From: Paraburkholderia edwinii
GTDB taxonomy: Bacteria; Pseudomonadota; Gammaproteobacteria; Burkholderiales; Burkholderiaceae
Assembly (NCBI RefSeq): GCF_019428685.1
Contig: NZ_CP080095.1
Span: 3,968,001 to 4,032,000 of the forward strand
Length of the DNA stretch: 64,000 bases
Reading direction: 5' to 3'
The position numbers and the translations under genes are program-made. The notes below the pieces were generated by a model. It was not told the DNA's origin. It did not search any database and saw only the letters and a program-made list of their open reading frames with translations. Positions 1-64,000 of this stretch are shown piece after piece. Within the stretch, counting starts at the first letter, position 1. Each line of letters opens with the position of its first letter.

Positions 1-1002
1 ATAGAACGACGTGCCGGGCGGAATCGGCGCATGGCCCGTGCTCGCGGCCGGCACGAGCGGCGTCGGGCCCGCGACGAACGCGGCGGCGTCCTGATAGACG
101 ACGTCGTCGGCATCGAGCGAGACAAACAGCACCGAGCTGACCTGGAAGCTATACCAGCGGCCCGCGAAACGCGAGCCGTTATCGGGCAGCGTATAGCGCG
201 TCAGATACGAATCGAGGCCTTGCGCGCCGTTGTAAAACTCGATCTCGTGATTGCCGGGGCACGGCATCCACGGACGGTTAGCCGACGACGTCTGATTGTT
301 GTTGGCGAAGTCGCGCCACACGTCGGTCTGATGCGTCGGATTCAGATTCGCGTAGCAAAGATCGCCGTTCAGCAGATGAAACAGCGGCTGGAAACGTTCG
401 ACCGCATCGACCGCGAAGCGGCTTTGCGGCGACGACAGCACCCACCCTGTATTCGGCGTTGCGAGGTCGCCGTAGCTCGTGAAGCGGAACGGCGCGCGGC
501 CGCGCGGCGCCGTCGTGAAGGTCGCGCTAAACGGCGAGCCTGCCCGGCTGTCGTTGTCCGCGGTCACTTCGTAACGATAGGTCGTTGCGGGCTTCAGGCC
601 GTTGAGCCGCGCATGATAGGTAAAAACGACGACACCGGTCAGCCCGTCGGTATAAGTGCGCTGCACCGCATGCACCGTCTCGCGATGCCCATGATCCGCG
701 CTGATCAGCACGCGCGGCTTCGACGAGGCGGCAAGCGACGCCCACGACACGACCACTTCGCTCGTCGGATCTTCGCCCCACGTCAGATGGATTTGCTCAG
801 GTGTGCCATCGGGTGCCGATGCCACAGCCGTGTCGGCTTTGGCCGCGCCGGCCAGCGCGCCAGCCGCGCTCGCGAAGCTCGACGCGCCGGCGAACTTCAG
901 GAAGCCGCGGCGCGAGACCATCGGCGCGGGCGTAGCGGCTGTTGTTTCAGTCGTGGTGATGGAGTCGGTAAAAGATGCGTCGGGGAGGTCTTTCTTCGTC
1001 AT
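1..1002 (-). CDS. Tat-exported purple acid phosphatase-like metallophosphoesterase, 3' end outside window
   Basis: Open on the minus strand from ATG at 1002 to the window edge, 334 codons without a stop, so the C-terminus is missing. The N-terminus carries a twin-arginine signal (VSRRGFLKFAGA, about residues 29-40) followed by a hydrophobic stretch and Ala-rich cleavage region, so export in folded form is expected. A fibronectin-like N-terminal domain precedes the phosphoesterase part, where FTSYGD, NGDLCYAN and CPGNHE match the metal-binding blocks of purple acid phosphatases. Upstream GAGAGGCG can act as ribosome site. Substrate is unknown; phosphate monoester hydrolysis in the periplasm is the family expectation. 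Confidence 0.85.
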   Translation of the reverse strand, partial: MTKKDLPDASFTDSITTTETTAATPAPMVSRRGFLKFAGASSFASAAGALAGAAKADTAVASAPDGTPEQIHLTWGEDPTSEVVVSWASLAASSKPRVLISADHGHRETVHAVQRTYTDGLTGVVVFTYHARLNGLKPATTYRYEVTADNDSRAGSPFSATFTTAPRGRAPFRFTSYGDLATPNTGWVLSSPQSRFAVDAVERFQPLFHLLNGDLCYANLNPTHQTDVWRDFANNNQTSSANRPWMPCPGNHEIEFYNGAQGLDSYLTRYTLPDNGSRFAGRWYSFQVSSVLFVSLDADDVVYQDAAAFVAGPTPLVPAASTGHAPIPPGTSFY

Positions 1003-1164
1003 GTCGGCTCGCCTCTCGAATCGTGAAGACGACGCATGAGCGCATCCGCCACGCATCGTCGGGAAGCGCGGTGGCAGTCACGCATCGTTGGGGGTGGGTT
1101 CACGCGAAACGATGGCGTGTCCTGATGACCTCAGGATGACATTGCGATCGGCAAAAAAAATCGA

Positions 1165-1383
1165 TTACCGCGCTTCAGGCGGCATGCCGCCACGAATCCG
1201 GCTGATCTCGATCGCGACATGTTCGAGACGTTCGCGATGGGACGGCACCGTTGCCTGCGATTTCAGCGCGTCGACGCGGCGCTCCCAGTATCCGATATCG
1301 ACGCGGTAGGCAACGGACAGCATGCGGACCACCTGCTCGAGATGAGCGATGTCCCCTTCAATGATCTGATCCGTTGGATTCAT
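1165..1383 (-). CDS. small conserved-looking helical protein, 72 aa, unknown function
   Basis: A 72-residue frame with ATG at 1383 preceded by GCGGAG at a normal distance. The product is soluble, predicted mostly helical (IAHLEQVVRML, RRVDALKSQA, RERLEHVAIEISRI), with no signal, cysteine pair or known motif that I recognise. It follows a spaced triple CTTAAG element by about 70 bp, which argues that it is an expressed and regulated gene. The next gene on the same strand is the exported phosphoesterase, about 160 bp further on, so the two could share the promoter. No function can be assigned. Confidence 0.6.
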   Translation of the reverse strand: MNPTDQIIEGDIAHLEQVVRMLSVAYRVDIGYWERRVDALKSQATVPSHRERLEHVAIEISRIRGGMPPEAR

Positions 1384-1451
1384 CTACGCTCCGCGAGTTG
1401 CTGGGTGTCCTCCATTACCCGGAACAACATTCGCAGGCTAGCAATCGCAAC

Positions 1452-1479
1452 CTTAAGGGAAGCTTAAGGAAAGCTTAAG
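1452..1479 (-). promoter_or_regulatory. three CTTAAG hexamers at exact 11-bp spacing, PmrA/QseB-type box
   Basis: CTTAAG occurs at 1452-1457, 1463-1468 and 1474-1479, each separated by 5 bp. The CTTAA(G)-N5-CTTAA(G) layout is the known binding pattern of PmrA/BasR and related OmpR-family regulators such as QseB. It lies upstream of the 72-residue gene at 1383; a weak -10-like TAGCCT (minus strand, 1441-1436) lies 21 bp beyond the middle hexamer. The identity of the regulator is inference. Confidence 0.55.
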
Positions 1480-1544
1480 CATGCGCTGACACGTGCGTTA
1501 TTAGATGCGTGCGCAACGAGTTTCGTCATAAGTGAATCGGAACG

Positions 1545-2294
1545 CTAGACGACCAGATAACCGCCGTCGACCGGCAGTACCGTGCCGGTGATAAACGACG
1601 CTGCCGGCGAGCATAGAAACGCGACAGCGGGACCGATATCGTCGGGCGTGCCCCAGCGCTTGAGCGGCGTGCGATCGAGTATCGCCTGCGAGCGCGCATC
1701 GTCGTTCTGCAGCGCCTGCGTGAGCGGCGTCGCGATCCAGCCGGGCGCGACTGCATTCACGCGAATGGGGTCTGCCGCATAGGCAATCGCCAGCGAACGT
1801 GTCAGCTGCGCGACGCCGCCCTTGCTTGCGCTATAGCCGGGCACGAGACCGCCGCCGAAAAAGCTCAGCATCGAAGCGGTATTGACGATCGCGCCGCCGC
1901 TTGCGCGCAATAGCGGCCGCGCCGCGGAGCAGGCGCGCATCGTGCCGGTCAGGTTCACGTCGAGCACCTGCGCGAACACGTCCGGGTCGAGTTCTTCGCC
2001 GCGACGAATCACGCCCGCGCAGTTCACCAGCACGTCGAGCGACGCGAGCGAGTTGAAGAGCGCATCGACACTCTGCCGCGACGATACATCGAGCGGCGCC
2101 GTTTCGATGCCGTCAGCGGCAAGCGTATCGCGCTGCGTCTGCGTCGGTGTGAGCGCGGCGGCGATCACGCGCGCGCCGAGTGCCGCGAACTGCCGCGCGA
2201 CACCCTCGCCGATCCCCTGCGTGCCGCCCGTCACGACGACGGTTTTGCCGGCGAACAGGTCGCGTTGAAACGTCGTTACAAACGCTGTATTCAT
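1545..2294 (-). CDS. SDR family NAD(P)-dependent oxidoreductase
   Basis: A 249-residue classical short-chain dehydrogenase. TGGTQGIG (22-29) is the cofactor-binding loop, NCAG (91-94) stabilises the core, and Ser141, Tyr154 and Lys158 (YSASK) form the catalytic set; VNAVAPGWI and the VDGGY end are typical. The chosen ATG at 2294 has AAGG upstream; a longer frame reaching 2402 would overlap the transporter gene and looks like non-coding read-through. It starts 10 bp after the MFS gene and is the last gene of the dioxygenase-MFS-SDR set, so it likely oxidises or reduces an intermediate of that pathway. Substrate unknown. Confidence 0.9.
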   Translation of the reverse strand: MNTAFVTTFQRDLFAGKTVVVTGGTQGIGEGVARQFAALGARVIAAALTPTQTQRDTLAADGIETAPLDVSSRQSVDALFNSLASLDVLVNCAGVIRRGEELDPDVFAQVLDVNLTGTMRACSAARPLLRASGGAIVNTASMLSFFGGGLVPGYSASKGGVAQLTRSLAIAYAADPIRVNAVAPGWIATPLTQALQNDDARSQAILDRTPLKRWGTPDDIGPAVAFLCSPAASFITGTVLPVDGGYLVV

Positions 2295-2304
2295 GACCTT
2301 GTAT

Positions 2305-3618
2305 TCACGAATGAGTCGCCCGTGCCTGAGCGGCCGCGCCAAGGTCGACCGTATCGGCGATCGGCACGCGCACGACGAACATATAAACGAGTGCCGCCGC
2401 AAACGATACGGCCGCGCTGATCAGAAACGCATTGACGAACGAATGCGTCCGATCGACCACGACACCCGTGACGAACGGCGCAAACGACCCGCCGAAATAG
2501 CCGCCGAAGTTCTGGATGCTGCCGAGCGAAGCGACCAGATGGCGCGGCGCCGATACGCTGACGAGCGCCCACGCGGCGCCGCTCGCGAGATTGACGAAGT
2601 ACATTGCGGCGGACAGATAAACGAGCGCAAGCGTAAGGTTCGGCGTATAAGCGGCTGGCACCGTGAACAGGGCCGCACCGATCAGCCCGGTGCAGATCGG
2701 CCACTTGCGGCTACGCATCGGCGCCATGCCGCGCGCCATCAGACCGTCGGCAATGAATCCGCTCGACAGCATGCCGAGCGTACCGAACAGATAAGGAATC
2801 GAGACGATCCAGCCGGTCTTCGCAATCGTCAGATGCCGCTCATGTTCGAGATACGCGGGCAGCCACGTCAGATACAGCCACACCATATAGATCACGCCCA
2901 TAAAGCCGAAAATCATGCCCCACGTGGTCGCCTTGCCGAACAGGCCGCGCCACTCGGCAAAGGTCATCCGGCGCTCGGCGCGCGCAAGCGGCTCCTCTTC
3001 GGTCAGATGCCGCACTTCATGCGCGTCGAGCGTAACTTCCGCGCGATTACGATAGATCAGATACCAGCCGATCGCGACGGCAATGCCGAGCACGCCCATC
3101 ACGACGAACATCCAGCGCCAGCCGAACCCGAGCAGCAGCACGGTGAGAATCGGCGGCGCAAGCGCGGGGCCGATGGTCGACGAGGTCGTGAAGATTCCCG
3201 TTGGCCGGCCGCGTTCGCGCAACGCATACCATTCGCTGACGACTTTCGCACCAGCCGGAAATTGCGGCGCTTCGCCGATGCCGAGCGCGATGCGCGCTGC
3301 CAGAAACTGCGGCAGCGTCTGCACGAGACCGCCGCATAGCTGCGCGCACGACCAGACGAACATGCCGAGGCCGAGCATCAACCGCGCGCCGAATCGATCG
3401 AGCAGCGCGCCGACCGGCAACTGCGAAAATGCATACGCAAACGAAAACGCCGATAAAAGCAGGCCCATTTGCGATGCGCTCAAGCCCAATTCGCCGCTGA
3501 CCGAATGATTGGCGATCGACAGCGTACTGCGATCGAGATAATTGACGATGCCGGCAAGCGTCAGAAACGCGATTGCGATCCATTGAATGCGCCTAAGACG
3601 CGGCGTCTTTGCTTCCAT
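2305..3618 (-). CDS. MFS transporter, anion:cation symporter (sugar-acid/aromatic-acid) type
   Basis: 437 residues with about twelve membrane segments. The N-terminal NYLDRSTLSIAN and the DRFGAR loop are hallmarks of the ACS group (GudP, ExuT, phthalate-type carriers), which import organic anions with protons. A strong GGGGGAG ribosome site precedes ATG 3618. It lies between the cupin dioxygenase (84 bp upstream) and the SDR (10 bp downstream), so it probably brings in the substrate of this catabolic cluster. Family assignment is firm, substrate is inference. Confidence 0.88.
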   Translation of the reverse strand: MEAKTPRLRRIQWIAIAFLTLAGIVNYLDRSTLSIANHSVSGELGLSASQMGLLLSAFSFAYAFSQLPVGALLDRFGARLMLGLGMFVWSCAQLCGGLVQTLPQFLAARIALGIGEAPQFPAGAKVVSEWYALRERGRPTGIFTTSSTIGPALAPPILTVLLLGFGWRWMFVVMGVLGIAVAIGWYLIYRNRAEVTLDAHEVRHLTEEEPLARAERRMTFAEWRGLFGKATTWGMIFGFMGVIYMVWLYLTWLPAYLEHERHLTIAKTGWIVSIPYLFGTLGMLSSGFIADGLMARGMAPMRSRKWPICTGLIGAALFTVPAAYTPNLTLALVYLSAAMYFVNLASGAAWALVSVSAPRHLVASLGSIQNFGGYFGGSFAPFVTGVVVDRTHSFVNAFLISAAVSFAAALVYMFVVRVPIADTVDLGAAAQARATHS

Positions 3619-3702
3619 TGCTTTGTCTCCCCCTGGGTGCTCTTGCGAGTCTGTGCGGGTGATTCGCTTCGGGTGATTCGCTCTACATCGCGCGGCTTTC
3701 AG

Positions 3703-4230
3703 CTAGCGGACGAACTGGTCGACATAATCCGCACCGAGCCCGACCTTCTGATAATGCTCGCGGCACATATCGAGCTTGGTGAACACGTCTTCATAGCCGG
3801 TGTACTTGCCATGCGGATCGCAGTAGTACATCACGCCGTTCACCTGAAAATACGTGATCATCTCTTCGACGTCTTCAGGCACATAAAGCGTATGCGTCTC
3901 GCCGGGCGGCTCGAACACGTAGCTGCCTTCGTTGGCGATCCAGTCGTGTTCGAGATAGAGCCAGCGGCCCTTGAGCACGAAACCATGCACCGCTTGCGGG
4001 TGACGATGGCGGCTTAGCACCCCGGACTTGCGCACGCGCAGCAGGTTCATCCAGTAGCCTGACGACACATTGAGGCATAGAGGACGGAACCAGACGTTCT
4101 CGGCTTGCGGCACCCACAAGCGCTCATCCTGTGGAATCGCGGAATCGACGACGATCTCGCGTAACGCCTCCGGCGGATTCGGAAGCTGATAAGGCGTCAT
4201 GGCAGCGGCGTCTTTGGCGGGGGCCGGCAT
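3703..4230 (-). CDS. 2,4'-dihydroxyacetophenone dioxygenase-family cupin
   Basis: A 175-residue single cupin, close in length to 2,4'-dihydroxyacetophenone dioxygenase, which cleaves the side chain of that ketone to 4-hydroxybenzoate and formate using iron. His75 and His77 (SRHRHP) and His113 (GETHTL) match the three-histidine metal site known for that enzyme and for the related acetylacetone dioxygenase Dke1. ATG 4230 has AAGGAG upstream; ten extra N-terminal codons to 4260 are possible but lack a site. The gene heads a likely operon with an organic-anion transporter and an SDR. The precise ketone or diketone used cannot be told from sequence. Confidence 0.8.
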   Translation of the reverse strand: MPAPAKDAAAMTPYQLPNPPEALREIVVDSAIPQDERLWVPQAENVWFRPLCLNVSSGYWMNLLRVRKSGVLSRHRHPQAVHGFVLKGRWLYLEHDWIANEGSYVFEPPGETHTLYVPEDVEEMITYFQVNGVMYYCDPHGKYTGYEDVFTKLDMCREHYQKVGLGADYVDQFVR

Positions 4231-4250
4231 CGTGTCTCCTTGATCGTTCG

Positions 4251-4271
4251 CGCTGCACATGTTGTGCAGCG
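4251..4271. promoter_or_regulatory. perfect 9-bp inverted repeat upstream of the dioxygenase, operator candidate
   Basis: CGCTGCACA (4251-4259) and TGTGCAGCG (4263-4271) form perfect arms around TGT, beginning 20 bp before the dioxygenase start. On the minus strand a TTGACA (4346-4341) with AACCAT 17 bp on could be a promoter. A repressor site between promoter and start codon is a plausible reading. No regulator gene adjoins except the LysR at 5383-6288. Confidence 0.5.
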
Positions 4272-4342
4272 GTGTCCAGATTGTGAACAGCGTGTCTTCT
4301 ATCGTTCTTATGAATGGATGGTTGACCCGTTCACGTCCTGTG

Positions 4343-5281
4343 TCAAGTTACGCGGCGCGCATCGCGCATCAAAATCTGGCGCAGCCAGCCTTGCCCGTTC
4401 ACCACGATCAATCCGATCAGCACGAACACCGAGCCCACCATAAAGGCAATCGACACGCGCTCATGCAACAGCACAATGCCGAGCGCGACGCCGAAGAGCG
4501 GCGTCAGAAACGACAGCACGCCGAGCTTCGCGGCGAAGTATTTCCGCAATAGCCAGAACCACGTCAGATAGCTCAAGAACGAAATCACGACGGACTGGAA
4601 CGCGAGGCTTCCCCATACGAGCGCCGTGCCGTGAAAATGCGTATCGCCGATCGCGAATGCAAACGGCAGCAGTAGAACGAACCCGACCGCAAGCTGATAA
4701 AACAGCGTCTGCGCCGCCGGCGCCTCGCTCAGGCGAGTCGTGCGAATCACGACGGTCGTGAGTCCCCACGATGCGCCCGCGCATAGACCGATGAAGTCGC
4801 CGAGCAGCCAGTCGCGCGACGCGGCATGCGCGTCGCTGCTGCCGAAGGCCGGCGCAAGAAAGGCAACGGCAAGGCCTGCAAATGCGAGACCGATGCCGAC
4901 CCATTGCAGCAGCGTCAAGCGTTCGTCAGGAATCCGCAGATGCAGACCGACGGCCGCGAACATCGGCGCGGTGTAGATCAGCACCGCCATATGCGATGCA
5001 TTCGTGCGGCGCAGTCCTTCGGCGATAAACAGGAACTCGAGCGCAAACAGAATGCCTGCCACGAGGCCCGAGCGCAGCGCAAGGCCCGGCAACCACCGCT
5101 CGCGCGCAACGAGGCGGCTGAAAACCCAGACGAGCAGCGCCGCGATGCCGCAACGCACGGCCACCTGCAGCATCGGCGATACGTCCGCGATGACCGCCTT
5201 GATCGCGACCTGCTGCAGGCCCCAGGCGAGGCACAGTACGATCATCACTGCCGCGGCGAATCCGTCGATCGGTTTTCTCAT
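4343..5281 (-). CDS. EamA/DMT family transporter
   Basis: 312 residues, about ten hydrophobic segments arranged as two EamA repeats (RKPIDGFAAAVMIVLCLAWGLQQVAIK at the start of repeat one, DWLLGDFIGLCAGASWGLTTVVIR at the start of repeat two). Members of this family export amino acids, metabolites or drugs across the inner membrane. The start at 5281 is the first ATG; only a weak ACGAG precedes it. It lies between the LysR gene and the dioxygenase gene on the same strand but 112 bp upstream of the latter, so it may be a separate unit. Substrate unknown. Confidence 0.88.
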   Translation of the reverse strand: MRKPIDGFAAAVMIVLCLAWGLQQVAIKAVIADVSPMLQVAVRCGIAALLVWVFSRLVARERWLPGLALRSGLVAGILFALEFLFIAEGLRRTNASHMAVLIYTAPMFAAVGLHLRIPDERLTLLQWVGIGLAFAGLAVAFLAPAFGSSDAHAASRDWLLGDFIGLCAGASWGLTTVVIRTTRLSEAPAAQTLFYQLAVGFVLLLPFAFAIGDTHFHGTALVWGSLAFQSVVISFLSYLTWFWLLRKYFAAKLGVLSFLTPLFGVALGIVLLHERVSIAFMVGSVFVLIGLIVVNGQGWLRQILMRDARRVT

Positions 5282-5382
5282 GCTCGTGGGTACCCGTTAA
5301 CGCTGTTCTTGTCAGGAGGGAGAGTCGAAGCATAAAGCTTACGCGCGCGCAACGCGATACGCGGCGCAGCGCGCTTGGGACC

Positions 5383-6288
5383 TCAGGCCGTCCCGAACTT
5401 CTGCGCATACAGCTCGCAAAGCCAGTCGACGAACACGCGCACGCGCGGCGACAGCTGCCGCCGGTACGGATACATCGCGGACACGACCAGCTCGCGGCTC
5501 GTCCATCGCGCCAGCACTTCGACGAGACGCCCCTCGCGCAGTTCGTCCTCCACATGAAAACGCGGCACCTGGATCAGCCCGCAACCGCGCAGCGCACAGA
5601 CCACATTGTTTTCCGCGTCGTTGACCGACATCCAGCCGCCGATCGCGTACTCGCGAATTGCGCCGTCGACGGTCAATTCGAACGGATAGTCGCTGCCGCC
5701 GCCGCTCGCAAAGAATCGCACCGCCTGATGCGCGGCAAGTTCTTCGGGATGCCGCGGCGTGCCGTGCCGCGCCAGATAGTCGGGGCTCGCGCAAATCACC
5801 TGCGGCATCGACGCGAGGCGCCGCGCCACGAGACTCGAATCGCGCGGATTGCCGGCGCGTATCACGCAATCGACGCCTTCCCGCACCAGATCGACAAGGC
5901 GGTCGCCGCTGCTGACGACGAGTTCGACATTCGGATAGCGGCTGCGAAACTCGTCGATGCGCGTTAGCACGATGCGCGTCGCATGCGTGCCGTGCATATC
6001 GACGCGCAATACGCCGCGTGGATTGGACGCGACATGGCGTAACGACGCTTCCGCATCGTCAAGTTCGCTGAGCACCTGCACGCAGCGCTCGTAAAACGCC
6101 TGACCGTCTAGCGTGGGCCGCACCTGGCGCGTGGTCCGCTCGAGTAGACGCGTGCCGAGCCGGGCCTCGAGTTCCTTGATCGCGTAGGTCGCCGTCGCGC
6201 GCGGAATGTCGAGCATGTCCGCGGCGCGGCTAAAGCTCTGTACTTCGACGATCCGGGTAAAGAGCTGCAGTGCGTCGAGTCGGTCCAT
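5383..6288 (-). CDS. LysR-family transcriptional regulator
   Basis: 301 residues. The N-terminal winged helix-turn-helix (LFTRIVEVQSFSRAADMLDIPRATATYAIKELEARLG, about 9-45) is of the DhcR/PgrR-like subgroup with the RTTRQVRPT wing, followed by a substrate-binding domain. It is divergent from the SDR at 6493 across 204 bp, the usual arrangement for a LysR regulator and its target. The EamA gene follows 101 bp downstream. No strong ribosome site is visible before ATG 6288. Confidence 0.9.
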   Translation of the reverse strand: MDRLDALQLFTRIVEVQSFSRAADMLDIPRATATYAIKELEARLGTRLLERTTRQVRPTLDGQAFYERCVQVLSELDDAEASLRHVASNPRGVLRVDMHGTHATRIVLTRIDEFRSRYPNVELVVSSGDRLVDLVREGVDCVIRAGNPRDSSLVARRLASMPQVICASPDYLARHGTPRHPEELAAHQAVRFFASGGGSDYPFELTVDGAIREYAIGGWMSVNDAENNVVCALRGCGLIQVPRFHVEDELREGRLVEVLARWTSRELVVSAMYPYRRQLSPRVRVFVDWLCELYAQKFGTA

Positions 6289-6492
6289 GGGGGTCTTTAT
6301 TCAGTCGAATGGAATGATGGTGCGCAACTAACGCCTATTTATCACATTCGTAGAATTTTTTCCCGAAAGCACGACTCCATTATTGAGTCTCATTGAATTT
6401 AATTGCCAATCGACGGCCATTTATCCTGACCGGCTAAATGACAACAATGCTCATCAAGCAGACACCATCCATATCACTTGAGGAGCAGACAT
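6289..6492. promoter_or_regulatory. divergent LysR/SDR promoter region with dyad at 6373-6389
   Basis: Rather AT-rich compared with its surroundings. It contains the dyad GACTC-N7-GAGTC (6373-6389), a fair candidate for the LysR recognition site because it sits between the two divergent starts. GAGGAG at 6480-6484 is the ribosome site of the SDR gene. No clear sigma-70 pair could be fixed. Confidence 0.4.
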
Positions 6493-7233
6493 ATGTCCAC
6501 CACCACCCAGAAAGTGGCGATCGTCACCGGCGGCTCGCGCGGCATCGGCCAGGCCATCGCCATCCGGCTCGCGGCTGACGGTTTCGCCATTGCCATTCAC
6601 TACGCAAGCAACGGCGCCAAGGCGGAAGAAACCGTCCACGCGATCCGCACGGTCGGCGGCACGGCGATCGCGATTCAGGGCGACGTCAGCGACCAGCACG
6701 ATGTCGCGCGCCTGTTCCGCCAGACCATGCACGAGTTCGGCCGCATCGACGTCGTGGTCAATAGCGCCGGCGTCATGCCGATGGCGAAGATCGACGTCGA
6801 TAACCTCGGCACACTGGACAAGACGGTCACGACGAACCTGCGCGGCGCGTTCAACGTGATGGCGCAGGCGGCCGCGCATCTCGACGACGGCGGCCGGATC
6901 ATCGTGCTCTCGTCGAGCGTCATCGCGAAGTCGTTTCCCGGCTACGGCCCATACATCGCGAGCAAAGCCGCCGTCGAATCGCTCGTGCCGGTGCTCGCGA
7001 ACGAGCTGCGCGGTCGCGCGATCACCGTCAATGCGATTGCGCCGGGACCGGTCGGCACCGACCTGTTCCTCGAAGGCAAGTCGGAAGAGCTGATCACGTA
7101 CCTCGCGAAACTCGCGCCGCTCGAACGGATCGGCAAGCCCGACGAGATCGCCTCGGCCGTGTCGTTCCTCGCCGGCCCCGACGGCGCATGGGTCAACGCA
7201 CAGGTCGTGCGTGTGAACGGCGGCTATGCATAA
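6493..7233 (+). CDS. SDR family oxidoreductase (3-oxoacyl-ACP reductase-like)
   Basis: 246 residues. TGGSRGIG (12-19) binds NAD(P), NSAG (90-93) is the core motif, and Tyr154/Lys158 (YIASK) with the Ser run at 140-142 form the active site. It ends in VNGGYA like many FabG-type or glucose-1-dehydrogenase-type enzymes. ATG 6493 was chosen for the GAGGAG upstream; five further codons could be read at the N-terminus. It is controlled, by position, by the divergent LysR gene. Substrate unknown. Confidence 0.9.
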   Translation: MSTTTQKVAIVTGGSRGIGQAIAIRLAADGFAIAIHYASNGAKAEETVHAIRTVGGTAIAIQGDVSDQHDVARLFRQTMHEFGRIDVVVNSAGVMPMAKIDVDNLGTLDKTVTTNLRGAFNVMAQAAAHLDDGGRIIVLSSSVIAKSFPGYGPYIASKAAVESLVPVLANELRGRAITVNAIAPGPVGTDLFLEGKSEELITYLAKLAPLERIGKPDEIASAVSFLAGPDGAWVNAQVVRVNGGYA

Positions 7234-7510
7234 GCGCTCGTATCAGAACGCTCACACTCGAAAAAATGGGCAAGGCGCCGAAGCGGGAATAGACCCACGA
7301 GAGCCGCGACCAGACCAGAACCGCACGTTCCCGCATAAAAAGAAAATTGGCCGTGCTTACGGAACATGCTAGAAATTTGAAAGCAGCATACTGGCGCTCC
7401 ATCTGGCGGTCCGGCGGCCAGGCGCTCCGGTGCTGCTTTGCCTTCGTTCGCAGGATGCTTGCGCCGGCGGATTTACCTTTCCCACAATAAGCTTTCACGG
7501 AGGTCGCTCA

Positions 7511-8611
7511 ATGTCGTCTCCTGGTCCGTCGCGCAAGCCTAACCCTCATCCGCTTCCGGCCTTAGCCGCCATCGCGCTTATCGTCGTCGTGCTGTTGCTG
7601 CTGTTCGCATGGGCAGGCGGTTGGCTCACGCCGAACCGCACGAGCGGCTCGACCCTCGTCAACATCCTTCAATTCAATGCCGGCAGGATCTATCCGGGTT
7701 TCAGACGCGCGCATGCGAAGGGCATCTGCGTAAGCGGTCACTTCGAGTCGAACGGCGCGGGCACGGCCCTCTCCAGCGCCGCGTTGTTCACGCAGGGCTC
7801 GGTGCCCGTGATCGGCCGCTTCAACACCGGCAGCGGGGTGCCGACCAGCAACGACGACGAGCAGATCTTTCACGGGCTCGGCTTGCGCTTCCAGTTGCCC
7901 GACGGCGAGGAATGGCGCATGGCGCTCGACCAGACGCCGATTTTCATCGTATCGAAGCCGGCCGACTTTATCGCGCTGCAGGTCGCATCGAAACCGGACC
8001 CGGCCACGCACAAGCCCGATCCGGACAAGATGAAGGCGTTTTTGTCGACGCATCCTGAGACGGTGCGCTTTCTCGACTGGCTCGGCAAAAATCCGATGCC
8101 GTCGAGCTTCGCGAACGGCACGTATCACAGCATCAATGCATTTCGCTTCACCACCGGCACCGGCACGATCCGTTATGTGCGCTGGCAGTTCGAACCCGAA
8201 CAGCCGTTCACGGCGCTCGACAAGAGCAAGGCGAGCGCGCTCGGGCCGAACTTCCTGTACAACGACCTGCTGCAGCGCGTCCACAACGGTCCGGTGAAGT
8301 GGCACATGATCCTGATACCGGCCAACCCCGGCGATCAGACCGACAACGCGACGATCGAATGGACCCCTGATCATCAGCGCATCGATGCCGGCACGCTCGT
8401 GTTCGATCAGATCGCGACGGAAGAAGACGGCAACTGCCGCGACTACAACTACGATCCGCTGATTCTGCCGAAGGGCGTCGCGCGTTCCGAAGACCCGCTG
8501 CTGCCCGCGCGCTCGGCCGCTTACTCGGCCTCGTTCAGGCGCCGCGCGGCCGAAGGTCCGCGCCCTGATGCCATCACCATCGAACTGCAGAAAAACGGAG
8601 GCGCGCAATGA
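7511..8611 (+). CDS. membrane-anchored catalase-family peroxidase (SrpA-like)
   Basis: 366 residues. One N-terminal membrane helix (about 17-37, LAAIALIVVVLLLLFAWAGG) is followed by a short catalase fold of the SrpA type, with GRFNTGSGVPTSND and the GLGLRF block. These heme proteins decompose peroxides and, anchored this way, act on the periplasmic face. GGAGG precedes ATG 7511. The stop overlaps the start of the cytochrome b gene by ATGA, so both are translated together, a recurrent pair in proteobacteria suggesting electron delivery to the peroxidase. Confidence 0.88.
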   Translation: MSSPGPSRKPNPHPLPALAAIALIVVVLLLLFAWAGGWLTPNRTSGSTLVNILQFNAGRIYPGFRRAHAKGICVSGHFESNGAGTALSSAALFTQGSVPVIGRFNTGSGVPTSNDDEQIFHGLGLRFQLPDGEEWRMALDQTPIFIVSKPADFIALQVASKPDPATHKPDPDKMKAFLSTHPETVRFLDWLGKNPMPSSFANGTYHSINAFRFTTGTGTIRYVRWQFEPEQPFTALDKSKASALGPNFLYNDLLQRVHNGPVKWHMILIPANPGDQTDNATIEWTPDHQRIDAGTLVFDQIATEEDGNCRDYNYDPLILPKGVARSEDPLLPARSAAYSASFRRRAAEGPRPDAITIELQKNGGAQ

Positions 8612-9207
8612 ACACGCCGAACAATGTCTCGCGGCAGGCTCCCGTCTCGCCGCCCGCCCCCGCCCGCCGCCTCGAAGGCGAGCGCTTCGTGCTGCCCGCG
8701 CGCATCCTGCACTGGCTGATGGCGATCCTGATTCTCGCGATGCTTTATGTCGGCGCGGGGATGGTGTCGACGGTCAGCGCCCGTTATCCGGAGTTGCTCG
8801 CGTGGCACCGGCCGCTCGGCATCGCGGTGCTGATTCTTGCGCTGATCCGTCTCGGCGTGCGGGTCACGCATCGCCCACCGCCGCTGCCCTCCGATCTGCA
8901 CCCGGTGCAGGCGGCCGGAGCAAAGGCGTCACACTACCTGCTCTACGCACTGATGATCGCGATGCCGCTGATCGGCTGGGCGATGCAGTCCGCGGGCGGA
9001 TACCCGGTCATCATGTGGAAAGGCTTCGAGCTGCCGCCGATCCTGCCGCACGATATCGTTGTCTACGGTCAGTTGCGCCGTGCGCACGGCTTGCTCGGCT
9101 ATGCGTTTTTCCTGCTGATTCTCGGGCATATGGCCGCCGGGCTGATGCATGCCTGGGTTCGCCGCGACGGTGTGTTCGAGAGCATGGCCGGCGGCGGCGA
9201 TTCGTAG
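8608..9207 (+). CDS. cytochrome b561 family membrane protein
   Basis: 199 residues with four hydrophobic segments. Candidate heme-ligand histidines occur in ARILHWLM, AWHRPLG, KASHYLL and GHMAAGLMH, as in bacterial diheme b561 proteins that pass electrons from quinol to periplasmic partners. It overlaps the catalase-like gene by 4 bp. Its last 279 bp are covered on the other strand by the 3' end of the sterol-desaturase-family gene, an uncommon degree of convergent overlap. Confidence 0.9.
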   Translation: MNTPNNVSRQAPVSPPAPARRLEGERFVLPARILHWLMAILILAMLYVGAGMVSTVSARYPELLAWHRPLGIAVLILALIRLGVRVTHRPPPLPSDLHPVQAAGAKASHYLLYALMIAMPLIGWAMQSAGGYPVIMWKGFELPPILPHDIVVYGQLRRAHGLLGYAFFLLILGHMAAGLMHAWVRRDGVFESMAGGGDS

Positions 9208-10146
9208 GATCTCCGTACCGCGCCTGAGGGCTCGTGCGCGCGCTGCAACCTTGGCCTGTTCGGCCGCGCGGCGGCGCATATCTTCGGTGGTTTCTCCGTT
9301 GCCGTCGGGCAGCCAGCCCGGCGGCCGGAAGATATGTTTCAGCGCGACGCCCACATTCCGCGCGTTCACCACATCGCGCACGAGCGACGTCCAGTGCTCG
9401 AATTCGACGACGAACGGATTGCGCGAATGCGTCGGCGTGACGAGGCCGTAGCGGCACGGCAGGTCTTTACGCTCGCCCACATACGTGCCGAACAGCCGGT
9501 CGAAAATAATCAGTACGCCGCCGTAATTCGCATCGAGGTATTCGAGATTCGATGCATGATGCACGCGGTGCGCGGACGGCGTGTTGAAGATGTATTCGAG
9601 GAATCCGAGCTTCGGCGTCCACGTATTGTGAATCCAGAACTGGTACCAGAGGTTGATCGACAGCACGAGCATGGCGATATGCGGCTGCACGCCGAGCCAG
9701 ACGAGCGGCACGAAGAAGAGTCCCATGCCGGAGAAGTTGGTCGTCCAGCCAAGCCGGTAGGCCGTCGCGAGCGTGAGCTGGTTCGGCGAGTGGTGGACCG
9801 CGTGGGTCGCCCACATCAAACGCACGCGGTGCGCCGTGCGGTGATACCAGTAGTAGCAGAACTCCTGCGCGAGAAACACGAGCAGCAGCGTCGGGACCGA
9901 ATGCATTGCGACCGTATGGATGCGGTGGCGCCATGCGAACGCGAGCATCGGCGCCGCGAGCGTGAACGGCACGAGGTCGATCAGCTTGCGGCCGACGATG
10001 TCGATCAGCGACAGCCGCATTTCATTCCAGTCGAACCGCTCGCCGCCGCGGTGCTGATGCCGCCATTGAAGCACGAACGCCTCGATCAGCGATATGCCGA
10101 CGAAGACCATCGTGACGATGTAAGTGAGCTTGAGAGTAGGTGCCAT
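8929..10146 (-). CDS. sterol desaturase / fatty acid hydroxylase family protein with antisense C-terminal tail
   Basis: 405 residues from ATG 10146. Residues to about 310 are a standard member of the family: four membrane segments and the histidine boxes HRTAH, HAVHH and HRVHH that bind a di-iron centre for hydroxylation of a lipid alkyl chain. From about residue 314 on, the frame reads through the complement of the cytochrome b gene, and the composition becomes polar and low in hydrophobic residues (HMPENQQEKRIAEQ, HRPADQRHRDHQ). This tail is about 90 residues beyond where the domain seems to end and may come from loss of the original stop. Confidence 0.8.
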   Translation of the reverse strand: MAPTLKLTYIVTMVFVGISLIEAFVLQWRHQHRGGERFDWNEMRLSLIDIVGRKLIDLVPFTLAAPMLAFAWRHRIHTVAMHSVPTLLLVFLAQEFCYYWYHRTAHRVRLMWATHAVHHSPNQLTLATAYRLGWTTNFSGMGLFFVPLVWLGVQPHIAMLVLSINLWYQFWIHNTWTPKLGFLEYIFNTPSAHRVHHASNLEYLDANYGGVLIIFDRLFGTYVGERKDLPCRYGLVTPTHSRNPFVVEFEHWTSLVRDVVNARNVGVALKHIFRPPGWLPDGNGETTEDMRRRAAEQAKVAARARALRRGTEILRIAAAGHALEHTVAANPGMHQPGGHMPENQQEKRIAEQAVRTAQLTVDNDIVRQDRRQLEAFPHDDRVSARGLHRPADQRHRDHQCVEQVV

Positions 10147-10515
10147 GATCGTAGAGAGAGCAAACAGTTTCAGGGCCGGGAAAGTCGCGTCGGCTGGCTG
10201 AATTGCTGCGTGCGCGCCGTCGCGTCCCACACCGGCACTCTAGAAAGCGAAGCGGTTAAAAACCATCGACAAACTATGTCGAGGTGTGTCATGGCTTGGG
10301 CGCTTACGGGCAGGGGCGATGGCGCGGACATGGCGCCGCCGCGGCGACCATACGGCGACATACGGCGACATAAGTTTTGCGGCAACGGGCGGCCGCTCAC
10401 GCGGTCGCCGCGATCTGCGCGACCGCGGCGACGGTATGAACTGATGAATGGGAAGTAAAGCGCGGGAAGCCTGAAGAAGGCCGAGGGAAAGCGAAAAGAA
10501 AGCGTGCTGCCGGGG
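10147..10515. other. intergenic, short tandem repeat
   Basis: About 370 bp between the desaturase start and the phosphatase stop. TACGGCGACA is repeated in tandem at 10351-10370, preceded by a related GCGGCGACCA. The left part should hold the desaturase promoter. I see no credible gene or terminator. Confidence 0.5.
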
Positions 10516-11133
10516 TCAGCGCAACGATGCTGGCAGCAGATTCCACTGCCGTATCGCGCGAATATCGCGCTCGAAACCGAGGATGCTGACCGACGCGGTG
10601 TCCAGGTATAGATGCGCGCCGAATCGGACCGAATTCGCGACCCAGCATCCTGCCAGCGAGCGCAGGAAATGCGAATGCGAGAAGAGCGCGGTGCGCCCCG
10701 GCATCGCGAGCAGGCGCTCGATCAGCGCGCTTGCGCGCGCCTGCACCTGTTCGGCGCTCTCGCCTTCCGGAATCGGCGAATGCCAGACGGTCCAGTCGGG
10801 CGCGCTTTCGCGAATCTCTTTGGTGGTGCGTCCTTCGTAGATGCCATAGTCCCATTCGCGCAAGTCGGGCTCTATCTGAACGTGCTCGCCAAGCCCAGCG
10901 AGATGACAGGTGTCGAGCGCGCGCGAGCGCGGGCTCGAAAAAACCGAGTCGAAATGCACGTCGCGAAGCAGCGGGACAAGCGCGCGCGCCTGCTCGCGCC
11001 CATGTTCGGTCAGCGGAATGTCGGTGCGACCGGTGTGATTGCCATTGCGGCTCCACTCGGTTTCGCCATGACGGATCAGCCAGATCTCGCGGTGGCTGGT
11101 CGACTCGTGTTCATGTTCTGCGGCGGTGTTCAT
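10516..11133 (-). CDS. histidine phosphatase (phosphoglycerate mutase-like) family protein
   Basis: 205 residues. WLIRHGETEW holds the phospho-accepting histidine, SSPRSRALDT the second arginine, PEGES the acid residue and SHSHFLRSLAG the second catalytic histidine. LREWDYGIYEGRTT is typical of the broad-specificity branch. ATG 11133 has GGGAG upstream; nine more codons to 11160 are possible. These cytosolic enzymes dephosphorylate sugar phosphates or nucleotide derivatives; the substrate here is open. No neighbour suggests a pathway. Confidence 0.88.
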   Translation of the reverse strand: MNTAAEHEHESTSHREIWLIRHGETEWSRNGNHTGRTDIPLTEHGREQARALVPLLRDVHFDSVFSSPRSRALDTCHLAGLGEHVQIEPDLREWDYGIYEGRTTKEIRESAPDWTVWHSPIPEGESAEQVQARASALIERLLAMPGRTALFSHSHFLRSLAGCWVANSVRFGAHLYLDTASVSILGFERDIRAIRQWNLLPASLR

Positions 11134-11403
11134 CGTTTGACTCCCTGATTCATGGCTCATTCGCGTACCGCATTAGCGTAATGCCGGTGTGAGCAGGTCG
11201 AAGGGGCAATCTCGCGGTGTTCGATTTTATGTCAGCGGCGCAATCGCCGCCTCCGCACGGGCGAACGCCTGATGGGCATTGGTGCGGACTCACCGTGCAA
11301 TCTTTTATTATCGAGGAGGCGTCCACTTTAACGGGTGTGCTTCATGCGAAGCGGATCGACAGGATCGTATCGACGTTGGGCCGGTCTTTGCCAGTGCGGC
11401 GGC

Positions 11404-12819
11404 GTGTGCCGCTGCGGGTGCGACCACCGGATTACGCAGCAGATCTGCACGCGCCTGACCGAACAGATGTCGCGGCGGTCGGTGCTTCGAGCGCTGGGCG
11501 CGAGCTTCGCCGCTGCGGCAATGGGATGGGCGCCGGCGGCACTCGCACAGCCGGCGGCGCGTCCCATCCTCCTCAAAGGCGCGCGCCTTTTCGACGGCAA
11601 AGCGGCCATGCTGATCAACGGCCGCGACGTGCTCGTGGAAGGCAACCGCATCACCGCCCTGGTGCCGGCGGGACAAACTATCGACAACGCACAGGTCGTC
11701 GATTGCACGGGCACGGTCATCATGCCGGGCCTGATCGACGTGCACTGGCATTCGCTTCTCGCGGCCATTCCGCTCAACGTCGCGATGACGTCCGACGTCG
11801 CGTATGTGCATCTCGTCGCCGCGCAGGAGGCGCAGCGCACGCTGATGCGCGGCTTTACGAGCGTGCGCGACGTCGGCGGTCCGTCGTTCGCGCTCAAGCG
11901 CGCCGTCGACGAAAACCGTTTGCCGGGGCCGCGCATCTATCCTTCGGGCGCGATGCTCTCGCAGACCGCGGGCCACGGCGATTTTCGCTTGCCCAGCGAT
12001 TTACCGGGCAGCGCGCTGTGTTCGCTCAGTGCAGCCGAAGTGGCCGGTGTGTCGTCGATCGCGGATGGCGTGCCCGACGTGCTGAAACGCACGCGCGAGC
12101 AGCTGATGCAGGGCGCGAGCCAGATCAAGATTATGGCTGGCGGCGGCGTGTCGTCGATGTTCGATCCGCTCGATTCGATCCAGTACACGCCGGCCGAAAT
12201 GCGCGCGGCCGTCGATGCAGCCGCCGATTGGGGCACCTATGTGTGCGCGCATGTCTACACATCGGCCGGTATCGATCGTGCGCTGACGTGCGGCGTGAAA
12301 TCGATCGAACATGGCCAGCTCGCCAACGAGGACACGGTAAAACGCATCGCCGATGCGGGCGCCTGGTGGAGCATCCAGCCGTTCCTCGCCGACGAGGACG
12401 CAAACCCGAAGTCGAACCCGATACAACAGGCGCAGCAGCGCGAAATCGCGCAAGGCACGGTGCGCGCATTCGAACTGGGCCAGAAGCACAAGGTGAAGAT
12501 GGCCTGGGGCACCGACATTCTGTTTTCACCGGCCGGAACGGCCACGCAAGGGCGGCAGCTCGCGAAAATCGCGCGCTGGTTTTCGAATGCCGACGTGCTG
12601 CGGCTCGCGACAAGCCGCAATGCGGAACTGCTCGCGCTATCGGGAGCGCGCAATCCCTATCCGGGCAAACTCGGCGTGATCGAAACGGGCGCGCTCGCGG
12701 ATCTGCTGGTTATCGACGGCAATCCGCTCGAGAACATCAATCTGATCTCGGACCCCGAGGCCCATATGAAGATCATCATGAAAGATGGCCGCATCTATAA
12801 AAACACGCTTGCGGCTTGA
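11404..12819 (+). CDS. Tat-exported metal-dependent amidohydrolase family protein
   Basis: Read from GTG 11404, 471 residues. It begins MCRCGC, then SRRSVLRAL (23-31), a twin-arginine motif, and a hydrophobic segment ending near ALAQ. The enzyme part has the amidohydrolase metal set: GLIDVHWHS (HxH), KIMAGGG, CAHVYTSAG, SIEHG and WGTD; the C-terminal LADLLVIDGNPLENI is the usual closing beta-sandwich strand. Such enzymes hydrolyse cyclic amides or dipeptides (imidazolonepropionase/prolidase-like). A further GTG at 11335 with GAGGAGG 15 bp before it is an alternative start. Followed at 150 bp by a small secreted protein gene. Confidence 0.83.
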   Translation: MCRCGCDHRITQQICTRLTEQMSRRSVLRALGASFAAAAMGWAPAALAQPAARPILLKGARLFDGKAAMLINGRDVLVEGNRITALVPAGQTIDNAQVVDCTGTVIMPGLIDVHWHSLLAAIPLNVAMTSDVAYVHLVAAQEAQRTLMRGFTSVRDVGGPSFALKRAVDENRLPGPRIYPSGAMLSQTAGHGDFRLPSDLPGSALCSLSAAEVAGVSSIADGVPDVLKRTREQLMQGASQIKIMAGGGVSSMFDPLDSIQYTPAEMRAAVDAAADWGTYVCAHVYTSAGIDRALTCGVKSIEHGQLANEDTVKRIADAGAWWSIQPFLADEDANPKSNPIQQAQQREIAQGTVRAFELGQKHKVKMAWGTDILFSPAGTATQGRQLAKIARWFSNADVLRLATSRNAELLALSGARNPYPGKLGVIETGALADLLVIDGNPLENINLISDPEAHMKIIMKDGRIYKNTLAA

Positions 12820-12969
12820 TGACGGAACGAAAGGAACGGCCGATGTCACCCGGAAATGGTCCGTGCGGTTTCATAAACGACGACTGCATGGAACGGCGAC
12901 ACTGCTCGTTGATTCGACGCATCGACCCGCAAACAGGACATTGAATGGGTCATTCAAAGGAGTGCAAAT

Positions 12970-13404
12970 ATGCAATCGAAGACCAAACCGCATTCGACTA
13001 TTGCCGCATGGGCGGCGACGCTTCTGCTCACCCTATCGGGTGATGCGTTCGCGCAAAGCGCCGGATTGCCGCCTGTGCAAACGCAAGGCGACATCAGTTA
13101 TGTCTCGGGCGGCATCGGCCACGACGAGGCCGAAGCGCTGCGCCACGATGAAAACCAGTGGCCGCTCGCAATCGGCTTCTTCGGCCCGACCGCCGACTAT
13201 CTTGCCGACGTGCACGTGCGCATCGCCGATTCCAAAGGTACCGAACTCATGCAGGCCGATTCGCGCGGACCTTATATGCTGGTGAAACTGCCTGCGGGCA
13301 GCTATAACGTTTATGCGCGCTACAAGACCGAAGAGAAGCATCAGATGGTCAATGTGTCGGGCAATGGGCACCAGCGCGTGTCGTTCCGCTTCAGCATCCA
13401 ATAA
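12970..13404 (+). CDS. secreted protein with carboxypeptidase-regulatory-like beta fold
   Basis: 144 residues with a Sec signal (AAWATLLLTLSGDAFAQ, cleavage near residue 29). The mature part alternates short strands and ends in GPYMLVKLPAGSYNVYARYKTEEKHQMVNVSGNGHQRVSFRF, which reads like the carboxypeptidase-regulatory or transthyretin-like sandwich found in periplasmic accessory proteins. AAAGGAG precedes ATG 12970. The lipoprotein gene follows after 32 bp, so the two are probably co-transcribed. Function unknown. Confidence 0.8.
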   Translation: MQSKTKPHSTIAAWAATLLLTLSGDAFAQSAGLPPVQTQGDISYVSGGIGHDEAEALRHDENQWPLAIGFFGPTADYLADVHVRIADSKGTELMQADSRGPYMLVKLPAGSYNVYARYKTEEKHQMVNVSGNGHQRVSFRFSIQ

Positions 13405-13436
13405 TGCGTTCTCACGGCGTGGACACGGAGGGCATC

Positions 13437-13838
13437 ATGCGGCTCGATTCGATCAGAACAACAATCGCTGTGGTCGTTTGCGGCGCGCTGCTCGCCGCGT
13501 GCGCGTCCCAGCAGGAACGTGCGAGCGCAAAGGACGACATGCTCGCCGCCGCGGGCTTCACGATTCTGCCGGCCAACACGGCTCAACGCAGGCTCGAATT
13601 GCAGACCTTGCCGCCGAATAAGGTCGTACAGAAAGTTCAGGGCGATAAGGTCGTGTTCCTTTATGCGGACCCGTATGCGTGCGGATGCCTCTATATCGGC
13701 GATCAGGCCGCGTGGAATACCTATCGCAAGCAGCAGTTCGAGGCGAACCTCGCGCGCGAGCAGCAGATGACCGCGCAGATGAACGAACAGGCAGCGTGGG
13801 ATTGGGGCCCGTGGGGACCGGGGTGGTGGCGGTATTGA
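13437..13838 (+). CDS. small lipoprotein, unknown function
   Basis: 133 residues from ATG 13437 (GGAGG upstream). The lipobox LLAAC places the lipidated cysteine near residue 22. The mature part has YADPYACGCLYIGDQAAWNTYRK, with a CGC pair, and finishes in a Trp/Pro/Gly-rich end (WDWGPWGPGWWRY). No fold is recognised. Its place 32 bp behind the secreted beta protein suggests the two act together at the envelope. Confidence 0.8.
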   Translation: MRLDSIRTTIAVVVCGALLAACASQQERASAKDDMLAAAGFTILPANTAQRRLELQTLPPNKVVQKVQGDKVVFLYADPYACGCLYIGDQAAWNTYRKQQFEANLAREQQMTAQMNEQAAWDWGPWGPGWWRY

Positions 13839-13940
13839 TGCAATGCGCCGCGGTGATGCGCGTTTGATGCGCTGGGCATCGGACGCGGTGCTCGTACGCT
13901 TAAGTGCGCAGTCGCGGTGCGAGCGACGTGAGATAAAGCG

Positions 13941-14873
13941 TTATCGCGGCGCAATTGCGATTGCGCCTCTGACGAACGCATGCGCCAGCATCACGCCTCC
14001 GATCGCAACGACGACCACGCCGATCATGCGTGCAACACGCCCGCCGTTCGGCGCGAGCCGTTCCGCGGTAATCGCCGCGGTGACGGCCGCCATCACACGC
14101 AGATCCATCATGCCGGCTGCAAGCAGAACCGCCGTCGAGCCCGCGCAACAGCATGCGCAGTGAAGACCGCGGCGCACTCCATGGCGCCATGCATGTGCGA
14201 CATCCGCTGCGGCGGATGACCGCCCCCGCCCCTGCTCTACCACGCAATGCGACGTATCCCGGCAGCACGCCAGATGACGCGCCCTCCATGCACTGAACTG
14301 CAGCATGCCGGCAATCAGCACCGCCGCGCCAATCGCCACTGGAACACTGCGCGCAAACGCGGGCCACTGCATCGCGAGCCCGGCCAAGGCAGCGCCCGGT
14401 GGAAACACGGCAGCGCCGAGTGCGGCCCAGACCATGAAGTAGCCCAAGCCGACGCAAGCCGTCAGACGCCCCGCGCGTGAATGTCCCAGACGGCCGGCCG
14501 TCTCGTGATAACGCCACAGCATCGGCGCAAGCGACGGCAGCATCATCGCGACCATCATCACGATCCACATGCCGATAAACGATGCCGCCGCGCGCGGCCA
14601 CGTCTGTCCGCACATCCGCGACCACGTCATCGACATCGACCAGCCGCCGGGCATCGGCGTCTCGCCCATCGCCGACATCGAAACGCATGCGATTGCCATC
14701 AGCGCCGCGCTCGCGATAAACAGCGAGGCGCAGACGCCGAAGAACAGACGCCGCGAAGCCGCTGTCGACAACGACGTGGTCGAACCTTCGCTGCCGCCCG
14801 AGGCGGCGGTGGTGTCAATGGCGGCGACATGCCATTCAAGCCGCCGCGCATCGGTTGTGCGGACAACGTTCAC
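13941..14873 (-). CDS. DUF2182 family integral membrane protein
   Basis: 310 residues from a GTG at 14873. It has several membrane segments, with Met-rich MWIVMMVAMMLPSLAPMLWRYHETA as the family signature and cysteine-rich loops (RHLACCRDTSHCVVEQ, HCACCCAGS) compatible with metal binding. The start lies 3 bp after the DUF899 stop, so the genes are translationally coupled. DUF2182 proteins are described as predicted metal-binding membrane proteins; the true role is unknown. Confidence 0.85.
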   Translation of the reverse strand: MNVVRTTDARRLEWHVAAIDTTAASGGSEGSTTSLSTAASRRLFFGVCASLFIASAALMAIACVSMSAMGETPMPGGWSMSMTWSRMCGQTWPRAAASFIGMWIVMMVAMMLPSLAPMLWRYHETAGRLGHSRAGRLTACVGLGYFMVWAALGAAVFPPGAALAGLAMQWPAFARSVPVAIGAAVLIAGMLQFSAWRARHLACCRDTSHCVVEQGRGRSSAAADVAHAWRHGVRRGLHCACCCAGSTAVLLAAGMMDLRVMAAVTAAITAERLAPNGGRVARMIGVVVVAIGGVMLAHAFVRGAIAIAPR

Positions 14874-14876
14874 GAT

Positions 14877-15704
14877 TCACCCCACCGCTTTCCCTTGGGT
14901 TCCGTGCCGATTTCCTTGTTTGTCACGCGTGTCATTCTTGTCGTATTTGTCGTATTCGTCGTGCCGGCGCCACCAGACGCCTGTTTCGTTGCGCCCTTTC
15001 GGCGCACGGTCGAGCCACTGATACATGCCCCACACGCCGTCCACGCCACGCGCGTAGGTCGAGTAAGCGTGATAGACCACGCTATCCTCGAGCACGAAAG
15101 TACTGACGCCCGGCCGGTCGAGCGAGTAAGTCGCCGCATCGGTGCCGCAGCGCGCGGCGAATTCGGCGACGGGCGCGGGCGGCGGCGTGACATCCATCGC
15201 ATGGCCGCCGCGTTCGTAGTTGTAGTCGACGCTCCCCGAGCGCTGCTGTTGTTCGGTGAACGACACGTTGAAGTCGAAGTTGAAGTCGCTGTCGACCGAC
15301 GAGGCCCACGGGAACGACCAGCCCATACGCTGCCGGTAGGCATGCAGTTTGGCGAGCGGCGCGCGCGACACCGCGGTCAGCATGACGTCGTGATGCGCGA
15401 GATGGACCGCGATGCCGTCGAAGCCATCGGCCACCGCCGAGCACGACGGGCAGCCGGCCTTGTAGTCGGGCCCGAACATGAAGTGATAGACGATCAGCTG
15501 CGAGCGCCCTTTGAAGAGCTCGGGCAACGTGACCGTTCCGTCATCGGTGTCGAAGCGATAGGTCTTGTCGATGCGCACCCACGGCAGCGCCTGGCGGCGC
15601 CGCGCGAGTTCGTCGCCGCGCCGCGTGTATTCCTTTTCCGCTTCGAGCAGATCGACGCGGGCCGCGAGCCATTGGTCGCGCGTGGCGGTTGCATGTGTCG
15701 TCAT
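14877..15704 (-). CDS. DUF899 family thioredoxin-like protein
   Basis: 275 residues. The fold is thioredoxin-like with CPSC in the redox-motif position (GPDYKAGCPSCSAVADGFD, near residue 90) and the conserved HLAHHDVMLTAVSRAPL. AAAGGAGG precedes ATG 15704. The last 30 residues are an unusually charged tail (DEYDKYDKNDTRDKQGN). Upstream and divergent lies an HTH protein, the usual neighbour type of DUF899 genes; downstream is DUF2182. A redox or metal-related envelope task is a reasonable guess. Confidence 0.9.
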   Translation of the reverse strand: MTTHATATRDQWLAARVDLLEAEKEYTRRGDELARRRQALPWVRIDKTYRFDTDDGTVTLPELFKGRSQLIVYHFMFGPDYKAGCPSCSAVADGFDGIAVHLAHHDVMLTAVSRAPLAKLHAYRQRMGWSFPWASSVDSDFNFDFNVSFTEQQQRSGSVDYNYERGGHAMDVTPPPAPVAEFAARCGTDAATYSLDRPGVSTFVLEDSVVYHAYSTYARGVDGVWGMYQWLDRAPKGRNETGVWWRRHDEYDKYDKNDTRDKQGNRHGTQGKAVG

Positions 15705-15845
15705 TTTGCGTTCCTCCTTTCGGTATCCTTCGTCAGATGTTCGGCTAACGAAACAGCGGAACCAGCGTGGCGCCGATGTCGTGATGCCAGACTAATGCGC
15801 GCAGCCGCCATGGAGGGAGTGACAAGTGTGTCGGGATTCGTATAG

Positions 15846-17063
15846 ATGGACTCGCTGATCACCTCGGCGGCGCGCGCCCTCGCCGCCGGCGACCCGCTCG
15901 GCGCGCTCAATCGCGTTGCATTGCGCGACGACGCGCCGGCGCTCGCGCTGCGCGGCATCGCGATGGCACAACTCGGCGAGTTCACGCGTGCACGAGTGCT
16001 TGTGCGCAGTGCAGCACGCGCCTTCGGCGCGCGGGAGGCAGTCGCGCGTGCACGATGCGCGGTGGCCGAAGCGGAGATCGCGCTCGCGTTGCGCGATCTG
16101 CACTGGCCGACTAAAGCGCTCGACGCGGCCTGCGCGACGCTCGACGCGCACGGCGACCGCGTGAATGCGGCGCATGCGCGATATCTGTCGGTCCGTCGGT
16201 TGTTGCTGATCGGCCGCCTGCAGGACGCCGCGCGCGCGCTTGGCGCGCTCGATCCTGCCGCGCTGCCGCCGGCGCTCCGTGCCGCGCATGAACTGATGGT
16301 GGCTGGCCTTGCGATGCGGCGGCTGCAAAGCGAGCCGGCCCGTGCGGCGCTCGCGCGCGCCCGGCAGGCTGCGCGCGAAGCCGGCATTCCCGCGCTGAAC
16401 GCGGAAGTGGCGAGCGCGACGCGGTTGCTCGAGGCGCCCGCCGCACGGCAAATCGTGCGAGGCGAAGAACGGCTGCTATTGCTCGATGAAGTGGAAGCCG
16501 TGCTCGAATCGCCGGCGCTGGTCGTCGATGCGTGCAGGTACGTGGTGCGCGATGCGCATACGGTGGTGTCGCTGGCGCGGCGGCCGGTGCTGTTCACGCT
16601 GGCACGCGCGCTTGCCGAAGCATGGCCCGCCGACGTGCCGCGCGACGTGCTGATCGCGCGTGCGTTTCGCACGAAGCACGCGGACGAAACGCATCGCGCC
16701 CGGCTGCGCGTCGAGCTGGGGCGCTTGCGCTCGATGCTGCGGACCTTCGCCGGCATCGACGCGACGCAGCGCGGCTTCGTGCTCGCGCCGCGCGGCCCGC
16801 GCGAGGTAGTCGTGCTCGCGCAGCCTGTCGAAGGCGAGCACGCGGCGCTGCTCGCGTTTCTGTCCGACGGCGAATCGTGGTCGAGTTCGGCGCTTGCGCT
16901 CGCGTCGGGCGCGAGCCAGCGGACTGTGCAGCGCGCGCTCGAGCAGCTTGCGCAGACGGGCAAGGTGCAGTCGTTTGGGCAGGGACGCGCGCGGCGCTGG
17001 ATGACGCCGGGTGTGCCGGGGTTTTCGGCGATGTTGTTGTTGCCGGCGTTGCTGGAGGGTTGA
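15846..17063 (+). CDS. helix-turn-helix regulator with N-terminal helical-repeat (TPR-like) region
   Basis: 405 residues. The first 230 residues are Ala/Arg-rich paired helices resembling tetratricopeptide repeats. Around 240-320 a second domain contains PRDVLIARAFRTKHADETHRARLRVELGRLR, similar to the OmpR-like DNA-binding part of SARP/BTAD-type regulators. The C-terminus (about 335-390, SSALALASGASQRTVQRALEQLAQTGKVQSFGQGRARRW) is a second winged helix. It is divergent from DUF899 across 141 bp and is presumably its regulator. Confidence 0.8.
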   Translation: MDSLITSAARALAAGDPLGALNRVALRDDAPALALRGIAMAQLGEFTRARVLVRSAARAFGAREAVARARCAVAEAEIALALRDLHWPTKALDAACATLDAHGDRVNAAHARYLSVRRLLLIGRLQDAARALGALDPAALPPALRAAHELMVAGLAMRRLQSEPARAALARARQAAREAGIPALNAEVASATRLLEAPAARQIVRGEERLLLLDEVEAVLESPALVVDACRYVVRDAHTVVSLARRPVLFTLARALAEAWPADVPRDVLIARAFRTKHADETHRARLRVELGRLRSMLRTFAGIDATQRGFVLAPRGPREVVVLAQPVEGEHAALLAFLSDGESWSSSALALASGASQRTVQRALEQLAQTGKVQSFGQGRARRWMTPGVPGFSAMLLLPALLEG

Positions 17064-17299
17064 ACATCCGCCTGCAACGTAGCGCCTGCAATCCAGCCAA
17101 ACATCTCAATCCGAGATACACCAAATCACATCAATTCATTTTTTAAGATACGGGTTTACGCCTATCCTACGTTGGACGTCAGTGCGGCGAGCAAAACGCA
17201 AGCGCGTGACAAGCATTCATTGATATTGATGTGATTAAACGTCGTGTGTCGCCGCACCATGTGAACCAGCGGCGAGCCGCACCCCAACATGAAGGTTCA

Positions 17300-18562
17300 A
17301 TGGCTCTTTCCGTCAACACCATGAAGCAGGCACCCGTGCCGCAGCCCGCACCCGCCAGCTACGTCGTGCGCAACCAGTCGTACTGGAAGCGCAATCTCGC
17401 CGTCTGCGTGTTCGGCTCGTTCACCACGCTGGTGAGCCTCTCGATGCTGCTGCCGTTTCTGCCGCTCTATGTCGCGCAGCTCGGCGCGAAGTCGCCGGCC
17501 GCGGTCGTCCAGTGGTCGGGCGTCGCGTTCGGCGCGACCTTTTTCGGCACCGCGATCACCGCGCCGGTCTGGGGGCGCCTCGCCGACCGCTTCGGACGCA
17601 AACCGATGCTCGTGCGCGCCGCCATCGGCATGGCCGTCGTGATGTCGCTGATCGGCGTCGCGCACAACGTTGCCGAGCTCGTCACGCTGCGTCTGATTGC
17701 CGGCCTGGTCGGCGGCTATGCGTCGGCATCGATCGTCATGATCGGCACGCAGGCACCGCGCGAGCGCGCCGGCTGGGCGCTCGGCGTGCTGTCGACGGGC
17801 GCCTTGTCGGGCAACCTGATCGGGCCGCTCATCGGCGGCTTCCTGCCGGACCTCGTCGGCATTCGCGGCACATTTTTCGTCGGCGGCGCGATGATTGCCG
17901 TCGCCGCCGCCGCGACGATTTTCCTCGTCCGTGAAGACTTCGACCGCCACGCCGATACGAAGCCCAGCGCACATTCCGCCGGCGCGCACAATCCAGCCGC
18001 GCATCGCCTGCTGATCGGCGTGCTGCTCATCACCGCGATGATGGTGCTGTTCGCCAATATGTCGATCGAGCCGATCATCACCGTCTATGTCGGCCAGCTC
18101 GGCGTGCCGCACGAGCATCTCGCGCGCATGGCCGGCATCATCATGGCGGCGGCCGCATTCGGCAGCATGCTGACCGCGCCGCGTCTGGGCGCACTCGCCG
18201 ATCGCATCGGCAGCTGGAACGTGATCATCGGCTGCCTCGCGGTGACCGGCCTCGTCATGCTGCCGCAGGCGTTCGTCACGCAGTGGTGGCAACTCGCGCT
18301 GCTGCGCGGCCTGATGGGCATGACAATCGCGGGCCTGCTGCCGTCAATCGCGAAGATGGTGCGGCATCTCGTCGACGAAAGCCATTCCGGCAAGACGCTC
18401 GGCTATCTGCAATCGGCGCAGTTCTCGGGCCAGGTGATCGGCCCGCTCGTCGGCGGACAGATCGGCGCGCATGTCGGCATTCATCAGGTGTTCTTCGTGA
18501 CCGGCACGCTGCTCGTGCTGTGCGCGGGGCTGAACTACTGGGTGCATAAGCGGGACGCGTGA
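17300..18562 (+). CDS. MFS drug exporter (DHA1 type)
   Basis: 420 residues, twelve membrane segments. WGRLADRFGRKPMLVRAA is the family loop-2 motif and GVLSTGALSGNLIGPLIGG is the antiporter motif C found in drug/proton exporters of the TetA group. ATG 17300 is preceded by GAAGG; 23 extra codons upstream look non-coding. The upstream 236 bp are AT-rich and contain the dyad ATCTC-N5-GAGAT (17103-17117), which may serve a repressor. No regulator lies next to it apart from the HTH gene on the same strand. Confidence 0.88.
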   Translation: MALSVNTMKQAPVPQPAPASYVVRNQSYWKRNLAVCVFGSFTTLVSLSMLLPFLPLYVAQLGAKSPAAVVQWSGVAFGATFFGTAITAPVWGRLADRFGRKPMLVRAAIGMAVVMSLIGVAHNVAELVTLRLIAGLVGGYASASIVMIGTQAPRERAGWALGVLSTGALSGNLIGPLIGGFLPDLVGIRGTFFVGGAMIAVAAAATIFLVREDFDRHADTKPSAHSAGAHNPAAHRLLIGVLLITAMMVLFANMSIEPIITVYVGQLGVPHEHLARMAGIIMAAAAFGSMLTAPRLGALADRIGSWNVIIGCLAVTGLVMLPQAFVTQWWQLALLRGLMGMTIAGLLPSIAKMVRHLVDESHSGKTLGYLQSAQFSGQVIGPLVGGQIGAHVGIHQVFFVTGTLLVLCAGLNYWVHKRDA

Positions 18563-18748
18563 GGCGCGGCGCGTAGATCGCGGGCCGCACACCGTGCGGC
18601 ATCGGTCGTCGCCTCCCGGTGAATCGTGATTCACGGATTCAAGCATTCAAGAATTCACGACGGTCTTGTTACTCCCCTGCTCCGCTGTCGAACGGCTAGG
18701 ATGCGTGCATCGACCATCCACATCGGCCGCACAACCGAGGAGCCCGCC

Positions 18749-19384
18749 ATGAAACGATCACCCGCCGAAGTCGTTCACGAATACGGCCCGTTCCCCGGGG
18801 TCGACAAGGTGCACGGCGTCACGTACGACGGCACGCGCGTCTGGATCGCGGCCGGCGCATCGCTCAAGGCATTCGATCCCGCCAGCGGCAACACGCTGCA
18901 CTCGATCGACGTCGCCGCCGACGCGGGCACCGCCTTCGACGGCCGCCACCTGTTCCAGATCGCCGACAGCCGCATCCAGAAGATCGATCCGCAAACGGGC
19001 CGCGTGCTTGCAACGATTCCGGCTCCAGGCAACGGCGGCGATTCGGGGCTGACGTGGGCCGAGGGAACACTGTGGGTCGGCGTGTACCGCGAACGGAAGA
19101 TCCATCAGATCGATCCGCAGACCGGCGCGATTCTGCGCACGATCGAATCGAACCGCTTTGTGACGGGTGTCACGTGGGTCGATAACGAGCTATGGCACGG
19201 CACGTGGGAAGGCGACGAGAGCGAATTGCGGCATATCGATGCGCAGACCGGAGAGGTGCGCGAAAGACTCGACATGCCTGAAGGTACCGGTGTGTCGGGG
19301 CTCGAATCGAACGGCGCCGACCTGTTTTACTGCGGAGGCGGCGCGAGCGGCAAGGTGCGGGCGGTGCGCAAGCCGAAGAAGTAA
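18749..19384 (+). CDS. cytosolic beta-propeller (glutamine cyclotransferase/Vgb-like)
   Basis: 211 residues from ATG 18749 with GAGGAG upstream. Four or five short repeats of the pattern IDPQTGxVLxTI (KIDPQTGRVLATI, QIDPQTGAILRTI, HIDAQTGEVRERL) show a beta-propeller. There is no signal peptide. The pattern G.TYDG..VW.A and LTWAEGTLWVG resembles glutaminyl cyclotransferase-like and virginiamycin lyase-like proteins, but I see no catalytic residue that decides between them. Function unknown. Confidence 0.82.
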   Translation: MKRSPAEVVHEYGPFPGVDKVHGVTYDGTRVWIAAGASLKAFDPASGNTLHSIDVAADAGTAFDGRHLFQIADSRIQKIDPQTGRVLATIPAPGNGGDSGLTWAEGTLWVGVYRERKIHQIDPQTGAILRTIESNRFVTGVTWVDNELWHGTWEGDESELRHIDAQTGEVRERLDMPEGTGVSGLESNGADLFYCGGGASGKVRAVRKPKK

Positions 19385-19417
19385 GCGCCCCGTCGCCCCC
19401 GCCCGCGGCTCGCTCAA

Positions 19418-20323
19418 TCAGAAGGGCGCATCGCCTTCGATCGTCGTTCGATACATTTTGCGCCGCAGATGGTCGGGCGTACCCGCCGCAAGATGCATCA
19501 GCGAGCGGTTGTCCCAGAACACGATATCGTGTGCGCGCCATGCGTGGCGATAGAGATGTTCCGCCCGCACGCTGTGCGCAAACAGCTCATCGAGCAGCGC
19601 ACGGCTTTCGTCTTCGGGCAGGCCGACGATGCGCGTCGTAAAGTGCTCGCTGACGAAAATCGCCTTGCGGCCCGTTTCCGGATGCGTGCGAACCACGGGG
19701 TGCACGACCGGCTTCACTTCGGCGATCTGTTCCGGTGTCAGGTTCGGGCGCCACGGGCTGCGCGCCTGCAACTCCGCATAGCGCGCGAGATACGTATGCT
19801 CGGCGCGCAGTCCAGCGACCGCTTTGCGCAGATGCTCGGGCAGCGAGTCATACGCCGCGTGCATGTTCGCGAAGAGCGTATCGCCGCCTTCGGCCGGCAG
19901 CTCCTGCGCATGCAGCAGCGAGCCCATGCTCGGCTTTTCCTTGTACGACAGGTCCGAATGCCAGAAGTGGCCCGCATCGCCGAGGCCAATCGGTTTGCCG
20001 TTCTCGACGATGTTCGACACGATCAGCACTTCCGGATGGCCAGGCAACGCGAACTGGCGCAGCACGTGGCTCTGCAGCGGGCCGAAACGGCGGCTGAACG
20101 CAACGTGTTCGTCGGGCGTGATGCGCTGGTCGCGGAACACCAGCACGTGGTAGTCGAGGTGCGCGCGATGGATGCGCGCAAAGTCGATATCGGAGAGCGG
20201 TTGGGACAGATCGAGACCAATCACTTCGGCGCCGAGCGGCGCGTCGAACGCAACGATGTCGAAGTCCTGCTGAAGCCGGGCGGATGGATTCGCAGACTCC
20301 GCGGCAAAAGCGGGAGTGGACAC
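19418..20323 (-). CDS. TauD/TfdA family Fe(II)/2-oxoglutarate dioxygenase
   Basis: 301 residues from GTG 20323, with GGAG upstream. The iron site is His122 and Asp124 (HFWHSD) plus His277 (RSLMHLA), and Arg288 is placed to bind 2-oxoglutarate. The family hydroxylates sulfonates such as taurine, aryloxyalkanoates or alkyl sulfates to release the acid. There is no transporter beside it, so substrate cannot be inferred from context; the propeller gene converges on it from the left. Confidence 0.88.
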   Translation of the reverse strand: MSTPAFAAESANPSARLQQDFDIVAFDAPLGAEVIGLDLSQPLSDIDFARIHRAHLDYHVLVFRDQRITPDEHVAFSRRFGPLQSHVLRQFALPGHPEVLIVSNIVENGKPIGLGDAGHFWHSDLSYKEKPSMGSLLHAQELPAEGGDTLFANMHAAYDSLPEHLRKAVAGLRAEHTYLARYAELQARSPWRPNLTPEQIAEVKPVVHPVVRTHPETGRKAIFVSEHFTTRIVGLPEDESRALLDELFAHSVRAEHLYRHAWRAHDIVFWDNRSLMHLAAGTPDHLRRKMYRTTIEGDAPF

Positions 20324-20560
20324 GAAAGGTGCTCCGTCGAAAGAAAACCGTGAATCTACGGCGGTGTGTTGCTGTGCGTCAACGAAGCAAAAGGGATACG
20401 TTTATACGCGGATGTCATAAGGGCGTAAGAACGTAAGGGCGCGCGGGGCACGGCAACGGCGAACGAACCGCCGCTTTCGAACAGATTTTGTCGCACCGCC
20501 CTGTCATTCCCTCGCTCCAGCAACGACCAACACATGCCCATCCTCATACGGAGTTCGATC

Positions 20561-21292
20561 ATGTTCCGTCGTCTGTTCACCAGCATGGCCGCTTTTGCCA
20601 CGTTGCTTGGCGCACTGCCCGCTGCAAACGCCGCAACGCCAGCATCAGCAGCACCCATAACCCGCCCCGTCGTCGTCGAACTCTTCACCTCCGAAGGCTG
20701 CTCATCCTGCCCACCGGCCGAAGCCTTCCTCTCCGAGCTCAGCCATCAACGCGACGATCTCCTGCCGCTCGCATTTCACGTCACTTACTGGGACGGCCTC
20801 GGCTGGAAAGATCCCTATTCGCTCGACCTCGCGACGCAGCGTCAGGAGGCCTACACCCGGCAGTTCGGCGACTCATCGTCCTATACGCCCGAGATGGTCG
20901 TCGACGGCGCGGTCGGCTTTGTCGGCTCGAACCGCTCGACAGCGGAAGTGGCGTTTCGACAGGCAAAAGATGCGGGCGCAACGGCCGCGACGGTAACCGG
21001 CGTGCGCCACGGCAACGCGATCACGGTGACGGTCGGCGGCGGCGCGGGTAGCGCGCGCGTCGTGCTGGTCGGCTACGATCCGCAGCATGTGACCGCGATC
21101 GGCCGTGGCGAAAACGGTGGACGCACGCTGACCGAGTCGAACGTCGTGCGCTCGCTCGAACCGGTCGGACAATGGTCGGGCAAGCCCGCCGTGTTCAATC
21201 CGCCCGCGCCCGCCGGAGAAAAAACGGCGGTATTGCTCGAAGCGCCCGATGGCCGGATCGTCGGCGCCGCGCGCGTGTCGGATGCACAGTAG
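20561..21292 (+). CDS. exported DUF1223 thioredoxin-like protein
   Basis: 243 residues from ATG 20561 (GGAG upstream). A Sec signal (LFTSMAAFATLLGALPAANA) precedes VVELFTSEGCSSCPPAEAFL, the CSSCPP motif that defines this family. The rest follows the DUF1223 pattern (FHVTYWDGLGWKDPYS, YTPEMVVDG). Periplasmic thiol/disulfide or metal chemistry is expected from fold and location. It stands alone between two divergent or distant genes. Confidence 0.88.
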   Translation: MFRRLFTSMAAFATLLGALPAANAATPASAAPITRPVVVELFTSEGCSSCPPAEAFLSELSHQRDDLLPLAFHVTYWDGLGWKDPYSLDLATQRQEAYTRQFGDSSSYTPEMVVDGAVGFVGSNRSTAEVAFRQAKDAGATAATVTGVRHGNAITVTVGGGAGSARVVLVGYDPQHVTAIGRGENGGRTLTESNVVRSLEPVGQWSGKPAVFNPPAPAGEKTAVLLEAPDGRIVGAARVSDAQ

Positions 21293-21338
21293 ATGCGCCG
21301 GCGCACATCCACACCCGCACGTCCACACCATAAACAAC

Positions 21339-21354
21339 TGGCTATATCCAGCCA
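21339..21354. promoter_or_regulatory. short dyad between DUF1223 and deacetylase genes
   Basis: TGGCT-N6-AGCCA, followed by an AT-rich stretch (21355-21372). It could be the terminator of the DUF1223 gene or an operator for the deacetylase gene. The arms are only 5 bp, so this is tentative. Confidence 0.3.
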
Positions 21355-21552
21355 AAGTTTGTTTAATTATTCCTGACCGGGCGCACCACCCTACACTCAG
21401 GAGATTCACGTCCGGCGGGCCCGTGCAACCGAGTCCCGCCGGCAGCAGGCACAGCCTTCGCTACGCAGCTTCAGCCGCATCTCAAGCTGCATCCCCTCAA
21501 AACCTCTCCAACGCAAAGGAGATGATGCCGGCCAGCCCGGACATCAGCCCCC

Positions 21553-22494
21553 ATGTCCCCGACCCTCATCTACACGCACGACGCCTGTCTGAACCATCAA
21601 CCGGGCCCCGGCCATCCCGAGTCGCCTGAGCGCCTGAAAACCGTGCTGCGCACGCTGCGTGCGCCCGGGTTCGAAGCGCTCGAATGGCGCGAGGCGCCGC
21701 TCGGCACGATCGAACAGGTCGAACTCGTGCATAGCCGCGACTTTATCGATGAAGTGGCCGAGATCGCGCCGAAACAGGGCTATGTGCCGCTCGATGCCGG
21801 CGACACGGTGATGTCGCCGGGTTCGTGGGATGCCGTGATGCGCTGCGTCGGCGCCGCGTGCGCGGGCGTCGATGCGGTGCTCAACGGCGATGCGCGCAAC
21901 GTGTTCTGCGCGACGCGCCCCTGCGGCCACCACGCGGAACCGTCGCGCGCAATGGGCTTTTGCATCTTCAATCAGGCGGCGATCGCCGCAGCCTATGCGT
22001 ATGAAGTGCATAAGCTCGAGCGCGTCGCTGTCGTCGACTTCGACGTCCATCACGGCAACGGCACTCAGGCCGCGTTCTTCGATCGCCCCGAACTGTTTTA
22101 TGCGTCGAGCCATCAATCGCCGCTTTATCCCGGCACGGGCGCGGCCTCCGAAACCGGCGTCGCACATAACATCGTCAATGTGCCGCTGCCGCCCGGCTGC
22201 GATTCGGCGAATTTCCGCGCGCGTATCGCCGCCGCGATGTTGCCCGCCGTGCGCGACTTCAATCCCGAACTCATCATCATCTCCGCGGGCTTCGATGCGC
22301 ACCGTCTCGATCCGCTCGCCGGCCTCGGTCTCGAAGACGACGATTTCCACTGGGTCACACGCGAGCTCGTCAAGATCGCCGACGAAACCTGCGAAGGCCG
22401 TGTCGTGTCGATTCTCGAAGGCGGTTACAGCATGGAAGGTCTCGCCAACGGCACGCGCGCGCATGTGCTCGCGCTAATGGGCGAGGAGGCATAA
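21553..22494 (+). CDS. histone deacetylase-family zinc hydrolase
   Basis: 313 residues. Zinc ligands are Asp164 and His166 (VDFDVHHGNG) and Asp248 (SAGFDAH); His126/His127 (CGHHAEP) are the charge-relay pair and Tyr292 (EGGYSMEG) the transition-state tyrosine. Bacterial members remove acetyl groups from polyamines, small molecules or proteins. The only ATG that fits is 21553, yet the strong AAAGGAG lies 33 bp upstream, and an in-frame TGA at 21523 excludes a longer product. The SDR gene follows after about 100 bp. Confidence 0.88.
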   Translation: MSPTLIYTHDACLNHQPGPGHPESPERLKTVLRTLRAPGFEALEWREAPLGTIEQVELVHSRDFIDEVAEIAPKQGYVPLDAGDTVMSPGSWDAVMRCVGAACAGVDAVLNGDARNVFCATRPCGHHAEPSRAMGFCIFNQAAIAAAYAYEVHKLERVAVVDFDVHHGNGTQAAFFDRPELFYASSHQSPLYPGTGAASETGVAHNIVNVPLPPGCDSANFRARIAAAMLPAVRDFNPELIIISAGFDAHRLDPLAGLGLEDDDFHWVTRELVKIADETCEGRVVSILEGGYSMEGLANGTRAHVLALMGEEA

Positions 22495-22597
22495 GTCCCC
22501 GCGTAGTCTCGCGAGGACCGTACCGGGGTGCCCGACGTGGATCGCCGATTGCGGTGATACTCACACCTTCGCCAATCAACATCGCGAGGGCACCTTC

Positions 22598-23350
22598 ATG
22601 GCATTCGATTTCAACGGAAAGCGCGTCGTCGTTGCAGGCGGTTCACGCGGCATCGGCCGCGGTATCGCACTTGCGTTCGCGCAGTCCGGCGCCGCGGTTT
22701 CTGTGTGCGCGCGCAATCCCGACAGTCTGAAAGCCATCGATGCCGAATTGCGCACGCACGGCCATCCCGTTCATACCGCGACGTGCGATCTCGCGGTCGC
22801 CGAGCAGATCGCCCGGTATATCGCCGCGGCAGGCGATGCGCTCGGCGGCATCGATATCCTGATCAATAACGCATCGGGTTTCGGCGGCGGCGATAGCGAA
22901 GCCGGCTGGGAGGCGGGCTTTAATGTCGACCTCATGGCGACCGTACGCGCGGGGCACGCCGCGCTGCCGTTCCTGCGGCAATCGGAGAGCGGCGCGATCG
23001 TCAATGTGACGTCGATTGCGGCGCTTCACCCAAGCACGCGAACCACGTCGTATGCGGCAATCAAGGCCGCGGTCGCGCACTACACGGCCTCTCACGCGCT
23101 GGCGCTCGCCCCCGATCGGATTCGCGTGAATGCGGTCGCGCCGGGTTCGGTCGAATTCCCGGGCGGCTCATGGGAACAACGCAAAACCACCGATCCGAAG
23201 CTCTACGAAGGCACATTGCGCCACATCCCTTACGGGCGCTTCGGCACGCCCGACGATATCGCCAACGCGGTGCTGTTTCTCGCGAGCCCCTACGCGGGCT
23301 GGGTCACCGGTCAATCGCTGGTGGTCGACGGCGGACAGACGCTGACGTAA
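22598..23350 (+). CDS. SDR family oxidoreductase
   Basis: 250 residues. GGSRGIG (14-20) binds the cofactor, NNASG replaces the commoner NNAG, and Tyr152 with Lys156 (YAAIK) are catalytic. VNAVAPGSVEFPGG and VVDGGQTLT are standard. ATG 22598 is preceded by GAGGGC. It converges tail to tail with a LysR gene, leaving one base between stops. Substrate unknown. Confidence 0.9.
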   Translation: MAFDFNGKRVVVAGGSRGIGRGIALAFAQSGAAVSVCARNPDSLKAIDAELRTHGHPVHTATCDLAVAEQIARYIAAAGDALGGIDILINNASGFGGGDSEAGWEAGFNVDLMATVRAGHAALPFLRQSESGAIVNVTSIAALHPSTRTTSYAAIKAAVAHYTASHALALAPDRIRVNAVAPGSVEFPGGSWEQRKTTDPKLYEGTLRHIPYGRFGTPDDIANAVLFLASPYAGWVTGQSLVVDGGQTLT

Positions 23351-23351
23351 T

Positions 23352-24248
23352 TTATACCGCGGCCGCAATCTGCTCACGCAGCCATTGATGCGCCGGGTCG
23401 CGATGCGAGCGCTCATGCCAGAGCATCGTCATCTCGTAGCCCGGCACATCGATCGGCGGCGCGCACGCCTGCAGCTGACCGGTGTCGCGCACGAGCCGCG
23501 ACGGCAGCATCGCAACGAGATCGCTCCCGGCCAGCACCGACTCCACCACCAGAAAATGCGGCACCGATAGCACTACGCGGCGCTCGAGCCCAACCGCGGC
23601 GAGCGCATCGTCGGTGACACCGTGAAAGGCGCCGCCGCCCGGCGAGACGATCACGTGCTCGAGCTTGCAGAACTGCGCAAGCGTGGGCCGCCGTTTGAGC
23701 TTCGGATGGCCCGCACGGCTGACCAGCACGTACTGCTCCTTGAATAGCGGGCGCGCGCGCAATTCGGGCGGCGCGTCGTCGGTCGTATGAAACGCAAGAT
23801 CGAGTTCGCCCTGTTCCGCCTGCTTCGCGGTGCGGCCCGGAATCAGCGGCAGCACCGCGAGCCGCGTACGCGGCGCCGCGCGACGTATCGCATCGAGCGC
23901 GGGTAGCACGATCGTCATTTCGCCATAGTCGGCCGCGCCGACGCGCCAAGTCCGGTCGGCTGCGGCGGGATCGAACGGATGCTCGGGCGCGATTGCGCGC
24001 TCGAGCGATTCGAGCGCCTGCCGCAATGGTTCGCGCAGCGAAAGCGCGCGCGCAGTCGGCCGCATGCCGCGCGGGCCCGGCAACAACAACGGGTCGCCGA
24101 AAATCTCCCGTAGTTTCGCCAGATGAACGCTGACCGACGGCTGCGAAAAATTGAGCCGCTGCGCCGCGCGCGTGACGTTGTGCTCGGCGAGCAGCACGTC
24201 GAGCGTGACCAGCAGGTTGAGGTCGAGACGCCGTAACGTATTGTCCAC
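23352..24248 (-). CDS. LysR-family regulator (NodD/SyrM-like subgroup)
   Basis: 298 residues. The start RRLDLNLLVTLDVLLAEHNVTRAAQRLNFSQPSVSVHLAKLREIFGD is the DNA-binding domain of the subgroup that begins LRRxDLNLL and includes NodD, NahR and PcpR-like proteins, which often sense aromatics. It is divergent from the quinone-reductase-like gene at 24353 across 104 bp, which is presumably its target. Confidence 0.92.
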   Translation of the reverse strand: MDNTLRRLDLNLLVTLDVLLAEHNVTRAAQRLNFSQPSVSVHLAKLREIFGDPLLLPGPRGMRPTARALSLREPLRQALESLERAIAPEHPFDPAAADRTWRVGAADYGEMTIVLPALDAIRRAAPRTRLAVLPLIPGRTAKQAEQGELDLAFHTTDDAPPELRARPLFKEQYVLVSRAGHPKLKRRPTLAQFCKLEHVIVSPGGGAFHGVTDDALAAVGLERRVVLSVPHFLVVESVLAGSDLVAMLPSRLVRDTGQLQACAPPIDVPGYEMTMLWHERSHRDPAHQWLREQIAAAV

Positions 24249-24352
24249 GTATTACTTTCTCCAATACCTCAAATTCGTACAATTCATTTCAAATATACCT
24301 GACGAAGGCCTACGCTGCGTGCATTGATCATTCACTTATCGAGGTCTTCGTC

Positions 24353-25183
24353 ATGAACGTTCTGATCGTCTATGCCCATCCTGAGCCGCGCTCGTTGAAC
24401 GGATCGCTGCGCAACTTCGCGGTGCAGCGTCTCGAACAGGCCGGCCACACAGTACAGGTATCGGACCTGTATGCGATGAACTGGAAAACCACGCTCGATG
24501 CGCACGACTTTCCGTCGCGCGACGCCGACGCGCGCTTCAATCCAGCGGCCGAGTCAGGGCATGCCTACGCCAACGGTCTGCAGCGCGAAGACGTCGCGCG
24601 CGAACAGGACAAGCTGCGTTGGGCCGACGCGGTGCTGCTGCAGTTTCCGCTCTGGTGGTTTTCGATGCCGGCGATCCTGAAAGGATGGTTCGAACGCGTC
24701 TATGCGTATGGTTTTGCTTATGGCGTCGGCGAGCATTCCAATCAACACTGGGGCGACCGTTACGGCGAAGGCATGTTCGCGGGCAAGCGCGCGATGCTGA
24801 TCGTCACGGCCGGCGGATGGGAGTCACACTACGCGCAGCGCGGCATTAATGGCCCGATCGACGACATCCTCTTTCCGATCCAGCACGGCATGCTCTACTA
24901 CCCCGGCTTCGACGTGCTGCCGCCGTTTGTCGCCTACCGTATGAACGGAATCGACGACGCGCGGTATGCAACGGTGCGCGACGCGCTCGGCGAGCGTCTC
25001 GATGCACTCTTCACGCACGCGCCGATTCCGTATCGTCCGCAAAACCGCGGCGCATACGATATTCCGGCGCTGACGTTAAAGGCCGATATCGCGCCGGAGA
25101 AAACCGGGTTCGCGGCGCATCTGCAAGATCAGATCACGGCGGATCGCGCCGCAACGGATCGTGTCACGGAAGAAGTCGAATAG
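24353..25183 (+). CDS. NAD(P)H-dependent flavin oxidoreductase (MdaB/NQO-like flavodoxin fold)
   Basis: 276 residues. MNVLIVYAHPEPRSLNGSLRN is the FMN/FAD phosphate loop, FPLWWFSMPAILKGWFERVYAYGFAYG the conserved second block, and MLIVTAGG the third. Enzymes of this group reduce quinones by two electrons or act in glutathione-regulated potassium systems. The C-terminal 60 residues beyond the fold are a feature of this longer subgroup. Expression is probably under the divergent LysR. Confidence 0.9.
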   Translation: MNVLIVYAHPEPRSLNGSLRNFAVQRLEQAGHTVQVSDLYAMNWKTTLDAHDFPSRDADARFNPAAESGHAYANGLQREDVAREQDKLRWADAVLLQFPLWWFSMPAILKGWFERVYAYGFAYGVGEHSNQHWGDRYGEGMFAGKRAMLIVTAGGWESHYAQRGINGPIDDILFPIQHGMLYYPGFDVLPPFVAYRMNGIDDARYATVRDALGERLDALFTHAPIPYRPQNRGAYDIPALTLKADIAPEKTGFAAHLQDQITADRAATDRVTEEVE

Positions 25184-25246
25184 TCGAGTAAGCGCGCCGC
25201 AACCGTGCACGCGAGCCAACGATCGACGCGAGGCTGAGCCCAGCGC

Positions 25247-26149
25247 TCAACCCGCGTTGATCTCTTCGAGCACCGTGTCCAGCACGATCTCGGTCAAACG
25301 GCGCACGACCAGGCTCGCGTCCTGATCCTTCCGGTGCAACGACAGCGGAATCGGAGGCAACACGGGCAAGCCCGTTGCCAGCGGATCGAGCACGGCGAGC
25401 GTGCGCGGCATCGCGATTGTCGTGCGCACGGTGATGCCGAGCCCCGCCTCGGCAGCGGCCCAGAGCCCGGACAGGCTTGGACTGGTAAAGACGAGCCGCC
25501 ATGGAATGCTCGCCTCGTCGAGCGCGGCAATACCTGCCGAACGAAACGAGCACGGCGGCTCGAATGCGACAAGCGGCAGCGGATCGGCGCCGGCGCTGCC
25601 GCCAAGGCTGCGGACATTGCCCGAGTCCGGCAATCCCACCCACGCGATTGCCAGATTCGCGACCCACTCCGCGAACGGCGTGCCACTGCTGTTACCCCAT
25701 GCGAGCGCGACGTCGAGATCGCCTCTCAGCGTCTTTTCGATCAGCCGCGCACTCGCGTCGACCTGCACTTCAACGCGCACCTTCGGATGCGCCCTCGCAA
25801 AGCGTCCGAGCACCGACGGCAAAAACGTATCGGCAAAATCCTGCGGCAAACCCAGACGCACCCATCCTTCGAGGTCCGCGCCGCGGATCGTCTCCACGGC
25901 TTCGTCATTGAGCTCGAGCAATCGCTTGGCATAGCTGAGCAGCGATTCGCCGGCCGTCGTCAGCGCGAGGCCGCGGCCCGACTTCTGCACGAGCGGCGTG
26001 CCGATCTGATCTTCGAGCTTGTGCAATTGCGCGCTCACCGCCGATTGCGAACGGCCGAGACGGTCCGCCGCCCGCGCGAAGCTACCGAGTTCAAAGCCCA
26101 ACACGAAGGTGCGCAGCACATCCATGTCGAGGTTGGTGCGAGCCGCCAT
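25247..26149 (-). CDS. LysR-family regulator
   Basis: 300 residues from ATG 26149; a longer reading to 26230 has no support. The helix-turn-helix (FELGSFARAADRLGRSQSAVSAQLHKLEDQIG) and the ligand domain are complete. It is divergent from the tautomerase-DUF4865 genes across 260 bp, an arrangement I have seen for this gene set, so it likely regulates them. Confidence 0.9.
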   Translation of the reverse strand: MAARTNLDMDVLRTFVLGFELGSFARAADRLGRSQSAVSAQLHKLEDQIGTPLVQKSGRGLALTTAGESLLSYAKRLLELNDEAVETIRGADLEGWVRLGLPQDFADTFLPSVLGRFARAHPKVRVEVQVDASARLIEKTLRGDLDVALAWGNSSGTPFAEWVANLAIAWVGLPDSGNVRSLGGSAGADPLPLVAFEPPCSFRSAGIAALDEASIPWRLVFTSPSLSGLWAAAEAGLGITVRTTIAMPRTLAVLDPLATGLPVLPPIPLSLHRKDQDASLVVRRLTEIVLDTVLEEINAG

Positions 26150-26409
26150 AGTTCGATTTTTCCGATGCGATAGTTTGAAAGTTTGCGATTTTCGCGAACC
26201 GTGTTCTTCCGTATTCTCGATGCAAGGCAAGGCTCGCGTAACCGGCGCAAGCGAACGCGGCGGTTTGGCGGGCTGATGTGGGCGGCGCGTGACTGTCGTC
26301 GCAGCGCCGTCGCATCGCCGTCGAGCATTGTTTGCATTGTATGCGCAGCAGATGATCCATTCGGCGTTTGAGTGCGCAAAGCTATTGCTGTTCGCGAACG
26401 GAGACTGCC

Positions 26410-26799
26410 ATGCCGCTTGTCCGAATTTCGTTGCAGAAAGGCCGGACGCCCGCGCAGTTGCGCGAGATCGCCGACACCATTCATCAGGCTTTGGTCGATA
26501 CCTATAACGTGCCGCCCGACGATCGATTCCAGATCATCGAGCAGCGCGAGCCCGCGGAGATCATTTACGACGCACACTACCTGGGCATTGAACGGACCGA
26601 CGGCCTCGTGTTCATTCATATTGTGGCGGGCCGCTGGCGCGATACGGAGACCAAGCAGGCGCTTTATCGCACACTCGCCGCGCGGCTTTCGGCCAATGTC
26701 GGCATCCGGCCCGAAGACGTACAGGTGGTGCTGTCGCCGAACGACAGGGACGACTGGTCGTTTGGAAACGGCCTTGCGTCATATGTGAAGGAAGCGTGA
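26410..26799 (+). CDS. tautomerase family protein
   Basis: 129 residues. The protein starts MPLVRISL, so removal of Met exposes Pro1, the catalytic base of the tautomerase superfamily. The length is about double that of 4-oxalocrotonate tautomerase, fitting the longer Tautomerase_3/MSAD-like subgroup. GGAG precedes ATG 26410. The DUF4865 gene follows after 28 bp. Likely substrates are enol/keto acids; none can be named. Confidence 0.88.
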   Translation: MPLVRISLQKGRTPAQLREIADTIHQALVDTYNVPPDDRFQIIEQREPAEIIYDAHYLGIERTDGLVFIHIVAGRWRDTETKQALYRTLAARLSANVGIRPEDVQVVLSPNDRDDWSFGNGLASYVKEA

Positions 26800-26827
26800 G
26801 CCGTTGCAGCGTTGCAAGGAGGCAACT

Positions 26828-27415
26828 ATGTTCATCATGCAATATTCGATCGCGCTGCCCGCCGAGTACGACATGCAGGCGATCCGCGCGCGCGTCGCGA
26901 GCAAGGGTCCGGCATTTGATACGTTAGACGGGCTCGGCCTCAAATGCTTTCTGATTCGCGAACGCGGCCGGTTCGGCGCGCAAAGCAATGAGTACGCGCC
27001 GGCGTATCTGTGGCCGCATATCGACTCGATGTGGGGCTTCCTGGCCGGCGCCGGATTCGCCGGCATCAAGGAATCTTTCGGCACGCCGCCGGTTGAGACA
27101 TGGCCAGCCCTCGCCTATGCGCGCTCGGCGCGGCTGACCAACCCGCGCGCCATCGTTGCGCTCACACGCGAAGACGAGACGCTGGGTACCGACGCGAATC
27201 TGGTCGAACGGCGCGAGCGGGAAACCGATGCCGCGCTCGATGCCGTCGAGCGCACGCCGGGTCTGCTTGCCCGTGCGGTGGGGCTCGACCCGTCGAACTG
27301 GCGGCTTGTCCGCTTCGACTACTGGGTGCTGCCGCAACAAGAACTACCCACGCAATCGCGCAGCTATGAGGTGCTGCACGTTTCAGCTCCGGCGTTCGCC
27401 GAACTGCACGCATAA
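26828..27415 (+). CDS. DUF4865 family protein
   Basis: 195 residues from ATG 26828 with an excellent AAGGAGG. MQYSIALPAEYDMQAIRARVASKGPAFDTLDGLGLKCFLIRE and WPHIDSMWGFLAGAGFAGIKESFG are the family blocks. It resembles small dimeric alpha/beta-barrel or monooxygenase-like proteins. It forms an operon with the tautomerase. Its last 52 bp overlap the 3' end of the AraC gene on the other strand. Confidence 0.85.
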   Translation: MFIMQYSIALPAEYDMQAIRARVASKGPAFDTLDGLGLKCFLIRERGRFGAQSNEYAPAYLWPHIDSMWGFLAGAGFAGIKESFGTPPVETWPALAYARSARLTNPRAIVALTREDETLGTDANLVERRERETDAALDAVERTPGLLARAVGLDPSNWRLVRFDYWVLPQQELPTQSRSYEVLHVSAPAFAELHA

Positions 27416-28311
27416 GCGTTCGCATATTCGCGCGGCGTCACGCCGTACTTCTGCCTGAAAAGACGGCTGAAGTGCGCGGCACTCGCGAACCCGCATCGGT
27501 TTGCAACGTCCTTGATCGCGAGATCCGGCGTTTCGGCAAGCAGCCGGCCCGCGTGTTCGAGCCGCAGCGAGTACGCGTAGCGCATCGGCGACAAGCCACG
27601 CTGCCGGAACGCGCGCGTGAGCGAACTGATCGACAGATTGAGCTGGCCTGCAAGGCTCGCGATGCTCAAGTCCGGATCGGCCAGACGTCGGGTGATCAGC
27701 TGCGCGGCGCGCGCGACGACCCATTTCGCGCCGCGGCCTGTTTGCGTCGCGCCGCTGTGTTCGAGCAACACGTCCATCAAGTCGAGAAACTGATGACCGA
27801 CCCGCTCGATCAATGCGTCGCTGGCGTTGTCGACATGGGCCGTGAACGCCAGCAACAGCGCACGCACGGCGGTGACGTCGCCGTTTTCGTGAACCGGCTG
27901 GCAGGCGCTTGCAAATTGCCACGACAATCCGCGCTCCCTTAGCGCCCGCTTCGGGATATGCACGACTGAAACCTGCGTGGGCTCGCGGAACGAACGGCTG
28001 AATGCATGCGACGGCTCGACGAGCAACATGTCGCCCGGATCGAAGATCCGCGTTTCTCCGTTCTGTTCGATTGTCATCCGGCCGCGGCGGACGATCTCGA
28101 GCCTTAGATGGCGCCCATCGTCGCGCCATCCGTGGCGCTTGCCTGCGAGCGCTTCAAGCGGTGATTCCGGTGAAGACTCAAGTTCACCCATCGGGCCTTC
28201 GCCACCAAGTTCGACATGGGTGATAAAGATTTTCCCTGAGCGCCCGCATGAAGCAGCGCCCGTGCCGGAACAAAGGATGCCTGAACGGCGCGACTTGCCT
28301 GACTCTCGCAT
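27364..28311 (-). CDS. AraC-family transcriptional regulator
   Basis: 315 residues. The C-terminal 100 residues hold two helix-turn-helix units (LSIASLAGQLNLSISSLTRAFRQ and LAIKDVANRCGFASAAHFSRLFRQKYG). The N-terminal part (GRMTIEQNGETRIFDPGDMLLVEPS) is the cupin-like AraC-binding domain of the AraC_binding_2 type. The start at 28311 has a weak site; an inner ATG at 28191 would cut into the ligand domain. The stop region overlaps DUF4865 by 52 bp. Confidence 0.88.
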   Translation of the reverse strand: MRESGKSRRSGILCSGTGAASCGRSGKIFITHVELGGEGPMGELESSPESPLEALAGKRHGWRDDGRHLRLEIVRRGRMTIEQNGETRIFDPGDMLLVEPSHAFSRSFREPTQVSVVHIPKRALRERGLSWQFASACQPVHENGDVTAVRALLLAFTAHVDNASDALIERVGHQFLDLMDVLLEHSGATQTGRGAKWVVARAAQLITRRLADPDLSIASLAGQLNLSISSLTRAFRQRGLSPMRYAYSLRLEHAGRLLAETPDLAIKDVANRCGFASAAHFSRLFRQKYGVTPREYANAYACSSANAGAETCSTS

Positions 28312-28613
28312 TTTTCGATCCGTGTCTGCCGATCGAAAAATCTGCGCCGCCGCGAGCCTGTTGAGCTGGGTGAAACACGTGCATCATTTCGACGAATTCC
28401 CAAGACGTTTTGAATTCATCGCCGCCCCTCGAGTGTTGACGGAGTTTCGCTGCTCTAATGAATTCGGGTTACCCAATCGTTAGCGTGGTAACTCACGTTA
28501 GTATCTTCCTGAGAAGATATTTCGTCAAGAAAACACACTGATCTGGCAAGCGGGACAATACCGATGCCGACGCACGAATCCGCGGCAGGGGCGCCGGCTA
28601 TCGATCAAACCGG
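28312..28613. promoter_or_regulatory. AraC upstream region with AT-rich dyad and repeat copy
   Basis: 302 bp without a gene. It contains a perfect dyad TATCTTC-N4-GAAGATA (28502-28519), of the TATCT-N8-AGATA shape known for MarR-type operators such as that of MhqR. GTTACC (28468-28473) and GGTAAC (28487-28492) form a second dyad, and TTACCCAA (28469-28476) is shared with the region upstream of the MarR fusion gene. These may be sites for the adjacent MarR-like protein. Confidence 0.4.
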
Positions 28614-29489
28614 TCAGAACGCCACCGACAGAATGCGCCTGAGGTAGGAGTCCGCCTCGCTATACTCGTCGTCGCTCATGCCGATCCCCTCGCGCAATAC
28701 GCCGAGCCCTTGCGCAATATGGTCCATCCCCGCATCGGCCGCTTTAACGCCTGCCTGGGTGAGCATGATCCTCGACGAACGGAGATCCTCATCGTCGGGC
28801 ATGCGCGCGACGAGCTTCGCGCGCTCGAGCCGGTCGATACGCTTCGTCATGGCACCCGAAGTGACGAGCAGCGCCCGGAACAGATCGGTCGGACGCATTG
28901 CATACGGCGCACCGACGCGGCGCAACGCAAGCAGTACATGCAATTCGCCGACATCGACGCCCACCGATTGCGAAATCATCGTGAGGCGACGCTCGTGCAT
29001 GTAATGCGCCTGTTTGATTCGCATGAACAGGCCCATGAGGCTCAGATCGAGGTCCGGACGTTCGCGCGCCCATGCGAGCGCGACCTCATCGAGCTTGTCG
29101 GTCTGCACGCGTTTTTTCGGACGGCTTCGTTTGATGCGCTGGCTCAGTTCGTCCGCCGCCGTGCCGTAGCCCTTACCCAACCACCAGTCGTGCGAACGTT
29201 CGATCGCCTGCCGGTAATCGAGTACCGCGAGACCATCGGCGCGCGCGTGATCGTCGGCCTTGCCGAGCAGGATTTCCTCATACCTGCCTGATCCGACGAA
29301 TACGCGCGCGTGCCATGTGCCCGAACGCGCGCCCTTGTAGTAGCCGAGATGGCGGCCCGTATCGACCGCGTGCCAATACGGCTTGCGCCGCGGCGCAAGC
29401 GCCGCGCGCGCTTCGCGCGTCGCGAGCCATGCATCGCTTGCGGGTTCGGCGCCCGCCAGATCCGGCGCCACCTGCTCGTTGCTGTCCAT
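28614..29489 (-). CDS. integrase arm-type DNA-binding domain fused to a MarR-family regulator
   Basis: 291 residues from ATG 29489 (GAGG 9 bp upstream). Residues about 22-103 (LATREARAALAPRRKPYW, LGYYKGARSGTWHAR, LGKADDHARADGLAVLDYRQA) match the N-terminal arm-binding region of tyrosine site-specific integrases. After a basic linker (118-128, RIKRSRPKKR) comes a MarR domain (about 133-288): WARERPDLDLS, TDLFRALLVTSGAMTKRIDRLERAKLV and the wing DDEDLRSSRIMLT. No catalytic Arg/His/Tyr integrase core is present. It probably acts as a two-headed DNA-binding regulator of the divergent oxalate decarboxylase-mntH operon; no recombination is expected. Confidence 0.85.
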   Translation of the reverse strand: MDSNEQVAPDLAGAEPASDAWLATREARAALAPRRKPYWHAVDTGRHLGYYKGARSGTWHARVFVGSGRYEEILLGKADDHARADGLAVLDYRQAIERSHDWWLGKGYGTAADELSQRIKRSRPKKRVQTDKLDEVALAWARERPDLDLSLMGLFMRIKQAHYMHERRLTMISQSVGVDVGELHVLLALRRVGAPYAMRPTDLFRALLVTSGAMTKRIDRLERAKLVARMPDDEDLRSSRIMLTQAGVKAADAGMDHIAQGLGVLREGIGMSDDEYSEADSYLRRILSVAF

Positions 29490-29529
29490 GCTGTTTTGCC
29501 TCAAATCGACCTATCGCTGGCTTCCCATA

Positions 29530-29546
29530 TTACCCAACTTACCCAA
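29530..29546. promoter_or_regulatory. direct repeat TTACCCAA x2 at 9-bp pitch
   Basis: TTACCCAA at 29530-29537 and 29539-29546, between the fusion regulator and the decarboxylase gene. A third copy lies at 28469-28476 behind the regulator gene. Short direct repeats are the form of integrase arm-type sites, so these are candidates for the N-terminal domain of the fusion protein. Confidence 0.4.
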
Positions 29547-29774
29547 TTTCTTCAAATTCGCCGTCCGTCTCGCGCGAGTTCATGGCGGTTTCGATGCGTG
29601 CGTATCGCACTGCTTAACCGATCGTATAAACGGTAGATATGATGATGTCCCCGCATCTTCCGATCGTCCGATAGCCGAGTTGCCTCTACGTTTTTAACAT
29701 CCACCTCAATGCGCATGACGGCCGAGCGCCTCGTGCAATCGCGCAGCATTCCGAACCACGTATTGAGGTTGAAC

Positions 29775-31031
29775 ATGACAAATATGTCGAGACGCAGGGC
29801 AATGATCGGCGCGGCCACGGCCGCAATCGCTGCAGGCGTCGCTGTTACTGCAAAGGCTGCATCGTTTGGCAATCCCGATGGTCCAGGCGAAGGCGCGATC
29901 AACGCGCGCAATCCACAGGATCTGACGGACCCGGGTCCGCAAAACCCGGCACTGGCAAACCAGTTCCCATCGATCCAGAATCCGCCCGCCACCGACGTCA
30001 ACGGTATGCCGCTGTACTGGTCGTCGTTTAACACCGCACACAAGCGCATCCAGAACGGTGGCTGGGCTCGCGAAGTGACGCAATCAGACTTCGCAATTTC
30101 GACGGAAATCTCCGGCGTCAACATGCGCCTTTCCGCAGGCGGCATTCGCGAGATGCATTGGCATCAACAAGCCGAATGGGCCATCATGCTCGACGGCAAT
30201 TGCCGCATCACGACGCTCGACGAGCAGGGCCGGCCCTCCGTACAGGACGTAAAAGCGGGCGACCTCTGGTATTTCCCGGCGGGCCTGCCGCATTCGCTGC
30301 AAGGCATCGGCAGCACGGGCGCCGAATTTCTGATCGCATTCGATAACGGCACGGCGTCGGAATTCAACACGCTGCTTCTCACCGACTGGATCGCGCATAC
30401 GCCGCTCGACGTGCTCGCCGCAAATTTCGGCGTGCCGGTTGAAGCGTTCAGGAACATCCCGCTGCACAACCTGTGGATTTTCCAGGGCAAGGAGCCGGGC
30501 GCGCTGGCCGCCGACCAGCGCGCAGCCGCATCGAAGAAAGGGCCACCCGCCATGCCCGTGATCTTCTCATTGGCCGGTTCAAAGTACGTGCGCCAGACGC
30601 GCGGCGGCCACGTGCAGATCGCGGACAGCACGAACTTCCCCATTTCGAAGACGATCGCAGCGGCGCTCGTCACCGTGCACCCGGGCGGCATCCGCGAAAT
30701 GCACTGGCATCCGAATGCCGATGAATGGCAGTACTACATCAAGGGCAAAGGCCGCGTGACCGTATTCGACACGGGCCCGAAGGCGCTCACGGCCGACTTC
30801 GGCTCAGGCGATATCGGTTACGTGCGTAAAGGTCTTGGCCACTATGTGCAGAACATGGGCGACACGGACCTGATCTTCCTCGAGGTGTTCAGGAGCGACC
30901 ATTTCGCCGAGGTCTCGTTGTCCGACTGGCTCACGCATACGCCGCCCGAGATGGTCATGCAGACGCTGAACATCAGTGCGGAAACGCTCGCGCAATTTCC
31001 GCGCGACCGGCCCGATGTGATGCCCGAGTAA
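29775..31031 (+). CDS. oxdC: Tat-exported oxalate decarboxylase (bicupin)
   Basis: 418 residues. SRRRAMIGAATAAIAAGVAVTAKA at the N-terminus is a twin-arginine signal. Cupin one has His128, His130, Glu134 (MHWHQQAEW) and His173; cupin two has His310, His312, Glu317 (MHWHPNADEW) and His356, both complete Mn(II) sites. The lid loop reads SEFNT against SENST in the Bacillus enzyme, keeping Glu196, the residue needed for decarboxylation of oxalate to formate and CO2. GAGG precedes ATG 29775. The Nramp gene follows after 29 bp. Confidence 0.9.
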   Translation: MTNMSRRRAMIGAATAAIAAGVAVTAKAASFGNPDGPGEGAINARNPQDLTDPGPQNPALANQFPSIQNPPATDVNGMPLYWSSFNTAHKRIQNGGWAREVTQSDFAISTEISGVNMRLSAGGIREMHWHQQAEWAIMLDGNCRITTLDEQGRPSVQDVKAGDLWYFPAGLPHSLQGIGSTGAEFLIAFDNGTASEFNTLLLTDWIAHTPLDVLAANFGVPVEAFRNIPLHNLWIFQGKEPGALAADQRAAASKKGPPAMPVIFSLAGSKYVRQTRGGHVQIADSTNFPISKTIAAALVTVHPGGIREMHWHPNADEWQYYIKGKGRVTVFDTGPKALTADFGSGDIGYVRKGLGHYVQNMGDTDLIFLEVFRSDHFAEVSLSDWLTHTPPEMVMQTLNISAETLAQFPRDRPDVMPE

Positions 31032-31060
31032 CCCGGCAACGGCAAGCGGAGCACCCCCCC

Positions 31061-32368
31061 ATGCAGACCCTCTCCACCACGCGCGACGGCGTAGCGGCCG
31101 TTGCCGTCAATCTCACGCAGCGCACCGAATACTCGGTCCGCGCCGCACTCGAAGGGCGCAGCACAGGCCTCGGCGCATTCCTGCCGTTCGTCGGACCTGC
31201 GCTGATCGCGTCGGTCGGCTATATGGACCCGGGCAACTTCGCCACCAATATCGAAGCCGGCTCGCGATACGGATATGGTCTGCTGTGGGTCGTTTTGATT
31301 TCCAGCGCCGTAGCTATGCTGTTTCAGGCGTTATCCGCGCGGCTCGGCATCGTGACGGGGCTCAATCTCGCGGAGTTATGCCGCGAGCACTTTCCGCGTC
31401 CCGTCACGCTGGCGATGTGGGTCGCATCCGAAATCGCCGCTATCGCAACGGACTTAGCCGAGTTTCTCGGCGGCGCACTCGCGCTCGCGCTGCTGTTTCA
31501 CCTGCCGATGCTCGTCGCGATGGGCGTCATCGCCATTGCGACCTGGGCGATCCTGTCGTTGGAAAAACACGGCTTCCGGCCGCTCGAAATCGCGATCGCC
31601 GCGCTCGTTACGGTCATCGGCGCCACCTATCTTTGCGAGCTTTTTATCGCCCCGCCCGACTGGCCCGCGGTGATCGCGCATACGTTCGTTCCGCATCTGC
31701 AGGACAGCGGCGCGCTGACGCTCGCGGTCGGCATCGTCGGCGCGACGATCATGCCGCATACGCTTTATCTGCATTCGGGGCTCACGCAAAAGCGCGTGGT
31801 CGCGCGGAGTACGGACGAACGCCGCAAGCTGATCCGCTTTTCGAATCGTGAAGTGATGATCGCGCTCGGCGCGGCTGCGTTCGTCAATCTCGCCATGGTC
31901 GTGATGGCGGCAACCGTGTTTCATCACACGGCGCCGGACACGAGCGATATCGGCGCGGCCTACCGTACGCTCGTTCCGTTGCTGGGCACCGGTGCGGCCG
32001 GCCTCTTCCTTGTCGCGCTACTGGCAAGCGGCGTATCGAGTTCGGTGGTCGGCACGATGGCCGGGCAAGTGATCATGCAGGGATTCGTGCGCTTCCGCAT
32101 TCCGGTGACAGTGCGGCGGCTCGTGACTGTTGTGCCTTCGTTCGCGGTGGTCGCGCTCGGTTGCAACGTCACGCACGCGATGGTCATCAGTCAGGTCGTG
32201 CTGAGTATGGCGTTGCCGTTGCCGATGGTTGCGCTGCTGATCTTATCGGGCAAGCAGTCTGTTATGGGCGCGTTTGCAATCCGTAAAGGGACGATTGCAA
32301 TTGCCGGCGCGGCGGCGCTGTTGATCGTCGCGTTGAATGTCGTGCTGGTTTATCAGGCGATCGTGTGA
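31061..32368 (+). CDS. mntH: Nramp-family divalent metal (Mn) transporter
   Basis: 435 residues, eleven or so membrane helices. Metal-site motifs are DPGN (56-59) and MPH (231-233), both intact, which with the length identify a bacterial Nramp proton/Mn(II) symporter. GGAG precedes ATG 31061, 29 bp after the oxalate decarboxylase stop, so both are on one transcript. Because oxalate decarboxylase is Mn-dependent, the importer probably secures its cofactor; a general MntR-type site was not seen. Confidence 0.9.
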   Translation: MQTLSTTRDGVAAVAVNLTQRTEYSVRAALEGRSTGLGAFLPFVGPALIASVGYMDPGNFATNIEAGSRYGYGLLWVVLISSAVAMLFQALSARLGIVTGLNLAELCREHFPRPVTLAMWVASEIAAIATDLAEFLGGALALALLFHLPMLVAMGVIAIATWAILSLEKHGFRPLEIAIAALVTVIGATYLCELFIAPPDWPAVIAHTFVPHLQDSGALTLAVGIVGATIMPHTLYLHSGLTQKRVVARSTDERRKLIRFSNREVMIALGAAAFVNLAMVVMAATVFHHTAPDTSDIGAAYRTLVPLLGTGAAGLFLVALLASGVSSSVVGTMAGQVIMQGFVRFRIPVTVRRLVTVVPSFAVVALGCNVTHAMVISQVVLSMALPLPMVALLILSGKQSVMGAFAIRKGTIAIAGAAALLIVALNVVLVYQAIV

Positions 32369-32453
32369 GCACAACGGATGTTCGTGAGACGGCAGCTGAT
32401 TTCTCTCGCGATTCGCCCTTTCGCCTTTCGCTTCGCCGCAACGTCAAGGATGT

Positions 32454-33428
32454 TCAGCATGCACCGCCGGACGGCGGCCGCTTCACGCTTCTACGCACCA
32501 CGGCAAAGCTGATCGGCACCGCGCCGCGTGCCGTGGTGCGTTCGGGTTCGGTCAGCTGCTCGAAATCGTCATTGCGTGGCGCAGACGTCGTCAACGGACG
32601 GTACAGCGAAGGACGCCGCGCCGTGCGCCAAAGCTGCACAACGCGCGCATTGGCGAGCGCAAGGTCGATGTCGACCGAGACGATGCCGCGGCAATCGATC
32701 GAATCGGCAAGCACTGCGCCGTGCGGGTCGACCATCATGGCGGCGCACTTGCCGCCGGACTTACGGTTAAGCGCATCGTCGCGCCCTGCCACTAATGCGA
32801 TAAACGTGCCGTTATCGAGCGCGCGCCCCGGCAACGCACGACGCAGCGATTCGATCGAGCCCGCGCCCGCGAGTTCGCACCGATACGGCGCAAGCAATAG
32901 CGTCGCGCCCATCAATGCCGTCACACGCGCATTTTCAACGAGATCATTGTCAGCGCCGATCAGAATGCCGACGCGTACGCCCCATTGCGTATCGAACACA
33001 GTGAACCGGTTTCCGCTGCCGAGCGGGCTTCCGTTTGCGTGCAGCTTGCGGTGGCAATGGCGCGCACCATGCGGCATGCAGACTACGTAGCTGTTGAAGA
33101 AGCGCCCCTCGGCGCTGCGCTCGATCCAGCCGACGCCCGCCGCGACACCGGTTCGCTCGACCGCCTGCGCGACGGCATTGATCGACGGACCATCAAGTGG
33201 TTCGGCGATTGCGCGCAGTGCTTCGCGTGGGGATGTTGCATCCCCGGATGCACCACTCCCGGACGCGCCACTAATACACAGTTCAGGAAACACCGCGAGC
33301 GCAACGCCCGCGCGTGCAGCCTCTTCAAGCAAAGCAACGATTCGCGAGATGTTATCGCGCACCTCGCCGTCACGCGAAACAAACGAAATAGCGGCGACCC
33401 GCAGCGTCGAACCGGAAGGCGATGTCAT
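32454..33428 (-). CDS. nitrilase-superfamily protein lacking the catalytic cysteine
   Basis: 324 residues from ATG 33428 (GGAG upstream). The carbon-nitrogen hydrolase fold is clear: Glu49 (VFPELCIS) and Lys128 (HCHRKLH) of the Glu-Lys-Cys triad are present. At the third position the usual ICYD or ICADE block reads LIGADN, so the cysteine is replaced by Gly158. Hydrolysis by the normal covalent mechanism should be impossible; the protein may bind a nitrile/amide-like ligand or another protein. Divergent from a LysR gene across 89 bp. Confidence 0.83.
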   Translation of the reverse strand: MTSPSGSTLRVAAISFVSRDGEVRDNISRIVALLEEAARAGVALAVFPELCISGASGSGASGDATSPREALRAIAEPLDGPSINAVAQAVERTGVAAGVGWIERSAEGRFFNSYVVCMPHGARHCHRKLHANGSPLGSGNRFTVFDTQWGVRVGILIGADNDLVENARVTALMGATLLLAPYRCELAGAGSIESLRRALPGRALDNGTFIALVAGRDDALNRKSGGKCAAMMVDPHGAVLADSIDCRGIVSVDIDLALANARVVQLWRTARRPSLYRPLTTSAPRNDDFEQLTEPERTTARGAVPISFAVVRRSVKRPPSGGAC

Positions 33429-33517
33429 GATGCACTCCAACAGATAACGCACCCATTGAACTCCCACCGCATCAATAAGTAAAATGAATGTTTTGACGCA
33501 TCCGATCGCCTTTTGGA

Positions 33518-34471
33518 ATGGAACTTCGCCTGCTTCGCGCGTTTGTCACCGTCGCCCGCATGAAGCACTTCGGCCGCGCGGCCGATTCGCTTGCGCTGAG
33601 CCAGCCCGCGCTGAGCAAGCAGATTGCCGCGCTCGAAGAAAGCGTCGGCGCGAAGCTATTCGAGCGCGGCAGACATGGCGCCGAACTGACCGTATTCGGT
33701 GAGACGTTCCTTGCGGACGCCGAAATGCTGGTCCGCGATGCCGATAACGTACTCGTGCGCGCACGCGAAGCAAGCAGCGGCAAACGTGGGTTTCTGCGGG
33801 TCGGATTAGGGTTGTCGACACTCACGGTCGCGCCACGGCTGATCGCCGAGTTCCGCCAGCAGCATCCGGATATCAGCGTGACCTTGCACGATTTGTCGTC
33901 GGTGGAACAGACGCGGCGGCTACTGGGCGGTCAGCTCGAGGTCGGCTTTCTGCGCTTGCCGGCCGATCACGGGCTTTCCACGTTTCGCGTGATCGACGAG
34001 ACGCTCGCGCTTGCTGTGCCCGAGCACGTGCACTGGAAGCGCCTGCCGTCGAATCTGCAGGCGCTAAACGAGCTCGGTTTGATTGCGCTGTCGCGGCGTC
34101 AGGGCCCGGGGCTCGCCGCGCAAATCGATCAGTGGTGCAGCGAGCATCAATTCGTGCCGAACATCGTGCAGCAAGCAGACGACATCCAGTCCATTCTGGC
34201 TGCAGTAGCGGCTGGCGTCGGCGCGGCGTTTCTGCCGTCACGCACGCAATATCTGCTGCGCGACGCGCGGATCATTCCGTTACGCGATGAATCCGCACGC
34301 TGGCAAATCGGCCTCGGATGGCAAAGCGATCGCGACAACGCGGTGGTCAGACGCTTCGTCGATTTCGTGCGCGCCGATCTGGCGCGCACGGCACAAGCTA
34401 AAACAGTCAGCGCGCCTCGAACTTCGCAATCGCGGCGTCCGTCATCCCCGCCGCGCGCGCCGCGTCGATAA
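33518..34471 (+). CDS. LysR-family regulator (CatR/BenM-like subgroup)
   Basis: 317 residues. MELRLLRAFVTVARMKHFGRAADSLALSQPALSKQIAALEESVGAKLFER is the DNA-binding domain in the CbnR/BenM style, followed by the two-lobe ligand domain. The last 25 residues are a basic, Ser/Pro/Arg-rich tail reading over the 3' end of the Ldh gene, a 65-bp convergent overlap. It is divergent from the nitrilase-like gene, its likely target. Confidence 0.9.
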   Translation: MELRLLRAFVTVARMKHFGRAADSLALSQPALSKQIAALEESVGAKLFERGRHGAELTVFGETFLADAEMLVRDADNVLVRAREASSGKRGFLRVGLGLSTLTVAPRLIAEFRQQHPDISVTLHDLSSVEQTRRLLGGQLEVGFLRLPADHGLSTFRVIDETLALAVPEHVHWKRLPSNLQALNELGLIALSRRQGPGLAAQIDQWCSEHQFVPNIVQQADDIQSILAAVAAGVGAAFLPSRTQYLLRDARIIPLRDESARWQIGLGWQSDRDNAVVRRFVDFVRADLARTAQAKTVSAPRTSQSRRPSSPPRAPRR

Positions 34472-35519
34472 TCTGCGTCCAGCTCGTCAGATCGACCGGA
34501 ATGCCCTTCGCGGTGCGCTCGCGGCGTATCGCCTCTTCGCGTTCGCCCGGCAGCAGCACTTCGTCGACGCCTTCGACGCGCCGCGTCGCTTTCAGCCAGT
34601 CGACGAACGCATCAGCTTCCTTATCCTTGTTCGGCGCATCGAATGCGGCCGGGTCGATGATGACCGACAACATGCAGTTGACGATCGCATTGCTCGTCAC
34701 AATCGTTTCGGTTCGCGAAGTAAAACCGCCGCTTAGCGCGCCCGCGAAAATCTCGCACATCGCCGCGAGCCCCGATCCTTTGTGTCCGGCCACCGCGCCG
34801 CCGAATGCGAGCAGCGCGCCATGCTGGCCTTCGCTGAACAGTGCGCCGGGATCGCGCGTCGGACGACCGTCGACGTCGATCAACGCGCCCGCGGGCGTCT
34901 CGATGCCCTTGTTGAACGCGACGCGCACCTTGCCGGCCGCCACCGCGCTCGTCGCGAAGTCGAGCACAAGCGGCGCGCGCCCTTCGCGCGGAAACGCCGC
35001 GCAAAATGGATTCGTGCCGAAGCGCCGGTCGATACCGCCGAACGGCGCAACGAGCGGATCGCCTGCGACGTTCACGAAGTGAAACGACACGAGCCCCGCG
35101 CGCGCGCATTGTTCGGCCCAATGTCCGATACGCCCGATGTGATGTGCGTTACGCAGGCCGACGGCGCAGATGCCGAGCTGCTTCGCGCGTTCGATGCCGT
35201 GTTGCATCGCTTCGAACGCGATGACCTGCCCGAACCCGCGGCCGCCCTCCACGGTGAGCACGGCACCCGCATCGCGCACGAGCTGCGCGTGCGCGTTAAG
35301 CTTCAGTTCGCCTTCTCGGCATGCGCGGATATAGCGTGGAATCATGCCGACGCCATGCGAATCGTGGCCTGACCGGCTCGCTTCAACGAGATGGTCGGCC
35401 ACGAGCGTGGCCTCGCGCGGCGCGCTGCCCGCCGCCTGCCAGATCGACACGACGAGCGCATGCAACGCGTCCACGCCGACGATTACTTCGGAATACGATG
35501 AGGCGTCATCTTTCGACAT
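34407..35519 (-). CDS. Ldh/MDH type-2 family NAD(P)-dependent dehydrogenase
   Basis: 370 residues from ATG 35519. The motifs SGHDSHGVGMIPRYI and GLRNAHHIGRIGHWAEQ and FGGIDRRFGTNPFCAAFP are those of the malate/L-lactate/ureidoglycolate dehydrogenase family, which reduces 2-oxo or imino acids. The ribosome site is weak. It lies 93 bp downstream of an MFS organic-acid transporter on the same strand, so a hydroxy-acid uptake and oxidation unit is likely. Confidence 0.88.
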   Translation of the reverse strand: MSKDDASSYSEVIVGVDALHALVVSIWQAAGSAPREATLVADHLVEASRSGHDSHGVGMIPRYIRACREGELKLNAHAQLVRDAGAVLTVEGGRGFGQVIAFEAMQHGIERAKQLGICAVGLRNAHHIGRIGHWAEQCARAGLVSFHFVNVAGDPLVAPFGGIDRRFGTNPFCAAFPREGRAPLVLDFATSAVAAGKVRVAFNKGIETPAGALIDVDGRPTRDPGALFSEGQHGALLAFGGAVAGHKGSGLAAMCEIFAGALSGGFTSRTETIVTSNAIVNCMLSVIIDPAAFDAPNKDKEADAFVDWLKATRRVEGVDEVLLPGEREEAIRRERTAKGIPVDLTSWTQIIDAARAAGMTDAAIAKFEAR

Positions 35520-35612
35520 GGTCAGCACGCAAAGGTGAACAGGTGGCGCGCAAAGCCTGCGCGATGACATGAGGTATGCATTACAGCGTTACTGCATGAC
35601 TGCGCAATCGCG

Positions 35613-36917
35613 CTACGTATGGCGCGCGTACGTCTCGTGCTCGACCGCATCGGTACGCTTCGTATCCAGCGGTTCCACCCGGCCCACGATAAACAGATAG
35701 TTCACCGCACCCAGCACACAGAATACGCCAGCCACCACGAGCGGAATCGTGAACGAGCCTTTGGTCAGCTGCAGCATGACGCCCGTGAATGTGGTCAGCG
35801 CAATGCCGGCGAGATTCGACGCGAAATTCTGGATGCCCGCCAGAGACGCGACATGCTGCGGCGTCGGCGCGACGTCCGCCGGCAGCGACCAGATGCTTGC
35901 GGCCGCGGCCGCGAGACTGCCGTAAGCGACGGCGAAAAGCGCAAGCATCTCGTAGATGCCGGGCACGACCGCGGTCAGCGTGATCACCGAAGAGAGCAGC
36001 ATGCCGCCGACGATGCAGGTCTTGCGCGCGGCGGTGGCGCTCCAGCCGCGCTTCACGAGGGTATCGGAGAGCCAGCCGCCGAACCACCCGCCCGGAATCG
36101 ACGCGATCGCGGGCAAAGTGCCGAGTGTGCCGAGCGACTTCAGCGAGAAGCCGCGCACCTCGACGAGATAGCTCGGGAACCACGTGATAAAGAAATAGAT
36201 GACGAAGTTCAGGCAAAAGAAGCCGAACATCATGCCCCACACGGTGCGATAGCGGAACAGCGAGCTCCAGCGGATCGCGGGTACGGCAGGCGCGGCGCCC
36301 GATTGCGCGGCGACATGCTCAGCCGCCGGCTTGCGCCGCTCGAAAGCCGCATTCGCGGCGGGCTCGCGATACAGCGCGATCCAGCCCAGAATCCACACCG
36401 CGCCAAGCACGCCGGTAATGACGAACGATGCCTTCCACCCTAAAGCCGCGATGATCGCGGCGACGATCGGCAACGACAAGGCGGAACCGGTGCGCGAGCC
36501 GCTATCGTAGATGCTCGTCGCAAGCGCCCGCTCGTCGCGCGCAAACCATTGGCTCACGAGCTTCGCACACGACGGGTAAGCGCCCGCCTCGCCGGCGCCG
36601 AGCATCAGGCGGCAGCCGAACATCGCGGCAAAGCCGCTCGCCACCGCCGTTGCCGCGGTAAAGACGGACCACCATCCAACCGCAAGCGGCAGCGCGATGC
36701 GCGCGCCGATCCGGTCGATAAACCAGCCGAACGGCAACTGCATGACCGCATAGGTCCAGAAAAAGCCGCTTAGCAGCAGGCCCATGCCGGCTGGCCCGAT
36801 GCCGAGATCCTTCATGATGTGAGGCGCAGCGACCGCGAGATTCGCGCGATCGATGTAGTTGACTGCGATCGCCAGAAAGCAGAAGAAAATCACCAGCCAG
36901 CGGGCCTTTTCCTTCAT
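35613..36917 (-). CDS. MFS transporter, ACS family organic-acid importer
   Basis: 434 residues, twelve membrane segments. VNYIDRANLAVAAPHI is the ACS-group start (compare GudP and GarP) and FIDRIGAR follows in the loop. AGGAGGAG lies before ATG 36917; a 17-residue upstream extension is possible. The Ldh gene lies behind it, suggesting import of a sugar acid or hydroxy acid that the dehydrogenase oxidises. Confidence 0.88.
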   Translation of the reverse strand: MKEKARWLVIFFCFLAIAVNYIDRANLAVAAPHIMKDLGIGPAGMGLLLSGFFWTYAVMQLPFGWFIDRIGARIALPLAVGWWSVFTAATAVASGFAAMFGCRLMLGAGEAGAYPSCAKLVSQWFARDERALATSIYDSGSRTGSALSLPIVAAIIAALGWKASFVITGVLGAVWILGWIALYREPAANAAFERRKPAAEHVAAQSGAAPAVPAIRWSSLFRYRTVWGMMFGFFCLNFVIYFFITWFPSYLVEVRGFSLKSLGTLGTLPAIASIPGGWFGGWLSDTLVKRGWSATAARKTCIVGGMLLSSVITLTAVVPGIYEMLALFAVAYGSLAAAAASIWSLPADVAPTPQHVASLAGIQNFASNLAGIALTTFTGVMLQLTKGSFTIPLVVAGVFCVLGAVNYLFIVGRVEPLDTKRTDAVEHETYARHT

Positions 36918-37093
36918 CGCATCGTCTCCTCCTGAACCCGGCCTGAGCCCCGGTCTGAGCCCATTCATGTCGTAGCCGCGTGCGCGCGGTCAATGCCGAT
37001 CTCGCGGCATGCGTGCCGCATGCGCCATGCCATGATCGTTTGGCTCAAGGTCGATGTCGAACCGACCCCGAGCAGCGCCAAACGAAATTAAAC

Positions 37094-37111
37094 GACCGCT
37101 GCAACGCGGTC
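37094..37111 (-). terminator. Rho-independent terminator candidate of the AhpD-like gene
   Basis: Perfect 6-bp stem GACCGC/GCGGTC with 6-nt loop; on the minus strand it is followed by a T-rich stretch (GTTTAATTTCGTTT). It lies about 85 bp downstream of the 37198 stop. Confidence 0.5.
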
Positions 37112-37197
37112 AACCGGGTAATCCCTGGCACAGCAGTGCATGGCGAAGAGGATTTTTGACGCGCGTGAGAAGTATCGCGCCGAACAGAAACCGGGCG

Positions 37198-37545
37198 TCA
37201 GGTGCCGCTGGAAAGCTGATCGTAGGCGTCCATCGCGCGCCCTGAGAAAGCGAGCGCTGCACCCGCGTTCATCGCGACGGCCACGCCTAGCGCCTCTGCG
37301 AGCTCCCCTTGCGTGACACCGAGATCGATCGCCTTTTTCACATGGTTCGCGATGCAGCTGTCGCATCGCGTCGTCACCGCTACAGCCAGCGCGATCAACT
37401 CGCGCGTTTTCGGATCGAGAAGTCCGCTCTCCGTTCCGGCCTCGTGCAACAGCCGATAGCCGGCGACAGTGTCCGGCGTCAGTTCCTTGAGTCCCTTCAT
37501 GCTTTGCCCGATCTTCGGCAAAAACGCCTTCCAGTCCATCAACAT
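37198..37545 (-). CDS. carboxymuconolactone decarboxylase/AhpD-like protein
   Basis: 115 residues. CDSCIANHVKKAIDLG contains the CxxC and following histidine of the AhpD-type alkylhydroperoxidase core, so a thiol-based peroxide or thiol-disulfide function is likelier than lactone decarboxylation. GGGGAG precedes ATG 37545 by 7 bp. It is a single gene between the porin (upstream, same strand, with its own terminator) and the MFS gene. Confidence 0.88.
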   Translation of the reverse strand: MLMDWKAFLPKIGQSMKGLKELTPDTVAGYRLLHEAGTESGLLDPKTRELIALAVAVTTRCDSCIANHVKKAIDLGVTQGELAEALGVAVAMNAGAALAFSGRAMDAYDQLSSGT

Positions 37546-37606
37546 GATTCGCTCCCCGGGAAAAAGTTAACGTGAATGCGAGACGTATAGCGCAACGCGC
37601 AGCAAA

Positions 37607-37636
37607 GCGAGGTCGCCGGAAACCCGGCGACCTCGC
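37607..37636 (-). terminator. terminator of the porin gene
   Basis: A perfect 13-bp stem, GCGAGGTCGCCGG at 37607-37619 pairing with CCGGCGACCTCGC at 37624-37636, loop of 4. On the minus strand TTTGC follows. It lies 33 bp behind the porin stop, as expected for a highly expressed gene. Confidence 0.75.
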
Positions 37637-37668
37637 TCGCAACTACGCACAATACGTTAACTTCGCGC

Positions 37669-38778
37669 TCAGAACGAATGCTGAATGCCCGCGTACACGC
37701 CCGACTGGCTATGCCCGCTAAGCGGGTTATCCGTCGCAACCGTATTGCCTGCGTTGTTCGCGTTCAGGCCGAAGTTCGCCGTGCTGCTGTTCTGCACCGT
37801 GGCGACCTGGAAGTCGAGCAAGGTCCGCTTCGACAGGTTGTAGCTGCCGCCTACCGTATACAGCGTCGCGTTGCCGGCGCCCTTGTTCGCGTTCACGTGA
37901 TACACGGCTGCGATCAGCGCGGCCGCAGGCGAAATCTGCCACGTCACGCCGCCCCATTCATGATCGAGCGAAGTCGGCGATACGCCCGAGGTGGCCGGCG
38001 CACCCGACGTACGGATCGCCTGATACGCGCCCTGAATCTTGAACGGGCCGAAGAACAGGTTGACCGCCGCCGTGTACTCGCGCGACGCCGTGAACGGATC
38101 GTCGAGCAAGCCGTTCTGCGAATCGCGGATTTCGTCGTAGATGCCGCGCACCTGCACATGCGCGGTCGTGTACGTGAGTTGCAGCCCGTCCCAACGGCCT
38201 TGCGGCGTCGTACCGTTGCCGTTGAAGTTGGTCGCGTTCGAGAGCGCGTACTGGCCGAACGCATCGAAGCCCGAGAGGTTCGGCGTCTGGAACGAGATCG
38301 TGTTGCTCGAATGCAGCCAGTTACGGCCGCGCACCAGCGACGCCGACGACCAGTTCGACTGACCGAACGGATCGAAGTCCCATACACCGTTCGAGATAAA
38401 CAGTTCGCGGCCGAGCAGCAGCGTACCGAAGCGCTGGCTCGCAATACCGACCGTCGCGTAGCGATCGAAGAGCCCGTCGGTACTGCCGGCGCCGGTCATG
38501 GTGTTGAACGCGCCTTCGAGGTGGAAGACCGCGGCATAACCGCCGCCGAGGTCTTCGGTGCCCTTCAAGCCCCACAGGCTCGTGCCCCAGTCGCCGCTCT
38601 CGGCGCGAAACCGCGAGGACTCGTGAGTCGCGACACCGTTCGGACCCGAGCCGGCCGGGACGCCGTTCATATACTCGAGGCCGGAGTCGATCCGGCCATA
38701 CAGCGTGACAGAAGACTGCGCGTGAGCAGCCGATGCGAGAAGCAAAGCGAGAACGCCGAATGCCGCGTTCTTTTTCAT
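37669..38778 (-). CDS. gram-negative outer membrane porin (Burkholderia type)
   Basis: 369 residues. The signal (MKKNAAFGVLALLLASAAHA) is followed by QSSVTLYGRIDSGLEY, the first strand of beta-proteobacterial trimeric porins, and the protein ends in GIQHSF with terminal Phe for outer-membrane insertion. RSE-rich strands and the GRE/GR blocks fit a general diffusion pore. AGGAGA precedes ATG 38778. Adjacent LysR and hydroquinone dioxygenase genes suggest it could be co-regulated for uptake of small aromatics, though it is not in their operon. Confidence 0.92.
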   Translation of the reverse strand: MKKNAAFGVLALLLASAAHAQSSVTLYGRIDSGLEYMNGVPAGSGPNGVATHESSRFRAESGDWGTSLWGLKGTEDLGGGYAAVFHLEGAFNTMTGAGSTDGLFDRYATVGIASQRFGTLLLGRELFISNGVWDFDPFGQSNWSSASLVRGRNWLHSSNTISFQTPNLSGFDAFGQYALSNATNFNGNGTTPQGRWDGLQLTYTTAHVQVRGIYDEIRDSQNGLLDDPFTASREYTAAVNLFFGPFKIQGAYQAIRTSGAPATSGVSPTSLDHEWGGVTWQISPAAALIAAVYHVNANKGAGNATLYTVGGSYNLSKRTLLDFQVATVQNSSTANFGLNANNAGNTVATDNPLSGHSQSGVYAGIQHSF

Positions 38779-39182
38779 AGTTGTCTCCTAAGCGCGAAGG
38801 CTTATGGATGTTTTTTGGTCCAATACCACCGCGCAATGCGACCTTGAAAGTGGTCAGTTCCTTTAACTATACGGATTACAAGTTATTTGTAACGTTCGGC
38901 TCAAATATTGGTATTTTCGTCTGGCGCGAAATGACAGCCCAATTAAATGGGCTTCGAATTAAAACAAGTCGGAATTCTACACATTTGTCGGCGTAATGCG
39001 AGATGAATTAAGCGATTGTCCGAAAACCGGACAAAATTGGAAAATCGCGAAGCTTTGAAATGAGCGCGTTAAAAGAACGCGCGGCGCACACTAACGCGTT
39101 CAATTAGTGGGACGCCAGGGAGGCACCCGCGGACACGCCGCGTCAGTGAGACTGCATAAGTGACGCTGCATGAGCAGCGCGC
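38779..39182. other. AT-rich intergenic region upstream of the porin
   Basis: 404 bp, markedly AT-rich from about 38815 to 39060. It should contain the porin promoter. Two dyads are seen: AGCCCA-N6-TGGGCT near 38937-38954 and TTGTCCG-N5-CGGACAA at 39016-39034, the latter possibly the terminator of the LysR gene that ends at 39183. No credible gene. Confidence 0.5.
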
Positions 39183-40139
39183 TTATCGCGCCTCGCGGGC
39201 GGCGGGGATTTCCTGCGTGTAATCGGCGCCCGGCAGCGGATCGATCATCCGTTCCTCGATCATGATTTCCTGCACGAATTCAGCGAATGCATTGACCGCG
39301 CGCGGGATGTGCCGGTGCGTCAGGTAGACGAAATAGATGCGTACGTCGCGATACGCGTAGCCGGGCAGCACCGCCTGCAACTGGCCGTCGCGCAGACACG
39401 GTTCTGTCATGAACGCCGGCACCAGCGCGATGCCGAGCCCCGCGAGCGCGGCGTTCAGTTGCGCGCGCGCCGTGCTCACCTGGAAGCGGCCGCGGACCGC
39501 GAACTGGTCGCGGCGGCCGTCCGGGCCGTCGAGCTTCCATAGCACGGGCGCGCCGTTCGCGCCCGGCGAGACGATGCATTCGTGCGAGGAAAGATCGGCG
39601 GGCGTGGCGGGCGCGCCATGCGCGCGCAGATAAGCCGGGCTGGCCACGAGCGTCTTGTGGGTCGAGCCGAACTGACGGGTCACCAGCATCGGCTCGTGAA
39701 TCGGACCGGTGCGGATCGCGATGTCGATATTGCGGTCGAGCAGGTCCACGTACGCGTCGCCAAGCTCGAACTCGAGGGCGACCTTCGGGTAATCCGCGAG
39801 AAATCGGGCGACGCGATCGAGCGGAAACCAATGGAAGAAATCGGCCGGCGCCGCGACGCGAACGCGTCCGCAGACCGAGCCGCGAGCGTCGAGCATCTGC
39901 TTCGCCGATTCCGCCAGGGCATCGACCTGTGCCGCGCAACGCTGAAAGAATTCCTGCCCGGCGCCGGTCAGCGCCAGGCGCCGCGTCGAGCGCTGGATCA
40001 GCCGCACGCCCAGATCGCGCTCGAGCTGCTGGATGCGCCGGCTGCAGGTACTGGGCGGCATACCCAGACGGCGCCCCGCTTCCGCGAGGCTACCGGCACG
40101 AACGACTTGCACAAATAAGGAGACGTCATTGAGGTCCAT
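39183..40139 (-). CDS. LysR-family regulator
   Basis: 318 residues. MDLNDVSLFVQVVRAGSLAEAGRRLGMPPSTCSRRIQQLERDLGVRLIQRSTRRLALT is the DNA-binding domain of the DhcR/CrgA-like subgroup. It is divergent from the hydroquinone dioxygenase genes across 409 bp and is the best candidate for their regulator, since members of this subgroup often control aromatic or quinone functions. Confidence 0.9.
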   Translation of the reverse strand: MDLNDVSLFVQVVRAGSLAEAGRRLGMPPSTCSRRIQQLERDLGVRLIQRSTRRLALTGAGQEFFQRCAAQVDALAESAKQMLDARGSVCGRVRVAAPADFFHWFPLDRVARFLADYPKVALEFELGDAYVDLLDRNIDIAIRTGPIHEPMLVTRQFGSTHKTLVASPAYLRAHGAPATPADLSSHECIVSPGANGAPVLWKLDGPDGRRDQFAVRGRFQVSTARAQLNAALAGLGIALVPAFMTEPCLRDGQLQAVLPGYAYRDVRIYFVYLTHRHIPRAVNAFAEFVQEIMIEERMIDPLPGADYTQEIPAAREAR

Positions 40140-40548
40140 CGTCCGTTATTCCCGGTTAGCCCGATCCGGACACATGCAGGGTGTCATTGCGGGTCACATC
40201 CGGGTCTCATTCTATCGCCGGGCGGGAAAAAGCATCGGATCTCTAACATCCGATCAATTCAGTGCGTCCTCGTGCTCCGGATCGACATATAGGAAAGCCG
40301 ATTATCCAGATGCAAAGGAATACCTAAAATAAGCAATGCGAGGTGCGAAATAAATAATCAGCCGGCGATTATCAATCCGGCGCCCGGGATTATTTGACCG
40401 ATTCGCTCGCATTTCCCAGTCAAACGCCATTTATCTCTGATTTAATCCGGCTTCGCTTCTGGAGCCGATTATTCCGACCTGTCGGCTGCCCGCCAGAACC
40501 GTTTGGTGAAATAGACGCCTCGCCTGAAATTCCCGGAGGACAATTCGG
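40140..40548. promoter_or_regulatory. divergent LysR/hydroquinone dioxygenase control region
   Basis: 409 bp without a gene, AT-rich in its right two thirds. It has the perfect dyad ATCGGAT-N7-ATCCGAT (40234-40254) and two exact copies of AGCCGATTAT (40296-40305, 40463-40472), with related GATTAT blocks at 40378-40383 and 40389-40394. These are candidate regulator sites. CCGGAGGA before 40549 is the ribosome site of the dioxygenase small subunit. Confidence 0.45.
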
Positions 40549-41043
40549 ATGCAACAGCGGACATGGCTAGGCAGTCTCGATGCTTATCAGAAAGGAACGA
40601 TCGAAATCGTCAACGGCAGCGCGGAGCATTTCGCGATGTCCAATGTGTTTGAAGTCGCGAGCGGCGCGCAACCTTACGAGAAGATCGTCGTCGGCCGCAA
40701 TCTGGACTATGTGATCGAGGCGCTCAAAGCGCATCGCACCTCCACATGGTTTGCGGCGGCGCATGACGAATTCGCGATCGTGCTCGACGGCACGATCGAC
40801 GTGCAGTTCGTCAAAGCGGCCAAAGCACCGCTCGTCGATCCCTCCACAAAGGGCAGCGTGCGTTTCGATGAACAACCGCAAGGGCAATCGATGGGCTACG
40901 TGCGCTTGCGGCGCGGGCATCAGGCGTTGCTGCCGGCGGGCGCGGCCTATCGCTTTGTCGCCGTGCACGACGGCGTGCTGCTGTTGCAGACGATGCTCGG
41001 GCAGCATTCGGTGCAGAAGTGGGACGAAATCTGCATCAGATAG
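40549..41043 (+). CDS. hapC: hydroquinone 1,2-dioxygenase small subunit
   Basis: 164 residues, close to the 160-170 of the alpha subunit of two-component hydroquinone dioxygenases (HapC, PnpC types). EIVNGSAEHFAMSNVFEVASGAQPYEKIVVGRNLDYVIE and AAAHDEFAIVLDG with RRGHQALLPAGAAYRF match this cupin-like subunit. Together with the large subunit it forms the Fe(II) enzyme that opens hydroquinone to 4-hydroxymuconic semialdehyde in 4-nitrophenol or 4-hydroxyacetophenone breakdown. GGAGGA precedes the start. Confidence 0.83.
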   Translation: MQQRTWLGSLDAYQKGTIEIVNGSAEHFAMSNVFEVASGAQPYEKIVVGRNLDYVIEALKAHRTSTWFAAAHDEFAIVLDGTIDVQFVKAAKAPLVDPSTKGSVRFDEQPQGQSMGYVRLRRGHQALLPAGAAYRFVAVHDGVLLLQTMLGQHSVQKWDEICIR

Positions 41044-41130
41044 CGTTCTCGGCCCACTGCATCAAGCCACGCTTTGCCGCGCAATACAGCACGGCCTCGC
41101 GCGATTCCAGCATCTTTTCCGGAGCTCACG

Positions 41131-42132
41131 ATGAGCAGCAATCCTACTTTGTCCAACGCCGGCGTCGACGCGAGCGAGCCCGACACGGCGACCGGCTATC
41201 GCGCGTTCAAGCTAGGCGATTTCGAATTCAGCCGCGACGCCTATTTCGCCACGATCCGCTGGCACGCGAACGGCGCACGCCACTCGCATCAGATGCGCGT
41301 CGACGACTTTCTACGCGCGACGATGCGCGACGTCGCGTGGGATTTCTTCTACGGCTGGGTCAATTTCGACGACGTGATCGGCACGCGCAACCACTATGGC
41401 AGCGTCGATCTGTTTGCGGGCGCGTATAACGCGAGCTACCGGCACGCGCGCATCGACCACACGCAGCGCTTCGACACGCCGCACATCCTCGCCACTTTCA
41501 AGGCAATGCTGCGGGACTGGGTCAACGAGGGCTTCGATCCGTTTGCCGCGCCGGAAGAAACGGGCTCCGCCTTCGGCCCGAAGCGCGGAGACAACATCGC
41601 GGCGATCGAGCGCCGCCGCATCGGCACCACGCGCATGCCCGGCATGCCCGGCGACTCGCCTCTGCGCGACGCACTGCCGATCAACCGTCAGTTCGCCGAC
41701 ATCGACCAGGACGAGCCGGAAATTCACGCGCAGCCGGGCTTCGAGCACGAACTGCATGCGTTCAATCTGTTCAAGTATCTGTCGCGCTCGGACGTCACGT
41801 GGAATCCGTCCGTGACTTCCGTCTGCGGGCATAGCCTCTTTTGCCCGACTACCGAGGAATTCGTGCTGCCGGTCTTTCACGGCAACGACCGTGTCGAATG
41901 GTTTCTGCAGCTATCGGATCAGATCGTCTGGGACGTCGCCGACAAGAACACGGGCGAGCCGCGCGCCCGCATCACGATGAACCCCGGCGATATCGCGGCG
42001 ATGCCGGCCGATATCCGCCACAAGGGCTATTCGCAGAAGCGCTCGATGCTGCTGGTGTGGGAAAACGTGACGCCCGAACTGCACAAACGGTACGAATGCG
42101 GCGAACTGCCGCCGCATCCGATCCGGTTTTGA
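41131..42132 (+). CDS. hapD: hydroquinone 1,2-dioxygenase large subunit
   Basis: 333 residues, against about 339 in HapD. Begins 87 bp after the small-subunit stop; ATG 41131 has CCGGAG upstream. HSHQMRVDDFLRATMRDVAWDFFYGWVNFDDVIGTRNHYG and the C-terminal cupin part (DRVEWFLQLSDQIVWDV, NPGDIAAMPADIRHKGYS) belong to the iron-bearing beta subunit, with candidate ligands in the C-terminal cupin (Glu in RVEWF, His in DIRHKGYS). Genes for the next steps, 4-hydroxymuconic semialdehyde dehydrogenase and maleylacetate reductase, are absent from the window. Confidence 0.83.
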   Translation: MSSNPTLSNAGVDASEPDTATGYRAFKLGDFEFSRDAYFATIRWHANGARHSHQMRVDDFLRATMRDVAWDFFYGWVNFDDVIGTRNHYGSVDLFAGAYNASYRHARIDHTQRFDTPHILATFKAMLRDWVNEGFDPFAAPEETGSAFGPKRGDNIAAIERRRIGTTRMPGMPGDSPLRDALPINRQFADIDQDEPEIHAQPGFEHELHAFNLFKYLSRSDVTWNPSVTSVCGHSLFCPTTEEFVLPVFHGNDRVEWFLQLSDQIVWDVADKNTGEPRARITMNPGDIAAMPADIRHKGYSQKRSMLLVWENVTPELHKRYECGELPPHPIRF

Positions 42133-42191
42133 ACGCGGCGTAAGCCGCGAAGGGACTTGTCAGTCTGATCGCCCAGCAGAATAGCGGCGCG

Positions 42192-42971
42192 TCAGCCTTC
42201 TTCGCTGGCACTGCCACCGCGCCGCTTCAGCATATACGTATCCATGATCCACCCGTGCCGCTGCCGTGCGTCGGCACGGGTGCGCTCGATTTCGTCCATC
42301 ACGTCATGCAGTTTCCCGGCGATCAGAATTTCGTCAGGCGTACCGACATACGCGCCCCAGTACATGTCGAGATCTTCGCCGGCGACCTGCTTGTACGCGT
42401 TCTGCGCATCGAGCATCACAACAACGCTATCGACGTTCTCCGGAAAACCTTCGGCAAGCGTGCGTCCGTTCGTGATCTGTAGCGGGCGGCCGATCGCATT
42501 GAGCGCGACGCGGTGCTTCGCCGCCAGCGCCTGCACGCTGCTGATGCCCGGAATCACGTCGTATTCGAACGCGTGCCGGCCGCTTTGCGCAATCGCCGCG
42601 ACGATGCGCATCGTACTGTCGTACAGCGACGGATCGCCCCAGACGAGAAACGCGCCGCACTCGCCGTCTTTGAGCTCTTCGCCGATCAGGCGCTCGAAAA
42701 CCTGCTGCTTGTCGCGGTTCAGATCTTCGACCGTGCGTACATAGTCGCTTTCGGCGAGACGGCGCTCGGGATTCGTCGCCTCGACGATGCGGTAATCGCG
42801 ATCCTTCACATAGCGCTCGATAATCTCCTTACGCAACGCAATCAGCTTTTCCTTCGCCGTGCCCTTGTCCATCACGAAAAAGACGTCGACCTCGTTGAGC
42901 GCGTTGACCGCCTGAATCGTCACATACTCGGGGTTACCGGCTCCGATGCCGATGATCAATAGTTTTTTCAT
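42192..42971 (-). CDS. cobF: precorrin-6A synthase (deacetylating)
   Basis: 259 residues, the usual CobF length. MKKLLIIGIGAGNPEYVTIQAVNALNEVDVFFVMDKG is the N-terminal tetrapyrrole-methylase block, VWGDPSLYDSTMRI the SAM/substrate loop and VIPGISSVQALAAKHRVALN the third block. It methylates C1 of precorrin-5 with loss of acetate in the aerobic cobalamin pathway. The start at 42971 was taken for homology; the site is weak. No other cobalamin gene is near, so it is an isolated pathway gene here. Confidence 0.88.
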   Translation of the reverse strand: MKKLLIIGIGAGNPEYVTIQAVNALNEVDVFFVMDKGTAKEKLIALRKEIIERYVKDRDYRIVEATNPERRLAESDYVRTVEDLNRDKQQVFERLIGEELKDGECGAFLVWGDPSLYDSTMRIVAAIAQSGRHAFEYDVIPGISSVQALAAKHRVALNAIGRPLQITNGRTLAEGFPENVDSVVVMLDAQNAYKQVAGEDLDMYWGAYVGTPDEILIAGKLHDVMDEIERTRADARQRHGWIMDTYMLKRRGGSASEEG

Positions 42972-43137
42972 GATCTGTAAGAGTTCTTTCCACGCTAGCG
43001 GGAAGCCAATATCGAACGATATCGAAAGAGTACACGTTAAGCCAATCCGGTTCGACATCGGCGCAGGCAGGCGCGGGCCGCTTTACTCGACGGCCGGCCG
43101 GACAGTACACTGAGACTCGCGACTACCGGGAACGCCC

Positions 43138-44391
43138 ATGAGTGACGACGCCATCAACGCTTCCGCTCCAGCACCCTATCCTATCCAGCATATCTTCGTG
43201 CTGATGCTCGAGAACCGGTCGTTCGATCACCTGTTCGCACTATCGGGTATCCCCGGCATCGTCGCGGCCACGTCCGCGAATACGAATAGGTACGAAGACA
43301 TCGTTTATCGGTTCGAGAGCGGCGCGCCGGAGCAGCTGCCGAGCGACCCCGGACACGAATTCGCCGACGTCGTCGAACAGCTTTGCGGCGAAGGCGCGCA
43401 ATTTAGTAAAGGGCGACCGTACCCGCCCATCGACAATTCAGGCTTTGCCGCTAACTACGCGACCTCGCAAACCGAGGGCCCCATCCCACCGCAAGCCGAT
43501 ATCGGCGACGTGATGCGTGCCATCGATACGCGTACACAGGCGCCGGCACTGTATGCGCTTGCGACCGAATTCGTGCTCTGCGACGGCTGGCATTCGTCGA
43601 TGCCGGGACCGACGTGGCCGAACCGGTTCTTCCTGCACGGCGCGTCGGCGGCGGGCCTCGATCACACGCCGACCGATAGCGAACTGGCCGAATGGGAAAT
43701 CTTCGACGGCTTCACCTACCCGCGCGGCTCGATCTTTGACGCGCTCGGCGAAGACGCCTGGCAGCTCTACCAGGATCAGACCGGCGCGCTATCGGGCCGC
43801 ATACCGCAAGTCTCGTCGCTCAAGGGCATCGACTTCTTCGACGTCGACGACCTGTCGCACTTCGAAGCCGATCTGGCGCAAGGCTATACGGCCCGCTATA
43901 CGCTGATCGAGCCGAACTACGGCGACATGATTCACCAGACCTACGAAAACGGCACCTCGCAGCATCCGATGGACAGCATCGCGGCCGGCGATCAGCTCGT
44001 TGCGCGCGTCTATAACGCGATCCGCCAGTCGCCGCTGTGGGACAAAAGCCTGTTCGTGATTCTGTACGACGAACACGGCGGCTTGTACGATTCCGTCAAA
44101 CCGGGCACCGCGCCGCCGCCGAACGACGGCGACGGCGCTTCGGCGAAACTGAACGCATCAGGCTTCGCTTTCGACGTTTATGGTGTGCGTGTGCCGGCCA
44201 TCGTCGTGTCGCCATGGGTCGCGAAAGGCTATGTCGACCACACGGTGTACGATCACAGTTCCATACTCGCGACCATCGAACGCCTGTTCGGCATCGCACC
44301 GCTGACCGATCGCGACGGCAAGGCGCACGACCTGCTGCCGCTTGTCACCACAAGCTTCCGCACCGACTGCCCGGGATGGATCGGCTCATGA
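43138..44391 (+). CDS. phosphoesterase (phospholipase C/acid phosphatase AcpA family) without signal peptide
   Basis: 417 residues. LENRSFDHLF (24-33) holds the metal and nucleophile region of the phosphoesterase family (PF04185 type), with GWHSSMPGPTWPNRFFLHGAS, LYDEHGGLYDSV and DHSSILATIERLFG completing it. Members hydrolyse phospholipids or phosphomonoesters. Most are exported, but this one starts MSDDAINASAPAPYPIQHIF with no Sec or Tat signal. Its stop overlaps the next start by ATGA, coupling it to a small basic protein and a lipoprotein. Confidence 0.87.
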   Translation: MSDDAINASAPAPYPIQHIFVLMLENRSFDHLFALSGIPGIVAATSANTNRYEDIVYRFESGAPEQLPSDPGHEFADVVEQLCGEGAQFSKGRPYPPIDNSGFAANYATSQTEGPIPPQADIGDVMRAIDTRTQAPALYALATEFVLCDGWHSSMPGPTWPNRFFLHGASAAGLDHTPTDSELAEWEIFDGFTYPRGSIFDALGEDAWQLYQDQTGALSGRIPQVSSLKGIDFFDVDDLSHFEADLAQGYTARYTLIEPNYGDMIHQTYENGTSQHPMDSIAAGDQLVARVYNAIRQSPLWDKSLFVILYDEHGGLYDSVKPGTAPPPNDGDGASAKLNASGFAFDVYGVRVPAIVVSPWVAKGYVDHTVYDHSSILATIERLFGIAPLTDRDGKAHDLLPLVTTSFRTDCPGWIGS

Positions 44392-44654
44392 CCAATACGA
44401 CGCACAAGGCTGCAGACCCACGCGACGCGGAACCCGTACGCGACGGCTCGAGGCTGATGGTCTTCCTGCATGTTCTAAGGAAAGCGCATCGAGCACTGGT
44501 CGGCGAAGTCAAAGCGCGACAGCGGTTCGCGAAGATCGTCACGTGCGGCGAAGCGAGGCGGTACATCGAGGAAGTGATGCCGGAATTGCTGCGCGAGCGT
44601 GAGAAGCGCCGGCAGCAGCGACGGCGCCGCGCTCACGGCAATCGTTCGACATGA
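44388..44654 (+). CDS. small basic helical protein coupled to the phosphoesterase
   Basis: 88 residues, starting in the ATGA overlap of the phosphoesterase stop and ending in an ATGA overlap with the lipoprotein start. It has RLMVFLHVLRKAHRALVGEVKARQRF and YIEEVMPELLREREKRRQQRRRRAHGN, a helical protein with a very basic C-terminus and one cysteine. The double overlap is strong evidence that it is real. It resembles no family I recognise. Confidence 0.7.
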   Translation: MTNTTHKAADPRDAEPVRDGSRLMVFLHVLRKAHRALVGEVKARQRFAKIVTCGEARRYIEEVMPELLREREKRRQQRRRRAHGNRST

Positions 44655-45361
44655 TGAACCGATCGAGCCCACGTTTTTCTCGCGCAAAGCTTGCGGCATC
44701 GTGCATCACGATTGCCGCGTCCGCTGCGTCGCTCGCTTCGTGCGGCGGCAGCTTCTGCGTCGGCGTGGATGGATGTACGGGCCCGAATACGCTGCCGAAC
44801 GTGACCGTTTCCGGCACGGCAGCGACAGGCAGCGCACTGGCGAGCGCGAACGTCTTCGCCAGTTGCGCGCAAGGTTCGGGCAGCGTGCTCTCGGACGGCG
44901 GCGGAAACTACCGCCTCACGTTCAATGCCGCGCTACCGTGCCTGATCACCGTAACGTCGGGCAACACGGCGCTGCATTCGGTCGCTTACTCGAGCGGCAC
45001 CTTCAATACGACGCCGGAAACCGACCTGATGCTCGTCTATCTCGTGGCACAGCTCGGCACGAACGAAAGCGGCCTGATTGCAGGCTTTCAGACGAATGGG
45101 ACGTTCCAGCAGGCGCTCGCGAATCAGAACAATGTGCTTGCCGCACAAGCGGCCGTCGTCACGAATCTGCAGCAGCGCTACGCGATTGCGATTGCAACGC
45201 CGACGTTTCTGACCACGCCATTTGTGGTCGGGCAGCCGGGCGTCGATAGCGATCTCAATGCACTCGCCGCGGCGGGCGCAATCGACGCGAACGGCATGCC
45301 GGACCCGGCTGCCGTTTCGCTGCTCGCGGCGGCCGGTAGCTCGCGTCCGCTTGGTCAATAA
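44651..45361 (+). CDS. lipoprotein, unknown function
   Basis: 236 residues with a lipobox SLASC near residue 31 after a hydrophobic segment (AASCITIAASAASLA). The mature part starts GGSFCVGVDGC, then VTVSGTAATGSALASANVFASC, a beta-rich carboxypeptidase-regulatory-like pattern, and a helical C-terminal half. It is the third member of the ATGA-linked unit with the phosphoesterase. Converges on ddl with 5 bp between. Confidence 0.8.
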   Translation: MMNRSSPRFSRAKLAASCITIAASAASLASCGGSFCVGVDGCTGPNTLPNVTVSGTAATGSALASANVFASCAQGSGSVLSDGGGNYRLTFNAALPCLITVTSGNTALHSVAYSSGTFNTTPETDLMLVYLVAQLGTNESGLIAGFQTNGTFQQALANQNNVLAAQAAVVTNLQQRYAIAIATPTFLTTPFVVGQPGVDSDLNALAAAGAIDANGMPDPAAVSLLAAAGSSRPLGQ

Positions 45362-45366
45362 CGCGG

Positions 45367-46464
45367 CTAACGATCGGCCGCAAGCGCCGTATCAATCAAT
45401 ATCGTCAGCAGATCCGAATATTCGATTCCGCCAGCCTTCCAGATTTGCGGATATTGCGACATCGCCGTCATGCCGGGCATCGTGTTCACTTCATTGACGA
45501 CGGGCACCACACCGCCGCTGCCGTCAGCCTCAGGCCTCAGAAAGAAATCCACGCGCAGCATGCCCTTGCAATCGAGCGTGCGAAACACCTCGATCGCAAG
45601 CTCATGCAGCCGTTCGGTGAGTTGCGGATCGAGCTCGGCCGGAATCCGGAACTCGACAGCGTCGTTCTCGTACTTCGCGCCATAGTCGAAGAAATCGACC
45701 GAGCCGGGCAGCACGATTTCGAGCGGCGGCCCTGCGACCAGCGTGCCATCCGGATACTCGAGCACGGCGACATCGACTTCACGGCCCGGCACCGCGCGCT
45801 CGACGAGCACCTTCGAATCGCTCTCGCGCGCCAGTTCGAGCGCCGCATCGAGATCGGACCAGCGATTGACCTTCGTCACACCAAAACTGGACCCGCTGCG
45901 CGCCGGCTTGACGAACACAGGCAGCCCGAGACGCGCGCGCGTGGCTTCGTCGATCGCGGTATCGCCGGGCCCAAGCACGACGCCGTCCGCTACCGTCAAG
46001 CCATCGGCTGCCAGCAGGCGCTTCGTTTGCTGCTTGTCCATACCCGCTGCGCTCGCGAACACGCCGTTGCCGACATAAGGCACGCGCGCCAGTTCGAGCA
46101 AGGCCTGCACCGTGCCATCTTCGCCATAACGGCCATGCAGAACCGGAAACACGACGTCCATCCGCGCGAGCGATGCAACGGCGGCGGCGACGCTCGCGCC
46201 GACCGATGAAGCCGCACGGCTTAGCTCGTCGCGCGTCGAATGCAGCAGATGTGCTTCGTCGATCACCGTGCCCTGCTCAGATCCGATCTCTTCTCCGACA
46301 ATCCACACGCTCTCGCGCGTAATGCGAACCGGCGTCACGCTAAACCGCTCGCGATTCAACGCGCGCACGACATTGGCCGCCGAATGGCACGACACGTCGT
46401 ATTCGTCACTCGGGCCGCCGAACAGCACGGCCACGCGCTGCCGCGCGTTTGCATTCACGGACAT
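45367..46464 (-). CDS. ddl: D-alanine--D-alanine ligase
   Basis: 365 residues, the length of the DdlA type rather than the 306-residue DdlB. HGRYGEDGTVQALLELARVPYVGNGVFASAAGMDK and KPARSGSSFGVTKV are the ATP-grasp and omega regions, and NEVNTMPGMTAMSQYPQIW is the C-terminal metal and D-Ala site. It joins two D-Ala for peptidoglycan. AGGAACACC precedes ATG 46464. Located 34 bp after alr, away from any cell-division cluster, so it is likely a second copy. Confidence 0.92.
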   Translation of the reverse strand: MSVNANARQRVAVLFGGPSDEYDVSCHSAANVVRALNRERFSVTPVRITRESVWIVGEEIGSEQGTVIDEAHLLHSTRDELSRAASSVGASVAAAVASLARMDVVFPVLHGRYGEDGTVQALLELARVPYVGNGVFASAAGMDKQQTKRLLAADGLTVADGVVLGPGDTAIDEATRARLGLPVFVKPARSGSSFGVTKVNRWSDLDAALELARESDSKVLVERAVPGREVDVAVLEYPDGTLVAGPPLEIVLPGSVDFFDYGAKYENDAVEFRIPAELDPQLTERLHELAIEVFRTLDCKGMLRVDFFLRPEADGSGGVVPVVNEVNTMPGMTAMSQYPQIWKAGGIEYSDLLTILIDTALAADR

Positions 46465-46498
46465 AAACTGGTGTTCCTGTGCGATTAAACAGACGCGA

Positions 46499-47755
46499 TC
46501 AGCACGGTGCGCGCAGATACTGCCTTGCGACTCGCGCACCGACTCGTGTCAAGACTTCATGAGGATTGGTCTGCGCCCATTGCGCCCAATCGGCGGCGGT
46601 AGGCTCGCCGTCGTTGCCCGGGCCGAACAGGATCGCGGTGTCGCCGATCCGCACGCGTGCATCGCCCACGTCGACCACAAACTGATCCATGGCGATACGC
46701 CCCGCGATCGGATAGCGCACGCCACCGATGGCGACGCTCGCTTCGCGCCACGTGCACCGCATGACGCCATCGGCAAAACCGAGCGGCACGAGCGCAAGCG
46801 TCGTTTCGCGCGGCGTCGCATAGGAGAAGCCGTACGACACGCGTGTGCCGGCGGGTACACGTTTGGTGAGGATGACCTGCGCCTTTAGCGTCATGGCGGG
46901 GCGCAGTCCGAAGCGCCGTCCCGCTACCGGTTCGATGCCGTATAGCGCGATGCCCGCACGCGTGAGATCGAAGCGTAGTTCGGGCACCTGAAAGAGTGCG
47001 GCGGAATTCGAAATATGGCGCATCGCGGGCGTGATGCCCGCCTGTTGCGCGACCTCGAGCGCGCGTTGATAAGCGCGCGCCTGTTCGATATGGTGCGGAT
47101 CGGACGGATCTTCGGCATTGCCGAGATGCGACCAGATGCCGGCGATGCGAAGCACGCCGCGCGCCTCGAGTTGCCGCGCCGCTTTCACCAGCACCGGCCA
47201 GTCGCCGGGCAATGCGCCGCTGCGCGACAGACCCGTGTCGACTTTAAGATGCACGGCCGCGGCACGCCCAGTTCTGTAGGCTGCATTAGCGACGCATTGC
47301 AGATGAGGGATCGACGCAACCGATACGTCGATATTGGCCATCACCGCATTCGCTAAATCGTCGCCCGGCGCGTAGAGCCACATCAGCATCGGCGCATCGA
47401 TGCCTTCGTTTCTGAGTTGCAGCGCTTCCGCTTGAGTCGTGACACCAAGCCACGATGCACCATGCGCGAGCGCGGTGCGCGCGACCTGCGCGGCACCATG
47501 GCCGAAACCATTCGCCTTGACGACGGCCATCACACGGGCATTGCCCGCGGCCTTTGCGATAAGTGCGGTGTTGTGGGCGATCGCCGCGAGATCGATGGTG
47601 GCCACGCTTAGGCCTTGCATCGCAGTGGCCGCCGTGTCGTTATCGACAGGCGCGTGATCGCGATGACCGAATGTCCTCTTCGTGCCGTTCGCGCTGCTCG
47701 TGCCGTTCGTTAATGCAATGGAATCGCAGACGGAAAACCTGGGCTGAGCATGCAT
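46499..47755 (-). CDS. alr: alanine racemase
   Basis: 418 residues from ATG 47755, with GTG 47767 as alternative. PLP-binding Lys80 lies in MAVVKANGFGHG and the second catalytic base Tyr308 in RVSYGFSYATP; RPAMTLKAQV and LGFADGV are usual. The first 46 residues (rich in polar residues, before MQGLSVATIDL) precede the normal family start and may be real or may mark an inner start at 47620. It supplies D-Ala to the ddl product directly downstream. Confidence 0.88.
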   Translation of the reverse strand: MHAQPRFSVCDSIALTNGTSSANGTKRTFGHRDHAPVDNDTAATAMQGLSVATIDLAAIAHNTALIAKAAGNARVMAVVKANGFGHGAAQVARTALAHGASWLGVTTQAEALQLRNEGIDAPMLMWLYAPGDDLANAVMANIDVSVASIPHLQCVANAAYRTGRAAAVHLKVDTGLSRSGALPGDWPVLVKAARQLEARGVLRIAGIWSHLGNAEDPSDPHHIEQARAYQRALEVAQQAGITPAMRHISNSAALFQVPELRFDLTRAGIALYGIEPVAGRRFGLRPAMTLKAQVILTKRVPAGTRVSYGFSYATPRETTLALVPLGFADGVMRCTWREASVAIGGVRYPIAGRIAMDQFVVDVGDARVRIGDTAILFGPGNDGEPTAADWAQWAQTNPHEVLTRVGARVARQYLRAPC

Positions 47756-48036
47756 GCCGCTACTCACTGTATTGACCGTTTTTCTTGAATGACCTTTCGG
47801 GACAATACCGCAGTGCTGACAAATAAATGATTAAATTTGGCAGGCATTTGGTTGTGCTTCTAATGATTAGTGCCACGCCAATGAATTGGATACGCCGTTT
47901 TGCGCCAGCGAGCAGGCACTTGCGTGTGCGGTGAGCGCTTTACCGATAGCCTCGATTAGAATTTTGATTTTTCTTTTATAGCGTTAGCGCGAGCGCCAAG
48001 CATTAACAACGCGTGAGATTTACATCGGGCAATTCA

Positions 48037-48924
48037 TCAACGTTTCTGCCGCAACGCAAGCGCAACCCCGCTCAACGTCAGCACCATGGCGAGCGCCGTT
48101 CGCAGTCCAAGCGGTTCTCCAATCGACAGCGCCGCCGCGACAATGCCAAGTACAGGCACGAGCAGCATGCCGATCGACGCCACTTCCGCGGGCAACCGGC
48201 GCAGCGTTTCGAACCACGCGATATAGCACACGCACATCGGCACAAGCGCCATATAAACCATCACAGCCCAGCCGTCCGCATGCAACGCGGCAAAGCGCGG
48301 ATGCTCCACTGCAAGCCCATACAGCACCATCGGCACGCAGCCGATCACAACTTGCCATGCGACGAGCGCGAGCGGCCCCATCGGTATCGGCTCGCGATTC
48401 GCGACCGTGCCGAACGCAAACAGCACTGCGGCCAGCAGCGCGCAAACGATGCCGACAAGCCGGTCCGCGTCGACTGAAATGCCATGGCCGCCAAGCAGCA
48501 CGACGACGCCCGCGAGACCGAGCGCGAGCGCGCAGAATCCGCCCACCGACGGACGGCGCGACAGCATCGGCCACGCGAACAGCATCGACCACAACGGCAT
48601 CGTATAAACGAGCAGCGCGGCCTCGTTGACCGGCAGCCACACCATCGACATCGTTGACAGGCCCATCCACGCGAGCACATTCGTGCAAGCGGCAAGCAGC
48701 AGTCTGGGCAGCCATTTGCCGGGAACGCGGATCGATTCGCCGCGTAGCCACGCGAGCAGGAACAACAGCAATGCCGCTGCACAGCCGGCGACGCCGCGCG
48801 AAAACAGCGGCGGCCACTCGCGCAGCAACATCTTCATCGCGGGCCAGTTGATGGCCCAGCCGACGGCAGTGGTGAGAAGAAAAAGAAAACCTGACAGACG
48901 TGACGATGCGTGTGTGCTGGACAT
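48037..48924 (-). CDS. EamA/DMT family transporter
   Basis: 295 residues with about ten membrane segments in two EamA repeats (LSGFLFLLTTAVGWAINWPAMK; VGIVCALLAAVLFAFGTVANRE). FETLRRLPAEVASIGMLLVPVLGIVAAALSIGEPLG is the typical final block. Start at 48924 chosen for homology. Likely an exporter of small metabolites; no regulator is adjacent. Confidence 0.87.
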   Translation of the reverse strand: MSSTHASSRLSGFLFLLTTAVGWAINWPAMKMLLREWPPLFSRGVAGCAAALLLFLLAWLRGESIRVPGKWLPRLLLAACTNVLAWMGLSTMSMVWLPVNEAALLVYTMPLWSMLFAWPMLSRRPSVGGFCALALGLAGVVVLLGGHGISVDADRLVGIVCALLAAVLFAFGTVANREPIPMGPLALVAWQVVIGCVPMVLYGLAVEHPRFAALHADGWAVMVYMALVPMCVCYIAWFETLRRLPAEVASIGMLLVPVLGIVAAALSIGEPLGLRTALAMVLTLSGVALALRQKR

Positions 48925-49059
48925 GCTCGGTTGAGGCCGCGGCAGCGCCTTGTTTCCGGCAGTTTGCGCGACCGTTCTGGATGCGATGCTGCGATGGTGC
49001 CACAGGCAGGCCACACCTTGCTGTCATTGCATGATTTTCGACGCTGCCGCGGTCAGCCG

Positions 49060-49146
49060 TCATTGCTTAATCAACGCGAGCAGATCCGCCTTCATCTTGC
49101 CGGCGTGTGTCGCACACATGCTGTGCGGCACGCCGGTCATGCACGA
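49060..49146 (-). pseudogene. C-terminal relic of an alpha/beta hydrolase (haloperoxidase type)
   Basis: Directly after the ABC ATPase stop and in the same frame, 28 codons read through to TGA at 49062-49060: they contain GVPHSMCATHAGKMKADLL and end ALIKQ. This is the catalytic-histidine loop and last helix of non-heme haloperoxidase-like hydrolases (usual form PHG...TH...NADLLAFI). No preceding part of such a gene exists, so it is a remnant left by deletion or insertion. Confidence 0.65.
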
Positions 49147-50478
49147 TCAAGTTTCGACGTCGTCGAGACTGAAGACTTCCGATTGATCGTTATACGAAAA
49201 AATCTCGCCGTAGCGCCCCCAGTTGATCACCGCGTCGAGCGTTTCTTCAGCGGCGCTATCAGAGAGGAAGTCTTCGAGTTCCTGCTCGAAGCGCACGCGC
49301 GGCGCGCGATGTCCCGGCCGTTCGTTGAGCACCTTCTTGATCCGCGCCGCGAGCGGCACATGCTTGAGCAGGTGATCGGCGAACATCAGCTTGCGCTCCT
49401 GCGTGCCGAACTCGGCGAACACGCGCGCCGGCGGTGTCAGGAAAATGTCGCCTTCGCGCACATCGGCAAAGCCCAGGTTCTGCAGCACTTCGGCGATCGG
49501 GAACAGATCGTCCACCTCGAGATGCAGCGTGCGCGCGATTTCCGGCATGTCCGCGCGGCCGCGGTACGGCGCGGCAGCGAGGGTTTCGATCAGACCCGCC
49601 ATCAGGTTCGTCGACACGTGAGGCAGCCGGCTATGCAGCTCGAGGCCCTTGCGCGTGGTCTCGCCGGTCTGGCGCGCGGTCATCTTCGCGTAGATGTCGT
49701 CCACCAGCTGGCGGAACGCCGGGTCGAGACGGTTGCGCGGATGCTTGAACGGCACCTTGATCTCGGCAATCACGCGCCCCGGGTTCGACGACAGCACCAG
49801 AATGCGGTCGCACATGAACACCGCCTCCTCGATGTTGTGCGTGACGATCAACACCGACTTGATCGGCATGCGGCCCTGCGTCCACAAATCCAGAAGGTCG
49901 GTACGCAGCGTTTCGGCGGTCAGCACGTCGAGTGCGGAGAACGGCTCGTCCATCAGCAGCAGCGTCGGGTCGACCACGAGCGCACGCGCGAAACCCACGC
50001 GCTGACGCATGCCGCCCGACAACTCGCGCGGATACGCATTTTCGAAGCCATCAAGACCGATCAGGTCGATCGCCGCAAGCGCACGTTCGCGCCGCTCGCG
50101 TGCCGGGACACCCTGCGCTTCGAGCCCTGCTTCCACGTTCTGCAGAACCGTCAGCCAAGGAAACAGCGCGAACGTCTGAAACACCATCGCGACGCCTTCG
50201 GCCGGCCCTTCGAGCGGCTTGCCCATATACGTCACTTCGCCGTCGGTTGGCTCGATGAGCCCCGCGATAATACGCAGCAACGTCGACTTGCCCGAGCCCG
50301 AGCGGCCGAGCAGGCCGACGATTTCGCCTTCGCGCAGCGACAGATCAACGCCGTCGAGCACGAGCTGTTCGCCCTGCATTCTGTTGAAACCGTGGCGTGC
50401 GTGGTCGACGCGCAAGACTTCGACGCCGGCTTGCGGCGCCTGGTCGACCGCTTCATTCAATAGCAGTTCAGCATTCAT
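49147..50478 (-). CDS. ABC transporter ATPase, nitrate/sulfonate type with AAA-associated C-terminal domain
   Basis: 443 residues. Walker A GRSGSGKST (58-66), signature LSGGM (153-157) and Walker B LLLMDE (173-178) are intact. Residues about 285-430 form the AAA-associated C-terminal domain found in ATPases paired with duplicated permeases (YRGRADMPEIARTLHLEVDDLFPIAEVLQNLGFADV). GAGAGG precedes ATG 50478, 12 bp after the permease stop. Annotated in relatives as anion import, but no periplasmic binding protein is present, so the cargo is uncertain. Confidence 0.9.
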   Translation of the reverse strand: MNAELLLNEAVDQAPQAGVEVLRVDHARHGFNRMQGEQLVLDGVDLSLREGEIVGLLGRSGSGKSTLLRIIAGLIEPTDGEVTYMGKPLEGPAEGVAMVFQTFALFPWLTVLQNVEAGLEAQGVPARERRERALAAIDLIGLDGFENAYPRELSGGMRQRVGFARALVVDPTLLLMDEPFSALDVLTAETLRTDLLDLWTQGRMPIKSVLIVTHNIEEAVFMCDRILVLSSNPGRVIAEIKVPFKHPRNRLDPAFRQLVDDIYAKMTARQTGETTRKGLELHSRLPHVSTNLMAGLIETLAAAPYRGRADMPEIARTLHLEVDDLFPIAEVLQNLGFADVREGDIFLTPPARVFAEFGTQERKLMFADHLLKHVPLAARIKKVLNERPGHRAPRVRFEQELEDFLSDSAAEETLDAVINWGRYGEIFSYNDQSEVFSLDDVET

Positions 50479-50490
50479 TTCGAACCTCTC

Positions 50491-52251
50491 TCAATCGAGC
50501 CGGAGTCGGGACTCGGCGTAGGCATAGAGCGGGCGCCACAGCGCGCGGTTGAATAGCGTCACGTACAACGACATAACGGCAATGCCGAGCACAATCTTTG
50601 GAAAATCGCCGTCGGCCGTGGTCTGCGCGATATACGCGCCGAGGCCATGCGCGGCCAGCTTCGTGTCGCCCCATTGCACGGCTTCGGCAACGATGCTCGC
50701 ATTCCACGCGCCACCCGATGCGGTGATCGCGCCCGTGATGAAGTACGGGAAGATGCCGGGCAGCATGACGCGGCGCCACCATTGCCAGCCGCGGATATGA
50801 AAATTCGCCGCCGCTTCGCGGTAGTCGTTCGGATAGGCGCTCGCGCCGGCGATTACATTGAAAAGGATGTACCACTGCGTGCCGAGCACGAGCAGCGGCG
50901 AAAGCCACACATCCGGGTTCAGCTGCCAACGGACGATCACGATGACGAACACCGGAAACAGCAGATTCGCCGGGAACGCAGCGAGAAACTGCGCAAGCGG
51001 CTGGATCTTTTCAGCCAGCTTGGGGCGCAGCCCGATCAGCACGCCAAGCGGCACCCAGATCAACGACGAAAGTACGATCAATGAAAACACGCGCAAAAGC
51101 GTGATCGCGCCGAGTACGAACACATGGCCGACATCGCTGGCCGTGACGCCCGTGCGCACATAGCTGACCACGCGAAACAGCGCGTACAACGCGGCAGCGA
51201 ACACGAGGACCGACCAGACCGCGTCGCCGAGCTTCTTCGCGTCGCGGCGCGCGCCGTTTGCTGCCATCGCGGGTCGTGGCATCAGCGGCGGCGGCATGCG
51301 CAGCGGCCAGCGCGCCGCGTTCGCGAGCAGCACGCCCGCCGGCAACAACATGCGGTGCACGAGCCGCGTGCTGCGGATCAGGTCGAGCAGCCACGACTGC
51401 GGCGCGTCGCTCGAGCGCGTCGTTTCCATGCGGAACTTGTCCGACCACGCGACGAGCGGCCGGAACAGAAACTGGTCGTACACGAGTATTACGACCGTCA
51501 TCGCGAGAATCGCCCAGCCGACTGCCGCAAGATTCTTCTGGCCGATCGCTTGCGCGAGATACGCGCCGACGCCGGGCAAAACGATCGTGTTATTGCCGAC
51601 CGTAATCGCTTCCGACGCGACGACGAAAAACCAGCCGCCCGACATCGACATCATCATGTTCCAGACGAGGCCCGGCATCGAGAACGGCACTTCGAGCTTC
51701 CAGAAACGCTGCCAGCCGGTCAGATGAAAGCCGCGCGACACTTCGGTCAGATCGCGCGGCACCGTGCGCAGCGACTGGTAGAAGCTGAACGTCATGTTCC
51801 ACGCCTGGCTCGTGAAGATCGCGAAGATGGTGGCGAGCTCGGCGCCGAGCACGCGGCCCGGAAACAGCGCGAGAAAGAACGTGACCGTGAACGAGATATA
51901 ACCGAGCACCGGCACCGACTGCAGGATGTCGAGAATCGGCACGAGCACTTTCTCGGCGCGGCGGCTTTTCGCCGCGAGCGTGCCGTACACAAGCGTGAAT
52001 ACAAGCGAGGCGGCCATCGCCGCCAGCATGCGCAGCGTGGTGCGCAGCGCGTACTCGGGCAGGTTCGCGGGATCCAGCGACACCGAATGGTCGTGCAGCG
52101 TCGACATCGGTGCCCACGTCTGATGCAGGCCGCTTGCCGCCATCGCGATCGCGCAGAAAATCAGCGGGAACGCGACAAAGTCCCAGCGGTTCGGCAGCAT
52201 GCGCGTGGCCGATGCGGCGAGCGTCGGGTTCGTATGGAGTTTGAAATTCAT
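50491..52251 (-). CDS. ABC transporter permease, two fused permease domains
   Basis: 586 residues holding two BPD-type permease units in tandem, each with five or six helices and an EAA loop (first: DLTEVSRGFHLTGWQRFWKLEVP; second: DYREAAANFHIRGWQWWRRVMLP). The duplicated-permease form goes with the AAA-associated ATPase downstream. It is preceded by an unusually long leader with a 46-codon frame and several stem-loops. Only a weak ribosome site lies before ATG 52251. Confidence 0.9.
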   Translation of the reverse strand: MNFKLHTNPTLAASATRMLPNRWDFVAFPLIFCAIAMAASGLHQTWAPMSTLHDHSVSLDPANLPEYALRTTLRMLAAMAASLVFTLVYGTLAAKSRRAEKVLVPILDILQSVPVLGYISFTVTFFLALFPGRVLGAELATIFAIFTSQAWNMTFSFYQSLRTVPRDLTEVSRGFHLTGWQRFWKLEVPFSMPGLVWNMMMSMSGGWFFVVASEAITVGNNTIVLPGVGAYLAQAIGQKNLAAVGWAILAMTVVILVYDQFLFRPLVAWSDKFRMETTRSSDAPQSWLLDLIRSTRLVHRMLLPAGVLLANAARWPLRMPPPLMPRPAMAANGARRDAKKLGDAVWSVLVFAAALYALFRVVSYVRTGVTASDVGHVFVLGAITLLRVFSLIVLSSLIWVPLGVLIGLRPKLAEKIQPLAQFLAAFPANLLFPVFVIVIVRWQLNPDVWLSPLLVLGTQWYILFNVIAGASAYPNDYREAAANFHIRGWQWWRRVMLPGIFPYFITGAITASGGAWNASIVAEAVQWGDTKLAAHGLGAYIAQTTADGDFPKIVLGIAVMSLYVTLFNRALWRPLYAYAESRLRLD

Positions 52252-52448
52252 CGTGCGTCACCGGACACTGTTTTTTATGCGGGAGAAGCAATCCGATGTT
52301 TCGCTCAAGGCCTGCGCGGGTCGGCAAAACATCGGTGCGGGGCACGGCGCCGCTTTCGCGGCGACGGCAGCGTGACGAACGGGAAGGACGTCGCCGGAGG
52401 TGCGTCGCCGGACCGGCGCCGCGCCCGCATGACACGAACGGCTTCGTG
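52252..52448 (-). promoter_or_regulatory. intercistronic stem-loops before the ABC permease
   Basis: A perfect 9-bp stem TGACACGAA/TTCGTGTCA (52430-52438 with 52443-52451, loop 4) sits on the stop codon of the 46-codon frame. A second perfect 9-bp stem pairs 52293-52301 with 52327-52335 around a 25-nt loop. Neither is followed by a T-run on the minus strand, so they look like leader control or stability elements rather than terminators. Confidence 0.5.
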
Positions 52449-52589
52449 TCAGCGACCGCCCGATTTCAGCCGCCGCCAGAAGGCGATCAGCCGATGGGCC
52501 GCGCGCGGCCGCGCAGCGGGCATCGCGTCGAACGAGTCGTGCGACGCGAGAATGTCAGGCAATTGAGGCAACAGAAGAGCGAAGTTCAT
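52449..52589 (-). CDS. 46-residue leader-type reading frame
   Basis: MNFALLLPQLPDILASHDSF begins a 46-residue product with a basic C-terminus (HRLIAFWRRLKSGGR). ATG 52589 has TGGAGAAAC at proper spacing, and a GCGTCC/GGACGC hairpin lies just upstream. Its stop falls inside a perfect stem-loop, and the ABC permease follows 197 bp later. It may be a small protein in its own right or a regulatory leader peptide. Confidence 0.5.
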   Translation of the reverse strand: MNFALLLPQLPDILASHDSFDAMPAARPRAAHRLIAFWRRLKSGGR

Positions 52590-52740
52590 GAGGTTTCTCC
52601 AGCGTCCTGCGGACGCAACATGCCGAAGCACGCTCTGACGGAGACCGCGCACCTCACTTCGCTGAGGCGAGGTGAACGTCTACCGGGTGGCTTCGGCCAG
52701 ACACAAACGGAATGTGAATGGGCTCAATGAGCGTATGGGA
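52590..52740 (-). promoter_or_regulatory. structured 5' leader RNA candidate of the ABC operon
   Basis: On the minus-strand RNA, GCCGAAG (52697-52691) can pair with CUUCGGC (52628-52622), enclosing CACCUC/GAGGUG (52674-52669 with 52655-52650). CCUCA/UGAGG (52667-52663 with 52656-52652) is a competing hairpin sharing those bases, and GCGUCC-GCA-GGACGC (52616-52602) lies before the ribosome site. The exclusive pairings resemble a riboswitch or attenuator. It matches no riboswitch class that I can name. Confidence 0.45.
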
Positions 52741-53463
52741 TAACTGTCACTGTCTGGCATTTCGACATCCTTACCGATGAGAGTGGGCATACAGGCTTAA
52801 GCACGACGCCGCTTAATGCTAACGGCGACCGCGTAAAGCGGACATAAATATTCGGCCCATGCAAAGGAAACCGCGGGGCCACTGCAGGGCCACACTGCGA
52901 ATGCGAATTCGCAATGACCCGTCATCCGGACGTGCGAAAGCCACGTCCGAATAGACTCAACAGGTGCACGGGGAGATATTGCAAGACGCGCACCGCCTGC
53001 CTGAAGGCAGAACGGCGGCTATGAAACTGCTGGAAGCGAAGCGCGGACGTTCTGTCGTTCAGACCGGAAAACTGTTCGAAGATCGACTACTGCTGGAGTC
53101 CAATGACGGCCCCTTTTGTGAAGACTCGCGGATTTTAATCAGGCGGACATTGCCGAGTCAACCTTATCCTCGAGCGAATGTCCGATAAACCACTAAGCCT
53201 TCAAAGCTTACGGCGCTCAAGCGGCCCGCCCAGCTGGACGCGCCTCGGCGAGACGCGTTTCGTTCAACGCGGCCGCGTGGTATTGATCGCACACGTTGAC
53301 GAAATTTCTGCTTGCGGCTTTAGCGCGGCCGTGAATAAAATCCGCCCGCTTGCGGTTCCGCGCGCCTGCTTTGTCTGACCGTTTCCGCAAGCTCCCCATG
53401 ACGTGGAAATGGCCGCGTTTCGACGTCACCTGTCCGCAACGGACAAGCTGGACAGAGGTGTCT
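52741..53463. other. long intergenic region between ABC operon and OprB-like porin
   Basis: About 720 bp between divergent units. Short open frames occur (for example 52964-53188 and 53178-53378, plus strand) but lack ribosome sites and protein-like composition. The region should contain the promoters of both the ABC operon and the porin. Near 52744-52760 CTGTCAC and CTGGCAT stand 10 bp apart, too far from a good pho box to call. I see no RNA gene. Confidence 0.5.
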
Positions 53464-54984
53464 ATGTTCACGAAGAAGCGCAAACCGCGCGCCTGGTCCC
53501 TGAAATTCGGTCGCACCTTCGGCTTTGCGATGCCGTTCGCGTTCTGCAGCGCGCAGGCCATCGCGCAGTCCGACGATGCGAGCCCCGCCGTGCGGGCACC
53601 GGCACCGCCTTCCGCACAAACCGCGCCGCAAAATGCCGCGCAAAACGCGGCACCTGACTCAGCGCCGGCTGCGGTGCCGACGGACCTCTGGAATCGCGCA
53701 ACCTTGTTCGGCGATATCGGCGGGCTGCGCCCGTGGCTTGGCCGGTACGGCGTGTCCTTCGGCTTGCAGGAAACCAGCGAATATCTGAACAACCTCTCTG
53801 GCGGCACCGCGCGCGGCGGCGCCTATGACGGACTGACCGAATTCAGCCTTGGCGTGGACACGCAAAAAGCGTTCGGTCTGCCTGGCGGCATCTTCAACGT
53901 GTCCGGCCTGCAGATTCACGGTACGAACCTGAGCACGCGCAATCTGCAGACCTTGCAGTTCGCAAGCGGCATCGAGGCCGATGCGTCGACGCGTCTGTGG
54001 GAGCTCTGGTATCAGCAGTCGCTCGCGGGCGGCCGCGTCGATATCAAGGTCGGCGAACAAAGCGTCGACCAGGAATTCATGACGAGCGAATACGCAAACA
54101 CGTTCATGAATGCGACGTTCGGCTGGTCCGCGCTGCCGTCGGTCGATCTGCCCGCCGGCGGCCCGTCGTATCCACTCGCATCGCCGGGGGTGCGCGTGCG
54201 CGCGACGCCGAGCGACAAGATCACCGTGCTGGCGGGTGTATTCGGCAGCAATCCGGCTGGCAACGGCACGGGCGACCCGCAGCAGCTGAACGCGCATGGC
54301 ACGAACTTCAGCCTGCGCGACGGTGCGTTGATCATCGGCGAGATCCAGTACGCGTTCAATCCGCCGCCCGCCAGTTCCGCAGACCCGGCCGACGCGCAAG
54401 CCGCGGGCTTGCCCGGCACATGGAAGCTTGGCTTCTGGTACGACACGCAGTCGTTCGACGATCAGGGCATTGCGAGCAACGGCGTATCGCTCGCGAGCCC
54501 CGCAAGCAGCGGCATACCGCTCAGCCATCACGGCAACTGGAGTGTCTATGCGGTGGCGGACCAGATGGTCTGGCGCGACAGCAACGGCGGCCCGCGCTCG
54601 GTCGGCGTGTTCGCCCGGCTCATGGGCGCGCCTGGCGATCGCAATCTGGTCGACTTCGGCATGAATGCCGGCGTTACGCTCAAGGCGCCGTTCAAAGGAC
54701 GCGACAACGATGTGGCCGGCATCGCAGTCGGTTATACGCATATCGGTTCGCATGCACGCGATCTCGCGAGCGCTACCGCACAAACCACGCCCGGTTTTCC
54801 GTCGCGCAGCGCCGAAACGGTGATCGAAGCGACGTACGATTATCAGATCGCGCCGTGGTGGCAATTGCAGGGCGATGCGCAGTACTTTTTCCGGCCGTCC
54901 GGCGGCATTCCGAATCCGGACAATCCGCCTGAGCGCATCGGCAACGAGTTCGTGATCGGCGTGCGCACGACGCTGACGTTCTAA
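53464..54984 (+). CDS. OprB-family carbohydrate porin
   Basis: 506 residues from ATG 53464 (AGAGGTG upstream). Signal peptide FGRTFGFAMPFAFCSAQAIAQ, then a Pro/Ala linker, then the porin domain: LFGDIGGLRPWLGRYGVSFGLQETSEYLNN is the OprB start and the C-terminal strand ends GVRTTLTF. OprB proteins admit glucose and other sugars through the outer membrane. The sugar MFS gene follows 253 bp downstream, consistent with one uptake route. Confidence 0.88.
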   Translation: MFTKKRKPRAWSLKFGRTFGFAMPFAFCSAQAIAQSDDASPAVRAPAPPSAQTAPQNAAQNAAPDSAPAAVPTDLWNRATLFGDIGGLRPWLGRYGVSFGLQETSEYLNNLSGGTARGGAYDGLTEFSLGVDTQKAFGLPGGIFNVSGLQIHGTNLSTRNLQTLQFASGIEADASTRLWELWYQQSLAGGRVDIKVGEQSVDQEFMTSEYANTFMNATFGWSALPSVDLPAGGPSYPLASPGVRVRATPSDKITVLAGVFGSNPAGNGTGDPQQLNAHGTNFSLRDGALIIGEIQYAFNPPPASSADPADAQAAGLPGTWKLGFWYDTQSFDDQGIASNGVSLASPASSGIPLSHHGNWSVYAVADQMVWRDSNGGPRSVGVFARLMGAPGDRNLVDFGMNAGVTLKAPFKGRDNDVAGIAVGYTHIGSHARDLASATAQTTPGFPSRSAETVIEATYDYQIAPWWQLQGDAQYFFRPSGGIPNPDNPPERIGNEFVIGVRTTLTF

Positions 54985-55237
54985 ACTGGTGAGATCCGAT
55001 CGCACTTGCGCGCCGCTGCGCGACTCGCGCGATCGTGCGATTTCGCCAATCCTGCGCGCATACGCTAAGTCTGCGCTCATTGCGATGTCCGATCATGGTG
55101 CCGAGGGTGACGAGGGTGCCGCTGGTGCCAAGAATGCATCAGGGACCGGAAGACCGGCGAAACGACAACAATCGATGCCGCGCGATGCGACCCATGACGC
55201 CGCTCCCGCCACCATCCATTCAACCGGAGCCGTCTAC

Positions 55238-56674
55238 ATGACCACGATCGCCAAGCCTCCCGCTACCAAATCGCCCGCCGCCAGAGCGTCTGTTATCAGT
55301 TCATTGGGTTCGAATCCCTACGGCGTCTTCGTCTGCCTGATGGCTGCGCTGGCCGGGCTGCTGTTCGGGCTCGATATCGGCGTGATCTCCGGCGCGCTGC
55401 CGTTTATCGCGAAGCAGTTCATGCTCAACGACCACGTGCAGGAGTGGATCGTCAGCTCGATGATGGTCGGCGCGGCGATCGGCGCAATCGGCGCCGGCTG
55501 GCTGGCGTGGCATATCGGGCGCCGCTATGCGCTCGGGCTCGCCGCGGTGCTGTTCGTGATCGGCTCGCTGTGGTCCGGCTTCGCGGGCAACCCCGATCAC
55601 CTGATCGCCGCGCGGCTGGTGCTCGGTCTCGCGGTCGGCGTCGCCTCGTTCACGGCGCCGCTCTATCTGTCGGAAGTCGCGCCGCGGCAAGTGCGGGGCG
55701 CGATGATCTCGACCTACCAGCTGATGATCACGGTCGGCATTCTCGCGGCCTTTCTGTCGAACATCGGACTTTCGTATGTGGCCGACTGGCGCTGGATGCT
55801 CGGCGTGATTGCGATTCCCGCCGTGCTGTTCCTGCTCGGCGTGATCGCGCTGCCCGATAGCCCGCGCTGGCTCATGGCACGCGGCCGCATGCCCGAAGCG
55901 CAGGCGGTGCTGCAACGTCTCTACGACGACCCGGCCGATGTCGAAGCCGAAATTCGCGAGGTCACCGAACAGAATGCGCAGCCGAAGCAGGGCTGGGGCC
56001 TGTTGCGCGTGAATTCGAATTTTCGCCGCTCGGTCGCGCTTGGCGCCGTGCTGCAGATCTTCCAGCAGCTTACGGGCATTAACGTCGTGATGTACTACGC
56101 GCCGCGCATCTTCGGGCTTGCGGGTTTTGCGACGCACGAGCAGCAGTTGTGGGCGACGGTCGTCGTCGGGCTTGTCAATGTGATTGCCACGTTCGGTGCG
56201 ATCGCGTTTGTCGACCGCTGGGGCCGCAAGCCGATTCTCTATGCCGGTTGCGCAGTCATGGCGGCCGGGATGGGTGTGCTCGGACTGCTACTGCATATCG
56301 GCATTACGAGCACGGCCGCGCAAGCTGTCGCTGTCGCTTCGCTGCTGCTCTTTATCGCGGGTTTCGCGATGTCCGCGGGACCGCTCGTGTGGATTCTGTG
56401 CTCTGAAATCCAGCCGCAGCAAGGGCGCGACTTCGGTATCGCCGTGTCGACGTTCGTAAACTGGGCAGCCAATATGGTGGTGGCCGCAACCTTCCTTAGC
56501 TTGCTCTCGTCGCTTGGCGAATCGAATACGTTCCTGCTTTACGCGATACTGAATATCGCGTTCGGCGTCGCTGTGTTTCTCTACGTGCCGGAAACGCGCG
56601 GCGTGTCGCTCGAGCGGCTCGGTCGGAATCTGCTCGCGGGCAAGCGGCTGCGCGACCTCGGCAAGATCGATTGA
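55238..56674 (+). CDS. sugar:proton symporter, MFS sugar porter family
   Basis: 478 residues. LLFGLDIGVISGALPFI, RRYALG, PLYLSEVAPRQVRGAM, DSPRWLMARGR, QQLTGINVVMYYAPRIF, DRWGRKPIL and VPETRGVSLE are the sugar-porter signatures shared by GalP, AraE and XylE. GGAG precedes ATG 55238; the long upstream open stretch is not part of the protein. Together with the OprB-like porin it likely takes up a hexose or pentose. Confidence 0.9.
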   Translation: MTTIAKPPATKSPAARASVISSLGSNPYGVFVCLMAALAGLLFGLDIGVISGALPFIAKQFMLNDHVQEWIVSSMMVGAAIGAIGAGWLAWHIGRRYALGLAAVLFVIGSLWSGFAGNPDHLIAARLVLGLAVGVASFTAPLYLSEVAPRQVRGAMISTYQLMITVGILAAFLSNIGLSYVADWRWMLGVIAIPAVLFLLGVIALPDSPRWLMARGRMPEAQAVLQRLYDDPADVEAEIREVTEQNAQPKQGWGLLRVNSNFRRSVALGAVLQIFQQLTGINVVMYYAPRIFGLAGFATHEQQLWATVVVGLVNVIATFGAIAFVDRWGRKPILYAGCAVMAAGMGVLGLLLHIGITSTAAQAVAVASLLLFIAGFAMSAGPLVWILCSEIQPQQGRDFGIAVSTFVNWAANMVVAATFLSLLSSLGESNTFLLYAILNIAFGVAVFLYVPETRGVSLERLGRNLLAGKRLRDLGKID

Positions 56675-56839
56675 CCCCATCCAATCCATGCATATGCGCG
56701 ACGCGTGAAAACGCGCTCGCGCTCGCGCTTGCGCTGCGCACGAACCGGAAATACGCTCGATCTCTCGTTACACAGGATTGACCTGTACGACGAAAGTTGC
56801 AACCATCGTCGCGGTCATCCATTGACGGGGGGACGTTCG

Positions 56840-57988
56840 ATGAGAGCGCAGCACACGCTGTTCTGTCCATGTTGTACCGATCCTTCTCAACGCGGCCTCG
56901 ATTGGCACATCACACGACGGCAATTCCTTGCCGCCGCTGCCGCGCTCGCCGCCGCACCGGGTCTTGCAAGTGCGCAGACCGTTCCTTCGATTTCCTACGA
57001 GTCGGTTCCCAATCCGGTCACGCTGCCGAACGATATCTACTTCGGCGAATGCTCGGGTGTCGCGGTCAATTCGCACGGCCACGTGTTCGTGCTGTCGCGC
57101 GGCAACTCCATCGGCCCCGCCTATGGCGCCGCGGCCGCGCAGTTGCTCGAATTCGCGCCGAACGGCAAGTTCGTTCGCGAGATCGGCCATCACCTCTATG
57201 CATGGTCGTTTGCGCATACGGTCAAGATCGATCGTCACGACAATATCTGGGTAACCGACAAGGGCTCGGACATGATCATCAAGTTCACGCCTGAAGGGCG
57301 CGTTGCGATGGTGTTCGGCCGCAAGCAGGAAGCCTCCGATGAGGAAACGGCGCCGCTCAAGCATCCGAATCCGCCGCTGCCCGCGGAACCGGGGCGCTTC
57401 CGCCAGGTGACGGACGTGGCATGGGACTCGTCCGATAACACGTACATCAGCGACGGCTATATCAACTCGCGCGTCGCGAAGGTGGACAGCAACGGCAACT
57501 GGCTTAAATCATGGGGCGATCGCGGCACGGGGCCGGGACAGTTTCATACGCCGCACAGCATCGCCGTGGACCGGAACAACCACATCTACGTGGCCGATCG
57601 CAGCAACCGGCGCATCCAGGTGTTTGACACCGATGGCAACTTTCTGCGGCAATTCACGATCGACGTGCCCGTGCCTTCGGGCGCGCGCCCTGCGATCGGC
57701 AATATTCCGAGTGAAGCGGAAGTCGCGGCCGGCACGTTCGCGCCGGGCTCACCGTGGGCGATCTGCATCTCGCCGGGGCCGAATCAGGTGCTCTATAGCG
57801 CGGACGCGTGGCCTGGGCGCATCTACAAGCTGACGCTTGATGGTCAGTTGCTTGGCGTACTGGGCGAGTCCGGCAAGCAGCTCAAGCAGTTCGGCTGGAT
57901 ACACGAGATGGCGTGTCCATCCGAAAACGTGCTGTGGGTTGGCGAGCTGTTGAACTGGCGCGTGCAGAAGCTGATTCTGCACGCGTGA
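56840..57988 (+). CDS. Tat-exported NHL-repeat beta-propeller protein
   Basis: 382 residues from ATG 56840 (GGGGGA upstream). The N-terminus is MRAQHTLFCPCCTDPSQRGL, then TRRQFLAAAAALAAAPGLASAQ, a twin-arginine signal preceded by a CPCC cluster. The mature part is a six-bladed NHL propeller (HTPHSIAVDRNNHIYVADRSNRRIQVFD, WGDRGTGPGQF), similar to peptidyl-alpha-hydroxyglycine alpha-amidating lyase-like proteins. Catalytic role unproven; ligand or scaffold function is possible. Confidence 0.85.
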   Translation: MRAQHTLFCPCCTDPSQRGLDWHITRRQFLAAAAALAAAPGLASAQTVPSISYESVPNPVTLPNDIYFGECSGVAVNSHGHVFVLSRGNSIGPAYGAAAAQLLEFAPNGKFVREIGHHLYAWSFAHTVKIDRHDNIWVTDKGSDMIIKFTPEGRVAMVFGRKQEASDEETAPLKHPNPPLPAEPGRFRQVTDVAWDSSDNTYISDGYINSRVAKVDSNGNWLKSWGDRGTGPGQFHTPHSIAVDRNNHIYVADRSNRRIQVFDTDGNFLRQFTIDVPVPSGARPAIGNIPSEAEVAAGTFAPGSPWAICISPGPNQVLYSADAWPGRIYKLTLDGQLLGVLGESGKQLKQFGWIHEMACPSENVLWVGELLNWRVQKLILHA

Positions 57989-58103
57989 CAAGTCACGCTT
58001 TGCAGGCAGGCGAACGCGCTCGCGAATGAGGCATTGGTACGGACGCACGACCGTGGACGCACCACCGCGGAAGCGCCACTGCTGCAGCGCGATTGCGGCA
58101 GTG

Positions 58104-58991
58104 TTACTGCACGCCCGGCTGGGTCGGCGCGTGGTGAGCGGGCGGCGTGAACCGCGTCGATTCCCTCACCAGTTGCTCGGTCATCGCTGCGGCAACCGGA
58201 TTCGCGCCACCGTGCGACGATGTATTCGAAGCATCGTTTACCGAAACGGACTTCGACATATCGGGCGGCGGCAAATTCGGATCGAGCACCGCCGACTGCC
58301 TGACAAGCGCCTCGGTCATCGCAGCGGAAACCGAGTTTGAGCCTGAATTTGAGCCATTGTTCGAACGTGCATCGACCGCGGGTCGCTCGCGACGCGAAGC
58401 GACACTCGTTTTTGTATCGGCGGATTTTTGCGCATTCGTCACGTCGACGGTCTTGACCGCTTGTTGACGCACGGCAACGCGCTGCTCGCTCGCATTGCCC
58501 GTGGCTGCATTGCCCGGCACGCCAGGCGCCGGAGTGGGCGCAATTTGAGGCGCGGCTGCCACCGCTGTCGAGGTGGATTTGCCGTCGAGCAGCACATTCG
58601 GAACCGCGACAGGTTTCGGAGGCGGTACCGCTGCAATACGACTCGCATTCGATGCTGCGGGTGGCGGCGCCGTTACAACACGCCCCGCACTCGTTGTTGC
58701 GGCTGATGGCGCCGTAACTGGTGGTGCTGTAACAACGCGTCCGGCATCCGATGTCGAATTCGGCGTGTCGGAGTCGGCCATATTGCCCGCAATTGAACCC
58801 GACGCCACCTGCGGGCCTTTGCTTGCATTCGCAATCACACCCGCTTCAAGTTCGGCTCCTTTTGCCGCTGCCTCTGCGGCGTCGTCACTTTTACTGCGTG
58901 AATGCTCGGTTTGCGGGGACATAATGTAAAAAACGAACGCCAGGTCCACCGCGACCAGCACTCCGATGAGCGTCTTACCTACTTTCGTCAT
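58104..58991 (-). CDS. membrane-anchored low-complexity protein with internal repeats
   Basis: 295 residues from ATG 58991 (AGGTG upstream). One N-terminal membrane helix (TLIGVLVAVDLAFVFYIM) is followed by a long Ala/Pro/Ser/Thr-rich region with a duplicated GRVVTAPP unit. The C-terminal part has two copies of an AAMTExLVRxS motif (VSAAMTEALVRQSAV and VAAAMTEQLVREST), the only conserved-looking element. Likely a periplasmic spacer protein; function unknown. Confidence 0.7.
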   Translation of the reverse strand: MTKVGKTLIGVLVAVDLAFVFYIMSPQTEHSRSKSDDAAEAAAKGAELEAGVIANASKGPQVASGSIAGNMADSDTPNSTSDAGRVVTAPPVTAPSAATTSAGRVVTAPPPAASNASRIAAVPPPKPVAVPNVLLDGKSTSTAVAAAPQIAPTPAPGVPGNAATGNASEQRVAVRQQAVKTVDVTNAQKSADTKTSVASRRERPAVDARSNNGSNSGSNSVSAAMTEALVRQSAVLDPNLPPPDMSKSVSVNDASNTSSHGGANPVAAAMTEQLVRESTRFTPPAHHAPTQPGVQ

Positions 58992-59163
58992 ATCTGCACC
59001 TACGGACGACGGCCCTTTGCAAACGATCCTTTCATGATAGCCGACGCTTTCCGCAAACACGCCTTTTGGCGCCGCGGAAAAAAATTGCACGATACCGACG
59101 ATTCAGTCTGAAGAAAAACGAAAAATATCGCGGAAATAAAGGGGGAATATCGTTTTGCCGAAC

Positions 59164-59966
<803 letters not shown>

Positions 59967-59967
<1 letters not shown>

Positions 59968-60968
59968 CAGAGCTCTCCCTTGCGTGCCAGCCGGACCACA
60001 TGGATATTGAAGATCATCGCCGCAAGAATCGCCGCGCCGAGAATCATATTGAATGTGAACGCGTTGATGCCGATCAGCGTGAACCCGTCGCTGAGAATAC
60101 CGAGCACCGCGGCGCCGATCAGGCCGCCGATAATCGTGCCCGAACCGCCCGCGAGCGGGGTGCCGCCGATCACACCCGCGGCGACCGCGAGGAACATGAT
60201 CTGATTACCGCCCGCTTGAGGATCGATCGATGCAATGCGATGGCATTCGAGAATGCCAGTCAGCCCGGCCAGCATCGCGGCAATCACGAAGTTGCCGAGT
60301 TTGAGCCGCTTGATACGAATACCGGCTTCGCTCGAGCCAAGCGGATTCGCGCCCGATGCAACCGTGTGCAGGCCCCAACGCGTGTGCCTGAGCAACACAT
60401 GCATGATCGCCGCGAGCGCGACGGCCCAGATGATCTCGCTATAGCCCCACTCGCCCATGAAGTGGGCGAGCCATGTACCTTGCGGCGACGGAACCGGCGT
60501 GCCCTGCGAAATCGTCAACGTGAAACCGTTCACGAAGAACAGCGTACCAAGCGTCGTGACAAACGACGGAATGCGCAGATAGACCGTTACCGCACCGTTG
60601 ATGAAACCGACCACGCCCGCGGCGGCAAGACCCGCGAGTATCGAGAGCCAGACCGGAAAGCCCGCCTCGATGCCGAAATACATGATGAACGGCGCGAACG
60701 CAAACACCATCCCGGCGGACAGATCGATCTCGCCGCCGATCATCAGCATGATTTCGCCGAACGCAATGAGTGCAACCGGCGCAATGTATTGCGACAGGTT
60801 CTGCAGGCTGGCGCTCGACAGCAGAAAATCGTGATTAACGAACTGGAAGTACGCGCACAGAATCAGCGCGACCACGAAGATGCGCACTTCGCTCGAGCGA
60901 ATCAGCGACCGCGATAACAATCGCGGTCGCCGGCGAGCCTTATGTTGATCCGCGACCGAAGACGTCAC
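59967..60968 (-). CDS. sugar ABC transporter permease (RbsC/FrcC-like)
   Basis: 333 residues, about ten helices. GGEIDLSAGMVFAFAPFIM is the CUT2 permease signature, with GSSEAGIRIKRLKLGNFVIAAMLAGLTGI as the EAA-like loop. It overlaps the binding-protein stop by 4 bp and the ATPase start by one base, so the three genes are tightly coupled. Confidence 0.92.
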
Positions 60969-62047
60969 CCTTTAATCGCTCCCGTGCGTGGAACAATTTG
61001 CGGCTTCGTGCTCTTGCCTTCGTAACGCGTCGACGTCGTCAGATACGGATCGACGGAGCCCTTGGTGACGAACTTGAGGCCGGTATTGATATTGGCCGGC
61101 CCGACCAGTCCGCCCGATGCGAGATACGTAAACGCCTCGACCACCGTATAGAAGCCCTGCACGTAGGGCTGCTGATCGATCGTGAAATCGAGGAAGCCGT
61201 CGTGAATCAGCTGGACCGTGGTCGGCAGCAGGTCGAAGCCGCCGCCATGCACGCCCTTCGACGGGAGATTGTTCTCCTTCATCACCTGCGCGACACCTTG
61301 CGTGCTGCCCGCGTCGACCGCGAACATGCCCTTCAGGTCCTGGTGGCCAAGGTAGAACGATTTGATCTTCGACAGTTCTTCGTTGACGGTCGCACCGGTC
61401 GCGATGGTCTGCACGTCGATCTTCTTGCCGGACTTCTTGATCGCCGCTACAGCGCCGTCGAGGCGCGGCTGGATATTGAGCTGGCCCGGCGTCGCGATAA
61501 ACAGTGCAACGAGACCGCTATCGACGAGACTCGCAATGCGCTCGCCCATCTGATAGCCGGACAGATAGAGGTCCTGCCCGATATACGCGAGGCGCGGATT
61601 GCTCGAGCCCTGCGGGGCGTCGGCGTTGTACGAGAACACCGGAATGCCCGCGTCAAGCGCAGCCTGGATCGGTTTATCGAATGCTTTCGGATCGACGATC
61701 GGCACCGCGATCGCGTCGGCCTTGGCGGCCACCGCGGCGTTGACCGCATTCACCATCTCGCCGATATCGGCGTTGGCCGAACCGGTCCACTGGTAGTCCA
61801 TGCCGAGCAACGCGGTGGAGTCCTGAATGCCGTATTGCGTCGGCACGAAAAACGGGTTCGTCGTCACGTGATTGACGAAGACGATTTTCCAGCGCTTGTG
61901 ACTTGGGAACGGCGCGCCTTCCGCGGCCTGCGCCGGCGTGATTGCTCCCCCCAGCAGCGCCAGTGCGGCGCCTAAGCCTGCACCTTGCAACAATCCACGG
62001 CGCATTTCCTGCACTTCTTCCCCATCGCGTTCCGGCTTCCCGGCCAT
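60965..62047 (-). CDS. periplasmic sugar-binding protein of the ABC transporter
   Basis: 360 residues. The N-terminus MAGKPERDGEEVQEMRRGLLQGAGLGAALALLGGAITPAQA carries an RRGLL twin-arginine-like signal with a long n-region. WKIVFVNHVTTNPFFVPTQYGIQDSTALLGMDYQWTG begins the periplasmic-binding-protein type 1 fold of the ribose/fructose group. GGAGG precedes ATG 62047. The sugar is not identifiable; fructose or a polyol is possible. Confidence 0.9.
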   Translation of the reverse strand: MAGKPERDGEEVQEMRRGLLQGAGLGAALALLGGAITPAQAAEGAPFPSHKRWKIVFVNHVTTNPFFVPTQYGIQDSTALLGMDYQWTGSANADIGEMVNAVNAAVAAKADAIAVPIVDPKAFDKPIQAALDAGIPVFSYNADAPQGSSNPRLAYIGQDLYLSGYQMGERIASLVDSGLVALFIATPGQLNIQPRLDGAVAAIKKSGKKIDVQTIATGATVNEELSKIKSFYLGHQDLKGMFAVDAGSTQGVAQVMKENNLPSKGVHGGGFDLLPTTVQLIHDGFLDFTIDQQPYVQGFYTVVEAFTYLASGGLVGPANINTGLKFVTKGSVDPYLTTSTRYEGKSTKPQIVPRTGAIKG

Positions 62048-62337
62048 GTCATCCTCCAGTCTCTTAGTTATTGACTTGCTGTGTGCATGACGGCGCAGGC
62101 CAGAAAAGCGCCGGAGCCGGACATCAATACACCTTACAAACGACGACGGCCCGCATGCGTTGCATGCGTGTGCTTCTGGACAACTGCGGAAAATCCTATA
62201 ACACGGCCTCTAGCCGAATAATCAATGTATACCCTAAAGTAGTCCGACTATTGGGATGCGGCGTTTCCGCAGCGTCTGCCGGGTTAGCCTGGCGGGCTAG
62301 TTTTGCGGGGTTAGTTTTGCGAAGTGAGCTCCCCGCC

Positions 62338-62613
62338 TCAACTTCCCTGATAGATGTCGCACGACAATCCGACGACGCAGCGTGCTCCGTTCCTGCCGCG
62401 TCCGCTACCGCTCGATCCACCCGGCTGCGGACCCGTCGCGTCGCTTTCGTAGCGGTTCGTTCGAGATGGGTCGGTGTTCGGCTGCGACATGGTCGAGCCC
62501 GGCGCGGCTTGCGGATCGGCATTGGCGGGCGACTGCCATGTCTGCGAAAAAGCGACACCGGAAATAGAAAAAAGCGCGGTTGCCGCCAACACTGGAACAT
62601 AAAGAGCTTTCAT
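62338..62613 (-). CDS. small secreted Gly/Ser-rich protein
   Basis: 91 residues from ATG 62613 with AGGTGA upstream. Sec signal (ALYVPVLAATALFSISGVAFSQ), then a polar, Pro/Gly/Ser-rich mature part (PNTDPSRTNRYESDATGPQPGG) and a short end with two cysteines (ARCVVGLSCDIYQGS) likely forming a disulfide. Small proteins of this style are frequent in Burkholderiaceae; no function known. Confidence 0.72.
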   Translation of the reverse strand: MKALYVPVLAATALFSISGVAFSQTWQSPANADPQAAPGSTMSQPNTDPSRTNRYESDATGPQPGGSSGSGRGRNGARCVVGLSCDIYQGS

Positions 62614-63056
62614 TTTCTTCACCTGCATCCGGAATGCAATCCGCCTTCATCCGATAAGGATGTCAAAGCGAATTGCCTGGGTTGAAAAATGAGTCTAAAA
62701 ATAAGCTGGAGAGTGATTGGGAAAAACAGCCACTGAAAGCATTTTGTATCGACGAAGCTGCTGCTTGCCAATTGCAGAAAAGAGGAGTCCGCACCGGCCA
62801 GGCCCAAGATGCGCTCCTGAAGCGGCGGAACGCGAAAGCACGATGAAAGACGGTACGTGTCAGGCAGATACGTACAGCGTGGCCGGATTTCTATAATTAA
62901 TGCACGCACCGGAGAGCCAATAATGAAGCTCTATTCATGGAAGCCGTTTGTTCTTTTTTTAAGGTTATAGGCCTGTGCCGGTCGAAAATCCAGCCGCGCA
63001 TTTAAAAACCGGATATGCGGCTTACTCGCGAGGCTCGATCGGCCGCGCCAACGCGG
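62614..63056. other. intergenic with perfect TATAAT and 15-codon mini-ORF
   Basis: 443 bp. TATAAT at 62892-62897 has no good -35, but is followed by GGAGAG and ATG 62923, opening MKLYSWKPFVLFLRL, which stops at 62970. Downstream AGCCGC/GCGGCT arms (near 62993-63023) could form a stem. CATCC-N5-GGATG (62648-62662) is a small dyad in the leader of the secreted-protein gene. No larger gene is seen. Confidence 0.4.
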
Positions 63057-63725
63057 TTACGCTTTTTCTTCGGCAAGGATTTGCCGCAACGCCTGCTCGA
63101 ACGCTTCGACCGGCTGCCCGCCGGACACGAGATAGCGGCGGTTGAAAATGATCGCGGGCACCGAGTGGATGCCCATCGCCTGGGTTTCCTGTTCGTCGGC
63201 GCGCACCGCGTCGGCATAGTCATCGCTCTGCAATATGCGGCGCGCTTCCTGCGCATCGAGCCCGACCGATCGCGCGGCTTCAACCAGAACATCGTGGTCG
63301 CTCACGTCGTTACCGTTGCCGTGATAGGCCTGCATCAACGCTTTCTCGAGCGCGAGTTGCTTGCCAGGCTGCTCGCCTTGCTGTTTGTCTTCTTCACCGG
63401 CCCACTGCAGCAGACGGTGCGCGTCGAACGTGTTGTAGACGAACTTGCGCTCACCGAACGCAAAGCCGACGCTCGCGCCGCGCTCGCGTATCACCGCCTG
63501 CGTCTCGGCGATCTGCGCCGGCGTGCGGCCGTATTTATTGCCGAGGTACTCGACGATGTTCTGGCCTTCCGGGCCCATCTGCGGGTTCAGTTCAAACGGG
63601 TGCATGACCCATTCGGCGCGAACCTCGTCGTTGAGGTTGGCAAGCGCCTGTTGCAGCGACGCGAGGCCGACCGCGCACCACGGGCACGCGATATCGGAGA
63701 TGTAGTCGATTCGTAGCGGAGTCAT
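63057..63725 (-). CDS. DsbA-family oxidoreductase (FrnE-like), cytosolic
   Basis: 222 residues. IDYISDIACPWCAVGLASL contains the CPWC active site of the 2-hydroxychromene isomerase/FrnE branch of DsbA-like proteins, with the cis-Pro block HSVPAIIFNRRYLVSGGQP near residue 190. No signal peptide, so it acts in the cytosol on thiols. It stands alone; the divergent gene at 63981 is just starting. Confidence 0.9.
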   Translation of the reverse strand: MTPLRIDYISDIACPWCAVGLASLQQALANLNDEVRAEWVMHPFELNPQMGPEGQNIVEYLGNKYGRTPAQIAETQAVIRERGASVGFAFGERKFVYNTFDAHRLLQWAGEEDKQQGEQPGKQLALEKALMQAYHGNGNDVSDHDVLVEAARSVGLDAQEARRILQSDDYADAVRADEQETQAMGIHSVPAIIFNRRYLVSGGQPVEAFEQALRQILAEEKA

Positions 63726-63980
63726 CGTATTCCTGTTGAGGACATCTGTTTCAGGCGCCGCCGTTGACGTTTAAAAGCGGCGCTAGCGAAACAGGTTAAC
63801 GCGATTCGAAAAGTTCTGCTCTGCATACACACAATGCGCAAACCGTCGAATTCGGCGACACTCGAACTAATGCCGTCTGTCGACCGCGCGCGTGCGGTTC
63901 ATATGACGTATGACGCTACCGCATGGAACAGTCCGTTATTTTACCGGTTACCGGTTACATCATTACAAGGAGGAACCGAC

Positions 63981-64000
63981 ATGGGACTCTCATGGCAACA
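63981..64000 (+). CDS. start of an unidentified gene leaving the window
   Basis: ATG 63981 with an excellent AAGGAGGA at the right distance; the first residues read MGLSWQ before the window ends. Too short to identify. The 255 bp between it and the DsbA-like gene hold the divergent promoters. Confidence 0.6.

Follow-up and report, generated by a model that had tools for sequence, protein, structure and literature searches.

What does a domain resembling the DNA-binding front end of a tyrosine integrase do at the start of a MarR-type transcription regulator, and which DNA does such a protein read? The locus that raises this question lies in a 64,000-nucleotide stretch of the Paraburkholderia edwinii genome, referred to here as the window, and its features are collected in Table 1. 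The regulator frame (296 aa if an alternative TTG start is used) yields an AlphaFold2 model, built on 26 sequences, with a mean pLDDT of 81 and two confident parts separated by a weak stretch at residues 109-126. Pfam finds no match to the integrase catalytic (Phage_integrase) domain anywhere in the 291-aa protein and matches MarR models to its C-terminal half, which bears out the proposal of the first-pass annotation that a MarR domain has replaced the catalytic core of an integrase. The basic linker described in the same annotation is found in Paraburkholderia but is not conserved in fusions beyond that genus.

Table 1. Features of the fusion locus, in coordinates of the window
Feature	Position	Strand	Basis or remark
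Putative two-headed MarR-type regulator	28614..29489	-	291 aa, ATG at 29489
Integrase arm-type N-terminal domain	residues 22-105 = 29175..29426	-	profile and fold matches
Linker	residues 106-129 = 29103..29174	-	low model confidence at 109-126
MarR domain, PecS/MftR type	residues 130-291 = 28617..29102	-	Pfam, predicted fold, sequence alignment to PecS and MftR
-35-like TTGAAG, regulator's own promoter	29550..29555	-	17 bp from -10; consensus match only
-10-like TAATAT, overlapping the second repeat unit	29527..29532	-	consensus match only
Tandem direct repeat TTGGGTAA-G-TTGGGTAA	29530..29546	-	proposed site of arm-type domain
Palindrome TATCTTCCTGAGAAGATA	28502..28519		proposed MarR operator
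-35-like TTGACG, towards AraC gene	28523..28528	-	consensus match only
-10-like GATACT, towards AraC gene	28500..28505	-	consensus match only
Single TTGGGTAA unit beside palindrome	28469..28476	-	
AraC-family regulator gene	27364..28311	-	Pfam; proposed direct target in window
Bicupin of oxalate-decarboxylase type, then Nramp transporter gene	29709..32368		divergent from regulator

The C-terminal half is matched above the curated cut-offs, over residues 177-238, by the Pfam models MarR_2 (33.6 bits, cut-off 27, E 4.5e-8) and MarR (32.7 bits, cut-off 24.6, E 6.8e-8). Among solved structures, PecS and MftR (8ylh/8yli, 8ylf/8ylg) are its nearest relatives on both counts tried: they take places 1 to 6 in the comparison of predicted folds, and their sequences align with residues 130-258 (E 7.8e-23) and 134-259 (E 8.8e-22). 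Common to all is a W..ERPDLD segment whose Trp we take to be among the urate-binding residues of PecS and MftR. These two are urate-responsive MarR regulators with chains of 169-170 aa, and they differ from the fusion in having no second, N-terminal domain for binding DNA.

For the N-terminal part, the outcome depends on the profile used. Neither Pfam, NCBIfam nor PHROGs gives a significant match to the N-terminal piece, none of 11 fusion N-terminal domains has a Pfam match, a sequence profile of the domain finds nothing in the PDB, and single-sequence searches of the protein collection with this region return fusions only (18 and 11 proteins) and no integrases. A profile made from 11 fusions, however, recovers integrase N-termini, which are reached only with a profile; the integrase count was made after dropping one of its 16 hits (L021, apparently a chance match in the wrong frame) and excluding two weak hits in the window's own genome (L006, L007). 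The profile match expected at first pass is therefore absent from public libraries and present with our own fusion-based profile. The integrases recovered are tyrosine integrases of Paraburkholderia and other Burkholderiales with a PYW..GYR..GTW.AR N-terminus (43% identity over 58 residues for the frame in L090), homologous to the domain of the fusion, which differs from them in having no catalytic-domain match. The predicted fold of the modelled chain agrees with the arm-type assignment, matching solved arm-type domains at a Foldseek E of only 7.4e-3; the arm domains of the HPI, HAI7 and P4-like integrases (3jtz, 3ju0, 3rmp) are 12-15% identical to it and belong to a recombinase, whereas in the fusion a MarR domain comes next.

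The integrase-like residue pattern read from the window protein is real, in that its positions are invariant across an alignment of 26 fusions (25 of which share 40-88% identity with the protein of the window): L22, R28, L31, K36, P37, Y38, W39, G45, G49, Y51 and G53, followed by R55, W59, R62, F64, G66, Y70, L75, G76, L90, A95 and W102. Three of these, W59, R62 and Y70, sit in strands of the AlphaFold2 model. The ADD..ADG..VL element that had been listed with the pattern is seen in the window protein and its close relatives, and in some integrases as well, but is not conserved in the other fusion genera. We conclude that the N-terminal domain is homologous to the arm-type domain of tyrosine integrases.

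How widespread is this architecture? Among 5.8 billion proteins searched there were 510 matches, and the following figures come from the 120 of them that were listed together with 3 from a further search. By profile, 48 of these 123 carry the N-terminal domain, a lower bound for the whole set of matches, and the other 75, with lengths of 175-234 aa, do not. The fusion organisms among the matches listed are all Burkholderiales, from the genera Paraburkholderia, Cupriavidus, Variovorax, Hydrogenophaga, Xenophilus, Pigmentiphaga and Pusillimonas and one Burkholderiales MAG. The fusion is rare, being found in 4 of 144 genomes of the window's own genus and in 1 of 399 genomes of a sample of the order (E 1e-14), both surveys scoring only the best candidates of a loose first pass. 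In a midpoint-rooted tree of the MarR half, built from 11 fusions together with 43 MarR-only loci out of 54 (L040, L042, L043, L045, L063, L072, L074, L075, L078, L080 and L082 were left out), the fusions form one clade (97/92), and a single fusion event is therefore the simplest reading of the tree. The neighbouring MarR-only group is mainly Bradyrhizobium (93/93), and the branch joining it to the fusions has support 90/65. Long-branch warnings concern L081, L084 and others, with no fusion among them.

The genes around the regulator suggest what it may control. The first-pass annotation had tied the fusion to oxalate decarboxylase, but such a neighbour is found in only 2 of 12 fusion loci, the window and L025 (by tblastn for 11 loci and by annotation for L102), and we drop the link. 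Outside Paraburkholderia the usual order is a divergent Rieske oxygenase gene (whose product in L027 has a LigXa_C match in Pfam), the regulator, and the genes of a branched-chain-type ABC transporter, namely a substrate-binding protein, two ATPases and two permeases. This order holds in 6 of 7 non-Paraburkholderia fusion loci and in L102; the seventh, L026 from Cupriavidus, lacks this Rieske gene but has the transporter, and the record of L029 ends within the substrate-binding gene. Twelve MarR-only loci of the sister clade have the same Rieske gene (65-68% identity) and substrate-binding gene (58-63%), so that the regulon, judged from this shared gene content, is probably older than the fusion. 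Within Paraburkholderia the gene neighbourhood is a different one, and the AraC gene of the window is matched in two of the three other loci.

Two kinds of DNA site accompany these genes. In all 10 fusion loci scanned, the palindrome ATCTTCCnnGGAAGAT follows the regulator match at a distance of 36-94 bp from its end, with at most 2 mismatches in 9 of them and 3 in L027, and is also present downstream of the regulator in L102 and in the window. Mostly it sits between -35-like and -10-like elements, the -35 of L026 being poor; these are the best fits near each site, for loci other than the palindrome side of L102. In the window it sits between the TTGACG and GATACT elements, and the next matches in the genome have 3 mismatches to it, with a search pattern written when the window's own site was known; matches at that level are no commoner than with a backwards control pattern. 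The palindrome precedes the AraC gene in three of four Paraburkholderia loci. The exception is L024, from Paraburkholderia solisilvae, where a perfect palindrome stands downstream of the regulator (L024:8951-9099), yet no AraC match is found there. Among MarR-only relatives 30 of 54 have the palindrome in the scanned flanks, and in the 12 sister-clade loci it is found by both the substrate-binding gene and the Rieske gene.

The second kind of site, the direct repeat, behaves differently among the MarR-only relatives. In the 8.3-Mb genome of the window, positions 29530-29546 are the sole perfect match to the repeat-pair pattern, and matches with 3 mismatches are no commoner than those to a backwards control pattern, so only near-perfect sites carry weight there. 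With a consensus derived from the window alone, a repeat pair with at most 3 mismatches is found within 400 bp upstream of the regulator in 8 of 10 fusion loci (L026 and L030 have none there) versus 0 of 54 MarR-only loci, where the gene was assumed to begin with the tblastn match and the 400 bp are partly coding in some. A scan of the whole fetched loci removes this doubt over gene starts: in the fusion loci it gives 20 pairs over 175 kb (present in 10 of the 11, L026 having no pair in its whole locus) versus 1 pair in 820 kb (1 of 54 MarR-only loci). Single units with at most 1 mismatch number 32 in the flanks of the 11 fusion loci, where shuffles average 2.2 (maximum of 40: 6), and 4 in the flanks of the 54 MarR-only loci, where shuffles average 10.1. 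When 10 other genomes are searched with a looser pattern, 12 of 15 matches fall inside the fusion loci, in 8 of the 10 genomes, and the backwards control gives 4; the genome of L030 has no match to the stricter pattern. Aligned arrays from 10 loci hold 1.35 bits per array column versus 0.31 and 0.29 in the flanks, a descriptive count on arrays picked by hand after the scan and without L026 and L030. All four Paraburkholderia loci have a 17-bp spacer between -35-like and -10-like elements that is taken up by the repeats, and because the second unit overlaps the -10-like element, part of its conservation may be promoter conservation.

Where a Rieske gene is present the two kinds of site come together. 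A Rieske-side palindrome is found in all seven such loci (L027-L031, L046 and L102), and the repeats start 68, 77, 70, 77, 66, 67 and 67 bp, respectively, from its start, the 70 bp of L029 falling off the 66-68/77 pattern; four of the seven (L027, L028, L030, L046) have a unit at exactly 77 bp. These repeat pairs are often imperfect, with 1-3 mismatches. The columns between repeats and palindrome average 0.38 bits versus 1.26 in the palindrome. In L027 and L030 an extra gene separates the Rieske gene from the regulator, and the composite site stays on the Rieske side. L102, which was added after the rule for these sites had been set and, as a third Variovorax, is an independent but not a distant case, obeys the rule: an exact pair begins 44 bp ahead of its start codon, and it has, at the Rieske-side spacing given above, a weaker pair with 3 mismatches. 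A unit within 130 bp of the Rieske-side palindrome occurs in 7 of 7 fusion loci versus 1 of 12 in the sister clade, there as one single unit. Since the sister clade has kept the Rieske genes and the palindromes but not the repeats, it is the added domain that the repeats accompany, and not the target genes. In none of the four Paraburkholderia loci does a palindrome stand next to the repeats, so that a loop there would have to span the gene.

We consider it likely that the protein acts as a MarR repressor under ligand control and reads DNA with two different heads, one of them an arm-type head on the direct repeats. The earlier idea that an integrase arm domain was recruited as a second DNA-binding head thus gains support from the homology, the predicted fold and the repeats that track the domain. 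In such a repressor, the MarR dimer would bind ATCTTCCnnGGAAGAT between the -35-like and -10-like elements and so block the target promoters, until a small molecule frees it from the palindrome. This ligand would probably be an aromatic acid, judged from the Rieske oxygenase and the transporter, with urate as a rival suggested by the likeness to PecS and MftR. The N-terminal domain, of integrase origin, would bind the 9-bp direct repeats TTGGGTAAn, which are arranged like integrase arm sites; a dimer would offer two arm-type domains to read two units, and the arrays hold two to three. Repeats at the regulator's own promoter would then provide autoregulation, and at the Rieske promoter, with repeats and palindrome 66-77 bp apart, the second head would probably serve as an anchor and bend the DNA or draw it into a loop, much as integrases grip arm and core sites at the same time. 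The repressor may by analogy be a miniature, non-cutting integrase complex that arose by a single capture, bridging arm-type repeats to a core palindrome at a fixed distance, in a loop or bend opened by the ligand; we put this forward tentatively and would lean slightly against it.

How else might these observations come about? The arm fold could have been kept while specific DNA reading was lost, the domain now serving dimer contacts, stability or signal and the repeats belonging to another regulator or to promoter structure. The arm-type domains of lambda integrase make protein contacts too, which would suit a role of this kind, and the overlap of the repeats with the -10-like element fits the promoter-structure version. 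Moreover, because all 11 fusions in the tree fall into a single clade, domain and repeats may have been gained together just once, their correlation is weak proof of cause, and another regulator of the fusion lineage could own the repeats. Against this stand the invariance of W59, R62 and Y70, in predicted strands, over 26 fusions; the presence of repeats next to the regulator gene as well as on the Rieske side, where they stay even with the intervening gene of L027 and L030; and the 20 pairs in 11 fusion loci versus 1 in 54 MarR-only loci. Overall we regard this alternative as unlikely.

MarR proteins can bind degenerate sites, and so the MarR head alone might bind palindrome and repeats alike, with the extra domain raising affinity without a sequence preference of its own. 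The unit TTGGGTAA does not, however, resemble ATCTTCC, the half-site, and palindromes persist in the MarR-only sister clade in the absence of repeats, which makes this account quite improbable. Finally, the integrase match could be due to chance or composition and the domain be a new, unrelated fold, as the empty Pfam, NCBIfam and PDB sequence searches and the single-sequence searches that returned only fusions would allow; given the arm-fold match of the model and the sequence homology to integrase N-termini, we give it almost no credence.

If the two-headed reading is true, the fusion is a bacterial parallel to the way in which eukaryotic transcription factors took up DNA-binding domains of recombinases. 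Balaji and others reportedly described in 2005 how such recombinase domains turned into transcription factors in eukaryotes. Among the closest systems are the AP2-integrase domains of plant and apicomplexan transcription factors and the ALOG domains. One paper (PMC3537659) reports that recombinase DNA-binding domains became eukaryotic transcription factors. A MarR protein with an integrase arm domain is not described in the literature searched, which consists mostly of papers outside subscription. Because unfused sister regulators, common target genes and both kinds of DNA site are still there to compare, the question of how a regulator comes to read a second kind of DNA site, and how its operators expand accordingly, becomes testable. 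Two-headed binding to separable sites by one small protein would also be a possible part for ligand-controlled DNA looping.

We also looked beside 26 related integrase frames (L008-L020, L022, L090-L101) for the same arm sequence. There is no good TTGGGTAA pair, only two weak pairs with other spacing, in loci that extend no more than about 1.5 kb to either side of the match and would miss arm sites farther out; a shared arm sequence in the integrase relatives is thus unsupported. At their N-terminus these frames share a conserved domain with very little Pfam coverage, one AP2 and one Arm-DNA-bind_3 match on the 26. It is a candidate for a new domain model, and the N-terminal domain of the fusions could likewise become a new family model. 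Downstream of the regulator in L028, L030, L031, L046 and L102, further TTGGGnAR-like units precede the genes of the ABC transporter. Counted from where the palindrome starts, they lie at about 21 and 34-36 bp (L031 has the second only), a spacing unlike that of the 9-bp arrays. Two different fusion proteins, in protein clusters P0015 and P0018, are both named as from Paraburkholderia jirisanensis, which may carry two fusion paralogues. In Variovorax paradoxus ISL-79, a second, frame-broken fusion gene (L028:628-1441) lies about 7 kb upstream of the intact copy, flanked by its own direct-repeat pair (547) and palindrome (1481).
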